Positions 1 to 63,150 of a stretch of 63,150 nt of DNA are shown here, one piece after another. The position numbers were made by a program, and so were the translations under genes. Where the stretch lies: positions 1-63,150 of IMG/VR virus record IMGVR_UViG_3300027872_000005; one strand, 5' to 3'. The notes beneath the pieces are model-generated. The model ran no database searches and had not been told where the DNA came from. It saw only the letters and a program-made list of their open reading frames with translations. The DNA is from a virus. The stretch's first letter is position 1. The number at the start of each line of letters is the position of its first letter.

Positions 1-163
1 AAATTCCATAAGGAATCTGTTGGGATTGCAGACCGTTGGCGTCAACATATAAACGTTGCCAAGCTGCCCGAACTGTGAGACAAGCTCGTTGCCTCGCCGG
101 TCTGGTCCACTGCCGGTTCGTCATTGTACCGGCTTAAGACCGTATGGTTTGCTCCTGGCCGGC
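1..163. repeat. Left copy of terminal direct repeat
   Basis: The first 163 bases match 62988-63150 with one difference (T at 127, C at 63114). The repeat lies in a gene-free junction and carries a promoter, an operator-like motif and most of a nested inverted repeat. A repeat of about 160 bp is the size of the short direct terminal repeats of T7-like phages, but an assembly overlap of a circular molecule would look the same. Confidence 0.95.
26..60 (+). promoter_or_regulatory. Putative promoter with overlapping operator
   Basis: TTGCAG (26-31), a 16-base spacer and TATAAA (48-53) make a moderate sigma70-type promoter pointing at the genes from 183. The motif AACGTTGCC (52-60) overlaps the -10 element and is the reverse complement of the GGCAACGTT sites in the early control regions, so the promoter is probably regulated by the same protein. 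The element is duplicated at 63013-63047. Confidence 0.45.
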
Positions 164-171
164 GAGGCAAC
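88..171. other. Nested inverted repeat at the genome junction
   Basis: A perfect 13-base arm GTTGCCTCGCCGG (88-100) pairs with CCGGCGAGGCAAC (159-171). Inside it GGTCT (99-103) can pair with AGACC (137-141), and GCCGGT (112-117) with ACCGGC (128-133). The right copy of the terminal repeat ends inside the 3' arm, so the complete structure exists only at the left end. It could be a packaging site, a structured RNA or a protein-binding element. Confidence 0.6.
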
Positions 172-182
172 AAGGACGCTGA

Positions 183-449
183 ATGATGAGCGATTTTGAC
201 CTTCCTCGACGCAGCCGGTTCAACTTCATAAAAGGCCGATTGTGCGACCCTAAAACGTCTTGGGGGAAACACGCTAAAAGCCGACAGTTCGATCGACGGG
301 TCGGAAGGGCGGCAAAATATGCGGGGTTTCAGGAGCGGGTCGATGCCCTGGCGAAAAAACACTCCGATCTCATGTGGAAGACGATTAGGGAACACCTTGG
401 CCCACTGTTGAAACATCGGCAATTGACCGAAGTGGAGTCACCAAAATGA
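183..449 (+). CDS. Hypothetical basic protein (88 aa)
   Basis: Small, Arg/Lys-rich protein of unknown function; I recognise no domain. The ATG at 186 is an alternative start. It is accepted as real because its stop overlaps the next start (ATGA at 446-449) and it heads a run of three touching genes downstream of the junction promoter. Competing reading frames on the other strand make it less certain than its neighbours. Confidence 0.55.
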   Translation: MMSDFDLPRRSRFNFIKGRLCDPKTSWGKHAKSRQFDRRVGRAAKYAGFQERVDALAKKHSDLMWKTIREHLGPLLKHRQLTEVESPK

Positions 450-817
450 TTACACGGCGCCTTTTCCTGAAACTGTCCGGCGGCGCTGTTCTCGCCAGCA
501 CGATTTCGCTGTCCGGGGTCGAAGCGGCCATCGACTATTTCAACATGACCGGCGAGAAGGTTTGGGTGGGTTTCCGGCATATTGCGCGAAATTCGACCAT
601 CAAGATTTTTGATGCCGAGACCATGAGACCAATCTGGCACAAGCCGCAAGTTCACGGCGGGATCGATATCTTGGCGCCGAAGGGCGAGCGCGAGATCATC
701 ATGGAAATCGAGAAGGAAGGCTACGAGACCTTCCACAACCGACGCTCGTTCGACTGCGACGTGACAATCGTGGTCAACCAGCCGCGCGTCCTGCTGGAAA
801 CGCGGGGTGTCCACTGA
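446..817 (+). CDS. Putative Tat-exported protein (123 aa)
   Basis: The N-terminus is a textbook twin-arginine signal: residues 3-9 read TRRLFLK, matching the (S/T)RRxFLK consensus, followed by a hydrophobic stretch to about residue 25 and an Ala-containing cleavage region near VEA. The mature part of about 95 residues looks all-beta and has no catalytic motif I can name. It overlaps the preceding gene by four bases and the following gene by one, so the three are probably translationally coupled. A phage protein exported folded by the host Tat system would act in the periplasm; its role there is unknown. Confidence 0.65.
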   Translation: MITRRLFLKLSGGAVLASTISLSGVEAAIDYFNMTGEKVWVGFRHIARNSTIKIFDAETMRPIWHKPQVHGGIDILAPKGEREIIMEIEKEGYETFHNRRSFDCDVTIVVNQPRVLLETRGVH

Positions 818-1059
818 TGAAAATGACCGCCTATTTTTTCGATGAATCCAACAGCCTCAGGGAAAAGGTCGCTACAGAGACGTTCCGAGACAATGGCGGC
901 GAGGCAATTGGGCAAGGAACGAAGATGAGAGGCACTGAGGCCGGCGAGCGCGACGTGCAATATGAGGTTCCGGATATCAGGGCACCCCATTGCAAGCGGG
1001 TGCTAGAAATGGCCGGGTTCCGGGTTGAAATGGAACGAACAATACTGTTTGAAGAATAA
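817..1059 (+). CDS. Hypothetical protein (80 aa)
   Basis: Mixed alpha/beta small soluble protein of unknown function with no signal peptide or recognisable motif. Its ATG overlaps the upstream stop by one base (TGATG), which supports the start and suggests coupling to the Tat-exported protein. It closes this small operon; the next gene lies 364 bases downstream. Confidence 0.55.
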   Translation: MKMTAYFFDESNSLREKVATETFRDNGGEAIGQGTKMRGTEAGERDVQYEVPDIRAPHCKRVLEMAGFRVEMERTILFEE

Positions 1060-1423
1060 TGCGGGGTGGAGTAGTTTGATGTGGGCCTGTCTCGCCAACA
1101 GGGGTAACGTAATATTGTGGCGTTAGATCAGACAGGCATCTGAAAGCTGCGAAACGCCCCACATCAATTCAGTTCTAGCGCGGCGTCTCGACTTAGCCGA
1201 CATCGAGAGCGGGAGCACCACGGATGAATGCTCTGACCGACCAAAGACGGCAATTGCGGCAGGACCGTTAAGGCCAATGCCAATGTCGTAGAGCCGGTGT
1301 AGCGACCGGCCCGCGCAACCAGGTGTCAGAAAAAGAATTGATTTGGCCATTGCGTCATATATGCAACACAAAAGGCTGCTGTTTGGGTGTAGGGTCGAAC
1401 CTCACATCAAAGGAGAAGACCTG
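1060..1423. other. Gene-free stretch upstream of the OMP gene
   Basis: 364 bases with no credible gene on either strand and no tRNA. An AT-rich patch around 1338-1365 (TTGATT followed by CATATATG) may contain the promoter of the outer-membrane protein gene, but the spacing of the elements is poor. A strong ribosome-binding site (AAAGGAG, about 1409-1415) precedes the ATG at 1424. Confidence 0.4.
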
Positions 1424-2101
1424 ATGAAACGTCTAATCACTCTGATTGCCTTGCTATTTTCCTTCCCGGCATTCGCCGCGGATCTGCCGGTCTATGAGCC
1501 GCCTGTGGCGGTCCAATATGAGCCAGCCATCAATTGGACCGGCGGCTATGTCGGCCTGGGCGTCGGTGGTGGCGCCACCTGCAACGATATCTCATTTACC
1601 GGCATGTCCCTCGATTGCGTCGGCGGGCAGGGGTTTATCGGCGATGTGATCCTTGGCTACGACTGGCAGCTTGGAAGTCGATGGGTTGTCGGCGCCCGTA
1701 TTGGCGCGGCCTATCAGGATCTGGAAACTTCTGCCGTAGCAGCTCCGTTTGCCCTGACGGCAGAACCGGAATGGGTCGGAACGATGTCGCTCCGCGCCGG
1801 TCTGTTGCCCAATGAGTCAACCTTGCTCTACGCAATCGGTGGATACTCGTATCTGGACAGCTATACCGTTTCAATCACTGGCGTAGGCACCTTCAAACAG
1901 CGCTATAACAGCGGTTGGCACATTGGCGGCGGTGCTGAAGTGTTTGTCAGTCCATCGTTCACGATTGGCGGCGAATATCTCTATACCGATCATGGTTCAT
2001 CGTCTTGGGGTGTTTCCGGCCTGAGCGTATCGCCATCGACGCACACGGCGATGTTCCGCATGAATTGGCGTCCACAGAGCGGATTGTTCGGAAGGCGGTG
2101 A
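1424..2101 (+). CDS. Outer-membrane beta-barrel protein, Omp25/Omp31-like
   Basis: 225-residue precursor with a Sec signal peptide (residues 1-19, ending AFAA) followed by the DLPVYEPP-type start typical of Hyphomicrobiales outer-membrane proteins. Alternating aromatic and glycine-rich strands (WTGGYVGLGVGGG, GYDWQ, RYNSGWHIGGG, GGEYLYTD) continue to a final MFRMNW strand, as expected for an eight-stranded OmpA/Omp25-type barrel. The start at 1424 is set by an AGGAG site. It stands alone, flanked by long untranslated regions and followed by a terminator, like an accessory (moron) gene. Remodelling the infected cell's surface, for instance to block superinfection, is inference. Confidence 0.8.
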   Translation: MKRLITLIALLFSFPAFAADLPVYEPPVAVQYEPAINWTGGYVGLGVGGGATCNDISFTGMSLDCVGGQGFIGDVILGYDWQLGSRWVVGARIGAAYQDLETSAVAAPFALTAEPEWVGTMSLRAGLLPNESTLLYAIGGYSYLDSYTVSITGVGTFKQRYNSGWHIGGGAEVFVSPSFTIGGEYLYTDHGSSSWGVSGLSVSPSTHTAMFRMNWRPQSGLFGRR

Positions 2102-2138
2102 TTGCTCTGGAGCGCATCGTTCCAAATATGTAGTTTGG

Positions 2139-2204
2139 CACGGTTGCTAATCAACGTTTCAGACTGACGGCCGCACCTGTTGTGATCTGAAACCGGCAAC
2201 CGTG
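2139..2204. ncRNA. Structured intergenic element
   Basis: CACGGTTGC (2139-2147) is the inverse complement of GCAACCGTG (2196-2204). Within it GTTTCAG (2156-2162) pairs with CTGAAAC (2187-2193). Together they form a two-tier stem with an asymmetric bulge. It follows the outer-membrane protein stop and precedes two further hairpins, so it may belong to a 3' UTR or small RNA. Confidence 0.35.
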
Positions 2205-2233
2205 TCGTTCCGAATCTGTTATCATTGCGATGT

Positions 2234-2250
2234 ACGCCCTTTGTGGGCGT
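2234..2250 (+). terminator. Hairpin upstream of terminator
   Basis: ACGCCC-TTTGT-GGGCGT is a perfect six-base-pair hairpin followed by GTTTCC. The U-tract is weak, so it is an auxiliary terminator or a structural element at best. Confidence 0.4.
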
Positions 2251-2267
2251 GTTTCCTCCCTAAACTT

Positions 2268-2303
2268 GGGGCCGGTTTCCAGATTTACCCGGCCCCCTTT
2301 TTT
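2268..2303 (+). terminator. Rho-independent terminator after the OMP gene
   Basis: GGGGCCGG (2268-2275) pairs with CCGGCCCC (2289-2296), followed by a run of six T. It should insulate the accessory genes from the morphogenesis genes that begin at 2366. Confidence 0.8.
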
Positions 2304-2365
2304 CGTCAACTTGCCAAATCTCACAACAATCGAAATCATGGCGCCAGATCACTGGACGATTCGCT

Positions 2366-2827
2366 ATGACGATTTGGCACGATAGATTTGACGCAAAAGT
2401 GGCACCGGAGCCAATGTCTGGATGTTGGCTGTGGATGGAAAATGTCGATACTTCCGGCTATGCGCAGTTCAGCATTAAAGGAAAAAACCGAGGTGCCCAT
2501 CGTTTGAGCTATGAGCGGCATCGGGGCGAAATTCCGGCCGGCTTGCAGATCGATCACCTGTGCCGTGTCCGATCCTGTGTGAACCCGGATCACATGGAAA
2601 TGGTGACACAACAGGAAAACATGCGCCGCGGAATCCCGCGCTGCGCAAAGATCACGCATTGCCCGAAAGGCCACGCATACGATGCGCAAAATACCTGGAT
2701 AGATAAAACAGGACGGAGGCATTGCCGCGAGTGCAGGACAACCAGCAGCCGCGAGACATATCTTCGCAATCGGGGAAAAATACGTTCAGATTATTATGCA
2801 AAAAAAGCTGCTAAGTGGTTGGAATGA
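2366..2827 (+). CDS. HNH endonuclease (HNH_3-like)
   Basis: 153 residues. Residues 45-76 carry the HNH_3-type core: HRLSYE, then IDHLCRVRSC and VNPDHME, with H45, D63-H64, N73 and H76 in the expected spacing. A second Cys/His cluster (CPKGH near residue 99 and a later CREC) suggests an extra zinc site. It lies two genes upstream of the terminase. HNH proteins beside terminases can be packaging cofactors or free-standing homing nucleases; the sequence does not decide. Its stop overlaps the next start (ATGA). Confidence 0.8.
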   Translation: MTIWHDRFDAKVAPEPMSGCWLWMENVDTSGYAQFSIKGKNRGAHRLSYERHRGEIPAGLQIDHLCRVRSCVNPDHMEMVTQQENMRRGIPRCAKITHCPKGHAYDAQNTWIDKTGRRHCRECRTTSSRETYLRNRGKIRSDYYAKKAAKWLE

Positions 2828-3099
2828 TATACTATATAACGACGACGCAGCGCGTGAGACAGGACGATGGCTCACAACTGTGCATCAATGTCGATCTGCC
2901 CTATGAAACCGTCGAGGATGTGAGCCAGGCGCTGGCCCGTGGTAATATCGTCGGGATGCGTGTATATTCCCGCAAAGTGGAAGGCCGAGACCGGCTCCGC
3001 AAAATCACTGGACGATCGCAAATGATGCTCTCGACAGCCGGGATCGCAATGATCCAACTGCCGTCCGTCGATTTTGAGGAAGCCGCCGATGCAACATGA
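2824..3099 (+). CDS. Hypothetical protein (91 aa)
   Basis: Small alpha/beta protein with no recognised family. The start at 2824 is chosen because its ATGA overlaps the HNH gene stop; an in-frame start nine bases upstream is less likely. It sits between the HNH gene and the putative small terminase gene, which it overlaps by 11 bases, so it probably belongs to the packaging operon. Confidence 0.65.
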   Translation: MIYYITTTQRVRQDDGSQLCINVDLPYETVEDVSQALARGNIVGMRVYSRKVEGRDRLRKITGRSQMMLSTAGIAMIQLPSVDFEEAADAT

Positions 3100-3694
3100 C
3101 ACGACAACTGAGTTTCCGATCAGTGAAAAAGAGTTGCTGAAACTGATCAAGGGTTTGCCCAATACCCGGATAGAGCGTTCATTCGACGGAATCCGCCAAG
3201 CCATCGATGAACAATACGGCGAACTTCCATCGCGCTCTGCAATGATAAAGCAGTGCAAGGAATGGGAAATCCATCCAAGAAAAATCAGCTATTTCCAAAA
3301 TCCGGCCGCCTTCCTCAACCACGATTCCAAGCTCGCCCTGTCGAAGCACAAGGGCCAGGACATGGTGATCGTGGCGCTAGAGCACGTTAATTCGATGATC
3401 GTCGGATTTGCCATGAAGGCCGAAGAAATCATTGCCGGTCTGAAGGACGATGACATTTACACCGCGCTGAAACTGGCCGAACACGCCGAAAAGGCTTTGG
3501 CCGCGACAACGGATATTCGCCACAAGCTGATCGATACGCTTGAGCTCGAAGAGCGAAAGGCCAAGCCGGTAGCGGTCCATTCCGATAATGTCGATGATTT
3601 TTCCGCCTTTCGCGAGGCCGCGAGAGTCAAGCGGGAAACTCCTGTCGAATCCACCAACGGCTCTGGCAACGGCACGAAGAAAGCCCGTCGATGA
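3089..3694 (+). CDS. Putative terminase small subunit
   Basis: 201 residues, immediately upstream of the terminase large subunit gene. Residues around 20-60 look like a DNA-binding helical domain, the middle is long helix (about residues 80-160), and the tail is basic and disordered (ending TKKARR). This arrangement fits TerS proteins, but the call rests mainly on position. The start at 3089 is preceded by GAGGAAG with good spacing. The stop abuts the next ATG directly. Confidence 0.5.
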   Translation: MQHDTTTEFPISEKELLKLIKGLPNTRIERSFDGIRQAIDEQYGELPSRSAMIKQCKEWEIHPRKISYFQNPAAFLNHDSKLALSKHKGQDMVIVALEHVNSMIVGFAMKAEEIIAGLKDDDIYTALKLAEHAEKALAATTDIRHKLIDTLELEERKAKPVAVHSDNVDDFSAFREAARVKRETPVESTNGSGNGTKKARR

Positions 3695-5422
3695 ATGAAG
3701 GAAATTCTCGGCACTCGATACGAAGCTGATTGCCCGCCCGGGTTTGTCAATTTTCTCAGCACGGCTCTACACAATCTGTCATACGAATCCGCTTGTGATT
3801 TCTACGCCGAATACGCGCCGAAGATGAGCAATGCGCAGCTCGCGCTGCTTGGCTGCAATGATCGGTTTTTCCTGCTTACCTACATCCTGCGCCGCCCCGA
3901 TGTCATCCACCCCTGGCTTTACGATCGCTGCCGGGAGGTCGAGAACGAGGCCGATGGCTTCCTCGATCTGTGGGCAAGGGAACATTACAAAAGCACCATC
4001 ATTACCTTCGCTGGCTCGATCCAAGAGATTGCCATCAATCCGGAGATCACGATCGCGATTTTCGGCGGCACCGACAAGATCGCCAAGCCGTTTCTCTCAC
4101 AAATCCAAACCGAGCTTGAAAACAACCAGATCCTCAAGGACATCTACGCTGACGTCTTCTGGAAAAACCCCAAGAAGGAAGCGCCAAGCTGGTCAACCAC
4201 CGATGGCCTGATCGTCAAACGCGAGACAAACCCGAAAGAGGCGACGGTAAGCGCCTTCGGCCTGATCGATGGTATGCCGACCGGCGGACACTGGTTGTTG
4301 CGCATCTACGACGACATCATCAACGAAAAACTCGTCACCAACCCTGAACAGATTTTGAAGGCAACCGAGCGTTGGGAACTGTCCGATAACCTCGGCGCCG
4401 GGATCAACCGAGCCTGGCACATCGGGACACGATACCACTTCGCCGACAGCTACGGCACCATCCTGGAACGCGAAGTTTGCAAGGAACGGATTTATCCTGC
4501 TACCGACAATGGCAAGATCAACGGTGTTCCGGTGTTCTTCACGCCTGAAAAGTGGTTTGAGAAGGTCAAGACGCAGCGTTCCGTGCTGGCTGCGCAAATG
4601 CTGCAAAATCCGCTGGCCGGCAAGGAAAACACGTTCGAGACGAAATGGCTGAACGGCTTCATCCTGCGCCCGAGAACGCTCAATATCTGCATTCTGGTGG
4701 ACCCCTCGAAAGGCCGTAAGCGCGTTGGCTCCCAGGCCAACAGGAGCGATCGCACGGCAATGGCGGTAATCGGCGTCGATGCGCAAATGAACAAATACCT
4801 TCTCGACGGCTATCGCCATCGCATGTCGCTAAGTGAGCGCTGGAAGAAGCTCAAGGATTTGCACAAGAAATGGAGGAACGCGGAAGGAATCCAGAGCATT
4901 CGAGTTGGCTACGAGCGCTACGGCCAGCAAACCGATGATGAATATTTTGAAATGCAAATGCGCAAGGAAAACTACCGCTTCGATCTGGAAGAAGTCGCGT
5001 GGGTGAAGGAAGGTGGCCAATCGAAAGCCGATAGAGTGGGCCGCTTAGAGCCGGATTTCCGGCATAGCAACTTTTATTTACCGGGCAAAATCTGGCATCC
5101 GGATCTGGGCAAATGTACCTGGTCGATTGACAAAGAAACCGGAAAGATTTTGTATCATCGAATCGAGGGCGAATTGCGTCAGGAAAGGGATGCTCGCAAG
5201 AACGGCGAAAAATACCGGCTCATTGACCCAATCAAGCGCCTCGACGAAGACACAAATATTTATGACCTGACACGATCATTCTTTGAGGAATATCGACTTT
5301 TCCCCTTCGGGACACACGACGATCTGATTGACGCCACATCGAGAATTTTCGATCTGGAAGATGTCACCGGTCCTGTGATCTTCGAGCATGGAGAAGAGTT
5401 CGCTCCTGTTTTTGCAGATTGA
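3695..5422 (+). CDS. Terminase large subunit
   Basis: 575 residues, a usual TerL length. It is the packaging motor and headful or cos nuclease. A degenerate Walker A lies at about residues 93-101 (WAREHYKST), and a hydrophobic Walker B-like strand ends in DD (LLRIYDDII). The C-terminal half has the RNase H-like nuclease signature: ILVDPSKGRK for the first acidic residue and GTHDDLIDATSRIFD for the last acidic pair. It is followed at short distance by small genes and the portal, as usual in tailed phages. Confidence 0.93.
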   Translation: MKEILGTRYEADCPPGFVNFLSTALHNLSYESACDFYAEYAPKMSNAQLALLGCNDRFFLLTYILRRPDVIHPWLYDRCREVENEADGFLDLWAREHYKSTIITFAGSIQEIAINPEITIAIFGGTDKIAKPFLSQIQTELENNQILKDIYADVFWKNPKKEAPSWSTTDGLIVKRETNPKEATVSAFGLIDGMPTGGHWLLRIYDDIINEKLVTNPEQILKATERWELSDNLGAGINRAWHIGTRYHFADSYGTILEREVCKERIYPATDNGKINGVPVFFTPEKWFEKVKTQRSVLAAQMLQNPLAGKENTFETKWLNGFILRPRTLNICILVDPSKGRKRVGSQANRSDRTAMAVIGVDAQMNKYLLDGYRHRMSLSERWKKLKDLHKKWRNAEGIQSIRVGYERYGQQTDDEYFEMQMRKENYRFDLEEVAWVKEGGQSKADRVGRLEPDFRHSNFYLPGKIWHPDLGKCTWSIDKETGKILYHRIEGELRQERDARKNGEKYRLIDPIKRLDEDTNIYDLTRSFFEEYRLFPFGTHDDLIDATSRIFDLEDVTGPVIFEHGEEFAPVFAD

Positions 5423-5434
5423 TCGGAGCCAGCA

Positions 5435-5590
5435 ATGGCTACAGCACGGGTTGACCCCTTCCTGCGCTATGTGCGTCAGGCGGACCCAAACTACGACAGA
5501 GACAAGCGCGTAGAGCCGCAATACGAGTTTCGCGGCGGCCGTAGGATATTTACCGCCGTTACCAACGAATCCGGGCCATACGCCCCATGA
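5435..5590 (+). CDS. Hypothetical small protein (51 aa)
   Basis: A 51-codon gene filling the gap after TerL. It has a GGAG ribosome-binding site about eight bases before the ATG, and its TGA overlaps the next gene's start (ATGA at 5587-5590). The product is polar and charged (many Arg, Tyr, Asp) with no known domain. Confidence 0.65.
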   Translation: MATARVDPFLRYVRQADPNYDRDKRVEPQYEFRGGRRIFTAVTNESGPYAP

Positions 5591-6039
5591 TCAACCAAGC
5601 GGCGCCGGAGTTCATTGTCGATAATTATGGCGACGAGGAATTTGTCGATCGTCGGGTGCAGGCCGCTGAAAAGCGGGTCAGCCATGCGATCGGCGCGAAG
5701 CTGGAACAAACCTATCCCGGTCATTATTGGCGCGTCGAAATCCCTCATAACCAGGGCATCATCAAGATCATGTTGCCGTATTTCACCGGCAAGGTGTGGG
5801 GCTACATCATTCCCTTCGACAAACTCGACCCAACACATCAAACCGTCGTCAAGGCCGGCGGCGAGCTGCTCGAACGTTTTGGCCTTTCTCGCAGCAGTTT
5901 CAATGAAGCCGAGCTTTCCGACGCCCTCGATATCTACGGCAAAACGCCGCCGCCCATTAGAAATGAATGGGAGATTGGCGATCGTCCCGTTCGCAGGGTT
6001 TGGAAACACTTGATCGAAGGTATGAACCGTGGCCAATAA
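5587..6039 (+). CDS. Hypothetical protein (150 aa), packaging/head module
   Basis: Soluble protein of unknown function with no recognised motif. It lies between TerL and portal and overlaps both neighbours (4 and 11 bases), so it is probably co-expressed with head genes. A virion or assembly role is inferred only from position. Confidence 0.65.
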   Translation: MINQAAPEFIVDNYGDEEFVDRRVQAAEKRVSHAIGAKLEQTYPGHYWRVEIPHNQGIIKIMLPYFTGKVWGYIIPFDKLDPTHQTVVKAGGELLERFGLSRSSFNEAELSDALDIYGKTPPPIRNEWEIGDRPVRRVWKHLIEGMNRGQ

Positions 6040-8347
6040 CAGCGCCGGAAAAGAACGCCCGACACATTTGAACGAGAGCCACGAAAGCGCCGGCGCCGGC
6101 GGCGATGGCTATATCGGCCAATCGGATCTGTTGAAACTGGCGTCGGCGATCGTGCAACAGGCCGAAAACGGCTTAACGTCAAGGCGCCGAGCGGAATGGG
6201 CCAATGCCTACCTCGCCTATCGCTCGCAGCACATTCACAACTCCAAATACGAATCGTTCAAATATCGCACCAGATCCAAGCTGTTCCGGCCAAAAACACG
6301 GGCCGCAGTGCGCAAGGCAAACGCCGCTGCAGCCGCGGCGCTGTTCTCGACCGAAGATGTTGTCTCGATCACTGCCGAAAACGATCAGGACGAAATGGCG
6401 CGGGCTGGCGCCGAATTGAAGCACAACCTTCTGAATTACCGACTCGATCGATCATCGTCGAAATCCGGTATCCCGTGGTTTCTGACCGCGATCGGCGCCA
6501 ATCAGGACGCTTACATCACCGGGATCTGTGCCTCCAAGCAATATTGGGAATACGAGGAAGAGGCGGAAGATGAATACGACACCGATTTTGTCGAAGGAAA
6601 AGGCGGCGGCGCCGAAGATATTGCCGCGCCCATGCCTGAAGACGAATATGACATCTTTGACGATCCAGCACCTGGCCTGGATCAAACAAGCGCTGTTGGA
6701 GAACCAGACGAATTAGACCCGGGCAATGTCGTCGATATGGCCGGCGAACCGTTCGAGCCGGAAATGGAGCCGGAACCTCGGATTCTCAAGGATCGCCCCC
6801 GATGTGAGCTATTCCCCCCCGAAAACGTCATTGTGGACCCTGGGGCGCCGTGGATCGACGTCGCCCAGGACGGTGCCTTCCTGATCCTGCAAACGCCGAT
6901 GCACATCGATGATGTTCAGGCGATGACGCAAAACCAGTCTGGCCGGTTCGGCGGCGGTGCCTGGAAGGATATCCCGATATCAACGCTCGCTGCCAATTCA
7001 ACGCAATATGGCGCGACAAGCGTTCGGACCAGCCGGGAAGGCGGCACTGACAGGCAATCAACCCGCGAACAGGCCGCCGTGAATGAATTGTCGATCGTTT
7101 GGGTCCATGAGAATTTCATCCGCCGCAGAGGCATCGATTGGCATTTTTGGTCGCTCGGCGTGACCGAATACCTGACCGATCCTGTCCCGACTGCCGAAGC
7201 CTACCCCGAACAAGGCGGTGAACGCCCGGTGGTCATTGGTGTTGGTGAAGTCGAATCCCATTCCGTGCTGCCGCGCTCGCCGGTCGAGGCTTTGCAGCCG
7301 CTACAGGCCGAAGCCAACGATCTGGTCAATCTGGCGCTCGACACCATCAAGAACACGATTTCGCCGATCGTCAAGGTCAAGCGCGGCAAACGCATCGATT
7401 GGAAGCAGGTTCATTCACGCGGCCCGGACGCGGCAATCTCCGTCGATAACATGGATGATGTCGATTTTGTTCAGCCCGGTTCGATGAATCCGATCGCGTT
7501 CCAGCAGGAAAATCGCCTGAACGCTGATTTCGACGATCTTTCCGGCTCGTTCTCGTCAAGCTCCGTCAATAGCAACCGCCAGCTCAATGAGACTGTCGGC
7601 GGCATGAAGCTGATGCAGGGCAACGCCAATGCCCTGACCGAGTTTGATCTAAGGGTGTGGACCGAAACATGGGTCGAACGGACTCTGCGCCAGATCGTCA
7701 AACTTGAGCAATTCTACGAGAGCGATGAAATCGTCCTGAAAATTGCCGGCCGCAAATCGAAAATGATCCAGAAATTGCAGCTCGACGAGCAATACGACGA
7801 ACTTTTGCAGTCTGAGGTCAATACGCGCGTCAATGTCGGCATCGGCGCTGCCGACCCGGTGCAGAAACTCAACAAGTTCGGCATGGCGATGTCGATGGCA
7901 ATGGAAGCCGCGCCATTCGTCATGGGCCAGGTCAAACCGAAGGCCGAAGCGATCTTCGAGGAAATCTTCGGCCAGGCCGGATATCGCGACGCTGCCCGGT
8001 TCTTCGAGTTTATCGATGAAGAAGTCCAGGACCAGCAGGACGAACAGGAAGGCGAAAACCAGATCGAGGCCGCCAAGCTGCAGCAGCAGGGGCAGATCGA
8101 ACAAGGCAAGTTACAACAGCAGGACAAGGAACTTCAATCCGAAACCGGCATCGAAAAGGCCAAGATCGGCGTTTCGCGTGAGAAAATTGCCTCCGATGAA
8201 CGCCAGACGAAGATGAAGATCGAAGGCGAAATGGCGCGTGAAAAGATACGCATGAAGGGCAACCTTTATACGCGAGCGATGGACAATCAATCCAAGCGGC
8301 AAGAGCAGATGAGAAGGGTGATGGGCGGTGCCAGCAACTCAGCGTAA
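6029..8347 (+). CDS. Portal protein (P22-like)
   Basis: 772 residues, within the range of large podovirus portals. The N-terminal half has the conserved KTRAAVRKANAAAAAALF-type region and a core rich in RPRCELFPPENVIVDPGA-like strands. An acidic, low-complexity insert occupies about residues 175-250. The end (about residues 665-770) is a Gln/Glu/Lys-rich coiled coil, comparable to the long C-terminal barrel helices of P22-type portals. Translation probably starts at GTG (6029), overlapping the preceding gene by 11 bases. It forms the dodecameric DNA gate at one head vertex. Confidence 0.85.
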   Translation: MANNSAGKERPTHLNESHESAGAGGDGYIGQSDLLKLASAIVQQAENGLTSRRRAEWANAYLAYRSQHIHNSKYESFKYRTRSKLFRPKTRAAVRKANAAAAAALFSTEDVVSITAENDQDEMARAGAELKHNLLNYRLDRSSSKSGIPWFLTAIGANQDAYITGICASKQYWEYEEEAEDEYDTDFVEGKGGGAEDIAAPMPEDEYDIFDDPAPGLDQTSAVGEPDELDPGNVVDMAGEPFEPEMEPEPRILKDRPRCELFPPENVIVDPGAPWIDVAQDGAFLILQTPMHIDDVQAMTQNQSGRFGGGAWKDIPISTLAANSTQYGATSVRTSREGGTDRQSTREQAAVNELSIVWVHENFIRRRGIDWHFWSLGVTEYLTDPVPTAEAYPEQGGERPVVIGVGEVESHSVLPRSPVEALQPLQAEANDLVNLALDTIKNTISPIVKVKRGKRIDWKQVHSRGPDAAISVDNMDDVDFVQPGSMNPIAFQQENRLNADFDDLSGSFSSSSVNSNRQLNETVGGMKLMQGNANALTEFDLRVWTETWVERTLRQIVKLEQFYESDEIVLKIAGRKSKMIQKLQLDEQYDELLQSEVNTRVNVGIGAADPVQKLNKFGMAMSMAMEAAPFVMGQVKPKAEAIFEEIFGQAGYRDAARFFEFIDEEVQDQQDEQEGENQIEAAKLQQQGQIEQGKLQQQDKELQSETGIEKAKIGVSREKIASDERQTKMKIEGEMAREKIRMKGNLYTRAMDNQSKRQEQMRRVMGGASNSA

Positions 8348-8657
8348 TGCCGAACAAATCGTCGATCTGGTCGATTATGACCGGTCGATTCAACGGGTTA
8401 TCTCGCAATCCAGCGCGATGGAGGGCGATCTTCGTGACAATGGGACGGTGGGGCAAATCCTGGAAGAGATGCAGGGCGATGCCGAAGAGGCGTTGAAATT
8501 GCTTGTTGAAATCGATCCGGACGAAAAACTTCAAATTGTCGGTCTTCAAGGCATCATTCTTCGCTTCCGGGAAACCGCGGCGCGGGCTGCTGCCATCATC
8601 GAAGCCGGCGAGATTGCAGAGGCCGAACACAATGCAGAGCAAATGATCGAGGAATGA
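8328..8657 (+). CDS. Hypothetical helical protein (109 aa)
   Basis: Nearly all-helical, acidic protein starting with GTG inside the end of the portal gene and overlapping the scaffold-like gene by four bases. The position between portal and scaffold suggests a head-assembly accessory, but I recognise no family. Confidence 0.6.
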   Translation: MPATQRNAEQIVDLVDYDRSIQRVISQSSAMEGDLRDNGTVGQILEEMQGDAEEALKLLVEIDPDEKLQIVGLQGIILRFRETAARAAAIIEAGEIAEAEHNAEQMIEE

Positions 8658-9949
8658 TGATGGCTAGAAAACGCAGAATCAAGGGTACTGCCCGCGCCGA
8701 ACCGCACACGCCTGAAACCCGTGCCGCCGAGGATGAAGCCAGCGAGGCGACCCCGCCGCTCGAAGAGGCAGGAACCTACGAATACCAAACCGATGAAATC
8801 AGTGAGGACATCACCGATGTAGCCGGGGACGATGAAGACGACGCGCCGAGCCCGGAGCTTGAAAGCATCGAGGAAGAGGAACCGGAAGAAGAGCCGGCCG
8901 AGACAAAAAAGAGCCGAACCAAGCGTGATGAACTCTACGACGACATCGAGCGCCGCCGCGAGGAACGCGAAGCCAAGCAGCGTGAGCAACTGGCAGCAGT
9001 CGAAGATGAAGACGACGACGCGCCGGCACCGGCCGACACGCCCGCTGAACCGGCAGAGGATGACGATCCTGACGTGACGATGAAGGTCGATCGTCAGAAC
9101 ATCACCAAAAAGCGCTCTGAGTGGGATGACGATGCCAGACGTTCCCATGCCGAAGGGAATCGTTTAGAAGAATTGAATCGCCTGTTGCCCGAAGTGCGAG
9201 CCTTACTGTCCGCGCCGACAACAGCGACACCGGAGCCAGCTCCGGAAGAGCCCGCCGCACCTTCCAGTGCGGATGAGGGCAGCGAGCCGACACCGCCGAT
9301 GACGCGGGATACGGCAAGGGGGATCGTCGATCGTATCCAAACGGGCGATCTCGACGAGGGAGCGGATGCTCTCTTAGAAGCGATTGACAGCGTGGCGAAA
9401 CCTTCCGTTGACGCCAACGCCATCAGTCAGCTTATCGACCAAAATCAACGCAAATTTGATGTTGAACGATCAATTCAGCAGGAAATGGCGCGGTTTTCCG
9501 AGACATTTCCAAACGTTGCCGAAGATCCGGTTTTGATTGGGGCAACGTTTAATCAGATGCACGTTGAGCAATTGAGCGACATTGAAAAGATGGTTTTTCC
9601 CGATGGCAGTGTCCTGAAGGAAACCGACATGAGCAGATTGCGCGAAGAGCCTCGGTTAATCCCCGATTGGCATCGGCAATATCGCGATCATGGCTTCGAT
9701 GTCAGACCGATCAGCGAAGTGGTCGATTCCGCCGGCAAGTTTGTTCAGGAGAAATATATCCTGCCCAAGCCGGCACAAGAACAGCGCGGTTCGACGCAGC
9801 TTGAACAGAGACGTGAAGCCAAGCGCACGAACCTACAACGGCAACCGCGGAGAGCGACAGCTACGCCAAGTCAAACCGTGCCGCAGTCACAATCGACATC
9901 ATCGGTTATCGGTGAAATGCGGGCGCGGCGAGTAGGCAGACATCGTTGA
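8654..9949 (+). CDS. Putative capsid scaffolding protein
   Basis: 431 residues and highly acidic. The first 140 or so residues are Glu/Asp/Pro-rich, low complexity and mostly disordered, followed by helical segments and a basic C-terminus (about 380-431). This composition and its place just before the major capsid gene fit an internal scaffold that guides shell assembly. The start has three ATGs in tandem (8654, 8657, 8660). Confidence 0.7.
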   Translation: MMMARKRRIKGTARAEPHTPETRAAEDEASEATPPLEEAGTYEYQTDEISEDITDVAGDDEDDAPSPELESIEEEEPEEEPAETKKSRTKRDELYDDIERRREEREAKQREQLAAVEDEDDDAPAPADTPAEPAEDDDPDVTMKVDRQNITKKRSEWDDDARRSHAEGNRLEELNRLLPEVRALLSAPTTATPEPAPEEPAAPSSADEGSEPTPPMTRDTARGIVDRIQTGDLDEGADALLEAIDSVAKPSVDANAISQLIDQNQRKFDVERSIQQEMARFSETFPNVAEDPVLIGATFNQMHVEQLSDIEKMVFPDGSVLKETDMSRLREEPRLIPDWHRQYRDHGFDVRPISEVVDSAGKFVQEKYILPKPAQEQRGSTQLEQRREAKRTNLQRQPRRATATPSQTVPQSQSTSSVIGEMRARRVGRHR

Positions 9950-9973
9950 GCCGCTAGAACGGAGATAATCGAT

Positions 9974-10966
9974 ATGGCTGGTGTCCTGTGGGAAGGAAGC
10001 CTTGATGCAGGTTTCACATTCTCGAAGAAACTGTCGAAGACGCTGCGCACCGATCTGCAGCCTTTGACGAAATTCCGGCAGCTTTGCGACATCGAAGATG
10101 GCTCAGAGCTAGGCATTAATGCCGGCGACAAGCTCTATTTCGACGTCTACAGCGATGTCGCGACCCAAGGTGGTCGGCTCGTCGAAAACGTTGCAATGAC
10201 CGAAAGTTCATTCTCGGTCTCGCAGAAATCCCTAACCGTGTTCGAGGCCGGTCATTCCGTCCCCTATACCGGCAAACTGGAATTTCTGAGCTTGCACAAG
10301 GTCGCTGACATCATCGACAAAACCCTCAAGAACGATGCCAAAAAGTTCTTCGATTCTGAATCGTATGAGGCGATGAAGTTGACCCAACTTCGCGCTGCCC
10401 CGACTTCCGGCAGCTCGGCGACGTCCGTAACGCTGGAAACCAACGGAGCGATGTCGATCACCAACAACCTCGCCATGAACCTTGAACACGTCAAGGGCAT
10501 TGTCGATACGATGGGTGAACGCAATATCCCGCCAATGGTCGATGACGATTATGTTGCAATCACCCACCCGACGACCGTCCGCCAGTTCCGCAACGATCTG
10601 GAACAAATCTATCAATATACGTCGATGGGCGCGGCACGGCTGTTTGAGGGCGAGATCGGGCGTTATGAAAACGTCAGATTCATCAAGCAGACCAACATCC
10701 CCAAGGGCGGTGCCAACGACTCGACTACCTTCGACAGCCTGAATCGTATCGCGGACGCATGGAACAACGGCCTTTCTTCATGGGTCTTTTTCATGGGTGC
10801 CGATACGGTCGCCGAAGGGATTGTCTGCCCCGAAGAAATCCGAGCGAAAATCCCGACCGACTTCGGCCGGTCCAAGGGTATCGCCTGGTACTATCTCGGC
10901 GGCTTCGCACTCGTCCACGACGACGCGCCCAATTCGCGCATCGTCATGTGGGATTCCGCGGCCTAA
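9974..10966 (+). CDS. Major capsid protein (N4-gp56-like, HK97 fold)
   Basis: 330 residues, similar in length and pattern to N4-gp56 family capsid proteins. Features include the N-terminal KKLSKTLRTDLQPLTKF-like stretch, AGHSVPYTGKLE, and the late strand YYLGGFALVHDDAPNSRIV that is typical of this family. A GGAG site precedes the ATG. A strong hairpin follows the stop, as is common after highly expressed capsid genes. Confidence 0.88.
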   Translation: MAGVLWEGSLDAGFTFSKKLSKTLRTDLQPLTKFRQLCDIEDGSELGINAGDKLYFDVYSDVATQGGRLVENVAMTESSFSVSQKSLTVFEAGHSVPYTGKLEFLSLHKVADIIDKTLKNDAKKFFDSESYEAMKLTQLRAAPTSGSSATSVTLETNGAMSITNNLAMNLEHVKGIVDTMGERNIPPMVDDDYVAITHPTTVRQFRNDLEQIYQYTSMGAARLFEGEIGRYENVRFIKQTNIPKGGANDSTTFDSLNRIADAWNNGLSSWVFFMGADTVAEGIVCPEEIRAKIPTDFGRSKGIAWYYLGGFALVHDDAPNSRIVMWDSAA

Positions 10967-10981
10967 TCGCCGGCTAACCAA

Positions 10982-11002
10982 GGGCCGCGCCAGGCGCGGC
11001 CC
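10982..11002 (+). terminator. Hairpin after capsid gene
   Basis: GGGCCGCGC-CAG-GCGCGGCCC is a perfect nine-base-pair stem with a three-base loop. It has no following T-run, so it probably acts as an attenuator or mRNA-stabilising 3' structure rather than a full terminator. Confidence 0.55.
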
Positions 11003-11026
11003 GCAGCCATACGGAGAAGTGAAAAT

Positions 11027-11428
11027 ATGGCTTATGCAGAACCAGTCCGCGAGACCATCTATCTTGGTCTGATGGATCTTGCTGCCGGTGTTGTCACGAC
11101 ATCCTTCAAAGGCCCGAACGGCTTGAAAGGCCGGCTCAAGGATATCATCGTCGTTTGCACCGAGGTCTTCAATGAGGTCACGAGCGAGGCGTTTATCCAG
11201 CTTGGAACGTCCGGCGATGCCGATGCCTATGCCGTTGCTGGTCTCGGCTCGACGGCCGATACCGACACCTATCGGATGTCGGCCGATGATGATGCCGGCG
11301 ATGCTACCACCGGCTTCCTCGATGCCGATCTTCCGGCCGATACGCAGGTCGAAGTGGTCACGATCCAGAATGTCGGCGGCACAGCGACCGGTATTGGCCA
11401 TGTGTCCGTTGTCGTCGATTGGTACTGA
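11027..11428 (+). CDS. Putative head decoration or structural protein (133 aa)
   Basis: Small beta-rich protein immediately after the major capsid protein, a usual place for decoration or head-stabilising proteins. It is rich in Asp, Ala, Gly and Thr with no catalytic motif. The assignment is by position and composition only. Confidence 0.5.
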   Translation: MAYAEPVRETIYLGLMDLAAGVVTTSFKGPNGLKGRLKDIIVVCTEVFNEVTSEAFIQLGTSGDADAYAVAGLGSTADTDTYRMSADDDAGDATTGFLDADLPADTQVEVVTIQNVGGTATGIGHVSVVVDWY

Positions 11429-11433
11429 TCTCG

Positions 11434-11688
11434 ATGGCCCACTACGGCAATCCGGGCAATCACGGCAAAAAGCCGCGATACGGCAGAGATCCTTTCCCTG
11501 CCGATGATGCCCAAAGCTATGTCGGCGGCGATGCCGCCCACGCGGGCTATGAAACTCTGAAACGCGCCCCACGATCGGCTGGCCATGTTCTTCGCGAATC
11601 GCAAGGATGGATCGATCCGGAGCGCTCTTTGGAAAAAGAGAAATCCGATCGCATGTACGCCGATTGGATGGATCGAAACGACTATTGA
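11434..11688 (+). CDS. Hypothetical protein (84 aa)
   Basis: Polar, charged protein beginning MAHYGNPGNHGKK, Gly/His-rich at the start and Glu/Arg-rich at the end. The start at 11434 lies five bases after the previous stop. It is probably co-transcribed with the head genes; function unknown. Confidence 0.55.
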   Translation: MAHYGNPGNHGKKPRYGRDPFPADDAQSYVGGDAAHAGYETLKRAPRSAGHVLRESQGWIDPERSLEKEKSDRMYADWMDRNDY

Positions 11689-11705
11689 GAGAAAAGGAGA
11701 ATCCG

Positions 11706-11918
11706 ATGAAAAAATCCAACTCGGTTCACACCACTTCGATGGGTGGTGGCGTCAAATGGCGCCAGGATAACGCACCGCAAGGCGGCGATACTCAGAAGCT
11801 CGATATGACGAAAGCCCGTTTGGGTGAAACCAACATGGGCGGCCCGACGAGCATCGAGCATTCGATTTCCGGCGGCAAGGTCCGGCGCCGTGACAGCGAG
11901 GCTACGGGCGAAGTCTAA
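11706..11918 (+). CDS. Hypothetical small protein (70 aa)
   Basis: Basic, Gly/Ser-rich and probably disordered protein of unknown role. The start at 11706 is fixed by an AAAAGGAG site. It is the last gene before a terminator, so it ends the capsid transcription unit. Confidence 0.65.
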   Translation: MKKSNSVHTTSMGGGVKWRQDNAPQGGDTQKLDMTKARLGETNMGGPTSIEHSISGGKVRRRDSEATGEV

Positions 11919-11949
11919 GCCCTAAAGAGCCTGTTCGATTGATGCACAA

Positions 11950-11978
11950 GGGGCGGCCAAGCCGGCCGTCCCTTTTTT
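11950..11978 (+). terminator. Rho-independent terminator
   Basis: GGGGCGGCC (11950-11958) pairs with GGCCGTCCC (11964-11972), including one G-T pair, and is followed by six T. It separates the capsid block from the adaptor and tail block. Confidence 0.8.
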
Positions 11979-11996
11979 CTTAAATGGAGAACGACG

Positions 11997-12701
11997 ATGA
12001 TTGATGAAAGCGCTCCTGCGCCTGATGCACAGTCCGCCCCGCCGCCGCTGCCAAAGACGGCCAAAAAGCAACCGGCCAAAAAGCCGAAGAATGACGAACT
12101 CGCCGCCTTGAAGGCGCAGCTCCGCGAGGCCAAGAACCAGATTTCGGCGATGGCCGATGAACGCGATGAGGCCGTTGCCGAAAACGAAGTGGCTGGCGAG
12201 CGTATCGATAAACTCGAAAGGTCTGCAACGTCGAGCGTGGGAAACACGATGCATGGCTTGCCGTTAAAGGGCAAGAAGAAGGGCAAGAAAAAGGGCGATG
12301 AAATCGATGAGGTCAATGCCAAGGCGCGGCGTCTCGATCGTTCAAAGCCGTTTGGTGAAATCTCGCCGCCTTGGAACAACGCGCATTTCAGCCAAAATCA
12401 GCGCAATGGATCGTTCTATTTCGACGCTTCCGGCATGGAGATCACCACACTGCGCCAGGCCGGACAGGAGATTATCGATCCGGGCCTGGCCGAAGCACAG
12501 GCGCGGATGCGAGCCGAAGCAATCAATCTGGCGGCATGGGCGGAAGGCGTTGAGGACTATGCCGATGTAGATGTGTTCCGGGCTCTTCGTGATCGGTTTT
12601 TCATATCGGTGTCGTCAATCCATGATGCCGTCGATGTGCTGATCGAAAAGCAGGTCGTCAAGGCCGACAAACAGAAACGCTCACGGGTTCAGGCTGAATG
12701 A
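11997..12701 (+). CDS. Hypothetical head-completion region protein (234 aa)
   Basis: N-terminus of about 35 residues is Ala/Pro/Lys-rich and disordered, followed by a coiled coil (about residues 33-75) and a Lys-rich run (KGKKKGKKKG). The C-terminal half is folded. No family is recognised. It overlaps the adaptor gene by four bases (ATGA). Confidence 0.6.
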   Translation: MIDESAPAPDAQSAPPPLPKTAKKQPAKKPKNDELAALKAQLREAKNQISAMADERDEAVAENEVAGERIDKLERSATSSVGNTMHGLPLKGKKKGKKKGDEIDEVNAKARRLDRSKPFGEISPPWNNAHFSQNQRNGSFYFDASGMEITTLRQAGQEIIDPGLAEAQARMRAEAINLAAWAEGVEDYADVDVFRALRDRFFISVSSIHDAVDVLIEKQVVKADKQKRSRVQAE

Positions 12702-13351
12702 CGGCTTTAACCTTCACCATTCTGACCGGCGCAAAGACCGTTGAAGGCTCGATCCGCTCACGGGTGAACCACTCTGACGTCCCGGCCACGGATGTCCTGG
12801 CCGATGGGGAGGCGTGGATAAACGAACGTCTCCGCATCGAGGAACAGGTTCAGCGTGTTCAAATGTCGTTGGCCAAGGATATCGACAAGCTGACGGTGCC
12901 GGCCGGCTTTCTTGACCCGATTGCCTTGAATCTGGTGGAGGGAACGGACAATCACGGCCGCATCGATCGACGCGCCAAATATGATGTGATCGAACGCCGC
13001 AATGAGGACAATACCGGCCTTGCCACGAATATTGCCGGCCCAAGGGAATATGCCGTTGTCGGAACGGAGTTACTGTTCGATGCCAAGGCCGACAAAGCCT
13101 ATACGGTCAATGCCGTCTTCTACGCCGCGCCAACGGCGCTTTCGGTCTCCAACGAGACCAATATCTACACCGATACCTTCCGCATCGTCCTGCGCCATGC
13201 CTACCTGATCTACGGCTTTGAATTTCGCAAAGATTTCGAGCAAATGACCAATCAGATCGCTTTCGCAACCGATGAAGTGGCAAAACTGCACGTCGCTGAT
13301 GACCTCAACAGTCGCGGTGGAACCTACGATACCGAGGTAGATTATGGCTGA
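12698..13351 (+). CDS. Putative head-tail adaptor protein
   Basis: 217 residues, mostly helical. The length and the order portal, capsid, adaptor, tail fit the ring-forming adaptor proteins of short-tailed phages (P22 gp4/SU10-adaptor type). No catalytic motif is expected or seen. It would bind the portal ring and receive the tail. The family assignment is by eye and would need a profile comparison. Confidence 0.6.
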   Translation: MTALTFTILTGAKTVEGSIRSRVNHSDVPATDVLADGEAWINERLRIEEQVQRVQMSLAKDIDKLTVPAGFLDPIALNLVEGTDNHGRIDRRAKYDVIERRNEDNTGLATNIAGPREYAVVGTELLFDAKADKAYTVNAVFYAAPTALSVSNETNIYTDTFRIVLRHAYLIYGFEFRKDFEQMTNQIAFATDEVAKLHVADDLNSRGGTYDTEVDYG

Positions 13352-15179
13352 CACCTTCACAGCAAACCTGAATTTGCGGCTGATCGAGACCGGCGCCTAT
13401 GACAACACCTGGGGGACGAAAACCGCCACCGATGTTCTGACCATCATCGACAACAAGCTCGGCAATACCTTCACGGTTGCCGATGTCGGTGGCACCAAGG
13501 CCATCACCCAGGCCGAACAGACCAACTTGATCATCAAGGCGACGGCCGCGACACTGACGAGCAACCTGATCCTGCAGGTCTCCGGCAAGGGTCAATGGGT
13601 GTTCTGGAACGCCACCAGCGCCGGCGCCTTCACCGTTACGGCAGAGATTTCCGGTGGCGGTTCCGTCACCATCCCGCGCGGCGGCTTTGTCCTGGCCGTT
13701 GGCGATGGCACGGATCTGAAACAGGCTGCCGATCTGTTTGCCGATGAAACGCCGCAACTCTCCGGGTTTCTTGATCCCAATTCCAATTACATCGGTGTTG
13801 ACCAGGGCACTGACCTGGCTTCGGCGGCACCGCTCGTTATCGGTACGGATGGCGACTATTTTGATGTGACCGGGACAACGAATTTTGCCGCCATGACGGT
13901 TGCGGCGGACAGGCTCTTCGCGCTCCAATTCGACGCGATCCTGACCATGACGCATCACGCGACTAACCTCGATTTACCGGGTGAGGCCAATATCATCACC
14001 GCTGCCGGTGACGTCGCAATGTTCTTCGCGACCGGCGCCAACACCGTTCAGTGCATCCAATACACCAGAGCGGACGGCACGGCGATCGTCAATGATCTGG
14101 TAAAAGATGCATCGCCGCAACTCGGCGGCTTCCTTGATCCGAACGGTAATTACATCGGCATGGACAAGGGCGGTGATATTGCCTCTGCATCGCCCTTGGT
14201 TGTCGATACGGATGGCGACTATTTCGACGTCACGGGAACGACAGGGTTCGCCGCCATGACGGTGGCGGCAAACCGCTTTTTCGTGTTGCAATTCGATGCT
14301 ATTTTAACGCTCACCCATCATGCCACGAATTTGAACCTGCCAGGCGGCGCCAACATCATCACGGCAGTCGGCGATCGAGCGCTGTTCTTCTCTACAGGCA
14401 CAGATACCGTCCATTGCCTTGCCTACACCAAAGCCAGCGGTCTACCGGTGATTGTCAGAGGTATTACAGACGTTCAGAATTTTACTACGCCTGGAGCTGA
14501 TACATGGACAAAACCGACTGCACCGGCTCCGAGCGCTAATGCCAAGGCGTTGATTGAAATTTGGGGCGGTGGCGGTTCCGGGAAGTCTAACAATTCGGAG
14601 GTTGCCACTGGCGGCGGCGGCGGCGGCGGTTATTTTACAACGATAGTCCCGGTTGCGAGTTTAGGGGCGACCGAATCCATGACTGTTGGTGCCGGTGGGG
14701 CGGGGGCGTTGGCATCTAACGGTAATGTTGGAACCAACTCAATTTTCGGGACCGGTAATGTGCGTTTGGGTGCTCAATTTGGAGACCGAGGCGCAGCGAC
14801 AGGTGGCGATGGAGGCGATGGAATTACACCTGATTTTCCTGCCGCCCTGGCAGGGGTAGATCCTGGAGGTGGTGGCGCGGGTGGTTCTGGTGCCGTTGGT
14901 GTTGACTCGGTTAATGGCGGCGGTGGTGGTGGTGATGGCGGAGCGGGATCGGGATTCGCTGGCGGTAGCTCTTATGGCGGTGGCGGCGGTGGAGGCGGTC
15001 ATCCGACGAGTGGCACGGCGTCTGGCGGAACAAGCGTTCTAGGCGGAAATGGCGGCGACGGACACGCAACCACACCAACGGCAGGCGCTGATCCGGGCGG
15101 CGGCGGTGGGGGATGTAATGCCGCAACAACCTCTGGCGCGGGAGGTGATGGTCAGATACGAGTAACCATCTTTGAATAG
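13344..15179 (+). CDS. Tail fibre-like protein with duplicated module and Gly-rich end
   Basis: 611 residues. After a beta-rich N-terminal part, a module of about 121 residues occurs twice in tandem. The copies begin near 13743 and 14106 (residues 134 and 255) and share FLDPN.NYIG, TDGDYFDVTGTT and LTHHATNL. From about residue 405 to the end the protein is extremely glycine-rich (GGGGGG runs), like the glycine-rich tips of some phage adhesins. It lies between the adaptor and the tail hub genes, so a receptor-binding or baseplate role is likely. Confidence 0.65.
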   Translation: MADTFTANLNLRLIETGAYDNTWGTKTATDVLTIIDNKLGNTFTVADVGGTKAITQAEQTNLIIKATAATLTSNLILQVSGKGQWVFWNATSAGAFTVTAEISGGGSVTIPRGGFVLAVGDGTDLKQAADLFADETPQLSGFLDPNSNYIGVDQGTDLASAAPLVIGTDGDYFDVTGTTNFAAMTVAADRLFALQFDAILTMTHHATNLDLPGEANIITAAGDVAMFFATGANTVQCIQYTRADGTAIVNDLVKDASPQLGGFLDPNGNYIGMDKGGDIASASPLVVDTDGDYFDVTGTTGFAAMTVAANRFFVLQFDAILTLTHHATNLNLPGGANIITAVGDRALFFSTGTDTVHCLAYTKASGLPVIVRGITDVQNFTTPGADTWTKPTAPAPSANAKALIEIWGGGGSGKSNNSEVATGGGGGGGYFTTIVPVASLGATESMTVGAGGAGALASNGNVGTNSIFGTGNVRLGAQFGDRGAATGGDGGDGITPDFPAALAGVDPGGGGAGGSGAVGVDSVNGGGGGGDGGAGSGFAGGSSYGGGGGGGGHPTSGTASGGTSVLGGNGGDGHATTPTAGADPGGGGGGCNAATTSGAGGDGQIRVTIFE

Positions 15180-15187
15180 GGTGGAAA

Positions 15188-16969
15188 ATGACCGAACAAG
15201 CCGTTGATATTATTGTCCCTCCCGGTTTCAACCGGATCGATACCGGGTTTGCCGTATCGGGGCGGTTCATCAATGGCGATCAAATTCGCTTTGTCGGCGA
15301 TCGCGCCGAAAAGATCGGCGGTTGGCTCAAATATTTTCCGACCGTGCTTCTCGGTATCACCCGTGGCATGGATGCCTGGGTGTCCCTTGCCTCGATCGAA
15401 CTGGTCGCGATGGGCTCGCACTGCAAACTGCAATTGCTGAAATCGGGCGATACCAGCCAGGATATCACGCCAATCCGCGCCACCCAGGCCGGTCTCACTG
15501 ATCCCTTCACGACAACATCAGGATCACCGATCGTTGCGGTCAACGATGTCGCTCACGGTGGCAAACAAGGCGATTTTGTCACCTATTCGGGCGGCACCAA
15601 TCCATTCAATGGCCTGACAATCGATGGCGAATACCAAATCACGTCAGTCACGGACGTCGATAATTACGTCATCACCGATGATGAAAGTGCCACCAGTTCA
15701 GGAGCCGGCGGTGGTACGGTCACGGCGACATATCAGATTACCTGCGGGTTCGTTGATGCCGCGGTTTCCGTGGGTTATGGCGTTGGTGGCTATGGCCTTG
15801 AAGGCTACGGTGACGTCCGGACCATCGGTAATTCCACCCTGATCGATCCACGGATCTGGTCGATGGCCCATTACGGCGAGGATCTGTTAGCCGCGCCAAA
15901 CGGTGGCACGATCTACCTTTTCGATCTTTCTGTAGATACTCGCGCCCAAGTTCTCACCAACGCACCGGCTTTGGTCAATTTTGTCTTTGTCACGCCCGAA
16001 AGATTTATCTTCGCGCTCGGCGCCGATGAACCCATGACGGTCAAATGGCCGGATGTGGACGATAATACGGACTGGACGCCAACGGTAACAAATACGGCCA
16101 ATGAACGGCGGTTGCGCGGCGGTGCAAAACTGGTGTCTGGTGAAGCGCTCACGCAAGGTCTGAGTATCGTATGGTCGGACAGCGCGACATTCGTGTTCCA
16201 ATATACCGGTTCATCGCTGGTTTATTCGAGCCGCCAGGTCTCCAAGGATGTTGGTATTATCGCTCCCTGGGCCTTCGCGGTTGCCGATGGTGTCGCTTAT
16301 TGGATGTCTCAACACGGCTTTTTTATGTACGATGGATCGGTCCATCCGATCCCCTATTATGAGGATATCCGGGATTTTGTTTATGACCGACTGGACGAAT
16401 CCCAACAGATCAAGATCGCCTGTGAATACCGCGCCAGGCACAACGAAATTTGGTGGTATTATCCGTCTGGCGGCACGGAAAACGATAGCTACGTCATGGT
16501 GTCGCTGGAAACCATGACATGGGTAACGGGAACCGCCGATGTCACGGCCACGGCGCGGCGGCCGAGCGGTGCGCAGCGGACGTTGACCACCGATGCCAGC
16601 CAGTTCATTCACGAGCATGAAGCCAAAGGCGTTGTCGATGCCGATGGTGGCAACCTGCCCTATTCACTGGAAACCGGCCTGGTGCAACTCGCCAACGGTA
16701 CACGGGTGTCTGACATTTGGGGTTTTCTGCCGGATTTCAAGAAACTCACCGGCTCTTGCAATTTGCTGATCGAAACGTTTAACCGACCACAATCTGCAGG
16801 GCTCGAAGACAGCGCGACCAAGGCCGTCCTGTTGACCGACGAAATCGTTGATTTCAAAGTCTCCGGGCGGCTGTTCAAATTTATCCTGACCGGCACGGAC
16901 ATTGGCAACGATATGAGGATCGGACAACCGCAAATTCTTCTCGACGATGCCGGCGCGAGGCGAGCATGA
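15188..16969 (+). CDS. Tail hub/stabilisation protein (P22 gp10-like)
   Basis: 593 residues. The N-terminus (IIVPPGFNRIDTGFAVSGR, KIGGWLKYF) and later strands (TIYLFDL, ALGADEPMTVKWPD, GGAKLVSGEAL, VGIIAPWAFAVADGVAYWMS) resemble the beta-propeller-like packaged-DNA stabilisation or tail hub proteins of P22-like phages. A separate beta domain (about residues 98-180) with the H-G-G-KQGDFVTYSG and GEYQITSV pattern looks inserted. It probably forms part of the short tail tube below the adaptor. Confidence 0.7.
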   Translation: MTEQAVDIIVPPGFNRIDTGFAVSGRFINGDQIRFVGDRAEKIGGWLKYFPTVLLGITRGMDAWVSLASIELVAMGSHCKLQLLKSGDTSQDITPIRATQAGLTDPFTTTSGSPIVAVNDVAHGGKQGDFVTYSGGTNPFNGLTIDGEYQITSVTDVDNYVITDDESATSSGAGGGTVTATYQITCGFVDAAVSVGYGVGGYGLEGYGDVRTIGNSTLIDPRIWSMAHYGEDLLAAPNGGTIYLFDLSVDTRAQVLTNAPALVNFVFVTPERFIFALGADEPMTVKWPDVDDNTDWTPTVTNTANERRLRGGAKLVSGEALTQGLSIVWSDSATFVFQYTGSSLVYSSRQVSKDVGIIAPWAFAVADGVAYWMSQHGFFMYDGSVHPIPYYEDIRDFVYDRLDESQQIKIACEYRARHNEIWWYYPSGGTENDSYVMVSLETMTWVTGTADVTATARRPSGAQRTLTTDASQFIHEHEAKGVVDADGGNLPYSLETGLVQLANGTRVSDIWGFLPDFKKLTGSCNLLIETFNRPQSAGLEDSATKAVLLTDEIVDFKVSGRLFKFILTGTDIGNDMRIGQPQILLDDAGARRA

Positions 16970-17262
16970 GAAAACTGGCCCTTGGCAAACCGCCATCATC
17001 GCCACCCCCCCTCAATCTCTCTAGTTCATCGAGACTCGAAGCGCTTGAAAAAAAAGTCGAATGGCTCATAAATTCCATCAATGAAATTCAGATAGCCAGC
17101 TACGAAGAAATTGTTGGAGAACTTGCCGATGCCTACACCGTGACCAACATTCCAGACCCACCGGACAGGGCATTGAGCGGGACGGAAACCACCGCAGCCG
17201 ATATTGCGGCGGTCCTGGCGACGCTTATTTCGGATTTGAAAGCGCGGGCATTCAGACCATGA
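16966..17262 (+). CDS. Hypothetical protein (98 aa)
   Basis: Pro/Ser-rich N-terminus, then a short coiled coil (LEALEKKVEWLINSINEI). It overlaps both neighbours by four bases (ATGA), so it is translated with the tail genes. Possibly a trimeric tail accessory; function unknown. Confidence 0.6.
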   Translation: MRKLALGKPPSSPPPLNLSSSSRLEALEKKVEWLINSINEIQIASYEEIVGELADAYTVTNIPDPPDRALSGTETTAADIAAVLATLISDLKARAFRP

Positions 17263-17747
17263 GCGCTTTAGATAACATCGACGTCAGAGTGGCAACGGAA
17301 GACGATTACGAAGGGCTGTTCGAGCTGCTCGCTGGAATGCACAAGGAAATGGCGATCGCGCCGCTCAATGTCGATAAGGCAGCCGCATCGATTTCCGAAG
17401 GCGTGATAAACGGCGAAGTGCTTGTCGCGTTGGACAAAAAAGGAAAAATTGTCGGGACCATCGGTGTGATCGAGGAAAAATGGTGGTATAGCGATAGCTC
17501 ATATTTGATGGATAGATTCTTCTACACTGCACGATCTGAACGTGGCGATGAGATTGGCAAGGCGCTTTTGGAAGCGGTCACGGTGTTTTCAGATAGTCGC
17601 AATTTGCCTCTCATTCTCAGCGTTATGAATCCGAAGCGAGCGCGTCCAAACAAGCGCTGGCAGCGTATTTTTGACCGGGCAATGTTTATTCCGGCCGGAT
17701 ACGGCCTGATAGCTCCGAAAGGATCAGATGATGGGCCTGTGCGGTAG
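17259..17747 (+). CDS. GNAT family N-acetyltransferase
   Basis: 162 residues with the GNAT layout: an N-terminal VRVATEDDYEGLFEL strand-helix, a central GKIVGTIGV beta strand, and a GDEIGKALLEAV helix in the place of the acetyl-CoA-binding loop (usual R/QxxGxG/A, here RGDEIGKA, slightly degenerate). Acetyltransferase-like genes are often found at this point of podovirus tail modules. Substrate is unknown; modification of a virion or host protein is possible. Confidence 0.72.
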   Translation: MSALDNIDVRVATEDDYEGLFELLAGMHKEMAIAPLNVDKAAASISEGVINGEVLVALDKKGKIVGTIGVIEEKWWYSDSSYLMDRFFYTARSERGDEIGKALLEAVTVFSDSRNLPLILSVMNPKRARPNKRWQRIFDRAMFIPAGYGLIAPKGSDDGPVR

Positions 17748-18657
17748 CGACCAAACCACCCAAACCACTACGAGCGTAGTCGATCCTCAATTGCAGAAGA
17801 TGGCGAAAGACGCCTACGGCAAGGTCAACACCTTGTCGGAAGTACCGTTTGAGCCATACGGCGGCGATCGTGTCGCTGGCTTCACACCCGATCAGCAGTC
17901 GTCTTTCGATGCGATCCGAAATATGTCGGGCAGCTTCGATCCATCCGTTGCCGGTACGGCGCAGGGTTATGTGACCGACTATGCCACGGCACCCGGCCAG
18001 AACATCAATACCAGCCGGATCGTCGATGAAACCGGTCGCCTGGGCGCGATGGGAGATTACATCAATCCATTTATTCAAGGTGCTCTCAATCCGGCTATCC
18101 GCGACATGCGGGAATCCGGATCTATACATCGCAATGAGATTGGCTCCCAAGCGCAAATGGCTGGGGCGTTTGGCGATGCGCGACACGGTATTATGGAATC
18201 CGAACAAATGGAGGGCGAGACCGAAGCGATTGGTGATCTGTCAGGGCGCATGTACGCCGACGCTTGGGCACAGGCTATGGGGCTCAGGGGAGCCGATGAG
18301 GCGCGTTTCTTGACCACCGATAGCTTCAACGCCGAATCCAAAGAACGGGAGCTAGAGAGGATGTTTAGCGGCGCCAAAGGCCTATTGGGCTCACAGGCCG
18401 GTGGCATCCAGAACTGGTTGTCGGCAATCAATCCGCAGCTTGCCGCCGGAACGCAGCAGCAGCAATTGAGCCAGCAAGGGCTTAATGTCGGCTTTGAGGA
18501 TTATCTGATGGGCTATGACCATCCCTATAAAAACATGGAAGTGTTGCTCGCAGCCCTGAGCGGCCAGCCATACGATTCGACGGAAACAAAAACGACCGAA
18601 CAGCCCGACAATTCCTTGGCAACGCTCATCGGTGCTGGGCTTGGCGCCTTTCTGTAG
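17728..18657 (+). CDS. Putative internal/ejection virion protein (309 aa)
   Basis: Begins MMGLCGSDQTTQTTTSV and continues with Gln/Gly/Ala-rich helical segments, ending in a hydrophobic tail (ATLIGAGLGAFL). This type of low-complexity helical protein downstream of the tail hub is often an ejected virion protein in podoviruses. Evidence is composition and position only. It overlaps the acetyltransferase gene by 20 bases. Confidence 0.5.
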   Translation: MMGLCGSDQTTQTTTSVVDPQLQKMAKDAYGKVNTLSEVPFEPYGGDRVAGFTPDQQSSFDAIRNMSGSFDPSVAGTAQGYVTDYATAPGQNINTSRIVDETGRLGAMGDYINPFIQGALNPAIRDMRESGSIHRNEIGSQAQMAGAFGDARHGIMESEQMEGETEAIGDLSGRMYADAWAQAMGLRGADEARFLTTDSFNAESKERELERMFSGAKGLLGSQAGGIQNWLSAINPQLAAGTQQQQLSQQGLNVGFEDYLMGYDHPYKNMEVLLAALSGQPYDSTETKTTEQPDNSLATLIGAGLGAFL

Positions 18658-18666
18658 GAGATCATC

Positions 18667-19107
18667 ATGCTAGTCGAAGAACTGCTGAAATATTTTCTCA
18701 CTGGGGGCGCCGCTGATAAACTTGTCGATCAGAATTGGTGGCCAGAAGATCGACAAGCCCCGGAAAAACCAAAGCCGCAGGGTACGCGGCCTAGCGGTTT
18801 CGGCGGGAGCGGCGGTGTCAGCCCGGGTAGCGGTTTAGGTGGTACAAATAGGCTCGTCAATCCGTTCCCCCCCGTTAGCGATTGGAACATTATCAGCAGG
18901 GGCGGAGCGGGGGGAGCGGGGGCGGGGAGAGCGCCGGCACCAATGCCATCAACCCTTCCTCCCGTGCCGCCGTACCTCAATCCGTTCCTGCACAACCCCG
19001 GAAACACCATGTCGGAAGGGTGGGTTCCGCCCGCGCAGAATAAGCGGTCAGGCGGGTTAGGCGGGTCAGGCGGGTTCGGCTTCAACAATCTGCAAGTACC
19101 ACGGTGA
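18667..19107 (+). CDS. Gly/Pro-rich hypothetical protein (146 aa)
   Basis: After a short helix, residues 30-146 are dominated by glycine, proline and serine (for example GGSGGVSPGSGLGG and LGGSGGFG), so most of the chain should be disordered. It sits between two putative internal virion proteins with short spacing. Function unknown. Confidence 0.55.
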   Translation: MLVEELLKYFLTGGAADKLVDQNWWPEDRQAPEKPKPQGTRPSGFGGSGGVSPGSGLGGTNRLVNPFPPVSDWNIISRGGAGGAGAGRAPAPMPSTLPPVPPYLNPFLHNPGNTMSEGWVPPAQNKRSGGLGGSGGFGFNNLQVPR

Positions 19108-19111
19108 TAAT

Positions 19112-20026
19112 ATGGACCTATTAGCTGCTATCCAAGCCATGTTTAGCGGCGGTGGAATGGCTCCGGCAACCGGTTCTGTCCCTACCGCAGCTAACGTTGC
19201 TCCGGGTGCACCGCCGATGCCGTTGGGGCAGGCGGCAGGGGGGAGTCCGATGGCCGGGGGCGTACCGGCCGCACCAGGCATCGATCAATATCAGCCGCAA
19301 AACGGGCCGCTTGGCAGATTTCTCGCCACTATGTTTGGAGAGGGAGTCCCAGATCGGGTCCGGGATACTCTTGCCGGCATGGGTGCTGGCGATCCAACAC
19401 AGCCGTTCCTTACGAATTTGGGGCAGGGAGCAACAGGGGCGAGGGTCAGTCGCAAGGAACGGCTTGACCGAAAGCGCGATCTGGCGACGAAAAAACGCGA
19501 TGATGACCGGATAGAAGCCAGAATGGGCAACGAAGAAGAGCGATTGAGACTGTTGCGAGAAAACGCCGGACGCGCTGCCACAAAAGACAAGTGGAGCAAT
19601 CTCGACAAGGCATCGCAGATCATCACGCGAGAGTCAAAACGCCGGTTGAAAGAATCCGGCGACTATCTGACGACAGATCAACAATTCAAACTTTTCAAAC
19701 TCGTCCGAGAAGAAGTCGAAGCCGAAATGGGGGAGCCGGATGATTATGAAGGTTGGAGCGAAGAGGAACTTGCCAAGATAGAAAAACTGACCGAAAAATG
19801 GACCGATTATTACCGTGAGAAATTGAAAAGAGGGAGTGTTACGACGCCAGCCACGGCTGATCTTGGCGTTCCGGTCGCCGATCCTGCAACTGGCATTTTC
19901 ACCCTTCCGCCTGGATTAACGCCGGAACAGCAGAAGGAATGGTTTGAACAGATTCCTCCCGGCACCCCGGAAAACCCCACAAGAGTCATCAATCCAGCTA
20001 CTGGTCTGGAAGTTGAAAAAGAATGA
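19112..20026 (+). CDS. Hypothetical virion-module protein (304 aa)
   Basis: Three parts: a Pro/Ala/Gly-rich N-terminus (residues 1-65), a charged helical centre rich in Arg, Lys and Glu (about 95-245), and a Pro-rich end with LPPGLTPEQQKEW. It overlaps the 1413-residue polyvalent gene by four bases, so it is probably co-translated and may travel with it in the virion. No family recognised. Confidence 0.55.
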   Translation: MDLLAAIQAMFSGGGMAPATGSVPTAANVAPGAPPMPLGQAAGGSPMAGGVPAAPGIDQYQPQNGPLGRFLATMFGEGVPDRVRDTLAGMGAGDPTQPFLTNLGQGATGARVSRKERLDRKRDLATKKRDDDRIEARMGNEEERLRLLRENAGRAATKDKWSNLDKASQIITRESKRRLKESGDYLTTDQQFKLFKLVREEVEAEMGEPDDYEGWSEEELAKIEKLTEKWTDYYREKLKRGSVTTPATADLGVPVADPATGIFTLPPGLTPEQQKEWFEQIPPGTPENPTRVINPATGLEVEKE

Positions 20027-23000
20027 CGCTTATCGAGGATAAGGTCTATGAATTGTTGGGCGGCGTTGAAGAGACGGAGCCGATCGATCTATTAAAGTTG
20101 CCGGGGTTCAAACCAGTATCCGACACCCCGATTCCACGGGCAAAGCCCGTCAAGGCTGAACCAATCGATTTGTTGAGTATGCCGGGATTCAAGCCGGTAG
20201 AGCCGGTCGAGCCGGACTTGTCAGCTTCTGCATCCATCCCCTCCGATGAGGCATACGCCGCTTGGAACGAGAAAGAGGGAGTCGAAATACCGGCCCTGAA
20301 ACCACGTATCGAGCGCGGCGTCGATACTGACGTTCTGGATTCCGCCTTCGAGCGCACGGGCGAAGTGCCGCTGATGCGTAAGGACGAGTTTTCCGAGTGG
20401 GCCAGCGACATTCATCAAAAAATAAGCCAATCACCGGCGGGGCCGCATTTCTTCAAGCATCTGGACGAATTGCGCGATGGTCGCATGACGTCGGCTGAGT
20501 TCGAGAAAAAGGTAAGGTCTGAAATCCTGCCAGGCTCCGTTAAGGGTGGGGAACAGGCCAAACCATTAGAGCCAAGCGAGGACGCCTATCTGGAAGGCGT
20601 AGCCGGGACAGCACGGTTCACGGGTGGGCCGGGACAACTGGAAAATCTCGACCAGCTTCTTCCAGAGAGTGTTTTTGGCGATTATGGCCGGCTTACGGAA
20701 AAACAGGGGATTCAGGAGGTCAAGGAAAGATTGCCAGCGGATGTGGCCAAAGCGAAACAATTGATGGAGGAATTGCCGGAGGAACAGGAACGTAGCAGGA
20801 CACCGGGTCTGCTTGAGGAAGGTGGGCCGCAGAATCTACGCGGTGAAATGCTGAAAAGGGAACGCAAAGGACGCTACGAGCAGCGTTCCAGAGAGGCCCT
20901 TGAGGCGTTTCAGAAAGTTCTCAAGGATCGTAGCCAGCTTGCAGGCGAAATGCCGCTTCCGAAATTTTCCAAAATGAGAGACGCGCTTGATCGTTTCGCT
21001 TTTGGACTTTTCCAAGCTGTGCCAGGCGTGATGAAATGGAGCGGCATTGCTGCTGGAAATGTCATCCCCGGCGTCGATGAGGCGAACGCCGTTAAAAAGG
21101 CCGGCGATTATATGGAGGAACGGCTGCTTAAAGCCTTCCCCGGTGACGAGACGCGGGCAGATGATTTAATATCCGGCCTGGCGGGCGGCGGCGGGTCGAT
21201 GGGTGGATTTGTGGCTGGCGGCGGCTTGATGGGCGGCCTTTTCAAGATGTTGGGGATGCCGGCCCGTGCGGCGCGTACTACCGGCGTTGCAGCGATTGGT
21301 GGCGCTGTGGAAGGGCCGGGCGGCTACGAGGATGCTGTAAAGTTCGGCGCTACGGCAATTCAGAAATATACGGCGTTTTATCTCAGAACCGGGCTTGGCC
21401 TGACCGAAGCACTGCCGATCGATCGTTTCTTTATGCGGCTGCAAAATCGCAGCGGTGGCAGGGTGTCAAGGATGCTGGCAAATACCCAAGCACAAGGCTT
21501 TGAGGAATTTCTGCAAGAGTTTGGCCAGAATGTCGGCGGTGATGTAATTGCAGCCGGCTTGGGCGATATTTTCCCCGGATATGACCCTGATCGAAAGATT
21601 GATTGGGACGCAGCGATCAAGAACGGCACAATCGGCGCTATCCTGGGCGGTATTATGGGTTTTGGCACCGGTATGCCCAGCGGGCACAAGCCGCCTAAAC
21701 TGCCAGACATCCCGCCTGAAATTGCCGAGCAAGAAGCCAGGCGTCGGATGCAGCCGCCGCCATCGTTCCCAGTGGAAGAACCTCCGGGGCCAAGCGCGGG
21801 ACCGGTCACACCACCGGCTCCCGTGGCTCCGCAGGCTCCCACGGTAGCTACCGAGCCCGAGCCGTCAGAGGGCGGCGTCCAGCCGCCAGAACCAGAAGAA
21901 GAAAAGCCGGAACAGGTAGCGAGCAGGGACGAAGCCGCTTTGCTGCGCGGTGCTGGCTGGATTGATAAAGAAATCTTCGGTATGGATAGGGAAGTTCTCG
22001 ATGTGAACCTTGAAAAAGCTCGCAAACAACGCGCGGAGCCTATCTATGACGATGATGAAATTCAAACGGAAGATGCTGGACCGGCGGCTGTCGAAACGCC
22101 AGGCGTACCAACACGAACTGAACCAGATGAAGGAGAGCCCGGACAAGAAGGTGTCGCAAGCGTCGAGGAACTCGACGAAACTGGCACTAAACCGGTGGAT
22201 CAAGACGCTGGACAAGGAGATCGACGTCCTGTTTCACCACCAGAGCCGACGAAGGAAATTGAGCCTGAGGAGCCCGAACCTTCCGTAGAACAATTTGAGC
22301 CGGAGCACATCGTCGATGACGATCCGGACTACGATGAGCGTATGGACGAATTGGAGGCCGAAGGCACGGCAGAAAAGCCGGTTGTCGTAGAAACGGCCGA
22401 GGATCTGGAACAGGCCGCAGCGGTGGCCGATCCGGACCCGCCAGAGGGCAAGATAAAAGCCGGCACCTATCAAAAGGGCCATGCCAAGATCCACGGCCTC
22501 GATGTAACAATCGAGAACGCCAAGGGCTCTGTGCGGCGCGGGCGGGGCGCTGACGGCAAAGCTTGGCGCGTCAAAATGCCGGCCGCCTACGGCTACATCA
22601 AGCGCACCGAAGGCGCAGACGGAGATCAGGTCGATGTCTACATCGGCGACGATCCCGCGAGCAAACAGGTGTTTGTCGTCGATCAGAACACCCTTGAGGG
22701 CGCGTTTGACGAGCACAAGGCCATCATGGGCGTCGGCACCGTCGAGGAAGCCCGTGCGCTTTATATCGAAGGTTTCTCTGACGGTAAGGGCGAGCAGCGT
22801 ATCCGTGCCATCACGGAAATTCCGATCGATGAGTTCAAGGAATGGGTCAAAAGCGCTGACTCAACAAAACCACTTGGTAGAGTTGACAAGCCCAAAAAGC
22901 CGCCGAAGCCGGGCACCCGTCCACAACTATCAACTGACGAGGCGACTTACAAAGGAGACTTAGTTCCTGCTGTTCGTGTGGGCGATGATTTATTTATAGG

Positions 23001-24264
23001 AGATACTCATCAAAGCGCACTCGCCAAAGCCGTTCAACATTTTGGTGAAGATAGTCCGGAAATCCGCGCCTTTGAAGCCCTCGACGATCCCATGCAAAAC
23101 ATTGGGACACTCAAAGGCAAACGACCTAGCGGTGTATCTAAGTTTCTAGCCGGTGTATCCGGCGACCCCAAAGCAATCGTCGATGCCATGAAAAAACGGC
23201 GGGACACAAAGCCGACCGCTCGTGGGCCATCTGATCCTGAATTGAGAATGGTCAAAATGCCGGCCCGGCGAATATTGAAAAAAGCTGGCGGCGTTGATCC
23301 CAAAAGTCCGCTTGCCGGCGAATTGCGGCACATGGGGATCACTAACAAATCGGCGCTTGGCCTGTTCAAAAAGGGTGGACGAACCGCGGTCGATAATTTT
23401 GTCGCCAGCGACCATGACATTTTCGCGAACATTGAAACCAATAATGGCTACGTTCCGCAAGAAGTGTTTTTTGAAGCGCTGCGCGATGAAATGTCAGGGG
23501 CGCCGTGGCGTTCGGTTGAAGAACAAACGGCGATCGATGAGTTCAAAGGCGCGATGCGCGGCGGTGATGAAGAGCAGCGGACTCGTGAGGACATCATTGC
23601 TCTGATCGAGGAAAATGGTGGTGAAGCCGATCAGGAATGGGTTAAAGCAGCGATGGATTTGGTCACGGCTGGTGAAGCCGTTGACGAAGCGATCGCGCTT
23701 GCCGCTGAAAACCTGCAAGTGAAAGAGGCGTCTGATGAAGATGCTATCGAAGAAGATGCAATCCCGTTTGGCGAAAGGCCACCTGAGTCTGAAAGAGACA
23801 CGGGAAGTCGTGAGCCAATTGCGCCGCCGCGAAGCGAGCGCATCCCCGCTGGAGAAGAAGATACTGCAGAGGCATCGGAAGCGGTTCGCGATGCTGGTCA
23901 GGATGAGGGCCAAACAGCAGTAGAGCCCGGCGCCGAAGGCAAGCCGCAAGGCGTCCTGCCTGGCACCGAGAAAATCAGCGACGCCGAACTGGCACAGCGC
24001 AAGGCTGACCAACGCCTCAAGCCCAAAGCAGATCAACAGCAGGCCGATGAAGGTCTGTTCAGCGACGACAGCCGGCAGGTTGATCAGGTCGATGAAGATC
24101 GCAAGCCAACCAAACCGCTTGATGATATCCACATCACCATCAAGGCCGACATTGCCGGCACCGAAGAGACGGCGACAATCCGCTTTACGGCGGTTGAGGC
24201 GCTGAAACTGGTCGATGACCGGATCGCTGGTCTGCAGCAGCTCAAGGATTGCGTGTCGGCATGA
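20023..24264 (+). CDS. Large polyvalent protein with inorganic pyrophosphatase-like domain
   Basis: 1413 residues. Near the N-terminus the motif EPIDLL.(L/M)PGFKPV occurs twice. Residues about 385-435 and 535-560 are Gly/Ala-rich and hydrophobic, possibly membrane-interacting. After a long acidic linker, residues about 806-946 match the phage inorganic-pyrophosphatase-like domain of polyvalent proteins (AAYGYIKRTEGADGDQVDVY, then ADGKAWRVKMP-type strands). Residues 1306-1358 form a conserved segment (PQGVLPG to LFSDDSRQVDQVD) that recurs in a small early protein at 52947-53156. Polyvalent proteins of this kind are packaged and injected to counter host defences; that role here is inference from family knowledge and position. 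Confidence 0.75.
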   Translation: MTLIEDKVYELLGGVEETEPIDLLKLPGFKPVSDTPIPRAKPVKAEPIDLLSMPGFKPVEPVEPDLSASASIPSDEAYAAWNEKEGVEIPALKPRIERGVDTDVLDSAFERTGEVPLMRKDEFSEWASDIHQKISQSPAGPHFFKHLDELRDGRMTSAEFEKKVRSEILPGSVKGGEQAKPLEPSEDAYLEGVAGTARFTGGPGQLENLDQLLPESVFGDYGRLTEKQGIQEVKERLPADVAKAKQLMEELPEEQERSRTPGLLEEGGPQNLRGEMLKRERKGRYEQRSREALEAFQKVLKDRSQLAGEMPLPKFSKMRDALDRFAFGLFQAVPGVMKWSGIAAGNVIPGVDEANAVKKAGDYMEERLLKAFPGDETRADDLISGLAGGGGSMGGFVAGGGLMGGLFKMLGMPARAARTTGVAAIGGAVEGPGGYEDAVKFGATAIQKYTAFYLRTGLGLTEALPIDRFFMRLQNRSGGRVSRMLANTQAQGFEEFLQEFGQNVGGDVIAAGLGDIFPGYDPDRKIDWDAAIKNGTIGAILGGIMGFGTGMPSGHKPPKLPDIPPEIAEQEARRRMQPPPSFPVEEPPGPSAGPVTPPAPVAPQAPTVATEPEPSEGGVQPPEPEEEKPEQVASRDEAALLRGAGWIDKEIFGMDREVLDVNLEKARKQRAEPIYDDDEIQTEDAGPAAVETPGVPTRTEPDEGEPGQEGVASVEELDETGTKPVDQDAGQGDRRPVSPPEPTKEIEPEEPEPSVEQFEPEHIVDDDPDYDERMDELEAEGTAEKPVVVETAEDLEQAAAVADPDPPEGKIKAGTYQKGHAKIHGLDVTIENAKGSVRRGRGADGKAWRVKMPAAYGYIKRTEGADGDQVDVYIGDDPASKQVFVVDQNTLEGAFDEHKAIMGVGTVEEARALYIEGFSDGKGEQRIRAITEIPIDEFKEWVKSADSTKPLGRVDKPKKPPKPGTRPQLSTDEATYKGDLVPAVRVGDDLFIGDTHQSALAKAVQHFGEDSPEIRAFEALDDPMQNIGTLKGKRPSGVSKFLAGVSGDPKAIVDAMKKRRDTKPTARGPSDPELRMVKMPARRILKKAGGVDPKSPLAGELRHMGITNKSALGLFKKGGRTAVDNFVASDHDIFANIETNNGYVPQEVFFEALRDEMSGAPWRSVEEQTAIDEFKGAMRGGDEEQRTREDIIALIEENGGEADQEWVKAAMDLVTAGEAVDEAIALAAENLQVKEASDEDAIEEDAIPFGERPPESERDTGSREPIAPPRSERIPAGEEDTAEASEAVRDAGQDEGQTAVEPGAEGKPQGVLPGTEKISDAELAQRKADQRLKPKADQQQADEGLFSDDSRQVDQVDEDRKPTKPLDDIHITIKADIAGTEETATIRFTAVEALKLVDDRIAGLQQLKDCVSA

Positions 24265-24668
24265 TCACGATCACCGAAGACGGATTGGCCAGGCTCAAGG
24301 TTCGAGGCGCACAGATCCGGCGCAGCGACGACAAAAAGAGAGTCGAACCGACTCTGATCGCCAAAAAGGTTGCCGAGAAAGTTCTGTCGAAGCCGGAAGT
24401 GCCGGGGCTCAACATTCTACCGTTCATCAAAAAGTCGTTGCCATCGTTCGATTTCTCGATGAAGCGCGACAAGCAAGGTTGGCTGACATCGGTATCGGCA
24501 AAATCGATCGGCGCCGACAAATCGAAGGTCTACGAATTTAAGATGGAGCGCGACAAAAAAGGCTTGTTGAAATCCGTCCAGATGGACTCTGGAACGAAGC
24601 ATTACAAATTCACCATGAATCGTGATAAAAAGGGATTCCTCAGTACGATCAAAGCTAAACCCGTCTGA
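24261..24668 (+). CDS. Triple-repeat protein (135 aa)
   Basis: The C-terminal two thirds consist of three copies of about 28-30 residues with the pattern F.M.RDK.G.L.S, as in FSMKRDKQGWLTS, FKMERDKKGLLKS and FTMNRDKKGFLST. This looks like a beta-hairpin repeat, perhaps nucleic-acid- or glycan-binding because it is lysine-rich. The start at 24261 overlaps the polyvalent gene stop (ATGA), implying coupled expression. I know no named family. Confidence 0.65.
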   Translation: MITITEDGLARLKVRGAQIRRSDDKKRVEPTLIAKKVAEKVLSKPEVPGLNILPFIKKSLPSFDFSMKRDKQGWLTSVSAKSIGADKSKVYEFKMERDKKGLLKSVQMDSGTKHYKFTMNRDKKGFLSTIKAKPV

Positions 24669-24682
24669 TCATTGGAAAAATT

Positions 24683-26029
24683 ATGAGCGATCGAATGCAC
24701 GTTGCGATCGTGGCCCTTGGGCCATCGTCGATGCAGTTTTTGAAATACGCAGAAGGGGCCGGTGGTTCCAAGTCGTACTGCGATGAAGTTTGGGGCGTCA
24801 ACATGAACGGCGGCGTCCTGCAATGCGATCGGATCTTCCACATGGATGATTTGAAAATACAGGAAATGCGTATAGCCTACGGCTCTCCAATCGCCGAGAA
24901 GCTAACGGGTATGCTCGCCTGGATGAAAGATCATCCCGGGCCGATCTACACGTCTCGCGCCTATGCTGACTATCCGGGCTCGGTGGATTATCCGCTTGAG
25001 GACGTCATTCGCGCCACCGGGGCGCCCTATTACAACAACACGGTGCCTTATGCGCTGGCTTTAGCGATCTCGCTGCCGGTCAAGAAAATGAGCCTTTTCG
25101 GCTTGGATTACACCTATCCCGATAGCCAGGCGGCCGAAACCGGCCGCGCCTGTTGCGAATATTGGCTTGGCCGAGCACACGGCATGGGCATTGAGGTTTT
25201 CATCGCACCGGAATCGACACTGATGGATGTGTGCAAACCGGTTTCGTCGAAATTCTACGGATACGACACCCTCGATGTGTCGGTCGAAATCAAGAATGGC
25301 GACGTGCAGGTTCGCACCAAGCCGAAGCTGAAACTGCCCGATATCGGTGAGATTGAGCGCACCTACAATACTTCGGCATGGGCCTGTCGGTCCAAGCATG
25401 AAGTCCGTGGTGGTGAAGCGCTGGACCGGCTAATGGCCTATGAGGACGTGAAAACCGTTCTTGATGTCGGTTCGGGCGAAGGTGAACAGGCGCAGATCAT
25501 GCGCGATGCGGGCTTAAAGGTGACGACTGTTTCCTATATTCCGCCGGCCGACATCGTAGGCGACTTTAACAAAGCGCTGATCCCCGTCCCGTCCGTCACC
25601 GATAAAGACGGCAACGATATCAACGGATTTGACGCTATTTGGGCGAGTCACACGCTCGAACATCAAGTGGACGTCCATACGTTTTTGAAAAGGTGCCATC
25701 AGCTTTTGCGAGACGATGGTGTGTTTGCGGTCACTGTGCCGCCGTCGCGAGACGGTGTTCTCGGTGGCCATGTTACCCTGTGGAACACAGGTTTGGTTTT
25801 ATACAATCTGATCATAGCGGGTTTTGACTGCTCCGAGGCGCGAGTCTCAGGGTGCTACCCCTGCGCACTGAACGAAGTTCCTTACAATCTCAGCGTGATT
25901 GTTCGCAAGAAGACCGCTCAATTGCCGGATCTGGATATGGATTTTGGCGATATCGGGCGGCTTCAAAACTTCTTTCCGGTTCCCGTTGCGCATGGGTTCG
26001 ACGGCAACCTCACACCTGTTCGATGGTAA
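24683..26029 (+). CDS. MptE-like domain fused to SAM methyltransferase
   Basis: 448 residues. Residues 1-210 resemble the DUF115/MptE-like fold: VAIVALGPSSMQFLK at the start, then NNTVPYALALAISLPVKKMSLFGLDYTY and a later EVFIAPESTLMD. Residues about 240-420 are a class I methyltransferase with motif I LDVGSGEGEQ (from about residue 260), an acidic VGDF, and ASHTLEHQVDVHTFLKRCHQLLRDDG typical of Methyltransf_11-like proteins. Such combinations occur in surface-glycan or motility-glycan pathways, but this one lies within the tail genes. It may modify a fibre protein, a nucleotide-sugar product or host glycan; the substrate is unknown. Confidence 0.7.
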   Translation: MSDRMHVAIVALGPSSMQFLKYAEGAGGSKSYCDEVWGVNMNGGVLQCDRIFHMDDLKIQEMRIAYGSPIAEKLTGMLAWMKDHPGPIYTSRAYADYPGSVDYPLEDVIRATGAPYYNNTVPYALALAISLPVKKMSLFGLDYTYPDSQAAETGRACCEYWLGRAHGMGIEVFIAPESTLMDVCKPVSSKFYGYDTLDVSVEIKNGDVQVRTKPKLKLPDIGEIERTYNTSAWACRSKHEVRGGEALDRLMAYEDVKTVLDVGSGEGEQAQIMRDAGLKVTTVSYIPPADIVGDFNKALIPVPSVTDKDGNDINGFDAIWASHTLEHQVDVHTFLKRCHQLLRDDGVFAVTVPPSRDGVLGGHVTLWNTGLVLYNLIIAGFDCSEARVSGCYPCALNEVPYNLSVIVRKKTAQLPDLDMDFGDIGRLQNFFPVPVAHGFDGNLTPVRW

Positions 26030-26047
26030 CAGAGAAGGAATTTTGCC

Positions 26048-26476
26048 ATGTCGAAATCTGACGCTTTTGAAAATGATCTCATTGACTTGATCTTCAATGC
26101 GATCGCGATTGCCAATTTGGCCGATAATGCCTCCGTTTCGCCGTTGATTGTCTTGCAGATTTCCCTGCATACGGGCGACCCAGGCGAGGCCGGCACTCAG
26201 GCAACCAGCGAAACGACCTACGGCACCTATGCCCGTATGCCTGTGGGCCGTACAACGACCGGCTTCCTTGTCACCGGCAATCAAGCCTTTCTCCGCGCCA
26301 ACCTGGCGTTTTCCACACCAACATCCGGTTCCGGTACAATCTCGCACTTTGGCGTTGGTACGGCCACGTCAGGTGCCGGCATTCTCTATTATTCCGGTAC
26401 GGTGACGCCGAATATCACGATCTCAACCGGCATTACGCCAACGCTGACTACCGGGTCCAACGTTTCCGAGGATTGA
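26048..26476 (+). CDS. Tail fibre-associated protein (142 aa)
   Basis: N-terminal helix with DLIFNAIAIANLADNAS, then LQISLHTGDPGEAGTQATSE and a beta-rich remainder. This is a pattern I know from small fibre or tail proteins of many phages (helix plus HTADPGEAG-type strand). Probably a structural component; precise place unknown. Confidence 0.6.
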   Translation: MSKSDAFENDLIDLIFNAIAIANLADNASVSPLIVLQISLHTGDPGEAGTQATSETTYGTYARMPVGRTTTGFLVTGNQAFLRANLAFSTPTSGSGTISHFGVGTATSGAGILYYSGTVTPNITISTGITPTLTTGSNVSED

Positions 26477-26479
26477 TAA

Positions 26480-27154
26480 ATGGCGCTGATCTTCAAGGAT
26501 CGCGTCAAGGAAACAACCAGTACCACCGGCACTGGTACGTTTACGTTGACAGGCGCGGTCACGGGTTTTCGGGCGTTCTCGGATATCGGGGACGCCAACA
26601 CCTGTTTTTATGCGGCCATCAACGAGGCCGACGACGAGTGGGAAGTCGGCGTCGGCACCTATACGCTGTCAGGGACGACGCTTGCCCGGACAACGGTTCT
26701 GAACAACCATCTTGGCACTACGGCGACGGTCGCGTTCACCAGTACGCCGATCATCTTCTGCACCCTGCCGGCCGATAAGGTTTTCAACAAATCCGGGATC
26801 AGCTTCACCATCGATGGTGGCGGTGCTGTCTTAACGGCCGGTGAGAAGGGCCATATTTTTGTCCCGTTCGATTGCACAATCACCCAGGTATCGGCGTTTG
26901 GCGATGCAAGTGGCACGGTAACGGTCGATATCTGGAAAGACACCTACGCGAATTTTCCGCCCGTAAATGCCGATTCCATAACGGCATCGGCGCCGGTCGC
27001 GCTGTCTACGGCACAAAAATATCAGGATTCGACGCTAACCGGCTGGACAGTAGACATTTCGGCGGGTGATGTCCTTGCCTACAACGTCGATGCCTCGCCT
27101 ACCCCCGCGACCATCACCAGACTCACAGTCGCTCTCGATGTGACGAAGACATAG
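26480..27154 (+). CDS. Tail fibre protein (224 aa)
   Basis: The first 95 residues follow a conserved phage fibre N-terminal pattern (FKDRVKETTSTTGTGTFTL, WEVGVGTYTLSGTTLARTTVL, ending in a LPADKV strand). The rest is beta-rich and could be a small carbohydrate-binding domain. It starts three bases after the previous gene, in a block of five similar small beta proteins. Confidence 0.65.
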   Translation: MALIFKDRVKETTSTTGTGTFTLTGAVTGFRAFSDIGDANTCFYAAINEADDEWEVGVGTYTLSGTTLARTTVLNNHLGTTATVAFTSTPIIFCTLPADKVFNKSGISFTIDGGGAVLTAGEKGHIFVPFDCTITQVSAFGDASGTVTVDIWKDTYANFPPVNADSITASAPVALSTAQKYQDSTLTGWTVDISAGDVLAYNVDASPTPATITRLTVALDVTKT

Positions 27155-27163
27155 GACGATCAA

Positions 27164-27628
27164 ATGGCTCTCCCGACACACCGAAAAGATGAAACGCTCG
27201 ACAAGGTTTTCCAGAATGTCTTGCGCGATGCAGCCCGTGCCCGTGGGATGGCCAAGGGCATGTCGGACGACATAGGAGCGGGGCGCGATGTGCAGGTCCG
27301 CATCATCACACACCTGTATGAAGATTTGTGGTCAATCCTTGGACGGATGCCCGGATATCGGGCAACTACCGGCATTGCAGTCTATGTGGAAGAGCATTGG
27401 GATGGCGATCCTGCCTTGAATGCTACGGTTGAGTTCGATGCGATGGAGACGGCGATTGCTGCTTTTCTGACGATTGTTGACAACAATATCGACAAATCAG
27501 CCAACGGCTATATCGAGGAACGCAAGATCGAGGCCGATGGCAGTCTGACGTGGCACACCAAAACCGCCGTCGAACTGGCGACATTCAAGACCAAACTCGA
27601 TGATCTCATTGCTACAATTGCCTTGTGA
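27164..27628 (+). CDS. Hypothetical tail-module protein (154 aa)
   Basis: Mostly helical protein without signal peptide or known motif, in the middle of the fibre block with short spacing on both sides. Probably structural or an assembly helper for neighbouring fibre proteins; unproven. Confidence 0.6.
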   Translation: MALPTHRKDETLDKVFQNVLRDAARARGMAKGMSDDIGAGRDVQVRIITHLYEDLWSILGRMPGYRATTGIAVYVEEHWDGDPALNATVEFDAMETAIAAFLTIVDNNIDKSANGYIEERKIEADGSLTWHTKTAVELATFKTKLDDLIATIAL

Positions 27629-27634
27629 TCCGCT

Positions 27635-28285
27635 ATGGCCGTACCCGTCTTTGAGAGCAAAACGCTTACGGAGTTTGATACCGAAACCACGTCGCCGACT
27701 TTTGATATGCCGGCGACGCGGCCTGATGATGATCTCTATATTGCGCTATTGTACGCTGACGGCAACAGTTCGTATTCCAGTCCACCGGGTAACTGGACAT
27801 CTTTTTACAGTGTAACTCCGGGCGCTGAAGGGCCGCGAATTGCGGGCTATTGGTGGATAGGTGACACGGAGCCTGCAACATATTCCATCACGTCTGGCAA
27901 TGAGAAACAGGCGGGGGTAATCGTCCGGCTTTCAGGGACACACCTGACCGATCCTGTTGATGTCGTAGGAACTGATAGTGGTAACACGGGAGCAACCAAT
28001 CAGTTTGCACCAGATATCACAACGACAGTCGATCTGACCCTTGTCCTTCGTGTGTTGGGCGCTGACAACGTGTTTGTCACGGCCCCCACTACATCAATCC
28101 AGAATGGCGCTACCGCCGGTCCGGGCGGGGTTGGTTATGGGGCCTCACGCGAGACAGGCCCAAACCCGGCAGGCGTGACCGGAACAGCACAGTTCTCGCA
28201 TAGTTCTGCAAAATGGTCATCTGGAACATTCTCTATAAAGGGGCCTGACGCAGGAGCGTTTTCCTTTGGCTCAATTCTGCATTGA
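27635..28285 (+). CDS. Beta-rich tail protein (216 aa)
   Basis: All-beta protein with a jelly-roll-like pattern including PPGNWTSFYS and VIVRLSGT. It is a likely paralogue of the next gene, which has the same length and strand pattern, so the pair probably arose by duplication and forms part of the receptor-binding apparatus. Confidence 0.6.
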   Translation: MAVPVFESKTLTEFDTETTSPTFDMPATRPDDDLYIALLYADGNSSYSSPPGNWTSFYSVTPGAEGPRIAGYWWIGDTEPATYSITSGNEKQAGVIVRLSGTHLTDPVDVVGTDSGNTGATNQFAPDITTTVDLTLVLRVLGADNVFVTAPTTSIQNGATAGPGGVGYGASRETGPNPAGVTGTAQFSHSSAKWSSGTFSIKGPDAGAFSFGSILH

Positions 28286-28296
28286 AGGAGTGAAAA

Positions 28297-28953
28297 ATGG
28301 CTGTTCCAACAATAGCGGCATCAGGTGCCGGTGCGGTTTCCTTCTCTACGGATCTGAATGTTCCCTATCCTGCCGGAATTACTGCCGGAGATTTGCTGTT
28401 CGTTCATACCGTTATTAGCAGTTCCGTGGGAATGAACATTCCGGCTGGATGGACGGAGGTAAGAAATACCGGCGCCACCGATCCACGGGCACAGGTTTTT
28501 CGCAAAATCGCGGATGGCACTGAAACTGGCAACCTTACGATTTCAACAGCTTCCAGCAATACCGTTCGCACCGGCCGTATGCACCGTAGCGATGATGCCG
28601 ATACCATCGAAGCCGTTGTCAACAATACCGGTGCCGGCCGTACTGTTTCGCATCCTGACATCACGACGCTCACCGCTGACAGTCTGGTGTGCATGTTTAC
28701 GGGTATCAGAAACGATGAAGCGGCATTATCATTTACTGGCGAGACAGGTGGCGATCTGACGCTGTTGAACGACTTTCTAACGACGACCGGATCGGATCAG
28801 GCTAATTCGTGTCAAACGGCCGATATGGCTTCTCCTGGGACAATTTCAGGAGGGACGTGGATAAAGCCATTAAGCGACAGTTGGACTCATATCGGCTTCG
28901 CAATTTACCACGCTCAAGTGCCGCTCAGTTCTCTCGGCTCGGTCATGTTTTAA
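28297..28953 (+). CDS. Beta-rich tail protein, paralogue of previous (218 aa)
   Basis: Carries the PAGWTEVRNT motif and ends in SWTHIGFAIYHAQ, similar to small fibre proteins with PAGW-type strands. An AAGGAG ribosome-binding site precedes the start. It resembles the preceding 216-residue product in length and strand order but has diverged strongly. Confidence 0.6.
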   Translation: MAVPTIAASGAGAVSFSTDLNVPYPAGITAGDLLFVHTVISSSVGMNIPAGWTEVRNTGATDPRAQVFRKIADGTETGNLTISTASSNTVRTGRMHRSDDADTIEAVVNNTGAGRTVSHPDITTLTADSLVCMFTGIRNDEAALSFTGETGGDLTLLNDFLTTTGSDQANSCQTADMASPGTISGGTWIKPLSDSWTHIGFAIYHAQVPLSSLGSVMF

Positions 28954-28965
28954 GAGTGGCCAGGC

Positions 28966-29334
28966 ATGGGAAAGGAGATCGAATGGATCATCTTCTACGA
29001 TGACGAAAGTTCGTTTTCATCGGTCGATGGTCCGCCTGGCGAGGCGCCGCGTGATGGCGTCCAGTGCATCGCTGTCGTTGACCGCGGCTGTGGCCATTAC
29101 ATTTTAAGCGAACAAGATTGGTATTGCTGGCACTTCGAGGACGATTGTTGGGTGCCACACGGATGGGCCGGAATGCTGCAATACCTGCGTAAACCGGGCG
29201 TTTTGAAGATTGTTCTTGAGGGATATGCCATCAAGGGCGAACGGCATTACAAGCAGCGCTCAAAGGCCCGGAAAGACCCAAGATTACCGCCTGTCACGGC
29301 TAAACCTCCAAGACAACTGGAGAATACGCCATGA
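28966..29334 (+). CDS. Conserved phage protein (122 aa)
   Basis: Contains IIFYDDESSFSSVDGPPGEAP and WYCWHFEDDCWVPH; I have the impression of a family common beside tail genes in alphaproteobacterial phages, with unknown function. The C-terminus is basic and Pro-rich. It overlaps the next gene by four bases (ATGA). Confidence 0.6.
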   Translation: MGKEIEWIIFYDDESSFSSVDGPPGEAPRDGVQCIAVVDRGCGHYILSEQDWYCWHFEDDCWVPHGWAGMLQYLRKPGVLKIVLEGYAIKGERHYKQRSKARKDPRLPPVTAKPPRQLENTP

Positions 29335-31703
29335 CTGCGATGAATCCCATTACCGAGCAAGAATTTTACCGCATTCGCGATGATACGACTGCTGCGGACC
29401 CCGGCACACCAAATTGGATATCGACGGAAAATCAGGCCACTCGCACGGTCATCGATGTCGATACGCCCTTCCGTATCCGGTTCGTCACTGCAAATAGTGG
29501 CGATGCCAATGCTAATTCGGCGTTCCAGCTCAGGATGGAAAAAAATGGGACGGGCGGCTTCCTTGAAGTCACAACGGTCTCAGCGAATGGCGCACAAGCC
29601 GCTGCCGTCAGTTCCAGCGCCGATGCCACGGTATTAACCACCGGGAATTTTCAGCTTTCGGCTGGTACTGGCACGGCGGCCAACGGTGAATATTCAGAGG
29701 ATGGGATCTCTGACGCCAATATGGGCCAAGGCGCCTACATCGAGGTCGAGTTTGGCGTCACCATACCGGCCGCAGATGTCGCTGACGCCGATACCCTTGA
29801 TTTCCGCGTCTATTATGATGGAAGTGCGTTCAACAACTACGACACCAACGCCACCGCGATTGTTGAGGTCAATAAGGTTGTCGGATTATCGGTCGGAGCC
29901 TCTGCAGGCGTCGCAACCGCGACAGCGTTAAGCGGTTCCATCGGTGCATCCTTGGGCGTCGGAACGGCTGTCGCCAAGATCGACATCCTTGGCGTGTCGG
30001 CGGGTGTAGCTTCTGTAACGGGTCTTTCCGGTTCAATTGCCGCATCTCTTGGTGTCGCAACGGCCGTTGCAAAGATCGATATTCTCGGCGTGTCGTCTGG
30101 TGTTGCGGCTGTCACCGGTAAATCAGGCTCGATTGCCTCTGCGGCGGGTGTCGCAACGGTTGCCGGTGAAGCCGCAGGTCCGGCAAGTCTCGCTGCATCG
30201 GCAGGTGTCGCGACGGTTCTTGGCTTGTCCGGTTCCATCGGTGCATCCTTGGGCGTCGGAACGGCTGTCGCCAAAACGGACGTTGAAGGTATTGCAGCCG
30301 GTGTAGCGACCGTCACAGGCCTGTCAGGCTCGATTGGCGCATCGATCGGCAAGGCGGTCGTCCTTAGCTACAGCGACCAACAGAGCGGTTTCCTGCTTGG
30401 CCACAAGGCATTCGCGGAAGTCGGATTCAGTGGTGATGGAGCGTTTGCGGAAGCGGCGGGTGCCGTCTCTGTTGCTGCTTCGGCAGGCGTCGCCACGGTC
30501 GCGGGCCTATCGGGGTCAATTGCTCAATCGGCAGGTGTTGCAACCGCTGTCGCCAAAATAGACATCCTTGGCGTTTCGGCGGGCGTAGCTGCCGTTATCG
30601 GTAAATCAGGCTCGATTGCCTCTGCGGCGGGTGTTGCAACGGTTTCCGGTGAAGCTGAAGGTCCGGCAAGTCTCGCTGCATCGGCAGGTGTTGCAACTGT
30701 ACTAGGATTGAGCGGTTCAATAGCTTCTGCGGCAGGTGCGGGAACTGTCACCAGCCTTTCCGGTTCCATTGGCGCCTCGTTGGGTGTTGCAACGGCTGTC
30801 GCCAAGATCGATATTCTCGGTGTTTCAGCCGGCTTGGCTACCGCTACGGGCCTGTCCGGTTCCATCGCTGCCTCTGCAGGTGTTGGAACGGCTGCTGCCA
30901 AGATCGACATCCTTGGTGTTTCAGCCGGCGTGGCCACGGCTATCGGTCTTTCTGGCTCGATCGGTGCGTCGATCGGCAAGGCGGTCGTCCTTAGCTACAG
31001 CGACCAACAGAGCGGTTTCCTGCTTGGCCATAAGGCATTCGCGGAAACCGCCTTCAGTGGTGATGGAGCGGTTTCAGCAGAAGCAGCGGTTATTGGCGTT
31101 TCGGCTGGTGTTGCAACGGTCCTTGGTCTGAGTGGTTCGATTGCCGCATCCCTTGGTGTCGCCGCGGTTTCTGGTATAGCCGAAGGGGTCGGGGGCGTCG
31201 GCGCTTCTGCAGGTGTAGCAACCGCTCTTGGTTTGTCCGGTTCGATCGCGGTTTCAACCGGTGTTGCCACGGTTGCCGGTGTCGGTGCTGCGGCTGGCAG
31301 TGTCGCGGCGGCGGCAGGTGTTGCCACCGCTCTTGGCTTGTCCGGCTCGGTCGCGATTTCAACCGGCGTGGCCACGGTTGCCGGTGTTAGTCCTGTGCTT
31401 AGTGTCGCGGTGGCAGCGGGCTCGTCAACCGTTTTGGGCATTTCGCCACCGATTGCCGGTCAGATCATCATACCGGGCGGCGGCGGAATCGGTGTAGGAG
31501 GGACAACCAGGCGCAGGCGGCCAAAATACCGGCAGCCGGAATATTACGACCGGTGGGAGGAATACGAGAAGCAAAAGCGCCGCGCCAAAGGCTTGGACGA
31601 TGATCTCGATGAGGAACAACAGCGACTTGCTCAAATCTTCCGGGAAGATGAGGAAATCGTTGCAATGCTGGCTTCAACGATTGTTCATGGGATATTGGAA
31701 TGA
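29331..31703 (+). CDS. Repeat-rich tail protein (790 aa)
   Basis: Residues 1-185 are a beta-sandwich-like head. Residues about 186-705 are built from more than twenty copies of a short repeat (core SAGVATVTGLSGSI and variants GVATAVAKIDILGV), expected to form a beta-solenoid. A non-repeat insert (GKAVVLSYSDQQSGFLLGHK) occurs twice, at 30342-30419 and 30969-31046. The copies differ at one base and are 627 bases apart, so a block was duplicated recently. The C-terminus (about 720-790) is Arg/Lys/Glu-rich and helical. A related repeat occurs in the 635-residue protein at 40851. Confidence 0.65.
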   Translation: MTAMNPITEQEFYRIRDDTTAADPGTPNWISTENQATRTVIDVDTPFRIRFVTANSGDANANSAFQLRMEKNGTGGFLEVTTVSANGAQAAAVSSSADATVLTTGNFQLSAGTGTAANGEYSEDGISDANMGQGAYIEVEFGVTIPAADVADADTLDFRVYYDGSAFNNYDTNATAIVEVNKVVGLSVGASAGVATATALSGSIGASLGVGTAVAKIDILGVSAGVASVTGLSGSIAASLGVATAVAKIDILGVSSGVAAVTGKSGSIASAAGVATVAGEAAGPASLAASAGVATVLGLSGSIGASLGVGTAVAKTDVEGIAAGVATVTGLSGSIGASIGKAVVLSYSDQQSGFLLGHKAFAEVGFSGDGAFAEAAGAVSVAASAGVATVAGLSGSIAQSAGVATAVAKIDILGVSAGVAAVIGKSGSIASAAGVATVSGEAEGPASLAASAGVATVLGLSGSIASAAGAGTVTSLSGSIGASLGVATAVAKIDILGVSAGLATATGLSGSIAASAGVGTAAAKIDILGVSAGVATAIGLSGSIGASIGKAVVLSYSDQQSGFLLGHKAFAETAFSGDGAVSAEAAVIGVSAGVATVLGLSGSIAASLGVAAVSGIAEGVGGVGASAGVATALGLSGSIAVSTGVATVAGVGAAAGSVAAAAGVATALGLSGSVAISTGVATVAGVSPVLSVAVAAGSSTVLGISPPIAGQIIIPGGGGIGVGGTTRRRRPKYRQPEYYDRWEEYEKQKRRAKGLDDDLDEEQQRLAQIFREDEEIVAMLASTIVHGILE
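30342..31046 (+). repeat. Internal duplication in the 790-residue protein gene
   Basis: The 78-base stretches 30342-30419 and 30969-31046 are identical except for one base, within a longer block of similar repeats offset by 627 bases (209 codons, in frame). This indicates a recent in-frame duplication or gene conversion. Confidence 0.85.
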
Positions 31704-34700
31704 GCCTCACATCCTGTCTGAAAAAGCTCGAAAAAACCGTGTCGGCCGAAGACGCTGTGCGGGTCCAGTCGATTTACGGCGAATTGACCGAAGCCGTGAT
31801 GAGCGCCAACGAAGCGGCCATCGAGGCCGTTAATCGCGTACTGGCCGAAGCCAAGACAGAGCGCCTGGAGATTGTCGCCAAGATCGAGAAGGCCGGCGGC
31901 GTGGTGAAACCGGAAGCCGATCTTCTCGGTGAAACAGAGGCAGACGAAGGCAAGATCGAGGATTTCGGCGAGGTCATTGAGGGTGCCAGGAAGCACCTTG
32001 CCAGCGAACTAAGCTCGAAATTAAGCGACACAGAGATTAATGTTGTTGTTGAACCGCTGAGCAAGAGCTTTCCGCGGCCCAATTACGTCAAGCTGGCCGA
32101 GGAAGGTGTGCCCGGCAAAACACTCGCCTATGTGGCGCTGTTCCGTTCGGAGATCCCGCACAAGCCACGACAGCCTTACAAGGTCAAACGTTGGGGCGAG
32201 CAAGTCGAGACGATGCGAAAATTCGCCAGCGATATGCTCAGTGGCGATGCAGAGCTTATGGAGCGCGTCGAAAAGGGACTGTCCGAATCGAGCTTCGAAC
32301 ATTCTTTCGCGTGGACCGCCGAGGCGATCAAGGGCATCCCGGCAGACAAGATCGAACGCGCCGCTGATATTCGCGTCAAGTCCGGTGAATATTCGGTCTT
32401 CGCTGGTGTGCGATATGACCCGGCCAAGCTGCTCTATTTCGTCGAGAAGCGGCGCGGTATGCCCTACCAGAGTGGCGGCTACCGGATCGACCGAGCAGAA
32501 GCCCATAGCGAGACGCTTGAAGGTGCCATTAAAAAAGGCACCGAGATCGCCCAGCAGATGGTCGAGCATGAAGGCGGCACCCAAAGCAAAGAGCGTTCCA
32601 AATATACCGATGTCAGGCTTTACCGGGATGTTGCTACCAAGAAGTTCTATATCGCCTTCAAGGTGCGCAGCACGATTATCAGGGTCAAAGACGGCTTCGA
32701 GAGTTCGAAAGCCGCCCGTGAATATCGCAACGAAAACCGTGATGAAATCCAGCAGATCATCGACGATCTGCGCCGTGGTCCGCGCGAGCGCCTTGAAACC
32801 AACGAACCACGCGCCGGCCTTGACCGACGCGAAGGCGATATTACGCCCGAGATATTCTCCGAGAGCTTCGGTTTCCGTGGTGTCCAGTTTGGCAATTACG
32901 TTGAAGGGCCTCGCCGGCAAGCCGATCTGAACCGCGCCTATGACGCTCTGTTTGACCTCGCGGACGCTGTTGGTGTCCCGCCCCGGGCATTGTCGCTCAA
33001 CGGCTCCCTTGGCCTTGCATTCGGCGCACGGGGCCGTGGTGGCAAGAATGCGGCGGCAGCACATTTTGAGCCCGGGGAGATTGCGATCAATCTGACCAAG
33101 GGGGCTGGACCCGGGTCACTGGCCCACGAATGGATGCACGGCGTCGATAACTATTTTGCCCGTCAGGACAAGGCTGGCGGATTTATGAGCGAGCGGCATC
33201 GTGCTCCTGGCGCTAAAGGGCCGGTCAGGGATGAGGTTTACAAGGCGTGGCGCGGTATTGAGAAAGTCGTTGGAGAAGGAAGTTTCAGCGAACGCTCGCT
33301 TGAGCAGGATAAAGCGCGTTCCAAACCATATTTCAGCACAACGATCGAAAAGGTTGCCCGTTCCTTCGAGCGCTATGTCATCGACAAGCTCAACGAGAAA
33401 AAGATCCGGAACGACTATCTTGCCAACATCGATCTGTCCGGCGGCGCCTATCCGACAAACAAGGAAATGGATGATGGCATCCGCGCTGCCTACGACAAGC
33501 TGTTTAAGGCGCTGAAAACCGAAGAGACGGCGGAAGGCAATGTGCGTCTGTATTCGGCATCGGTCGCCTCACCAGCGCAAAACTTCTATTCCGGGCTGTT
33601 GAAAGCCGTGGAAGAGGCCAAGCTGACCGAGGGTACTTCGGAACAATGGTTGGGTTATTTTTACACTGCGGCCCATAAGAAAACCAAAGCTCTGCGAGAC
33701 GAGAAAAACCGGCCAACCGGAAAAACTAAAGAGATTGATATACCGGCCACATCGCCAATCCCCGGCGTCACACTAGAGGAAATGGAGTGGATTGGTCTTC
33801 TCGACTGGCTGAAACAGCAGAAAGGCCCGCTGACACGGGATGCCGTCGCCGACTTCGTGTATGCCAATCTGGTTGATGTGCAGGAAGTTGTGAAAGGGGA
33901 GCCTAGCAAACTAGGTCGCATTGAGGCTTTGCCAAACGGAAAATTCATTGTTTGGGAAGCTGGCGGTGTCAAACGGGTTTTCGACACGCGCCAAGATGCT
34001 GAGTATGAGCTAAAACGGTTTCGAGAAGGATACCCCGATAGCGAATCCAGAACCAAATTTCCCTCCTACCAAACACCGGGCGGCAAGAACTACCGCGAGT
34101 TGCTGCTGACGCTGCCGACCAATCGAGCTGACGTTTATCATTTTATCCGCGAACACCCGGAAGGGTTTGAGGTAGTCCGCGCCACAGATGGCGTCGAGGA
34201 AGTCAGGCAGCAATTTCTAAAACGCGCCAACGCTGAAAAATATGTTGAACGTGCCAACACCCACAATATGGGTGGGCAATTTAGAGAACCCACTTACACC
34301 GGCGGCCATTTCGGCAACACACCCAACGTCATTGCCCATATCCGCTTCAACGAACGGGTCGTAGACGGCAAGAAAATCCTGTTCATCGAGGAAATCCAGT
34401 CTGATTGGCACCAGAAGGGGCGGAAGACGGGGTATAAAACATCTGATCGTCTGATTGATGGGCATGACTATAATTGGTGGAACAGGCAATCGCAAAACAT
34501 ATTGAACCAAGGTTCAGAATATAGGATTGCCCACAGTGAGGAATACACACAGGCGCTTAGAAATCGTGATTTACTCGCCGGCAACCCCGATGAAGTCCCC
34601 AATGCCCCGTTCAAGACCACATGGCCCACCTTGGCCATGAAACGCATGATCAAATACGCCGCCGACAATGGCTTCGACCAAATCGCATGGACAACGGGGG

Positions 34701-37700
34701 ACATGCAGAACGCGCGGTATCCGGATGAACTCAGGAAAGTCGTGACCAGCCTTTCATGGCGGCCAGAAGTACGCAGACCATCGAGCGTTGAGGGTCAGAT
34801 TGTCAGGATTGTCACCACCATCCAGAAGGATTTAGATGCCGCTCCCATGAGATTCGCGGTCGAGCCTAATGGTGTGATTTCCGCAGCAATGCCGGAAAGA
34901 GCGAAAGGCAAGCACATCGAGGAATTGGTCGGCAAGGAAATGGCCGACCAGATTATGGCGGAGCCGTCTGGTGTCATCGATGCCGAGGACTTCGTGATCG
35001 GCGGCGAGGGCATGAGGGGTTTCTACGACAAGATACTGCGCTCTGCCGCCAACAAGATCGGCAAGAAGTTCGGGGCCAAGACAGGGACGGTAGGACTTCC
35101 CGGAGAATACGAAATTTACCAAGACGTTAAAAGCGGGCTTTGGTTTATTGACGAAGCCGATGTTGACGCAGCCGAAGGGATGAACTCCGGTATAACAACA
35201 TACGAAACAGAGATCGATGCAAGGGAGGCATTGAAAAAATATCAAGGACCGAACGTCGAAGTTTGGTCCCTACCCATCACCGACGAATTGCGTGAAGCGG
35301 TCAGTTCCGGCGGCCTGCCAATGTTCCAGAGCCGCCGGCTGACGCCTGCCGCACAGGCCGCCAAGCCGCTGATCGAGGAAAAGGTGATCGAGATCATCCG
35401 GCGCATGACCGATGGGCTCGAAATCCAGCTTCACCCTGACTGGATCGAGGCCGGCAATTACGTCGCACTCGAAGGCTCCGGTGGAGGCACTGTAGCGGGC
35501 GGTTTTGCTGATAAAATACAGGGAATTATCGGCATTGCGATGTCGTCTGAAGCAAGTCCGACCGAAGCGGCGTTTCACGAAGGCTGGCACTTCAATGAGG
35601 ATTTTATGACGCCGCGCGAGAAGGTGTTGATGAAGTTGGAATTGCCACGGCTGCGCAGAATCGTCCTGAATCACTATCCTTCTTTGGGAGATCGGCCAAT
35701 CGGGGAAGTCATTGGTCAGATTTCCGATAATGAGATCATCGCTTATGCCGGCGCCTACCACATGCAGCGTGGTCTTGTCGGTGTCCATATCGGCATTCGC
35801 CGGTTCTTCGATCGCATGGCCCGGATGTTCCGGCAGATCCGCAATGCCATGCGCGGTCTTGGCTTCAATACCGCCGAAGACATATTTGATATTGCCGAGA
35901 CCGGCAAAATGAAAACCCGCGCAACACCAGCCAAAAGACGCCAATTGGCGCGTGATATGTACCGGGCCACGGGAACTACCGAGCCACAATATTCCGCCAG
36001 GCGTCGGCCAAAGACAGATCCAAAGGCTTCGTTTGAGGCAGCGGAGGATGTTTCGTGGGTGATGCGCCGCCTGTTGCGCGGCAATAAATCGATCTTGGGC
36101 ATGACCTACCCGGAATTTATCACCGACAAGGGCATCATGCGGCAGAAAACTCAGGATCGAATGAACAGCGTCAAACGGCAGCAGCGGGCGATCGAGGCAA
36201 GTGGCGGCGTCATCCCGGAATCTCTGGACACCTATCTGGCCGAAGAGAATTATTACGGCAAGGCGGGCGAGCGCCAGACGGCATTCCTGCAAAACCACAT
36301 CGATCCGCTGACCGCCGACATGCGCGAGCGAAACATCACCGGGGTCGAATTGGGCGACTATTTGTATGCTCGTCATGCACCGGAGCGCAATAAAACCATG
36401 CTCGAACGAAATCCGGACATTGAAGACGGATCGGGCATGTCGAACGATGAAGCCGCGCGAATTATGGCTAGGATCGCCAGGGAAGGCCGTACAGGCGATT
36501 TCGAGGCGGTGGCCAAGCGGATAGACCGGATCATTAAAGACACCCGTAAGCGGTATAAGAGAGCCGGCCTGATCAGCAAAGAAGAATACGAACAATGGGA
36601 AGACCGATGGGAGTTTTACGTCCCGCTGCAAGGGTGGGCCGATGAGGCGATTGGCAACGAAGAGACTGAAATTGGTTTCAAAGGCCGCAGTGGCTTCGAT
36701 ATTCGTGGTCTTGAGAGCCAGATGGCGATGGGACGAACCAGCAGGGCCGAAAACCCGATGCTCAATGTGATCATCGCGGCCGAGCGCTCAATCCTTCGCG
36801 CCGAGAAGAACGAAGTTGCACAGACGTTCCTGAAGATGGTCCGGACATATCCCAACAAGACGCTTTGGCGGATTTATACCGGCAAACCGGAAAAAAGACT
36901 GAATAAGGATACTGGTTTGATCGAAACCTTTTGGGTGCCGCCTTGGGAAAAGACGCCTGATAATGTCGTTTCCGCCAAGGTCAATGGCGAGGTCAAATGG
37001 ATTCAGATTTATCATCCCGGAGTTTACCGGGGCATGAAGATGCTCGGCACCGACAACTTCAACGATGTTATCGCGACGTTCGGGATGCTCAACCGCTATC
37101 TGAGCCGGGTCAATACCTCGCTCAATCCGGGGTTCATTGTGCGCAACTTCGCCAGGGATCTGCAGACCGCGATGATCCATCTTGGCGAGCAAGATATCCG
37201 CTTCATCCGTCTCAAGGTTTTAAGGGACGTACCGGCAGCGATCCGGGGTGTGTTTGGTGGATTGAAGGGCAAGCGGGACACCAAATGGCAAAAGCATTTC
37301 GAGGAATTTGCTGTCAAGGCCGGCGGCAAGGTTTCGTATTTCGATATGGATTCCCTCGAAAACAAAACCCGCAAGATCAAAATGGCCCTAGAGGAAGGCA
37401 ATTTTTATCGTGCTTTCAAATGGACGTGGGATTTGGTTGACCAGATCAACGGCGCGGTCGAAAACGGTGTCCGCCTGGCGGCCTATGTCAATCTGGTGAA
37501 GCCGGTCAGTGAGGGCGGGGGAGGCCAGACCATGGCTAAAGCCGCATCCTTCGGCCGCAACATGACCGTGAATTTCAATCGCAAGGGCGAGTGGGGTCCA
37601 ACGGGCAATGCGCTCTACCTGTTCTACAATGTCGGCATTAACGGACCGGCGCGAATGTTTCAGTTTATGAGGCGCGAACCGGCCAAGGCGGCAAAATATT

Positions 37701-38803
37701 TCACTGCCTTCATGGCCTTCAACTATGCGCTCGATATGCTCAATTACTTGATCTCTCCGGAAGATGAAGATGGCCAAAAAGCCTACGACAAGATCGAGGA
37801 ATGGAAACGCGAGCGCAACCTGATCATTATGCTACCGGGCCGGGAAATCATCAGCGGTATTCCGATGGATGGCAGGGACTATCTGAGCATCCCGCTGACG
37901 TGGGGATACAATGTGTTCTTCCTGATGGGTCGGGAAATGGCGGCTCTCACCCGTAACAAGATGGGTTGGGGCGCGGAACGGGTCACAATATCGAAATCCG
38001 CGGCTAACCTTACCAGCTCTATCGTCAATGCATATCTGCCGGTGCAGATCGGTGGAGGGCTCTGGAGATCGATCGCGCCAACGATCGCCAAACCGACGCT
38101 GGAAATCAAGGACAATACAAACTGGCATGGCGGACCAATCTATCGAAAGGTTTTCCCAGGCCAGGAAGCCGAACCGGATAGCCAGCTCTATTTTGAAAAA
38201 TCGGTCAATCCGGCCCTGCGCGATCTGACAAAAGCGCTGAACAAGTGGAGCGGCGGCAATGAGAACAGAAAGGGCTTGATGGACATCAATCCAGAAGTGA
38301 TTGATCACTGGATGAAATTTATCACGGGTGGCGCCGGAAAGTTCTGGTTCGACTACATTGGTGGGAATGCCTTGAGGATCATGGAAGGCGAGATAGTTCC
38401 GCCTCATAAGATACCGCTCCTGCGATCGCTCCGTGGTCGCGTGGACGATTATACCGGCAGCAATATTTTCTATGACCAGTTGATGCGGGTCCGAGCACTC
38501 GACCAAGAAATCAACGCCTTCGATGGGTCTCGTGACAAGGAAGCCGTGAGGGAAGCTAGGGAACGTGATCCGCATCTGACTAAGATGATAGATCCATACA
38601 AGGCGGCGGCCAAGGATCTCTTGAAGCTCAAGAAAGACGAACGCGGCATCAAGGGCAGCCGCAGAATGTCAGAAGAGCGGAAAAAACAACGGCTTGAGAA
38701 CGTTTCTAAAGAGCGAAACAAGGTGATGAGCAGGGCGCGAAGAAAATGGATCGAGACTCATCGAGAGTTGAGAGCGACCGGCGAGTCTGATAGCGGTTTG
38801 TGA
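31700..38803 (+). CDS. Giant polyvalent virion protein with two HExxH motifs
   Basis: 2367 residues. An LPD1-like domain (about 375-600) includes NGSLGLAFGARGRGG and LAHEWMHGVDNYF, with HEWMH at 476-480. The central part (about 830-1180) has segments common in polyvalent proteins, such as FIEEIQSDWHQKGRKTG, AMKRMIKYAADNGFDQIAWT and, at its end, SSGGLPMFQSRR. A second zinc-protease-like site AAFHEGWHFNEDF has HEGWH at 1293-1297. Residues from about 1790 resemble the LPD38 region (SRVNTSLNPGFIVRNFARDL) with hydrophobic segments, and the end is a charged helix. The family is packaged in virions and thought to be injected to neutralise host defences. Expression is coupled to both neighbours by overlaps. 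Confidence 0.75.
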   Translation: MSLTSCLKKLEKTVSAEDAVRVQSIYGELTEAVMSANEAAIEAVNRVLAEAKTERLEIVAKIEKAGGVVKPEADLLGETEADEGKIEDFGEVIEGARKHLASELSSKLSDTEINVVVEPLSKSFPRPNYVKLAEEGVPGKTLAYVALFRSEIPHKPRQPYKVKRWGEQVETMRKFASDMLSGDAELMERVEKGLSESSFEHSFAWTAEAIKGIPADKIERAADIRVKSGEYSVFAGVRYDPAKLLYFVEKRRGMPYQSGGYRIDRAEAHSETLEGAIKKGTEIAQQMVEHEGGTQSKERSKYTDVRLYRDVATKKFYIAFKVRSTIIRVKDGFESSKAAREYRNENRDEIQQIIDDLRRGPRERLETNEPRAGLDRREGDITPEIFSESFGFRGVQFGNYVEGPRRQADLNRAYDALFDLADAVGVPPRALSLNGSLGLAFGARGRGGKNAAAAHFEPGEIAINLTKGAGPGSLAHEWMHGVDNYFARQDKAGGFMSERHRAPGAKGPVRDEVYKAWRGIEKVVGEGSFSERSLEQDKARSKPYFSTTIEKVARSFERYVIDKLNEKKIRNDYLANIDLSGGAYPTNKEMDDGIRAAYDKLFKALKTEETAEGNVRLYSASVASPAQNFYSGLLKAVEEAKLTEGTSEQWLGYFYTAAHKKTKALRDEKNRPTGKTKEIDIPATSPIPGVTLEEMEWIGLLDWLKQQKGPLTRDAVADFVYANLVDVQEVVKGEPSKLGRIEALPNGKFIVWEAGGVKRVFDTRQDAEYELKRFREGYPDSESRTKFPSYQTPGGKNYRELLLTLPTNRADVYHFIREHPEGFEVVRATDGVEEVRQQFLKRANAEKYVERANTHNMGGQFREPTYTGGHFGNTPNVIAHIRFNERVVDGKKILFIEEIQSDWHQKGRKTGYKTSDRLIDGHDYNWWNRQSQNILNQGSEYRIAHSEEYTQALRNRDLLAGNPDEVPNAPFKTTWPTLAMKRMIKYAADNGFDQIAWTTGDMQNARYPDELRKVVTSLSWRPEVRRPSSVEGQIVRIVTTIQKDLDAAPMRFAVEPNGVISAAMPERAKGKHIEELVGKEMADQIMAEPSGVIDAEDFVIGGEGMRGFYDKILRSAANKIGKKFGAKTGTVGLPGEYEIYQDVKSGLWFIDEADVDAAEGMNSGITTYETEIDAREALKKYQGPNVEVWSLPITDELREAVSSGGLPMFQSRRLTPAAQAAKPLIEEKVIEIIRRMTDGLEIQLHPDWIEAGNYVALEGSGGGTVAGGFADKIQGIIGIAMSSEASPTEAAFHEGWHFNEDFMTPREKVLMKLELPRLRRIVLNHYPSLGDRPIGEVIGQISDNEIIAYAGAYHMQRGLVGVHIGIRRFFDRMARMFRQIRNAMRGLGFNTAEDIFDIAETGKMKTRATPAKRRQLARDMYRATGTTEPQYSARRRPKTDPKASFEAAEDVSWVMRRLLRGNKSILGMTYPEFITDKGIMRQKTQDRMNSVKRQQRAIEASGGVIPESLDTYLAEENYYGKAGERQTAFLQNHIDPLTADMRERNITGVELGDYLYARHAPERNKTMLERNPDIEDGSGMSNDEAARIMARIAREGRTGDFEAVAKRIDRIIKDTRKRYKRAGLISKEEYEQWEDRWEFYVPLQGWADEAIGNEETEIGFKGRSGFDIRGLESQMAMGRTSRAENPMLNVIIAAERSILRAEKNEVAQTFLKMVRTYPNKTLWRIYTGKPEKRLNKDTGLIETFWVPPWEKTPDNVVSAKVNGEVKWIQIYHPGVYRGMKMLGTDNFNDVIATFGMLNRYLSRVNTSLNPGFIVRNFARDLQTAMIHLGEQDIRFIRLKVLRDVPAAIRGVFGGLKGKRDTKWQKHFEEFAVKAGGKVSYFDMDSLENKTRKIKMALEEGNFYRAFKWTWDLVDQINGAVENGVRLAAYVNLVKPVSEGGGGQTMAKAASFGRNMTVNFNRKGEWGPTGNALYLFYNVGINGPARMFQFMRREPAKAAKYFTAFMAFNYALDMLNYLISPEDEDGQKAYDKIEEWKRERNLIIMLPGREIISGIPMDGRDYLSIPLTWGYNVFFLMGREMAALTRNKMGWGAERVTISKSAANLTSSIVNAYLPVQIGGGLWRSIAPTIAKPTLEIKDNTNWHGGPIYRKVFPGQEAEPDSQLYFEKSVNPALRDLTKALNKWSGGNENRKGLMDINPEVIDHWMKFITGGAGKFWFDYIGGNALRIMEGEIVPPHKIPLLRSLRGRVDDYTGSNIFYDQLMRVRALDQEINAFDGSRDKEAVREARERDPHLTKMIDPYKAAAKDLLKLKKDERGIKGSRRMSEERKKQRLENVSKERNKVMSRARRKWIETHRELRATGESDSGL

Positions 38804-40578
38804 TGGCATCCTTCACCGCACAAGATGTGCACGAAATGGCGGAAATGATGATCGCCGAGGCCAGCAGCGAAGGTTGGAGGGGCATGGCGGATGTCGGTTA
38901 TGCCGCTTACAACCGCTCTGAATTGACCGGTAAATCAATATCAGAAACCATCAATCACTACGATGCAAAGAGTGGTTATGCGCAGTTCTCCTACCAGACT
39001 GACGCAGCCAACATGGAAAGAACCGAGAGAGCGATCGAGGAAAACGCGCCGATCTATATTGAGGCCACACGGCTCGCTGGCGATATTTTGACCGGCCAAT
39101 CAGCGTATCCAAATCACGGTGGAACGTACTATCACAAAACCAACATGGAAAAACCGCCAGATTGGCGCCATGATTACGATGTCATAGAGGCGATCGATTA
39201 CGGTAATCACATATTTTATGGTGGACCGATCGCGGCTAGTCACATTACGCATCTTAGCGACATCTTTTCCACCTATGATTTCGGCCCGGTTCCAGAAAAT
39301 TCGCCCGCCATTCAAATCGCGGCGTGGGCCAATCCAGAGCCGGTTAATCTGTTCGGATTTGAAGACTTGGTGGAAGCGTTTGATTCCCAGGGCTTCCCGA
39401 TTTCATCGGCAATGGCGGCAGAGGCACCATTAGGCACAAGTATGGAATCGATGGCGGCGAGCCCGGAAATGCCGTCCAATCAGCCAAAACAGCCGGCGAT
39501 GATGGCACCGGGGATACCGCAGCCACGGCCGTCGCCGGGGATAATGGCGCCAGGCGCCTCGATCGATCAGGTGTCCTACACGCCTGATAATTTCCCGGAC
39601 GTAATAGCCGGTGGTTTGCGCGGCCGATCAAGCCCAATTTCAAGCCCCCTGGGCGGTGTCGGCAATTATACCAATGAAAATCTCGGCTATGACAGCCTAT
39701 CCAGCCCGGAAGGCATCGCTCCGGGCCTCATGTCTGGAACCACGGTCAGTGCCAGAGGCGCAGCTAACCCGGAACTGGCATCAACCCCCGCTCCCGTGGC
39801 GGCACCTTCCCGCGATCTGCATCAATCCGAAACGCCGAGCATTTTCGATCAAAGAGAACCGGAACCGGCGGCATCGCCTATGTTTGCCGGTGTTCCCGAA
39901 GCATCTTTCTCCAATCAAGCAGCGGACGCGGCACCGGGGATTCCACAACCAAGACCCTCGGCGGACGCACCGCTTCCACCGCAGCCGCGTTCATCAGCAG
40001 CAGTAAATACACCGCCAAGCAAAGGAAACATTGTCACAGGCGGCTTAAAGGGCGCCGGACAGGGGTTTATCGCCGGTGGCCCATTGGGTGCGGCAATCGG
40101 CGGAGCGATCGGGGCGGGTGTTCCGCTCATCAAACGAATGAACAGGACGAGCGGCGGTGCGCCTGCTGATGATGGACCGTCAAGTTGGGGCAGCGATCCA
40201 ATCTCTGAAATTGCCGATCAAAGCTACAATGCCGATGGATCGTTCAATTTGGACCAATTCTATGAAGCTGCGGCCAAGACCGCTTTTGGCGGTGGCGGCG
40301 GTGCTCTGGTGCGAGAAAACCGTGTTGCCTACGAGGCTGCGAAGCGCACGGCGGCGAGCCGTGGCACAGAGAGTTATTACGATTATTCCCGTGGCAGCAC
40401 CGCGCCGACTAGCGGTAAGTCTTCCAGCAGATCTTCCGGATCGGATCGCAATGGCGGCAGCGATAGGAACGACGATTCCTATGGCGGCGGCGGTGCCGAA
40501 CGAAAGGAAAGCGAAAAAGGAATGCCGAGCGGCGGCTTTGATCCATCCGAAAGGACTGTCGGTTCATCAAATCGGTAA
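38803..40578 (+). CDS. SleB-like cell-wall hydrolase with long disordered tail
   Basis: 591 residues. Residues 1-145 look like a Hydrolase_2/SleB lytic domain: an EASSEGWRGMADVGYAAYNR helix carrying the expected Glu, and later GGTYYH. Residues about 165-400 are Pro/Ala/Ser-rich with repeated PGIPQPRPS motifs, followed by a Gly/Ala-rich hydrophobic stretch (GGPLGAAIGGAIGAG) and a Ser/Gly/Arg-rich end. Lying next to the giant polyvalent gene, it may be the virion lysin that opens the wall for DNA entry. The ATG at 38803 overlaps the previous stop. Confidence 0.6.
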   Translation: MASFTAQDVHEMAEMMIAEASSEGWRGMADVGYAAYNRSELTGKSISETINHYDAKSGYAQFSYQTDAANMERTERAIEENAPIYIEATRLAGDILTGQSAYPNHGGTYYHKTNMEKPPDWRHDYDVIEAIDYGNHIFYGGPIAASHITHLSDIFSTYDFGPVPENSPAIQIAAWANPEPVNLFGFEDLVEAFDSQGFPISSAMAAEAPLGTSMESMAASPEMPSNQPKQPAMMAPGIPQPRPSPGIMAPGASIDQVSYTPDNFPDVIAGGLRGRSSPISSPLGGVGNYTNENLGYDSLSSPEGIAPGLMSGTTVSARGAANPELASTPAPVAAPSRDLHQSETPSIFDQREPEPAASPMFAGVPEASFSNQAADAAPGIPQPRPSADAPLPPQPRSSAAVNTPPSKGNIVTGGLKGAGQGFIAGGPLGAAIGGAIGAGVPLIKRMNRTSGGAPADDGPSSWGSDPISEIADQSYNADGSFNLDQFYEAAAKTAFGGGGGALVRENRVAYEAAKRTAASRGTESYYDYSRGSTAPTSGKSSSRSSGSDRNGGSDRNDDSYGGGGAERKESEKGMPSGGFDPSERTVGSSNR

Positions 40579-40590
40579 AAGGAGAATCCA

Positions 40591-40854
40591 ATGTCAAGCA
40601 TGAAATCCATTTCGCCGGCACTAGAGGCCCAAGCCGTCGATATATCGAGCGTCGATCACGCTTTTCCCAAGCCCTGCAACGCCATTTATGTCGGCGGAAC
40701 GGGTGTCATCATCGTTGAAATGGGCAATGTCGCGGGTGGCGTTGTAAATGTCACCTTCTCCGCTGTTCCTGCCGGCTATCAACTGAACGTTGCCGCAACC
40801 AAGGTAATCAAGACCGGCACCACGGCGACGCTCATGGTGGGGATGTTCTCGTGA
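40591..40854 (+). CDS. Small conserved structural protein (87 aa)
   Basis: Pattern CNAIYVGGTG, VTFSAVPAGYQL and a final hydrophobic strand matches small phage proteins often seen beside fibre genes. An AAAGGAG site precedes the ATG. Its stop overlaps the GTG start of the following gene (GTGA). Likely a virion component; function unknown. Confidence 0.65.
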   Translation: MSSMKSISPALEAQAVDISSVDHAFPKPCNAIYVGGTGVIIVEMGNVAGGVVNVTFSAVPAGYQLNVAATKVIKTGTTATLMVGMFS

Positions 40855-42758
40855 GATTAGGACTCGGCCTTGGACTGAGATACAGACGCGCTTTGCTCGG
40901 TGAGCCTGTTCTGGCGATTCCGGTCAATAGCGTTGCACCGGCTATCAGCGGCACGGAAACACAAGGTAACGTCCTAACCACGACAGACGGGACGTGGACC
41001 GCCAATCCGCCGCCGACCTTCAGCTATCAATGGGATGCCAACGATGTTGTGATTCCGGCCGCGACGGCCAATCAATATACGCTGACGGCGGGTGAAGTCG
41101 GCAAGGTCGTCAAGTGCGTGGTCACGGCAACCAACACCGAAGGCTCGACGCCAGCGGACAGTAACGACAGCGGATCAATTGCCGCGGCGGTGGCCGATCC
41201 GGTCAATATCGCCTCTGCAGCGGGTGTCGCGACGGTTTCCGGTGAGGCCGCCGGCCTCGACAGCGTTGCCGCATCGGCGGGTGTGGCTACCGCTCTTGGC
41301 CGATCCGGTCCAACAGCGCCCAGCGATCTTCTCGATGACTCCGATTTCGATGCCCTGGCGGTTGATTTCGTCAGATTGCTTGTCACTATCCGCGATGTTG
41401 CGACACCGGCCAATGACGTCGCCGATGGCCCGATCAATTCCAGCATCGCTTTCACTGGTGGCACCAAGACCATTGTTGCTCTGAGCGGCGTTCTCAAGAC
41501 GCGAGGGGCCAACACGCTCGAACAATCGCACGATCCTGAAACACCTGGCAATGTAGCCATCGGAACGCTGATCGAGCCGATAGCGGAAGCCAGCATTCAC
41601 CTGCACTCTGCCGACGCGACAGACGTTTCATGGGTCAAATCCGGTGTCGATGTTCCGGCAACCGACAAAATCGATCCTTTCGGAACATCCACTGCCGATG
41701 AAATTGCCTGTACGGCACAAGGCGATGTCGTTCGGACAATGCACCAAGCCTACACCGGGTTGACGGCGGGCAAGGTGACGACCGTTTCCCGCTGGATCAA
41801 AGCCGGGGTCAATGTTGATTTCGTTCAATTGGCTTGGGATGCGGACGGCAATGGCACGGACGGCTGCTACTGTAATTTCCAGCTTTCCACGGGGGCGCGT
41901 GGAGTACCACAGGCGTTTGCCGCCGGCACGGCTCTAACCGCTCGTATGACCGGTTACATCAATGGCTATTATCGCGTCGAATTGGCCGGAAAGATTGCTG
42001 TCGGGACGGTCGGCCGCTTCTCAATGAATTTTGTCGATCGCATCGACGCTGACGGCTTCGAGGCCGCCAATTTGCTCAACAACGACAGCGTGATCGTTTT
42101 CGGGGCGCAGGTTGGACCGGGGACGGAGATCGCCGGTTCCTACATCGCTTCCACGACAACTCCCGTCACCCGTGCCGCCGATACCATCCCGCAGATCCTC
42201 ACCGCGGATTTCCCCTACGCCAACACGGGGCCGGGCTGCGTCGGCTTCAAATATCAGATTTTGGAGGTGCCGGCCGGCAATTCCAACATTTTCGCCATCG
42301 GCAATTCGGCGACGGAAGAACTGGCGCTTGAACAATATGACGATTCCGGCTCGCAACACCGCTTTTCCATCAAGGATGGCGGGGTACAGGTTGCGCTGAT
42401 TGCCGATGGTCCGGGCTCGGCCGACTATTTTGCTGAATTGCTCACCTGCTTCTCGTGGACAACTGACGATGCCTACATCAAGTGCAACGAGGGCATCCCT
42501 GACGGCACCCAGGACGTGACCGTGACGCTGCCGACAACCGGTGGCACCTTACTCTACATCGGCGGCGACAGCAGCGGCGGTTCAGCTTCGATAATGCTCA
42601 AGGAATTTGTCTACCTGCCGCGCAAACCATTCAACATCGATACCGAAGCCACGGCAGACGGCGGGTTGCCGTTCCCAACCGGTATTGCCGCGATGGCTCT
42701 GCTTGAGACCGGTGACGCTATCCTCACCGAGACAGGCGGAAACCTCGTTCTCGAATAA
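40851..42758 (+). CDS. Mosaic fibre protein: Ig-like domain, repeat, lectin-like end (635 aa)
   Basis: Starts with GTG at 40851. Residues about 18-115 form an Ig-like domain (GTETQGNVLTTTDGTWT, TFSYQWDAND). Residues about 120-150 contain AAGVATVSGEAAG and SAGVATALG, the same repeat as in the 790-residue protein. The rest is beta-rich with a concanavalin-like appearance and a helical-strand end. The shared repeat suggests domain exchange between two fibre genes, and the lectin-like end suggests binding to host surface glycans. Confidence 0.6.
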   Translation: MRLGLGLGLRYRRALLGEPVLAIPVNSVAPAISGTETQGNVLTTTDGTWTANPPPTFSYQWDANDVVIPAATANQYTLTAGEVGKVVKCVVTATNTEGSTPADSNDSGSIAAAVADPVNIASAAGVATVSGEAAGLDSVAASAGVATALGRSGPTAPSDLLDDSDFDALAVDFVRLLVTIRDVATPANDVADGPINSSIAFTGGTKTIVALSGVLKTRGANTLEQSHDPETPGNVAIGTLIEPIAEASIHLHSADATDVSWVKSGVDVPATDKIDPFGTSTADEIACTAQGDVVRTMHQAYTGLTAGKVTTVSRWIKAGVNVDFVQLAWDADGNGTDGCYCNFQLSTGARGVPQAFAAGTALTARMTGYINGYYRVELAGKIAVGTVGRFSMNFVDRIDADGFEAANLLNNDSVIVFGAQVGPGTEIAGSYIASTTTPVTRAADTIPQILTADFPYANTGPGCVGFKYQILEVPAGNSNIFAIGNSATEELALEQYDDSGSQHRFSIKDGGVQVALIADGPGSADYFAELLTCFSWTTDDAYIKCNEGIPDGTQDVTVTLPTTGGTLLYIGGDSSGGSASIMLKEFVYLPRKPFNIDTEATADGGLPFPTGIAAMALLETGDAILTETGGNLVLE

Positions 42759-42770
42759 AGGAGAAAGACA

Positions 42771-43304
42771 TTGGTAGATACAAAAATATCAGGATTTGAT
42801 GACATTGGCGCTGATATTGTCGGCACCGATCAACTGGCTGTTGTCGATGATCCTGCCGGTACGCCATTGAGCCGCAGGGCCGATTTTACGCGGCTTCTGC
42901 GATACATCGAACAGGAAACCACCTTCATCAAATATGTCCAGCCAACGGTTGTCGATCCTCTAACCGTTGTCACGACCGGCGATGGCAAATGGTATATGCA
43001 CGTTCCGCCCGGATTGAACGGCATGAACTTGATGTATGTCCACGCCGAGTGCATCACCGCCGGCGCTGTCAGCGGGACGATGGATGTGCAGATCCGAAAC
43101 GTCACCCAAGCCGTTGATATGCTTACAACCAAGCTCACGATCGATGTCAGTGAAACCGGATCGGACACGGCCGCCGTTGCCGCCGTGATCGATGCGGCCA
43201 ATGACGATGTTGCAACCAACGATCTGCTCGCTATCGATATCGATGGCATTCACGGCACACCGGCCAAGGGTTTGATCGTAACGTTGGGGTTCCAGCTTCC
43301 ATGA
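42771..43304 (+). CDS. Tail fibre-module protein with TTG start (177 aa)
   Basis: The start is TTG at 42771, fixed by an AAAGGAG site eight bases upstream; there is no better ATG. N-terminus TKISGFDDIGADIVGTDQLAVVDD is typical of short adaptor segments at the head of phage fibres, followed by a beta-sandwich-like domain. It overlaps the next gene by four bases, so it may bridge the tail to that spike. Confidence 0.65.
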   Translation: MVDTKISGFDDIGADIVGTDQLAVVDDPAGTPLSRRADFTRLLRYIEQETTFIKYVQPTVVDPLTVVTTGDGKWYMHVPPGLNGMNLMYVHAECITAGAVSGTMDVQIRNVTQAVDMLTTKLTIDVSETGSDTAAVAAVIDAANDDVATNDLLAIDIDGIHGTPAKGLIVTLGFQLP

Positions 43305-45082
43305 CCTACACCATTGTAAATAATGTGGATTTTCGGGACACCGTTGGTCCTACCAATGTCACGTACCAATATCTGCAGATGACACGACCGGAATCCGTCA
43401 GCGGCGCTGTTAATGGTAAGTGCGTTATTGTCCATGATGAAGATGGTCAAACCTTACGGAAAATCCGCGGCTTCGATTGGGCGAAGCGTCTTGCCGAATT
43501 TCGCAACCTCTCCAACATTCACATAGAGGATATTTATGCCGATTCCAGAATGAATGCCGAGCAACAGTTCGCCGCTGGCATTGTCATAAGGGAGCCCTAT
43601 TCAAACATCAAAGTCAAAAACGCGATCGTCCGGAACGTGCGTTATGCCGGCAGCGAGACCGGCTACCAGAACGCCGATGGTTATACGACCGAGCGCAATG
43701 GCTCGGAGATAGAATTTTGGTCGTGCATCGGCATCGATACAGTTGACAGCATTTGGGATATGAAGTCCGCGGGCATTTGGGTTGATTGCGATGTCGAAAA
43801 CTCGAATTTCGGGTGGCGTTTGAGGGGAGCAAATTCGGTTGGTGAGCCCGACCAGATCCATTATTTGATCAATTGCACATCCCGCAGTTGTGCAAGGGCC
43901 ATACAGGTACACCCCCGCTGCGAGGTCCGGCTATGGAATTATACTGCGATCGATAACGGCGGTCTGTACGATATCAAAGTTGGTGCCAGTGTTGATCAGG
44001 TTATCTTTTTGACCGAGCATCCCTTCCCCAATATGCGGGAGCCTTACCCGCCGACGTTCACCGAAAAGCAAAAGCGTGAATATGACGATGCCGGCCGCAA
44101 CCGGGCCAAGCATAGGCTCTATCTGGCGCCTCAGAATGTTGAGCGGCTGCGCACACAAACGCCTAAAATCTCAGGCGGGTTGATCGGCTCGATCAAAACC
44201 GTCACGGACGGCATATCGTCCGGTGTCGATGGCAAATACTGCGAGACCTCCGATGGTATCGCTGCCTCGATGCAGGTTGACGACGATGCGGCGATTGCAT
44301 GGTTTCAGGCTCGCTCTGGATTTTCAAATGCCAGGGCCGGCATCGATCTCCGTCTTGATAATGTCGCGAACGCTCTGATTCTTCGCTTGAACGATGATCG
44401 CTACTGCCTGAAAGAAGCCGGCGCCATCACCCACATGGCGAGGATCGGCGAGCCGGATTCCATCCGGGGCCATTTCTGGAGGAAGATGGGGGCAACTTCA
44501 TCTGGCGTTCTTTGGGATTATCTGGACGCCCAAATTGATCGTGGCCGGGTGTTTGGTGGAGGTAGTGATAACTGGAATATGCCGATTGCCGACATGGGGT
44601 CGGCGTGGGACGAGGACAATTTTTCGGTGATCGTTGGTTGGCACACGCCGAACGAAGTGGCCGCCGACCGATATGTTTTCCACATTCGGAACGCCGACGA
44701 CTCGGAATACCATAAGATGTGGGGCGACAGTGTTGGGGTATTCGGGTTTTCGACCAAGGACAATATTGGTACAAACGACTTCGTGCGCAGCCCCGGCTAT
44801 GGAGCCGGCCTTACTAGGTCATGCTACACGTTTGATGCGGGCACCACGAGATCGGTGCTGCATGAAGATGGCGTCAAGGTCGCCGATGACACCAGCGCCC
44901 GTACCCCGGCATCGCTCACAACCTTCAGTCTTGGCTCGAAAAGCAGCGGCGGCGGCGGGTTGCAGCGCCGCATCGCCGAACTTATCATTCTGCCGACAAC
45001 GTTGAGCGATGCCGACGCATTGTACGAGTCCGAACAGGCCAACAACACCTTCAGCCAACCGGGTATCGGGGATCTGAGTTGA
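43301..45082 (+). CDS. Putative tail spike (beta-helix) protein (593 aa)
   Basis: Residues about 1-230 show short repeated strands (NIHIEDIYADS, NIKVKNAIVRNVRY, IEFWSCIGIDTV, GIWVDCDVENSNFGWRLRG) typical of a right-handed beta-helix. From about 290 the protein turns into a concanavalin-like sandwich (LITPxxLSDADALYE-type ending), as in LamG-like fibre tips. Depolymerase or glycan-binding activity is plausible but no catalytic pair is identified. It ends directly before the endolysin gene. Confidence 0.6.
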   Translation: MTYTIVNNVDFRDTVGPTNVTYQYLQMTRPESVSGAVNGKCVIVHDEDGQTLRKIRGFDWAKRLAEFRNLSNIHIEDIYADSRMNAEQQFAAGIVIREPYSNIKVKNAIVRNVRYAGSETGYQNADGYTTERNGSEIEFWSCIGIDTVDSIWDMKSAGIWVDCDVENSNFGWRLRGANSVGEPDQIHYLINCTSRSCARAIQVHPRCEVRLWNYTAIDNGGLYDIKVGASVDQVIFLTEHPFPNMREPYPPTFTEKQKREYDDAGRNRAKHRLYLAPQNVERLRTQTPKISGGLIGSIKTVTDGISSGVDGKYCETSDGIAASMQVDDDAAIAWFQARSGFSNARAGIDLRLDNVANALILRLNDDRYCLKEAGAITHMARIGEPDSIRGHFWRKMGATSSGVLWDYLDAQIDRGRVFGGGSDNWNMPIADMGSAWDEDNFSVIVGWHTPNEVAADRYVFHIRNADDSEYHKMWGDSVGVFGFSTKDNIGTNDFVRSPGYGAGLTRSCYTFDAGTTRSVLHEDGVKVADDTSARTPASLTTFSLGSKSSGGGGLQRRIAELIILPTTLSDADALYESEQANNTFSQPGIGDLS

Positions 45083-45924
45083 TGAAACTTTCCGCCCAGG
45101 GCGCCGCCTTTCTCCGGGGCCATGAGGGTTTTGTCTCGAAGTGGTATCGCGATCCGGTCGGTATTTTGACGATTGGGGTTGGCTTCACCTGGCGCTCGGA
45201 GTCGTTCAAAAAATGGTGGAAAAAACATAAACCCGGCTCGATCGGCCAAGGCTCGATGACACGCTTCGAGGCTGACGATGCGCTGAAATACCTATGCGAC
45301 ACGGAATATGGCCTGGCGGTCAATCGGTTCTTGGGCAAGAAAGTTGCGCAGCACGTCTTCGATGGCATGGTTTCGATGGTCTACAATTTGGGTCCGGGAG
45401 CACTTAAATGGAAATGGGCGGCAGCTTGCAAGCGCGGCAATTATGCCGCAGCGGCGGCTCTGGTGAGACGCACAGGGACAACGGCCAAAGGCATCCGGTT
45501 GCCCGGTCTGGTCAGGCGCCGAAAAGAGGAAGCGCTGTTGATCTCGAACGGTATCTACACGGGTGAGCGAGTGTTGGTGATCGATGCGATGGCCGATGGT
45601 GTTCTGAGACGCCGCGAGCGCGGGTCCGCCGTTGCCGCGCTGATCCGGGACTTGAAGACCTTGGGTTATTATAGCGGCCCAATCGATGATTTGTTCGGCC
45701 CGAGTACGGAAGCCGCGGTTATGCAATTCCAGCATATCAGCGGTTTGCAATCTGACGGTATTGCAGGACCGAAAACCCTGAAAATGATCGCCGCTGCATT
45801 GCGGACACCTGCAAGGATAGCCGCGAAACCACGCCGCAAGGCGACGGGCGGTTGGATTGGTTTTATCATGGTGGTTCTCACTGGAATCGCCGCAGCAATC
45901 GGAAAGGCAATTGGATTATGGTAG
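45082..45924 (+). CDS. Endolysin: GH24 lysozyme with peptidoglycan-binding domain
   Basis: 280 residues from the ATG at 45082, which overlaps the spike stop by one base. Residues 15, 24 and 30 are Glu, Asp and Thr in GHEGF...WYRDPVGILTIGVGF, the exact spacing of the T4 lysozyme catalytic triad (E11, D20, T26). Residues about 175-235 form a PG_binding_1 domain (LIRDLKTLGYYSGPIDDLFG, AVMQFQHISGL). A C-terminal hydrophobic segment (IGFIMVVLTGIAAAIG) is unusual and may anchor the enzyme to the membrane. It cleaves peptidoglycan at lysis. Confidence 0.9.
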   Translation: MKLSAQGAAFLRGHEGFVSKWYRDPVGILTIGVGFTWRSESFKKWWKKHKPGSIGQGSMTRFEADDALKYLCDTEYGLAVNRFLGKKVAQHVFDGMVSMVYNLGPGALKWKWAAACKRGNYAAAAALVRRTGTTAKGIRLPGLVRRRKEEALLISNGIYTGERVLVIDAMADGVLRRRERGSAVAALIRDLKTLGYYSGPIDDLFGPSTEAAVMQFQHISGLQSDGIAGPKTLKMIAAALRTPARIAAKPRRKATGGWIGFIMVVLTGIAAAIGKAIGLW

Positions 45925-46190
45925 ATTTTACGTGGTGGCAGGTTGCCGCTTTCTTTGGTCCGTCTGTCGTGACCCTGATCGTTTGGGTATTTCATAAGCT
46001 GAGTGGATCGAAGACCAACATCAACGCAACACTTCTCGCCGTTCTCGGCGCTACGGAAATGCTCGATATGAGCTTTCTTCCGTATGGTATCACCGCGCCT
46101 CTGGCAACGGGCTTTGCCGCTGCGATTATGCTCTCGAACACGGTTTTGAGCAGCACACGGCCAAATCTTCCAAAGGCTTTGACGGGGTAG
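45918..46190 (+). CDS. Holin-like membrane protein (90 aa)
   Basis: 90 residues with two or three hydrophobic segments (FFGPSVVTLIVWVFH, LAVLGATEMLDMSFL, ATGFAAAIMLSN), overlapping the endolysin gene by seven bases. Size, topology and neighbour fit a holin that permeabilises the inner membrane. No specific holin class is recognised. Confidence 0.6.
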   Translation: MVDFTWWQVAAFFGPSVVTLIVWVFHKLSGSKTNINATLLAVLGATEMLDMSFLPYGITAPLATGFAAAIMLSNTVLSSTRPNLPKALTG

Positions 46191-46194
46191 CGAT

Positions 46195-46623
46195 ATGTGG
46201 GCTCGGATCACGAAAGCATGGAAGCCGATAAGCGGTATCCTGTCAGCGTTTATTTTGGTGACGGTGGTGATCGCGGCCTGGAAGGGATTGCCGAGCCCGC
46301 CGCTGCTGGCGTCCGATGTCGAGGTTGCGATCGAGGTTGCGGCTGCGATCAAGCCGGTGATTGATCGGGCCGCGTCCCATGAACCAAAACTGATTGAATT
46401 GGCCGGCTCCGTTGACGTTCTGAAAAAGGGCCAGAATGCTCAGGAACACGCGACCCTGCTGATCCTGCTGTCCGGTAAGGACAACCAGCTCTATCAAGTC
46501 CAACAGCAGACTTCTACTGCAGCGTCCAAAGCCCGTGAGGCGACACTGAAACGGGAAATTGAAGCACTGAACCGGTCAATCATCCGCGTCGAGTGCAAAA
46601 TCCAGACGGGTAGAGATTGCTAA
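46195..46623 (+). CDS. Membrane-anchored coiled-coil lysis protein (142 aa)
   Basis: One N-terminal transmembrane helix (ILSAFILVTVVIAAWKG) followed by a periplasmic helical domain with heptad-like pattern to the end. The topology fits an inner-membrane spanin or another lysis accessory. Its stop overlaps the next start (TAATG). Confidence 0.5.
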   Translation: MWARITKAWKPISGILSAFILVTVVIAAWKGLPSPPLLASDVEVAIEVAAAIKPVIDRAASHEPKLIELAGSVDVLKKGQNAQEHATLLILLSGKDNQLYQVQQQTSTAASKAREATLKREIEALNRSIIRVECKIQTGRDC

Positions 46624-46874
46624 TGTTTTTGATCAAAGCCTTCCTTGGCAAATCGTGGATCTACATTGCCGCTGCAGTTGCGATCGCGGCGGTCTATGCG
46701 CGGCAGATTTTCAAAGCCCGTCGCGCCGGCGCCAAAGCCGAGCGTGACAAGCAGGTGCAACAACGCTTGCGCGACATGCGAGCCTCCCGTGACGCTATTG
46801 ATGCCTCGCGACGGCTCACAGACGACGAGGTACGCGCACAACTGAAAAAACGGCATGGAGGGACCAAGAAATGA
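46623..46874 (+). CDS. Inner-membrane spanin-like protein (83 aa)
   Basis: N-terminal membrane helix (WIYIAAAVAIAAVYA), then a highly charged helix of about 55 residues with basic and acidic heptads. Followed with a four-base overlap by a small lipoprotein gene, as in two-component i-spanin/o-spanin pairs that fuse inner and outer membranes at lysis. The start at 46623 is preferred over an upstream TTG because of the TAATG overlap. Confidence 0.6.
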   Translation: MFLIKAFLGKSWIYIAAAVAIAAVYARQIFKARRAGAKAERDKQVQQRLRDMRASRDAIDASRRLTDDEVRAQLKKRHGGTKK

Positions 46875-47059
46875 AGAACGTCGCCCTATGGCTCTCCCTG
46901 GCTGTCCTGATGGGTTGCCAGACTGGGCCGGCAGCGCCGCCGACCGGTTGTGTGATCTGGTCCGAACCGCCGCTCGCGGGTGAGATCGATAAGATGTCCG
47001 TTTCTCACCTTCGCTGGCATCACGAAATTGCAACGGCAGCAGATGAGGTATGCCGATGA
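46871..47059 (+). CDS. Small lipoprotein, putative o-spanin (62 aa)
   Basis: Lipoprotein signal with lipobox LMGC (cleavage before Cys16), then a short Pro-rich stretch. The mature part of about 45 residues suits an outer-membrane spanin partner of the preceding protein. It overlaps both neighbours (ATGA). Confidence 0.6.
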   Translation: MKNVALWLSLAVLMGCQTGPAAPPTGCVIWSEPPLAGEIDKMSVSHLRWHHEIATAADEVCR

Positions 47060-47370
47060 GAAATTTATTTGTCATCCTGATGATGTTTACGTTGAGTGGA
47101 GTGACGGAAGTCGCAGGGCAAGGCTATCAGTGCGCACCGTTCAAGATTATCCGCGACGTGATGCTGAAACAATGGGGTGAAATACCAACCCATCTTGGCC
47201 AAGCCGGCGATAAAAATTCCGGCAATTTCACGGTGATTTTCACTAACAGTGAAACCAAAAGCTATACCGTCGCGATGGTTCTGAAAACCGGCATGACCTG
47301 CATCATGGCCGGTGGTCGGAACTTTCACTATCAGCCGGCACCGGAGATTGAGGATGATTTTCCCGCGTAG
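47056..47370 (+). CDS. Secreted hypothetical protein (104 aa)
   Basis: N-terminal signal peptide (MRNLFVILMMFTLSGVTEVAG), then a small alpha/beta domain with two Cys. Probably periplasmic. The start is set by the ATGA overlap with the lipoprotein gene. Function unknown; the lysis-module position suggests action at the envelope. Confidence 0.6.
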   Translation: MRNLFVILMMFTLSGVTEVAGQGYQCAPFKIIRDVMLKQWGEIPTHLGQAGDKNSGNFTVIFTNSETKSYTVAMVLKTGMTCIMAGGRNFHYQPAPEIEDDFPA

Positions 47371-47725
47371 CCTGGCGCTGCTGTTGTTGGTCTCGCCGGC
47401 TGCGGCGCAGGACTGGCGAGCCACCGGCATCGTCCTGCCGGAGTGGTATTCGGAGCAATGCTGCGGAGCTAAGGATTGCAGGCCGATCTCAGCGCGGGAA
47501 AGTCTCGCGGGCCTGTTGCGCTGGATACCGAGGGATGGCGGTGGCTGGTTGGTAACGGACACCGGGGAATTTTTTGCTGACATAGATGTCAACGGCCAGC
47601 CGAGTTCAACTATCAAGAGGTCGAGGGACTACCGCAACCACATCTGCCGAATCCCGGATGACGAGACTGAGCCGAAAGATACCTCCCGGACCATTTGCCT
47701 CTATATCGCCCCGCCCGGCCTCTAG
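47354..47725 (+). CDS. Secreted Cys-containing hypothetical protein (123 aa)
   Basis: Signal peptide (RSLALLLLVSPAAAQ) with a clear AAA-Q cleavage region. The mature protein contains CCGAKDC and two further Cys, suggesting disulphides in the periplasm. The pattern WYSEQCCGAKDCRPI is one I associate with small secreted alphaproteobacterial proteins of unknown function. The start at 47354 overlaps the previous gene by 17 bases. Confidence 0.6.
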   Translation: MIFPRSLALLLLVSPAAAQDWRATGIVLPEWYSEQCCGAKDCRPISARESLAGLLRWIPRDGGGWLVTDTGEFFADIDVNGQPSSTIKRSRDYRNHICRIPDDETEPKDTSRTICLYIAPPGL

Positions 47726-47748
47726 TAACCCTCGGAGCAGCCACGGAT

Positions 47749-47868
47749 ATGACCAACGCGGACTGGATCAGGATGGGAATTTTGATCCTGCTTGGCGTTC
47801 TCGCGATCGAGGGCGTGTTTTTGGCCACGCAACTGCAGATCATAGCATGGCAGCTAGGAGCGAATTAA
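47749..47868 (+). CDS. Small membrane protein (39 aa)
   Basis: Single hydrophobic helix (ILILLGVLAIEGVFLATQL) in a 39-residue chain, the last gene of the rightward late block. A possible small lysis or holin-regulating protein. The gene ends 11 bases before the convergent leftward operon. Confidence 0.5.
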   Translation: MTNADWIRMGILILLGVLAIEGVFLATQLQIIAWQLGAN

Positions 47869-47879
47869 ACGTAGCGTTT

Positions 47880-48236
47880 TCATGTTTGGCGCCGATATCC
47901 AACCTCACCAATAATTTCTACGGCTCTTTCCCAATCTCCTGGTGCAAAAAGAGCCAGCGCGATGGAAAACGGTTCAATGTCTTTCACCTGCCAGTAGGTC
48001 ATTTCATCACCGTAATCGTGTAGATGGGTGTGACAGGGCCTGCACATCGGGACCGTCCACTGGTCGCCGGCCTTGAGCGTACCGGACGGCGGTTTGCCAA
48101 GGCGTGGATAGGCCGGTTTCAGGTGGTGCGCGTCGGAATGTTCGGGCGTGACGCATGTGAGGCACGGCAGCGTCTTTATGAAAGCGATGTGAAGAGCATC
48201 ACGATGGCGATGGTCACGCTGCCTTGGCATCTTCAT
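47880..48236 (-). CDS. HNH nuclease-like protein (118 aa)
   Basis: Contains CLTC (residues 25-28), DAHHLKPAYPRLGKPPSG and MCRPCHTHLHDYGDE, a zinc-finger HNH pattern like DUF968/NinG-type recombination nucleases. It is the last gene of the leftward early operon with RecT/Bet, consistent with a role in processing recombination intermediates. The start at 48236 overlaps the upstream gene by 23 bases; an in-frame ATG at 48230 is possible. Confidence 0.6.
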   Translation of the reverse strand: MKMPRQRDHRHRDALHIAFIKTLPCLTCVTPEHSDAHHLKPAYPRLGKPPSGTLKAGDQWTVPMCRPCHTHLHDYGDEMTYWQVKDIEPFSIALALFAPGDWERAVEIIGEVGYRRQT

Positions 48237-48720
48237 CGTATAGCTCTGTGAGTGCAGTTTGTGGAACGAAAAAGGCCGGCTTCGACTCGCCCGGATTTTT
48301 GATCCATTCCTCGTTCGTCGCGTCTTTCCCGTATATCCATCCTTGCAGGTGCATGATGGGAGCGACCCCTGTAACCAAGACAAAACCGTGCTTCTCGAAT
48401 TTGGTCTGCAGGTCTTTTTCCCGCATGATCAGACAGTTATTATGGCGGGGCGTGTAGCGAACGTGAATGTTTGGGGCAATATCCGGTTCATCGTAATTGT
48501 GGACCGAGCCTGACCAATAACAATTTTTCCATTTGCAAACCGCCAGTTCGGCACAAGCAGCCTCAATGTCGTTGGCCAGTGCCGATAGGCCGTTCTTTTC
48601 AAATCCCGCATAGCCGTCATTGTTATCCAGCCCACAACGTATGCTCTCGGCGCGTCGATAGGCGCCGATGGCCGCTGCCATGACGTGTTCTGCGTGATCG
48701 AGTGGGATGACGATTGTCAT
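48214..48720 (-). CDS. Hypothetical protein, candidate nuclease partner of RecT (168 aa)
   Basis: Starts immediately after the RecT/Bet stop. It has helices with AACAEL, then SVHNYDEPDI, NIHVRYTPR and GFVLVTG. The order E...D...(x)V(R/K) is reminiscent of PD-(D/E)XK nucleases but the last acidic residue is replaced by His, so the call is weak. RecT-type annealing proteins usually pair with an exonuclease and none else is obvious in this operon. Confidence 0.45.
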   Translation of the reverse strand: MTIVIPLDHAEHVMAAAIGAYRRAESIRCGLDNNDGYAGFEKNGLSALANDIEAACAELAVCKWKNCYWSGSVHNYDEPDIAPNIHVRYTPRHNNCLIMREKDLQTKFEKHGFVLVTGVAPIMHLQGWIYGKDATNEEWIKNPGESKPAFFVPQTALTELYDEDAKAA

Positions 48721-48721
48721 T

Positions 48722-49840
48722 TCATTTGCCTTCCAACTTTTTGAATTGGGCGTGGTAAGCCTCGACAACCTCTTCCCAATCGGCTTCTGAGAGTTTGTCG
48801 CCGCCAAATTTCCCATTGGCGTAGGGATGCACTTCTACATTCCAATATTTCTCCAACTTTGATTGCACTTTGAAGTCCTTAAACACGCTGATCACGCCGT
48901 CCTTGAACAGATCCGGATCGCTGATCACGCCGTCTGGCTCGTGTGATCCCATCGCCTTCGTCGGTGGCGGCGGTCCTTCCTCGATAGCGGCAGCGTTTCG
49001 AGCGGCTTCCCTGGCCAGCACATCCTCAACTTCGTCCATCACTACCGCAACATCTTCTGGCATTATGTCGGTGCTTTTGCCGTTTTCCGGTACTGGTTCG
49101 TCTCGAACATTGCCAGCGCTCGACCAATCCGGAAACGGCTCATTCGGCTTTCGTTTCAGGGCTTCCGGGATGTCCGGGTAGCCTTCTACCGCCTCTGCTA
49201 CCGAATTAGGTGCGACATTCACCGTCGCAACGAGCTCGCCAGTCACATCGTCGATGACGTCTGCCTTGTAAATTATACCGGGCGCCGGCGCTTCATTCTC
49301 GACCGGCGTTACGTCTGTCATTGGGCGCACATCGATGCCAGCGCGTTCAGCTTCATCAACGTCCATGATGCCGGCAAAACCAAAGGCATAGCGGGCGGCT
49401 TGGATTGCAGATTTGTGGCGTAACATCCGGCGTTTCCATTGTTTCCACGGTTGGGTGTCGCGGTAACACTCGGCCATGTATTCGGTGACGACGATTGGGT
49501 GAGTTCGATCTTTGCGCCATATCCGACAACTGATTGAAACCAGATTGCCGTCCTGGATATTGTCGTCAAATTCGAGACCATCCATCTGCGGGTGGCTGTT
49601 CATCAGGTTCATCCAACCATCGATTGACACGATAGGCTGGATGCCACCGCCTTTTTTTGGAAAAGCGTAGATTTCCCGCGTGATCGGATTCAAGTTGTAT
49701 TCGTTTGCCACAACCAAAAATGCGGCAAATTCCTCACGAGTGCAGTTATCTGGCACCACGGTCTTGCGTAGGGTTTGCTCGAACGGCGCAGGCTCCATTC
49801 CATAACGATTGGCAACGATTGTCGTGACTGATTTGGTCAT
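48722..49840 (-). CDS. RecT/Bet-family single-strand annealing protein
   Basis: 372 residues. Residues 1-190 match the Bet/RecT core: EQTLRKTVVPDNCTREEFAAFL, LNPITREIYAFPKKGGGIQPIVSIDGWMNL and WKRRMLRHKSAIQAARYAFG. The remaining 180 residues are an acidic, probably disordered extension, longer than in typical Bet proteins (about 260 residues). It anneals complementary single strands in phage recombination and replication. It lies in the leftward early operon between a helical protein and a possible nuclease. Confidence 0.88.
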   Translation of the reverse strand: MTKSVTTIVANRYGMEPAPFEQTLRKTVVPDNCTREEFAAFLVVANEYNLNPITREIYAFPKKGGGIQPIVSIDGWMNLMNSHPQMDGLEFDDNIQDGNLVSISCRIWRKDRTHPIVVTEYMAECYRDTQPWKQWKRRMLRHKSAIQAARYAFGFAGIMDVDEAERAGIDVRPMTDVTPVENEAPAPGIIYKADVIDDVTGELVATVNVAPNSVAEAVEGYPDIPEALKRKPNEPFPDWSSAGNVRDEPVPENGKSTDIMPEDVAVVMDEVEDVLAREAARNAAAIEEGPPPPTKAMGSHEPDGVISDPDLFKDGVISVFKDFKVQSKLEKYWNVEVHPYANGKFGGDKLSEADWEEVVEAYHAQFKKLEGK

Positions 49841-49852
49841 TGGTTTGCTCCT

Positions 49853-50887
49853 TTAGACCGCGATTTTCACTTCCGAAACGCTGACGCCTGGTAAGCTGCC
49901 GCCAGCCCGCACGACCTTATCGGCGATCTTCTGCGCCAGCTCGCGCATTTCATCGTAGGTCTTGAGTTCCTCGATGAGCGCGTCGTAATCCTCGATCACT
50001 GCGACTTTCTTTTTTCTGTTTGACGTGCGCTTGCCCATCCTGCCGCCGACGCGGGTTTTGCTGGCTTCCTCGATCTCGTCTTTGCTCATTTCCGGGGAAG
50101 CTGCTTGCAGCGCCTTCTTCTTGATGTTCTCAATCGCGTCGATCAGTGTTTGCAAGGGTTTGCGCACACTGTCAGCGGCTTCCTTGGCCATTGTGAGCAT
50201 CGGTAGCCATTTCCCTTGGACATCGCTTTTGCCCTTGTCCCACGGCTCCGCTTCCAGCTTGCGCAAGCTCTCGGCTTTCTTGCGCAAATCGTTCGCCTTG
50301 TCGCGCAGATTGGCGATCCTGTCGGCGTCGTCTTTGGTTTTCAGATCGCCGGCCAAGGCTTCCTCGATAGCGCGGGAAACATCGCCTATCTCATAATGCA
50401 GCCGAACGTGTTCATCCGGCGGCTCGTTGTGGCCGATGCCGGGGGCGTCAGTGTGAAGTCTCACGTCCAAGGTTGAATCGTCCTGTAGGGCGTCTTTGAC
50501 GGCTTCTGGCGTCAGGTCGATGTCGGCGGTCTCGTCTGGCCAGCGCTCGCCGGCCATGACGCTTTCAAACAGTTCATGTTCAATCGGGTGTTCGCAACAG
50601 GAGAGAAACGTTTTCCAATGTGCATCGTCGCCTTTTTTATCAATCGGCTTCAAATTTTTTGAGCCGATCTTGACCTGCATGTTGCCGCTGGAGTTCCGCC
50701 AGATCGAGACCGGCTGCACCGAACCGTCTTTCCTTGCTATTCGATAGAATCCGGGCTGCGGCCCGTCTTTTTCGTGCCATTCTTTGATTTGACCATCCAG
50801 ATTCATCCGCCAGTGGCGGTATTGATCAACGCCGTATTTGTCGTTTGCAGCCAGGTTTCTTTTGTCGTCTGGCATCATTTTTGCCAT
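49853..50887 (-). CDS. Hypothetical coiled-coil protein upstream of RecT (344 aa)
   Basis: N-terminal domain (residues 1-125) with aromatic-rich strands, a linker containing DAPGIGHNEPPDEH, and a long helical region (about 170-275) rich in Lys, Glu and Ala, then a basic stretch (RTSNRKKK). Proteins with the GHNEPP-type linker often sit beside recT in phages but their role is unknown. It may be a recombination accessory. Confidence 0.65.
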   Translation of the reverse strand: MAKMMPDDKRNLAANDKYGVDQYRHWRMNLDGQIKEWHEKDGPQPGFYRIARKDGSVQPVSIWRNSSGNMQVKIGSKNLKPIDKKGDDAHWKTFLSCCEHPIEHELFESVMAGERWPDETADIDLTPEAVKDALQDDSTLDVRLHTDAPGIGHNEPPDEHVRLHYEIGDVSRAIEEALAGDLKTKDDADRIANLRDKANDLRKKAESLRKLEAEPWDKGKSDVQGKWLPMLTMAKEAADSVRKPLQTLIDAIENIKKKALQAASPEMSKDEIEEASKTRVGGRMGKRTSNRKKKVAVIEDYDALIEELKTYDEMRELAQKIADKVVRAGGSLPGVSVSEVKIAV

Positions 50888-50890
50888 CGT

Positions 50891-51256
50891 TCATTCCTTC
50901 GTGTCTTGATTGTCGTTTGCTTGTTCTGTCGATCGTTTTTTCACGCCAGTCTTGAAAATCACTGTTTCCAGCGCTTTGATCTGTACCTCGCTGGTCAACC
51001 GGGTGGTGGCCATTATCACGGCGGACGCATCCTGGCCCTGCATCGCGTTTAAGGCTGTAACGCCGAGCAATTCGCCGAATTGCTGGATCACTATGCCGAT
51101 GATTTTCTGGACCTCCGTGCCACGGTGCAGCTCGGCGATGAACCAATCCTCGTAGGGAAATATAACGGCGAGATTCAGCCGCGCCTCTAGTCCGCGATTC
51201 GTTGGCTCATTCTGAAATCGCTTGGCGTTGATTTTTCTGATATCGGGTTTTGGCAT
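50891..51256 (-). CDS. Hypothetical protein (121 aa)
   Basis: First gene behind the putative leftward promoter at 51274-51302, with an AGGAG ribosome-binding site. Basic N-terminus, helical centre, charged C-terminus. No family recognised. Part of the early recombination operon. Confidence 0.65.
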   Translation of the reverse strand: MPKPDIRKINAKRFQNEPTNRGLEARLNLAVIFPYEDWFIAELHRGTEVQKIIGIVIQQFGELLGVTALNAMQGQDASAVIMATTRLTSEVQIKALETVIFKTGVKKRSTEQANDNQDTKE

Positions 51257-51273
51257 GGGGATTCTCCTGTGTT

Positions 51274-51302
51274 CTTATTGCATCGGCAACGTTAATTATC
51301 AA
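51274..51302 (-). promoter_or_regulatory. Leftward promoter with operator in its spacer
   Basis: Read leftward, TTGATA, a 17-base spacer and AATAAG form a moderate sigma70-type promoter. The spacer contains the motif GGCAACGTT (51285-51293 on the plus strand). It lies just downstream of the HTH gene and drives the recT operon start. Confidence 0.55.
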
Positions 51303-51303
51303 G

Positions 51304-51495
51304 CTATCCGGCTTTTAATTCGATATATAAATTCATCAGAATTTCAATGGTTTTCGACACCGCCCTGGCTGAGTCCATATCCGGGTGCATCCGCATGTGC
51401 GCGATCGAATGGAAGGAAACGCCGAGCGCTGTGGCGGCTTCCGGGTTTGTCCATCCCATTTCCCTTTGTGCGGCCCTGAATTGTTCGTGGGTCAT
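51304..51495 (-). CDS. HTH transcriptional regulator (63 aa)
   Basis: Short protein MTHEQFRAAQREMGWTNPEAATALGVSFHSIAHMR...: a helix-turn-helix with the EAATALGVS turn typical of XRE/Cro-like DNA-binding domains and no other domain. The start at 51495 overlaps the upstream gene stop (ATGA) and has a GGAG site. It lies directly upstream of an operator-bearing promoter, so it is a candidate to bind that site. Confidence 0.7.
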   Translation of the reverse strand: MTHEQFRAAQREMGWTNPEAATALGVSFHSIAHMRMHPDMDSARAVSKTIEILMNLYIELKAG

Positions 51496-51827
51496 TCCAG
51501 TGCTCCCAGGCTTCGCATGTTGCTCTGTTCCGTCCGCCACAGTTCGAGGTTGATCTCGTGGCGTTTGCGTTCAAAGCGCAGGTTCGCTTCGTAGCCAACC
51601 GCCTTGGCTCGTTCTTCGTGCGCGGCTTTCGTGCTGGCGTGGGTTGTGGCCAGCGCCTTGCGTTCTTCGTTGTTGCCTTCGGAGAGCAGAAACACAGCGG
51701 CCGTGGTTTCCTTCACCAGAAATTCAGTGCGTTCTTTGTGGCCGGTGGCGAGGCCAGACTCTTCGCTGTTGTCTCGCAGCCAGTCTACCGCTTCCTGCAC
51801 CATTTCATCGGTGATCAGTTGCCTCAT
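51492..51827 (-). CDS. Conserved phage protein (111 aa)
   Basis: Helical, charged protein (EAVDWLRDNSEESG, EFLVKETTAAVFLL, LRFERKRHEINLELWR) of a type common in early operons of alphaproteobacterial phages; function unknown. Both ends overlap neighbours by four bases. Confidence 0.65.
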   Translation of the reverse strand: MRQLITDEMVQEAVDWLRDNSEESGLATGHKERTEFLVKETTAAVFLLSEGNNEERKALATTHASTKAAHEERAKAVGYEANLRFERKRHEINLELWRTEQSNMRSLGALE

Positions 51828-52084
51828 TCCTCGCCCTCGCGGTCTCGCTGCTCATCACGAAGGTAATCGCCGCGATCCTGTTCGGCACCTGCTGCTTCTT
51901 CCGATAGTGCCTCTTGGATCGCTTCGTCGTATTCAATATCGATTCTGTTCCAATCAATCTTCTGATGTTCGATGCCGGCATCCTCGAAAAAACCTTCGTT
52001 GATCCCAACATCCGGCTCAGCTCGGCACCATTTGCCTGAGACTGAAACTTCGATCTCTATGGTGATCGTTCCTGTCGTTTTCAT
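51824..52084 (-). CDS. Hypothetical acidic protein (86 aa)
   Basis: Beta-rich start (TGTITIEIEVSVSGKW) and a strongly acidic helical C-terminus. The start at 52084 is chosen for its ATGA overlap with the upstream gene. Unknown function. Confidence 0.6.
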   Translation of the reverse strand: MKTTGTITIEIEVSVSGKWCRAEPDVGINEGFFEDAGIEHQKIDWNRIDIEYDEAIQEALSEEAAGAEQDRGDYLRDEQRDREGEE

Positions 52085-52356
52085 GTTTTTGCTTCTTGCC
52101 ATCCTGCCGCGTCCTTGACCGGCGTGGTTTTGTACTCGCCCAGGCTGGCGCGGCGGATCAGTTCACCGGGGTACAGTTTGATCTCGCCGGTCCATTTCTG
52201 TGACCGATTGCTCCATTTCAGGACGCGGACAAATCCAGTCTTGTCGCGCCGGTGAACCAGCGCATATTGGCTCCCTCCCTGAGTGCCATACTGGACAACG
52301 ATGCCGTCGCCACGACGGACTTTCTGGTAGATTTCAAAGCCTGAGATTTTGGTCAT
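52081..52356 (-). CDS. Hypothetical protein (91 aa)
   Basis: Small basic beta-rich protein (IVVQYGTQGGSQYALVHRRDKTGFVRVLKW); resembles small nucleic-acid-binding folds but no family is certain. Overlaps the next gene by four bases. Confidence 0.6.
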   Translation of the reverse strand: MTKISGFEIYQKVRRGDGIVVQYGTQGGSQYALVHRRDKTGFVRVLKWSNRSQKWTGEIKLYPGELIRRASLGEYKTTPVKDAAGWQEAKT

Positions 52357-52418
52357 TTCTTGCTCCTTGTTGGTTGGGTAAACGCGAACCGCCGCAACGC
52401 GCGACGGCTCTGGTTCAC

Positions 52419-52799
52419 TCAGCCACGGATCTGGATCATGCCACGACGGCTCTGGTAGGCTTCTAAGGCTTCTTGGTCAGTTTCAGGGGGGGCATTTGCT
52501 CCTTTGGTTCCATCGTATGTTCCTAAAATTCCACCGATCATCTGAACAGTAAGAGCATCATCGATCATTGGCTGTAAGTCGAAGTCGGCCAAGGGGTGGT
52601 TGTCCTCGATTACCTCGACCAAAACCATCGTCTCGGTGTTGCCAAGAGGGCCGTGGATGCGGACGCGCTTGTAGATCATGGCATCGTTGCCAAGCTGCCG
52701 ATTAACCTCGATAGCTTCGTCGCCTGTCTCGTGAACACTCCACAAGCCTTGATCGGCTTCCTTGCACCAGTGCATCAAAATGTAGTCAGTGGTTTTCAT
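52419..52799 (-). CDS. Hypothetical protein (126 aa)
   Basis: Early-operon protein with two beta-rich halves (YILMHWCKEADQGLWSVHE, MVLVEVIEDNHPL). The start at 52799 is set by a GGGAG site; it overlaps the small membrane-protein gene upstream. Function unknown. Confidence 0.6.
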   Translation of the reverse strand: MKTTDYILMHWCKEADQGLWSVHETGDEAIEVNRQLGNDAMIYKRVRIHGPLGNTETMVLVEVIEDNHPLADFDLQPMIDDALTVQMIGGILGTYDGTKGANAPPETDQEALEAYQSRRGMIQIRG

Positions 52800-52950
52800 G
52801 TCGTTGCTCCCTGATGGCCTTGACGGCCTTTTGGTATTCGGCCCATTTCTGGTCAAAATCCCGTTTCCAAGAATAGTAGTCCGCGACGAGGATAATCACG
52901 CCGCCGACCACCATGATGATGATGAGGTAGAAGAAAGGGTCGGAGGTCAT
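52786..52950 (-). CDS. Small membrane protein (54 aa)
   Basis: A 54-residue gene with one transmembrane helix (FYLIIIMVVGGVIILVADYY) followed by a charged helix. It overlaps the genes on both sides (4 and 14 bases), a strong sign of translation. Early phage membrane proteins of this kind can be exclusion or regulatory factors; the role here is unknown. Confidence 0.6.
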   Translation of the reverse strand: MTSDPFFYLIIIMVVGGVIILVADYYSWKRDFDQKWAEYQKAVKAIREQRHENH

Positions 52951-53156
52951 GGTCTTGTGCTCCGCGCCATATCGACAAGATCGACCTGGCGGCTGTCATC
53001 GCCGAATAAGCCGTCGTCAGCCTGCTTCTGCGCTTTCTTGGGTTTCAGTGGCTCGTCGGCCAGGCGCTGCGCCTGTTGCGCTTCGCTGATCCGCTCAGCA
53101 CCCGGCAGGACACCTTGCGGCCTCCCATCGGCACCTAGTTCAAGTTCTGTGTTCAT
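52947..53156 (-). CDS. Early protein sharing a segment with the 1413-residue polyvalent protein (69 aa)
   Basis: Residues 11-65 align without gaps to residues 1306-1358 of the polyvalent protein at 20023, about two thirds identical by eye, with the shared landmarks PQGVLPG, AQR.AD..LKPK and GLF.DDSRQVD. The start at 53156 has an AGGAG site. The function is unknown, but the segment must be useful both as a free early peptide and inside a virion protein. Confidence 0.75.
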   Translation of the reverse strand: MNTELELGADGRPQGVLPGAERISEAQQAQRLADEPLKPKKAQKQADDGLFGDDSRQVDLVDMARSTRP

Positions 53157-53166
53157 GTGCTTGCTC

Positions 53167-53391
53167 CTAGAATGTGCAACAGCCGCAGCATGGTGCATCT
53201 TCGCACCGCCCGCGCCTGTTCTGGTAGAATGTGCCGCCGCTTGTCTGAACGACTGTGACCGCCGGCGCGTCTTCGTCGGCGCAAGCTAGATGCGCGACTT
53301 GCCAGCCTCGACCTACCCGGCGCAGTGTCCCGGCTTTGGCCGCAACGGGACCATTGCAATGCTCGCAAGTCCCAGCATAACGATTCAACAT
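53167..53391 (-). CDS. Small zinc-binding protein (74 aa)
   Basis: Begins MLNRYAGTCEHCNGPV and ends NRRGRCEDAPCCGCCTF: two Cys pairs plus H-x-x-C suggest two metal sites. This is a recognisable family of tiny early proteins of alphaproteobacterial phages. It is the first gene of the leftward operon, opposite the regulator, with an AGGAG site. Confidence 0.7.
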   Translation of the reverse strand: MLNRYAGTCEHCNGPVAAKAGTLRRVGRGWQVAHLACADEDAPAVTVVQTSGGTFYQNRRGRCEDAPCCGCCTF

Positions 53392-53508
53392 GGTTTTGCT
53401 CCTGTTTCAGATGGCTACAACCTATGCCAATATAGCATCATTGTAAACCCGGCAACGTTAATTTATTGTCTGCGCCGAAACGTTGCCGAAACGATGGAGA
53501 ATTGATCG
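53392..53508. promoter_or_regulatory. Divergent early control region with paired operators
   Basis: 117 bases between divergent operons. GGCAACGTT (53451-53459) and its inverse AACGTTGCC (53479-53487) form an inverted pair. Rightward, TTGTAA (53441-53446), a 17-base spacer and TATTGT (53464-53469) make a promoter whose spacer contains the first operator; the second lies just downstream of the -10. A leftward TTGCCG/TATATT pair with a short spacer may serve the opposite operon. Confidence 0.65.
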
Positions 53509-53742
53509 ATGGGACGCATAAAACGTCATCGCAGCAAAACCGAGATTGATGCATTAGTGGATGCGATTTCGAACCTGGGCGGCGAACTCGCGGCATCAAT
53601 CGCAATCGGAAATATCAGCAAAGCCGCTGTGCAAAAATGGCACATCAGCGGTGTACCGGCGGAACGCTGCGCTGATCTGGAACGGCTCAGCGGCGTACCC
53701 AAGGGGCTGTTAAGGCCGGATTTGTTTGAGCTGCCGGCATGA
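53509..53742 (+). CDS. Cro/YdaS-like transcriptional regulator (77 aa)
   Basis: 77 residues with a helix-turn-helix of the YdaS/Cro type: GGELAASIAIGNISKAAVQKW (about residues 24-44) and the recognition-helix flank VPAERCADLERLSG followed by LRPDLF, the usual YdaS ending. It is the first rightward early gene, 22 bases behind an inverted operator pair, so autoregulation and control of the divergent operon are likely. Confidence 0.8.
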   Translation: MGRIKRHRSKTEIDALVDAISNLGGELAASIAIGNISKAAVQKWHISGVPAERCADLERLSGVPKGLLRPDLFELPA

Positions 53743-53754
53743 GAAGGAGCAAAC

Positions 53755-54909
53755 ATGCGCATATTTCTGGCGAAAATCAGGAAACTCTGGCGTCGGTGGT
53801 TTCCAAAGCGGAAAACCCGTAGGCCGAATTTACCGCGCCAGACGTTTGAGGGTGGTGGCCATTATTATCTGGGCGACCTTCTTGAAACGCTTGATGACTA
53901 CGGCGACGTTGTTCGCTCGCTGAAAAACCATCACCCGGACGCCTACGATTATTACACTCAAGTTGGATGCTCTGTTTTCTCGGAAACCATGGTAGTCGAT
54001 AGGCAGCTACACCCGCGTTGGCGCGATGGATCAAAGCGCCCCGCCATTATGATGTGCCACTGGAAACAGGCTGAGAAATCGCGCTGGTGGGGGGATAAAG
54101 ATGTTGATCAGGACGACACAATTTGGCCAGCGTTTTCGCTGCTTCACAAGATGAGAATGGTGTCGGGGGTACAATTCACGAACGGCGATATGTATGAGTG
54201 CATCCTGTTCTACCGAGAAAAGAAAAGCGACAAAATTATTTGCGGGATGCCGTTCTATATGGCAATCGATGCTGTGGGTGATCTGTCTATTATGCGGGTC
54301 TTGAAACAAGTGCCGTCACTGTTGCCTTCTAAAAAGACGCGATATTTGAAGGGCCAAGTGCAAGGTCTGCGGAAACAAAGTCACTCACTGAATGGCCACA
54401 CAATCCAGCGCTGGGGAATGCCGTGGTATTTGCAGGAAATGTCAAAAGATCACAAACTGAGCCCCAAAAAAATAGCTGAAATCTTGTTCATCACGACTGC
54501 CGCATTCAGTGAAACGTCAGCAAATGGTCTCCTGATCCGGGCCAAAAAGAATGAAATTTGTAGCGCTTTCGCAATCGATCTGCTGAGAACGCCATATTTT
54601 TTCAAGGACCGGATCAAGGTCAAGACGCCAAGTGGCAACACCAAACCGATTTTTCATATTGTCCGGACACATCCACGCAAGGGGTCAAAATTAGTTAAAA
54701 CACATTTTCGCGGGCTACGGCGGTTCAAGTGGCATGATCACGATGTAACGATTTCGATGCCAGGATACCATCACGCGCCCGTTCTGAGCCATTTTGATGC
54801 GACCGCCTATAGGTTTAACGATCCATTGGCCGACCCTGACACAATGGATGATTTGAAAAAAGTCGGTGCAGAGTTCGACAAACACATGGAAAAAGGATGG
54901 AGATCATGA
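53755..54909 (+). CDS. Hypothetical early protein (384 aa)
   Basis: N-terminus is strongly basic (LRKLWRRWFPKRKTRRPN-like), which suggests nucleic-acid binding or a membrane contact. The remaining 340 residues are a folded domain with many aromatic residues and no motif I recognise. It has an AAGGAG site and overlaps the next gene by four bases. Confidence 0.65.
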   Translation: MRIFLAKIRKLWRRWFPKRKTRRPNLPRQTFEGGGHYYLGDLLETLDDYGDVVRSLKNHHPDAYDYYTQVGCSVFSETMVVDRQLHPRWRDGSKRPAIMMCHWKQAEKSRWWGDKDVDQDDTIWPAFSLLHKMRMVSGVQFTNGDMYECILFYREKKSDKIICGMPFYMAIDAVGDLSIMRVLKQVPSLLPSKKTRYLKGQVQGLRKQSHSLNGHTIQRWGMPWYLQEMSKDHKLSPKKIAEILFITTAAFSETSANGLLIRAKKNEICSAFAIDLLRTPYFFKDRIKVKTPSGNTKPIFHIVRTHPRKGSKLVKTHFRGLRRFKWHDHDVTISMPGYHHAPVLSHFDATAYRFNDPLADPDTMDDLKKVGAEFDKHMEKGWRS

Positions 54910-55106
54910 AAATCATCATTGAGCACGACGGCGTGAAGCGTGAAATCAAGGGTCTGTTTCGAGTGTGTCTCGGGGAGAATGATCTGAAAACCATGATTCA
55001 ATGTCTGTCGCAAAAGCATGAGGAAAAAAAGAGCTATGGTTGGATCGACATTTGCGAAAGACCAATCCCAGGATTAGACCTGCGACCGCTTAGCTGGAAA
55101 AAATGA
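54906..55106 (+). CDS. Hypothetical protein (66 aa)
   Basis: Small alpha/beta protein (KIIIEHDGVKREIKG, then a helix) linked by four-base overlaps to both neighbours. Start at 54906 set by the ATGA overlap. Function unknown. Confidence 0.6.
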   Translation: MKIIIEHDGVKREIKGLFRVCLGENDLKTMIQCLSQKHEEKKSYGWIDICERPIPGLDLRPLSWKK

Positions 55107-55510
55107 TCTGCCGCTGGTTCGGCCACTGGTGGCGCAAGGGTAAGCTGATCGCTGACCCAGGCGCTACCCATGTTGGCGAAATGTGGACGTGTCGCATCTG
55201 CGGAAAATTTGAAGAACACCTGTTGCCCGGTATCCGCTATGCTGGCTCAAGCGAATATGTGAACGCCCCGGCCGAGCGCCATCGCCTTCACATGGGCCAA
55301 GCTCAATATGAGTTCACACCACCAGAGCGATCAACGCAGGCCGAGCGCGTTGCAGGCAAATGTCTCAACTGCGGTTGGTCCGGCCAGGTGCTGTTGTCGT
55401 CGTTTCCGCGTTTTTTCGATTATGATAATTGTCGCACCCGCAGTATTTGGTCGGAGACGCCATGTCCATCGTGCAAGGGCCGTCTCACAATTACCGAAGC
55501 GCTTAAATGA
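55103..55510 (+). CDS. Zinc-ribbon protein (135 aa)
   Basis: Three CxxC knuckles (CRIC, CLNC, CPSC) plus other Cys/His indicate at least one zinc ribbon. It lies between unknown early genes and the MT-A70 gene, overlapping it by four bases. Possible nucleic-acid binding. Confidence 0.65.
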   Translation: MICRWFGHWWRKGKLIADPGATHVGEMWTCRICGKFEEHLLPGIRYAGSSEYVNAPAERHRLHMGQAQYEFTPPERSTQAERVAGKCLNCGWSGQVLLSSFPRFFDYDNCRTRSIWSETPCPSCKGRLTITEALK

Positions 55511-56103
55511 TCCCGTTACCAACAGGACAGTTCGATGTCATTCTCGCCGATCCACCTTGGAAATTCGCCAGCAACAGCCGTGCCAAGCCCGGCCGAAACG
55601 CACGGCGACACTATCCGGTCATGCGGCTGGACGATATCGCCGCGCTCCCCGTCAGGTCTCTGCGGGCCACAGATTGCGCACTGTTCCTGTGGATCACTGG
55701 TCCCATGCTCGTTATTGGGGCGCATATACCTGTGATGCAAGCCTGGGGGTTCAGGCCATCGGCAATCGCCTTCACCTGGGTCAAGCTCAATCCAAAGGCT
55801 CCCGGATTGTTCACCGTTGCCCGCGACTATCACATGGGCGGTGGTTTCACTACCAGAGCAAACGCAGAATACTGTTTACTGGGCGTCAGGGGCCGCTCAC
55901 TGCGCGTTAGCAAGTCGGTGCGAGAGTTGATCGTCGCGCCCCGCCGGCAGCACAGCAGGAAGCCAGACGAGTTCTACGAGCGCGTTCAACAGTACGTTGG
56001 CCGTGGGTATGTTCCCGAACGACGCATAGTCGAACTGTTCGCGCGGCAACAACGCTTAGGTATCGTGCCGTGGGGAGACGAGATGGAGAAATTTGATGGT
56101 TGA
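55507..56103 (+). CDS. MT-A70 family adenine N6-methyltransferase
   Basis: 198 residues with the DPPW catalytic motif at residues 15-18 (FDVILADPPWKF) and the family's typical later elements: LFLWITGPML, GFRPSAIAFTWVK and RRQHSRKPDEFYERV. MT-A70 proteins of phages and bacteria methylate adenine in DNA, probably to protect the genome from restriction or alter host regulation. It overlaps the flanking genes. Confidence 0.88.
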   Translation: MIPLPTGQFDVILADPPWKFASNSRAKPGRNARRHYPVMRLDDIAALPVRSLRATDCALFLWITGPMLVIGAHIPVMQAWGFRPSAIAFTWVKLNPKAPGLFTVARDYHMGGGFTTRANAEYCLLGVRGRSLRVSKSVRELIVAPRRQHSRKPDEFYERVQQYVGRGYVPERRIVELFARQQRLGIVPWGDEMEKFDG

Positions 56104-56332
56104 GCATGATAAAACCAGAGCGCTGGCAAAAGTGGAAAAAGAACTCAAAGAACTGCGGAACGCCGTAAAGTTTTTATTGCGCGAGACATTCAAAGATAAA
56201 CACCACTTCGCTTATGATGGGATGCCTGCCGAAGAACAGACAAAACGCTGGGAGGAAGACCGGGAGCGCGAGGATATACGTGTCGCGGAGTTAAGCCAGC
56301 GCGTATTTGATGGGGAGGCTTTCTTTCCATGA
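56096..56332 (+). CDS. Hypothetical coiled-coil protein (78 aa)
   Basis: Helical, charged protein (ALAKVEKELKELRNAVKFLL); may dimerise. The start at 56096 lies inside the MT-A70 stop region with an eight-base overlap. Unknown function. Confidence 0.6.
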   Translation: MVEHDKTRALAKVEKELKELRNAVKFLLRETFKDKHHFAYDGMPAEEQTKRWEEDREREDIRVAELSQRVFDGEAFFP

Positions 56333-56427
56333 CGATGGTTGAAATGCACACCCACTGGGTGGATCTCATACAATCCGGAGTAATCGCCATGTTGGCCGTT
56401 CAGCGACTGAGAGTGAGTGGAAAATGA
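56329..56427 (+). CDS. Small hypothetical protein (32 aa)
   Basis: A 32-codon gene with ATGA overlaps at both ends (56329-56332 and 56424-56427), which supports translation despite its size. The sequence includes a short hydrophobic patch (VIAMLAV). Function unknown. Confidence 0.5.
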   Translation: MTMVEMHTHWVDLIQSGVIAMLAVQRLRVSGK

Positions 56428-56750
56428 GTTGGCGCGGCCATATTTCAATCGTCGATTATCAGCACTCCTACAAATGCGAAATCTGGAATGAGAGTGGAGG
56501 TTTCAGCAGGGTCATCACTGGCATGGAAATGACGACGTTCGAACCCATGCGGGGTGAGGTTCCACCGAAAGCGCTACATATCTCCATCGAGGATCGCGGC
56601 ATATTGCAGGCAATAGTCGATGCCTGCTTTGTCATAGGCATCACACCGGCGGCCGTCACCGTCGATCCTGCCGAAATAGGTGCCACCACACGTCACCTCG
56701 AAGACATGCGCTCTATCGCCTTCCATAAGATTGGAGCCACCAAACCATGA
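56424..56750 (+). CDS. Hypothetical protein (108 aa)
   Basis: Alpha/beta protein with no recognised motif, joined by four-base overlaps to both neighbours in the early operon. Confidence 0.6.
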   Translation: MSWRGHISIVDYQHSYKCEIWNESGGFSRVITGMEMTTFEPMRGEVPPKALHISIEDRGILQAIVDACFVIGITPAAVTVDPAEIGATTRHLEDMRSIAFHKIGATKP

Positions 56751-56938
56751 CCTTGCCGGAATATGAGCGCGGCTATGCTGATGCGATGCGCAATGCCGTC
56801 ACTTGGCTGGCTACACGTGCGGACAGCATGAATGATAACCATGCCAAGCTGGTGTTGCATTCGGCCGCAACTAATCTGGGATGGCACGAACAGCGGATGA
56901 AAGTGCAACGCCGAGCCTCAAAAATGAGTGGAAAATGA
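56747..56938 (+). CDS. Hypothetical protein (63 aa)
   Basis: Helical, basic C-terminus (NLGWHEQRMKVQRRASKMSGK). It is the last clear gene before a regulatory stretch rich in GGCAACGTA motifs. A further frame of 53 codons opens at 56935 with an ATGA overlap but runs through those repeats and is doubtful. Confidence 0.6.
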   Translation: MTLPEYERGYADAMRNAVTWLATRADSMNDNHAKLVLHSAATNLGWHEQRMKVQRRASKMSGK

Positions 56939-56969
56939 GTAGATGCCACCTGATTTGGACGTGTAAATG

Positions 56970-57126
56970 GGCAACGTATTTTCTCAACTCGCGGCATTCC
57001 CGGCAACGTAATGGTGGGAGCAAAGGGTTGCCGGTTAGCCAGACTACCAGTGAAACTCTCAAACCCCCAGCAAGGTATTTTATTTTAACCAGCTAATTAA
57101 CCGGCAACGTATTTTATTTTAACCAG
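56970..57126. promoter_or_regulatory. Repeated operator-like sites and 23-base direct repeat
   Basis: Three GGCAACGTA motifs lie at 56970-56978, 57002-57010 and 57103-57111. A 23-base unit (GCAA(G/C)GTATTTTATTTTAAC plus CAG) occurs at 57070-57092 and 57104-57126, 34 bases apart, with one mismatch. The tract is AT-rich and precedes the gene at 57137, so it probably holds a promoter or a protein-binding array. Confidence 0.55.
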
Positions 57127-57136
57127 GAGCAAGATT

Positions 57137-57400
57137 ATGACTGAACCGAAGGTAATTCTAGCGACGGTCAGGGAGGTCAGGAGTCTGACAATCCTTTCCG
57201 ATGAAAGGTGTTGGGACATCGAGTGCCGGTTCGATAACGGCGAGAAGTTCGCCGCGGTGCAGGTCGATTATAGGTTTGAGACGCTGGCGCATTTCATCGC
57301 GGACAGGCTGAACGATAAAGCGAGGATTGACGCGGCATTAGCGGAGATCAGGAGCGGCAAGGCTGATCCGTGCTTAGATGAAGAGGGAAACCCATATTGA
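57137..57400 (+). CDS. Hypothetical protein (87 aa)
   Basis: Alpha/beta protein (TILSDERCWDIECRFDNGEKFAAV-type strands, then a helix with HFIADRLNDKARIDAALAEI). The ribosome-binding site AGGAG lies within the second direct repeat. Function unknown; it sits alone between two regulatory stretches. Confidence 0.65.
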   Translation: MTEPKVILATVREVRSLTILSDERCWDIECRFDNGEKFAAVQVDYRFETLAHFIADRLNDKARIDAALAEIRSGKADPCLDEEGNPY

Positions 57401-57786
57401 GCGGGTTTTGCCCGAAATACAGTTATCCCCCCCCCTTAACCGTATTTTCGACCCACAGAGAGCGCCGTCAGCGTCGATTAAACGTTGCCGAGGTACAATC
57501 ACCCATGCCAAATTGCCGGCCGCTGGTGACGCTTAAACGTTGCCGGGTGTGTCGGGGTTGGCGGAAAGGCTGGCCTTTGTCGTGTTTCATATACGACACC
57601 AATGTAATAGAAAACCTTGGGCTTCGATGTGGACAGGCTGTTGATCGAGGTGCCCAGGTTGGCGCTGCGGTTGCCATCGCGGCTCGACTCTGCGCCAAAT
57701 GGAAACGCCCCCGGCGAGGCCAAAGCCGAGGGCGGTGATGCTGAGTGCATCAAGGCAACTGGACCGCCAGGAAGGGCCGAGTCGCA
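57401..57786. other. Gene-free stretch before the replication initiator
   Basis: 386 bases without a convincing gene. It holds two inverse operator motifs AACGTTGCC (57481-57489 and 57536-57544), a TACAAT -10-like element (57494-57499), a run of nine C near 57430 and a GC-rich hairpin (57706-57715 with 57725-57734, one mismatch). These features suggest a regulated promoter and leader for the replication genes. Confidence 0.5.
57706..57734 (+). promoter_or_regulatory. GC-rich hairpin in replication leader
   Basis: CGCCCCCGGC (57706-57715) pairs with GCCGAGGGCG (57725-57734) with one mismatch and a nine-base loop. No T-run follows. It lies 52 bases before the initiator ATG and could be an attenuator or mRNA structure. 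Confidence 0.4.
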
Positions 57787-58581
57787 ATGCCAGAGAAACC
57801 ACAAACCGGACCGAAGCGCAAGGCAGGCGGCTACATCCGCGTTCAGCGCGGCATGTTCGACCATCCGATTGTCGGTGCGCTCAAACCTTACAGCCGCTTC
57901 GAAGCCTGGCAGTGGATGCTGGCCGCCGCAGCGTTCAGATCGACGGATGGCATCGAACGCGGCAGTTTGGCCTATTCGACCCGGTTCATGGCCAGCGCTT
58001 GGGGATGGTCTCGGCCTGCCGTGAGGCGCTTTCTGGACCGTTTAGAAGGTGCTCAAATGGTAGGCCCAAGAACAGGCCCAAGGATTAGGTCAGACCCGGC
58101 CCAACTAACTATCTGCAATTACGAACAATACCAGTCTGACAGGCCCAAGGATAAGAGCCAGACAGGCCCATTAACAGGCCCAAATAAGAATACACTGAAC
58201 GCAAAGAAGAAGAAGCTCACTACGTTCGCTGATCAATTTGACGCCTTTTGGACACTCTGGCCGAACAAGTCCGGAAAGAAAGCAGCAGTGAAAGCATGGG
58301 CCAGACTCGACACGGCCGGCAACGTTTTGTATGAAGACCTCGTTGCCGGCATCGAGCGGTACATCCGCGACAAGCCGGCGGACAGAGAATGGATGCACCC
58401 AGCAACGTTTCTCAACGGGGAACGATGGAAGGATGAGGCGCCGGCACCAGTGCAGCGCGACAGCGGTCGCAAGAGCATGGCGACGATAATGCAGGAGATC
58501 ACGGACGATGAAGGCGACGAAGAAGGAATTGGGCGAGCGCATCGCGGTCCTGTGCTCGACGCTCCCAAGTCAATCAACTGA
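57787..58581 (+). CDS. O-like replication initiator protein
   Basis: 264 residues from the ATG at 57787 (GGAAGG site); an in-frame GTG at 57745 is possible. Residues about 15-100 look like a winged-helix DNA-binding domain (SRFEAWQWMLAAAAF, WSRPAVRRFLDRLEGA). The C-terminal region FDAFWTLWPNKSGKKAAVKAW and the later TFLNGERWKDE are typical of lambda-O/DnaD-type phage replication proteins that load the host helicase. The middle (about residues 92-140) encodes repeated GP motifs whose DNA is iteron-like. No helicase or primase follows, so host enzymes are probably recruited. Confidence 0.72.
   Translation: MPEKPQTGPKRKAGGYIRVQRGMFDHPIVGALKPYSRFEAWQWMLAAAAFRSTDGIERGSLAYSTRFMASAWGWSRPAVRRFLDRLEGAQMVGPRTGPRIRSDPAQLTICNYEQYQSDRPKDKSQTGPLTGPNKNTLNAKKKKLTTFADQFDAFWTLWPNKSGKKAAVKAWARLDTAGNVLYEDLVAGIERYIRDKPADREWMHPATFLNGERWKDEAPAPVQRDSGRKSMATIMQEITDDEGDEEGIGRAHRGPVLDAPKSIN
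58062..58182. repeat. Iteron-like repeats inside the initiator gene, candidate origin
   Basis: The heptamer AGGCCCA occurs at 58062-58068, 58074-58080, 58141-58147, 58164-58170 and 58176-58182, with a variant CGGCCCA at 58097-58103. The outer pairs are each spaced 12 bases and lie 102 bases apart. The stretch after the last copy is A-rich. Iterons within the O gene mark the lambda origin, so this is a candidate ori; protein-level TGP repeats could also explain it. Confidence 0.45.
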
Positions 58582-58999
58582 CGCCCTGGGGATGGAAATG
58601 CGCGGCAGAGCGTATCTGATGGCGCTACAGAGCTGCGAGGGCGCGACGCTAAAGGATCTAGATTGGGTCCTCAGCGACATTATCAACGGCGATCCGGAAC
58701 CGATGAAGTTTGCTCCAACGTCTGGCAAGCTGGCTCGCATGGTCCGCGACCAGGCGGCAAAGAGACGATGGGAAGGCGAGGGAGCGCCGCCAGAGCCGAC
58801 GAAGGCAATCGAGCAGGGATTGTCACCCGAAGAACAGAAACAGCGTCAGGAAGGCTTAGAGAAGCTGTCCGGCCTGATGGCGCCGGTGAAGCGCAAGCGG
58901 TTCGATTATCAGGTGTGGGTAGCCGAGCGGGTGAAGGCCGGCACGATCACGCTGCACCCTGGCGCGGAAGGCCGGAACGCGACACCGGATCAGACATAG
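58508..58999 (+). CDS. Putative replication accessory protein (163 aa)
   Basis: Helical, charged protein overlapping the initiator gene by 74 bases; a GGAG site supports the start at 58508. The segment MKFAPTSGKLARMVRDQAA recalls phrases in helicase-loader-type (lambda P-like) phage proteins, but the resemblance is weak. Role inferred from its place after the initiator. Confidence 0.5.
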   Translation: MKATKKELGERIAVLCSTLPSQSTDALGMEMRGRAYLMALQSCEGATLKDLDWVLSDIINGDPEPMKFAPTSGKLARMVRDQAAKRRWEGEGAPPEPTKAIEQGLSPEEQKQRQEGLEKLSGLMAPVKRKRFDYQVWVAERVKAGTITLHPGAEGRNATPDQT

Positions 59000-59251
59000 G
59001 AGACGACGATGAACGATCCTGACAAGCCGAGAAGGCAGGCAAAGACGGGCGAGGCGCTGGACGAGATTGCCGGCGAAGGCGCTGCGCGGCGACCAATCCA
59101 TCAGGCCACCAAAATAGAGTGGGTCTATCCGGAGCCGCCGAATATCAACAATTGGCGCGGGTGCTGGCGGCGTTGGATCGAAAAAGGGAGCAAGCGATGA
59201 GCAAACCACCATCCATGTTGACCAGTATCAGACATAGGAGACGATGATGAA
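58989..59251. repeat. Duplicated 25-base translation-start region
   Basis: The 25-base unit ATCAGACATAGGAGACG.. ending ATGAA occurs at 58989-59013 and 59227-59251 with one mismatch. Each copy contains the AGGAG site and the start of a small gene, so a start region was copied. A 16-codon remnant frame (59197-59247) ends in the second copy. Confidence 0.75.
59009..59200 (+). CDS. Hypothetical protein (63 aa)
   Basis: Basic, polar protein with a Trp/Pro-rich centre (IEWVYPEPPNINNWRGCWRR). AGGAG ribosome-binding site from the duplicated start region. Function unknown. Confidence 0.55.
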   Translation: MNDPDKPRRQAKTGEALDEIAGEGAARRPIHQATKIEWVYPEPPNINNWRGCWRRWIEKGSKR

Positions 59252-59459
59252 GGCCAGATTTCCGATGTTGACCAGTGCCGAGATTGAACGGTTTGCGTCC
59301 TGGCTGGAGCAAGAGGCCGATACCGATATGGCTTTGGCGGCGCAGGTGCTCAAATTGCCATCCGGGCCAATAATGGACCCAATGGCGACGAAATTATACA
59401 CCGAGGCATCGGCCGAGAAGATCGTCGCTGAGAAGCTGCGCGGCTACCAGAAGGGTTAA
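59244..59459 (+). CDS. Hypothetical protein (71 aa)
   Basis: Helical protein (SAEIERFASWLEQEADTDMALAAQVLKL) behind the second copy of the duplicated start region; ATGATG offers two adjacent starts. Function unknown. Confidence 0.55.
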   Translation: MMKARFPMLTSAEIERFASWLEQEADTDMALAAQVLKLPSGPIMDPMATKLYTEASAEKIVAEKLRGYQKG

Positions 59460-59490
59460 GGATAAGCGACGATGAGAAGGGAACGGGACA

Positions 59491-59871
59491 ATGAACACAG
59501 AACTAACACCGATGCAAACGTTCGAGGAACAGGTCAAAGAGCGCCTGAAAACCGATATTGCCGATCTGTTGCCGGATGAGGCGCTGTCAGGGTTGATCGA
59601 GAAATCTATCAACGAAATGTTTTTCAAGCCACGGATAACCGGCAACAGTTTCAACGAGCGGCGCGAACCGAGCTGGTTTAACCAGGCGGTCGAAACCGCG
59701 GTCAAGGCACGGTTGTCGGGATTGCTGACAAAGCACCTGGCGGACCACCAGAAAGACATAGACGCCAAGATTGAGGCGTCGATCGTCAGATCCATGCCGG
59801 CGGCTGTCGAGACGCTGACGATGGCGCTGCACGAACTGGTCGAGCACATCAAACAGATGAGCTACCGATGA
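59491..59871 (+). CDS. Hypothetical helical protein (126 aa)
   Basis: Mostly helical, charged protein (EEQVKERLKTDIADLL, VETAVKARLSGLLTKH) with a tail ending EHIKQMSYR. Four-base overlap with the esterase gene suggests coupled translation. No family recognised. Confidence 0.6.
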   Translation: MNTELTPMQTFEEQVKERLKTDIADLLPDEALSGLIEKSINEMFFKPRITGNSFNERREPSWFNQAVETAVKARLSGLLTKHLADHQKDIDAKIEASIVRSMPAAVETLTMALHELVEHIKQMSYR

Positions 59872-60872
59872 GGTATCTCGCACTCGTTTCTCTGATGATG
59901 AGGACCTTGATTGTTGTATTTCTGTTTGCCGTGATGGCGCCGTCACTGTCCGTTGCCGGCCCGTTGGCGGATTTACTGAAACAATGGGCGGACAGGCAAC
60001 AGCAACAGGATGACACGCCGGAGCCGACGCCGGAGCCAGAGCCGGACAGCGAGACAATCACGATTACGCGGCAATTATTGATCGATGGGAAAAAGCGCAC
60101 CTACATCCTTTATGCGCCGGTGAATTATGGTTCGTATCGGCCTTTGGTGATTGCTTTTCATGGCGCTGGCGGGAGACCGATGATATTTGCCAGCCGGATG
60201 TTTCTGCGTGAAATGGCCGATGAACATGGCTACGTTCTGGCGCTGCCGAAGGGTGTTCGCAAAAGCTGGAACGCCGACAGCCTGGAGGAAAGCGCCAGCG
60301 GCTACGCTGAGCGCACGAACATCAACGACATCGGTTTTGTCCAGGCGATCATCTACGACGCTCGCGCACAGGCGTCCATGGGTCCGGATGTCTATCTCAT
60401 GGGCATGTCGAAGGGTGGCATGATGGCCTACCACGCCGCCTGCGAGATCGATGACATCGATAAGATTGCCGTGGTCGCCGGCACCCTGTCGTCGGAGGAT
60501 TGCACATCGCTTAAGGAAGTCGATCTGTTGCACATTCATGGAACAAAGGATGAAAACGTTCCCTTTGATGGCGGTCGAGGACAATACACTGGCGGTGACA
60601 CTATCTGGCCGCCGGTCAAGAGAGGGTTGGATTTATGGCGGAAAAAGAACGGGGTAGGACCACCAACCCTGAAACGTGCCGCGCAAGATACCCTTTGCAC
60701 TGTCGAGAAGTCGAACGATGGCAAAACCCGCATGGAAGTGTGTCTTGTCACGCCCGGCGGCCACGCCTGGCCCGGCATTGAACCGTCGCAAAGGCAGATC
60801 GACAACGATATTTATGTCTCGCCGCATTTCATCGCGACTGACTATATCGCGGAGTTTTTCAACGGAGGATGA
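59868..60872 (+). CDS. Secreted PHB-depolymerase/LpqC-like esterase
   Basis: 334 residues. An N-terminal signal peptide (about residues 1-31) is followed by a Gln-rich segment and a PEPTPEPEP linker. The catalytic domain is an alpha/beta hydrolase of the polyhydroxybutyrate depolymerase/LpqC family: VIAFHGAGG oxyanion strand, nucleophile Ser181 in MGMSKGG, Asp228 in HGTKDENVP and His299 in GGHAWPG. It overlaps the previous gene by four bases and sits in the rightward early region, not the lysis module. The substrate is unknown: a storage polymer, a lipid or acyl groups on host surface glycans are possible. Confidence 0.8.
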   Translation: MRYLALVSLMMRTLIVVFLFAVMAPSLSVAGPLADLLKQWADRQQQQDDTPEPTPEPEPDSETITITRQLLIDGKKRTYILYAPVNYGSYRPLVIAFHGAGGRPMIFASRMFLREMADEHGYVLALPKGVRKSWNADSLEESASGYAERTNINDIGFVQAIIYDARAQASMGPDVYLMGMSKGGMMAYHAACEIDDIDKIAVVAGTLSSEDCTSLKEVDLLHIHGTKDENVPFDGGRGQYTGGDTIWPPVKRGLDLWRKKNGVGPPTLKRAAQDTLCTVEKSNDGKTRMEVCLVTPGGHAWPGIEPSQRQIDNDIYVSPHFIATDYIAEFFNGG

Positions 60873-60874
60873 TG

Positions 60875-61066
60875 ATGGGAGAATTTGAACAAGCGCTGAA
60901 AACGGTCAAAGAAAGCATACGGCGGACGGGGCGTAATAAATACATGGCTGACCGAACGTGTTTCAAAGGGCTGTCGTACCAGATTAAATGCCTGATATCG
61001 GATTATTTGGCGATAGAGGCGCTGAGCCGGCACCACGATGGATTTAACAAGATGAAAGGACGATAA
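60875..61066 (+). CDS. Hypothetical protein (63 aa)
   Basis: Helical, basic protein (FEQALKTVKESIRRTGRNKY). Three ATGs in tandem; 60875 has the best spacing from GGAGG. One-base overlap with the next gene. Function unknown. Confidence 0.55.
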   Translation: MGEFEQALKTVKESIRRTGRNKYMADRTCFKGLSYQIKCLISDYLAIEALSRHHDGFNKMKGR

Positions 61067-61431
61067 TGCCGATCCGTCTTGAAAAGATGGGGAATCCCAT
61101 AAAGCTGGCGACGTACAAGGGCGTCAGTATCGAAAGCCGGTACGATCAGCCTGCTGAAATTCTGAAAATGAAACAAGTGATTGATCGGTTACCGCCGATG
61201 TTCACTTTCTACGTCAAAAGAATATTCTGCGATTCAAAGGCCGGCAATTGTTACACGATTAAATTGAACACCAACATCGACAGGTTGGCTGAAAGATTTT
61301 CCTGCATGGCTGATATTCTTTTCAAGGAACAAGGCGGCCACAACGGAATTTATGTGGAATATGAAGGTGGAAGTTTCATAAAAGACCCTAACTGGAATGA
61401 GGAGCCTGACGATGAACACGACCCGGCTTAA
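61066..61431 (+). CDS. Hypothetical protein (121 aa)
   Basis: Alpha/beta protein with two Cys and an acidic C-terminus (NEEPDDEHDPA). No family recognised. Overlaps both neighbours. Confidence 0.6.
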   Translation: MPIRLEKMGNPIKLATYKGVSIESRYDQPAEILKMKQVIDRLPPMFTFYVKRIFCDSKAGNCYTIKLNTNIDRLAERFSCMADILFKEQGGHNGIYVEYEGGSFIKDPNWNEEPDDEHDPA

Positions 61432-61552
61432 CATATTTTTGTTCTTGGCTGCACCGGGCTTTGCCTGGATCTGGTTGGCGGCTTTCCTATGCCGCATGTC
61501 CTTCGAGCACGGTCCGGCCGATGACGATACAATTGATGAGGTCAAAAGATGA
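61412..61552 (+). CDS. Small membrane protein (46 aa)
   Basis: 46 residues with one hydrophobic helix (NIFLFLAAPGFAWIWLAAFL) and an acidic tail. It has a GAGGAG site and overlaps the next gene (ATGA), supporting expression. Role unknown. Confidence 0.55.
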   Translation: MNTTRLNIFLFLAAPGFAWIWLAAFLCRMSFEHGPADDDTIDEVKR

Positions 61553-61836
61553 TTACGATGCTGATCGACCCCGGAAACATGACGACCGCGCAACGGAAGT
61601 GCATGAAGGGTCTCAAGGATGTGATCCTGCAAAGCGCCGCCGAGGAACTGACGTTCCCTGAAATCCTCGCAATCGTCGCGCATCTGACCGGTGCGATGAT
61701 GTCGAGCCAGGACAAGCGCGACCTGACGGTGCTTGAAGCGATGGATATCGTTCTTCTCAACCAGTCGAAAGGCCGGCACACGATGGATGATTTTCTTTCC
61801 AACGCTATCGGCTCGAATCCGATATTGTCGCCATGA
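61549..61836 (+). CDS. Hypothetical protein (95 aa)
   Basis: Helical protein (TEILAIVAHL-like core, EELTFPEILAIVAHLTGAMM) with no recognised domain; end of the chain of small early genes. Confidence 0.6.
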   Translation: MITMLIDPGNMTTAQRKCMKGLKDVILQSAAEELTFPEILAIVAHLTGAMMSSQDKRDLTVLEAMDIVLLNQSKGRHTMDDFLSNAIGSNPILSP

Positions 61837-61860
61837 CCACTTTGGAAAAGGAGAAACCTG

Positions 61861-62376
61861 ATGCCCGGTAAAATGGCGCTCGTCGCCGGAAAGCTCTTGG
61901 AGCATGACGTTGAAGGCAATCTACTCTTGGGCGACGATCCCTATGTCGCCCCGCTCGCGCTGCGGCTGATCGCAATTCCCGATGCCGCGACCTACACGCT
62001 CTTGGCGAAGAACACCGGCAAAACCCACGTCCTGCCGGATCTCGGCCAGGATATCGTGATTTCGATGCCGATAGAGCAAGTCGGCTTGGAATACACGTTC
62101 ATTTACGGGGGGATTGCCGCGGACGTTTCCGACTGGCAGTTCGATACCGGAGCAAACGCCAACTTCTACCTTGGTGGCTTGGCACATCTGGATACCGGTG
62201 CTGGTTCGGCCGGCGATGAAGTTGTCCCGATTGCCGGCGACGGCAACTCCAACTCCAAGCTGGACATACTGGTTCCGGATGTCGGCACCCGCGTCCACAT
62301 GATCTGCGACGGCACCAACTGGTTCCTGAGCGGCGTGGTCGTCGGCGAAACCGTACCGAACTTCGCCGATCAGTGA
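61861..62376 (+). CDS. Beta-rich protein near the right end (171 aa)
   Basis: Starts MPGKMALVAGKLLEHDVEGN behind an AAGGAG site. A largely beta protein ending RVHMICDGTNWFLSG, a pattern found in fibre-tip or decoration proteins of phages. It is unusual to find a structural-type gene here, beside the sulfotransferase with which it overlaps by four bases. Confidence 0.55.
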   Translation: MPGKMALVAGKLLEHDVEGNLLLGDDPYVAPLALRLIAIPDAATYTLLAKNTGKTHVLPDLGQDIVISMPIEQVGLEYTFIYGGIAADVSDWQFDTGANANFYLGGLAHLDTGAGSAGDEVVPIAGDGNSNSKLDILVPDVGTRVHMICDGTNWFLSGVVVGETVPNFADQ

Positions 62377-62933
62377 GGGAGCGCAGCGTCGTCCTGCTGG
62401 ACGGTCTGCGCGTCCATTTCAACTATCGGGTTGCATCGACACGCATAGGCTCGTCGTTCAAGAACGTTGTGCGCCAGGTCTATCCCGATGAATCGGGTGA
62501 CGAATATCGGTTCATGGCCGTTCGCCACCCGCTGGATCGCATCGTATCGGCTTGGACGTGTTTCTACGCCCCCGGTCGCCTGGCATCACAGCCGGAGCTG
62601 CAACAAGCCGGATTTACCGCCGGCATGTCGTTCAACGAGTTTCTTGACCTGGTTCTGGTGTCCCATGAGGTCAACCGGCACACATGCTACCAGACGAACT
62701 TCAAAGGCCCACACACGATCGATCTTCTGATCCGGGTCGATATGCTGGTTGAAGCATGGCCAGGGCTTGTGGAGCGGTTTCCGCACTGCCTGAAGCCATT
62801 ATCGAAGATGGTCAACGCCAGTGCACACGGCGACTGGCAGGGCTACTACACGCGGGTGATGCGCACACTGGCGGAAACCGAATTTGCCTGCGATATGGCG
62901 CTCTTTGAGGATGCCAAGCACCATGAAGGTTAG
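62373..62933 (+). CDS. Sulfotransferase family 2-like protein
   Basis: 186 residues, GTG start at 62373 overlapping the previous stop (GTGA). The 5'-phosphosulfate-binding region is NYRVASTRIGSSFKNVV (RVAST at 19-23), and the 3'-phosphate motif is AVRHPLDRIVSAW (Arg51), both typical of Sulfotransfer_2 proteins that use PAPS to sulfate carbohydrates. A His/Cys-containing helix (TCYQTN) follows. Coupling to a beta-rich protein suggests it modifies a glycan linked to the phage or cell surface. Confidence 0.72.
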   Translation: MRERSVVLLDGLRVHFNYRVASTRIGSSFKNVVRQVYPDESGDEYRFMAVRHPLDRIVSAWTCFYAPGRLASQPELQQAGFTAGMSFNEFLDLVLVSHEVNRHTCYQTNFKGPHTIDLLIRVDMLVEAWPGLVERFPHCLKPLSKMVNASAHGDWQGYYTRVMRTLAETEFACDMALFEDAKHHEG

Positions 62934-62987
62934 GAATCAAGAATTATTTGATAAATATCAGATAGTTAATGATGTTTAGCGTCTATT

Positions 62988-63150
62988 AAATTCCATAAGG
63001 AATCTGTTGGGATTGCAGACCGTTGGCGTCAACATATAAACGTTGCCAAGCTGCCCGAACTGTGAGACAAGCTCGTTGCCTCGCCGGTCTGGTCCACTGC
63101 CGGTTCGTCATTGCACCGGCTTAAGACCGTATGGTTTGCTCCTGGCCGGC
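62988..63150. repeat. Right copy of terminal direct repeat
   Basis: Matches 1-163 with C at 63114 instead of T at 127. It includes the promoter/operator (63013-63047) and ends inside the 3' arm of the nested inverted repeat. The 54 bases between the sulfotransferase stop and this repeat hold no gene. Confidence 0.95.

Follow-up and report, generated by a model that had tools for sequence, protein, structure and literature searches.

An unannotated two-part protein module, free and fused to polyvalent proteins, recurs in phages and ArdC/ParB-bearing elements and may address the host sliding clamp

The bacterial clamp-binding motif (CBM) is given as QL[SD]LF (Dalrymple, as cited in PMC3716654 and PMC9690074). 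A wider definition, Q-phi-x-[LM]-[FL] or its hexamer, tolerates Phe, Leu or Ile at the last position; pentamer and hexamer forms are both known, Asp is slightly preferred at the third position, and the flanks are mostly acidic (PMC11139829). The motif is found in Pol III alpha (QADMF), in UmuC (QLNLF) and in the tail of the IS1634 transposase, and C-terminal CBMs are used by transposases (PMC4549789). Free CBM peptide inhibits the growth of Escherichia coli when overexpressed (PMC11139829), and SocB inhibits replication via the clamp (PMC9690074). SocB of Caulobacter, RipA of Streptococcus pneumoniae and Twort gp168 are small proteins that are thought or shown to act on the clamp protein DnaN.

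Polyvalent proteins are effectors of several domains that are injected, and where they act is for the most part guesswork. In their survey of these proteins, Iyer et al. (2017, PMC5512222) suggested that the InPase domain may clear pyrophosphate and thereby help early replication; neither a clamp nor DnaN or PCNA comes up in the text of the survey. Here we describe a module that is housed by such proteins and that has no Pfam entry.

The locus lies in a virus record of 63,150 bases from IMG/VR, analysed over its whole length (the window), that has an SU10-type portal. The free copy of the module is an early gene of 69 residues that is almost wholly module (52947..53156, minus strand, defined by ORF translation, BLASTP and whole-record search). 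Its ATG is preceded by AGGAG, and the gene shares four bases, ATGA, with the one that follows. The gene is located near the promoter-proximal end of a leftward early operon that runs from a Cro/YdaS-like gene at 53509 to an exonuclease-like gene (49853..50887, minus strand; phrog_10477, E 5.6e-14) and ends with a RecT-type single-strand annealing protein (48722..49840, minus strand; PF03837, E 3.6e-25; phrog_252, E 2.7e-61). The 69-residue protein matched no family in Pfam, PHROG or NCBIfam. Directly upstream of it, positions 53167-53391 (minus strand) encode a Cys-rich, possibly zinc-binding protein of 74 residues, the C-terminal end of which matches phrog_2656 and phrog_5664, both of unknown function.

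The fused copy occupies residues 1298-1361 (23914..24105, plus strand; BLASTP and whole-record search) of a protein of 1413 residues (20023..24264, plus strand). This carrier fits the description of a polyvalent protein in being large and in having a polyvalent-associated domain, InPase, at residues 810-943 (22450..22851, plus strand; PF18823, E 4.6e-47). The position of its gene downstream of the structural genes suggests that the protein may be packaged in the virion and injected. A nearby protein of 2367 residues carries LPD1, LPD5 and LPD38 (Pfam).

That the small protein duplicates a segment of the large one had been proposed in a first-pass annotation of the DNA, and this is borne out by BLASTP: aligned to residues 1298-1365 of the carrier, the 69-residue protein is identical at 44 of 68 positions (65%, E 1e-23). 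The alignment has a single gap, at the very end, and its gap-free part is 60 residues, slightly above the roughly 52 first noted. Searching the whole record with the 69-residue protein returned exactly two places, itself (E 2.7e-42) and the fused copy (E 4.4e-23). Over the 60 codons the DNA of the two copies is 72% identical (83, 83 and 48% at codon positions 1, 2 and 3), the same codon is used at 21 of the 41 identical residues, and the longest exact DNA match is 9 bases. The low identity at third codon positions (48%) rules out a recent simple DNA copy, one of the outcomes that would have counted against the annotation. The window copies are instead an old duplication or a separate acquisition, kept at the protein level.

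An alignment of 49 members of the module revealed that P39, Q43, G49, L50, F51 and Q57 are invariant and that L37, D47 and D53 are conserved in at least 90%. The module has two halves: a strict core, LKPxxxQxxxDxGLF[G/S]D, is followed at a distance of a few residues by Q-x-[DE]-[LM]-[FVLI]. The core is the more strictly conserved part and is intact in both window copies; in the free copy it reads LKPKKAQKQADDGLFGD (residues 37-53; 52998..53048, minus strand). The tail of the free copy is ADDGLFGDDSRQVDLVDMARS, in which the pentapeptide QVDLV (residues 57-61; 52974..52988, minus strand), clamp-binding-like by the definition of PMC11139829, is followed by D. In the fused copy the corresponding pentapeptide is degenerate and reads QVDQV (residues 1352-1356; 24076..24090, plus strand), the Leu at position 4 having been lost. 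In other members the second half is often the C-terminal end of the protein, as in QIEMF, QLELF and QGEMF directly before the stop.

The AlphaFold2 model of the 69-residue protein is mostly coil, with short helices at residues 25-34 and 60-66, one of which lies in the module itself, and a pTM of 0.36. On this model a globular domain is rejected, and the module is taken to be linear and mostly disordered, with two parts. A search of the PDB sequences with the module profile gave a chance match alone (flavorubredoxin, E 0.78).

Recurrence in phages was explored in IMG/VR with two patterns. Degenerate DNA for GLFGDxxxQxDL returned 44 stretches, most of them clearly the module, and the upstream half only, L[KR]PxxxQxxxDxGLF, returned 56. 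After removal of duplicates about 50 distinct copies were obtained, 28 inside long ORFs and 22 at the end of small ORFs, mostly of 58-123 codons from stop to stop. The segment is thus found in other phages both alone and fused, a recurrence that the annotation had proposed to look for. Co-occurrence with polyvalent proteins, another check proposed there, was also observed: Pfam detected InPase in 12 of the 25 long module-bearing ORFs scanned, always ahead of the module, and others carry LPD38, ART-PolyVal, ddrB-ParB, strawberry-notch helicase or methylase domains. By their domains the long ORFs are of the polyvalent type described by Iyer et al. One ORF of 2541 residues holds two copies (G048:C1:36101-36241 and 37454-37600).

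Two further IMG/VR records (G003 and G013) repeat the presence of a free and a fused copy in one phage. In both, the free gene adjoins a gene of the phrog_10477 type, which is the family of the window exonuclease, and a single-strand annealing protein gene is nearby; in a second phage with both copies, the gene beside the free one is a homologue of the window exonuclease-like gene. In the free copy of one dual-copy phage (L218 7948-8178, plus strand), a zinc-knuckle-like stretch, CSFCGKRHFFNGDC, precedes the module. Cultured phages and plasmids searched by tblastn with the 69-residue protein and with consensus segments of the longer form gave no convincing match, and a related-locus search with single window proteins found no relatives.

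A neutral low-complexity linker, without any role in binding and passed between large proteins by recombination, would agree with the predicted disorder and with the place of the module between domains of the long proteins. This explanation is very improbable and is rejected on the conservation of the module: residues are invariant across 49 diverse members, third codon positions have strongly diverged while the amino acids are conserved, and the module survives as dedicated small genes in phages and in bacterial elements.

In bacterial genomes, the module profile found matches in the order of Sphingomonas pruni (Sphingomonadales; 19 of 299 genomes) and in that of Rhizobium (7 of 297), almost all of them small ORFs. 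None of 291 genomes of the order of Hymenobacter and none of 295 of the order of Pseudomonas (0 of 586 in total) were matched, and the profile therefore seldom matches by chance. A pattern scan of the genome contigs gave mostly chance matches among the matches listed. A tblastn query of the Sphingomonas type also found an unannotated copy with the same gene order on a Mesorhizobium plasmid, near the nodulation gene nodS (NZ_AP023255.1 424695-424864; L262 6001-6170). This peptide ends in GLFDDARNQRDLF, that is, in QRDLF directly before the stop, and its gene has a zincin-like ArdC-type gene on one side and DUF2958/ParB genes on the other. Within the material covered here, the module is widespread, unannotated, both free and fused, and restricted to phage-like and ArdC/ParB-bearing elements.

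Among the matches listed for Caulobacterales (L100, L105, L166 and L187), a conserved chromosomal protein of about 190 residues has a look-alike of the first half of the module. It ends in PLRPxxPQQPLDIGLFExRPPEAPHIVMPDE, is without the Q-motif and has no Pfam match. True kinship with the module may exist.

The neighborhood of the free copies bears on the main rival of clamp binding, namely that the module is a docking or sorting tag for a partner encoded by the element, such as an ArdC/MPTase-type protein or a packaging or injection component. The first half would then provide the recognition, and the clamp likeness of the tail would be incidental or secondary. In favor of this, conservation is stricter in the first half, which is unimpaired in both window copies, and an ArdC homologue (ArdcN plus MPTase-PolyVal) accompanies the free copy at 14 of the 19 loci of the Sphingomonadales set and in 3 phage records. 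ParB homologues were found at 15 of these 19 loci and in 1 phage record, and of the 7 loci of the Rhizobium order, which have short flanks, all showed ParB and 3 showed ArdC. The free peptide thus adjoins ArdC-type anti-restriction proteins (PMC7213743) in alphaproteobacterial elements and in some phages but, unlike ArdC, is a separate gene without a catalytic domain. However, MPTase-PolyVal is absent from the Pfam families of the 25 fused proteins, many of which end at contig ends, and docking to such a partner leaves unaccounted for both the survival of the Q-motif through spacing changes and its frequent place at the extreme C terminus. We regard this alternative as unlikely, albeit the strongest of those considered.

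The resemblance of the second half to the CBM was assessed in a sample of IMG/VR members selected by the upstream half alone. Q-x-[DESN]-[LM]-[FLVIM] was found no more than 12 residues past GLF in 29 of 34 distinct members, versus 0.16 expected from shuffles, a comparison that measures conservation and not independent origins because the members are homologous. The same upstream-half pattern caught an unrelated family, in which 0 of 9 members have the motif. More telling than this count is the survival of the motif through changes of spacing: a three-residue deletion turns QLDLVEMF into QVEMF, and in the form GLFDVxGRGQRDLF there is one additional residue before the Q-motif. Moreover, hexamer-like C termini are found (QGEMKL and QTEFKL before the stop), and the published motif, Q-phi-x-[LM]-[FL], is present in 15 of 18 free copies of Sphingomonadales and Mesorhizobium, 10 of which end exactly there.

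Like the CBM proteins, the module has a short motif with Gln first, acidic flanks and a place in disordered sequence or at the very C terminus; Leu or Met and then Phe or Leu follow in part of the members. The motif region is coil in the AlphaFold2 model, and many free copies end at or near it. Unlike in those proteins, the motif is part of a conserved unit of about 50 residues that has a second, strict half, and at positions 2 and 5 many of the phage copies depart from the canonical residues. A bacterial genome that has a free copy carries QGGLF in its own DnaE and QGSLF in a DinB-family protein.

The positions of the motif differ in how well they are kept. Gln at position 1 is present in both window copies, as throughout the alignment, and both have Val at position 2. 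Across the collection, position 2 is one of LIVMF in 32 of 42 free versus 6 of 33 fused copies (Fisher p 6e-7), many fused copies having Thr at position 2 and Val or Met at position 5. Fused copies are predicted to be the weaker clamp binders, because an aliphatic or aromatic residue at position 2 is far less frequent in them than in free copies. Leu or Met at position 4 is found in about 56 of 62 other entries and in the free copy of the window, but not in its fused copy. Position 5 is Phe in 15 of 18 copies of Sphingomonadales and Mesorhizobium, in 7 of 24 free phage copies and in 9 of 33 fused copies; the free copy of the window has Val there and so departs from the strict form, which asks for Phe or Leu at one of positions 5 and 6.

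By these comparisons the free copy, QVDLV, is a near-fit to the CBM, and the fused copy, QVDQV, has lost the motif. The annotation had suggested that the shared segment may be a binding tag for one partner. A tag agrees with the disordered model and the linear motif; the claim that one partner serves both window copies is weakened, because the fused copy has lost the motif and the free copy is a near-fit only.

The degenerate fused copy of the window, together with the small size and early position of the free gene, would suit a free peptide that is chiefly an inhibitor of host replication, like the SocB toxin or Twort gp168, with the fused copies as relics or spacers. Clamp-targeting inhibitors exist, as these two proteins and the arrest of E. 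coli growth by CBM peptide illustrate, and SocB likewise uses a clamp-binding motif (PMC9690074), while gp168 is likewise phage-made. They are considered here as functional analogues only, and gp168 differs in being listed as a binder of the DNA channel, not of the pocket (PMC11139829). Among the 33 fused copies, just 5 fit the strict CBM definition but 31 keep the hydrophobic pair; among the 24 free phage copies the numbers are 4 and 21. Retention of the pair in the fused copies is unlike what relics would show. Free copies also persist beside ArdC/ParB in bacterial chromosomes and a plasmid, which again speaks against an inhibitor, and we consider this explanation quite improbable.

Docking of the tail of the module on host DnaN (the beta sliding clamp), as a tag or as a free competitor or adaptor, is the best explanation and one that we hold to be moderately probable. 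The module would be a mobile tag, with its second half as the short linear motif that enters the hydrophobic DnaN pocket. The fused form could bring what polyvalent proteins carry, such as pyrophosphatase and methylase/helicase, to clamps on DNA of the element that is newly replicating. The free form, made from early phage genes or conjugative-type elements, would occupy the same pocket, either in competition with host users of the clamp or as an adaptor whose first half, LKPxxxQxxxDxGLF[GS]D, holds a protein of the element. The neighbors of the free copies are replication/recombination or establishment genes, either ArdC/ParB or an exonuclease plus an annealing protein. Clamp binding, an effect on replication and a role of the first half are what we infer from the sequences; a clamp function is a good and testable proposal, and it leaves the most conserved half, the core, unexplained. 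Against it also stand the small share of phage copies that fit the strict definition, the departures of both window copies from that definition, and the Caulobacterales look-alike that lacks the Q-motif.

A more far-reaching reading, which we put forward tentatively and at somewhat less than an even chance, is that of a new clamp-addressing module common to alphaproteobacterial phages and conjugative-type elements. Polyvalent effectors would carry it to the host clamp, and free versions, alongside ArdC/ParB or annealing proteins and exonucleases, would bias host replication or repair toward the element via the same pocket. If this is true, the clamp tag would tell where part of the polyvalent proteins works; a pyrophosphatase, for instance, could remove pyrophosphate at the fork, a role that Iyer et al. 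proposed on different grounds. One small unannotated gene would then also link the phage and the ArdC-bearing conjugative-type lifestyles.

Two other genes of the window were observed. An MT-A70-type methyltransferase is encoded in the rightward early region (55507-56103, plus strand; PF05063, E 2.8e-27), and a sulfotransferase-like protein, unusual for a phage, is encoded at 62373-62933 (plus strand; PF03567, E 4e-7).
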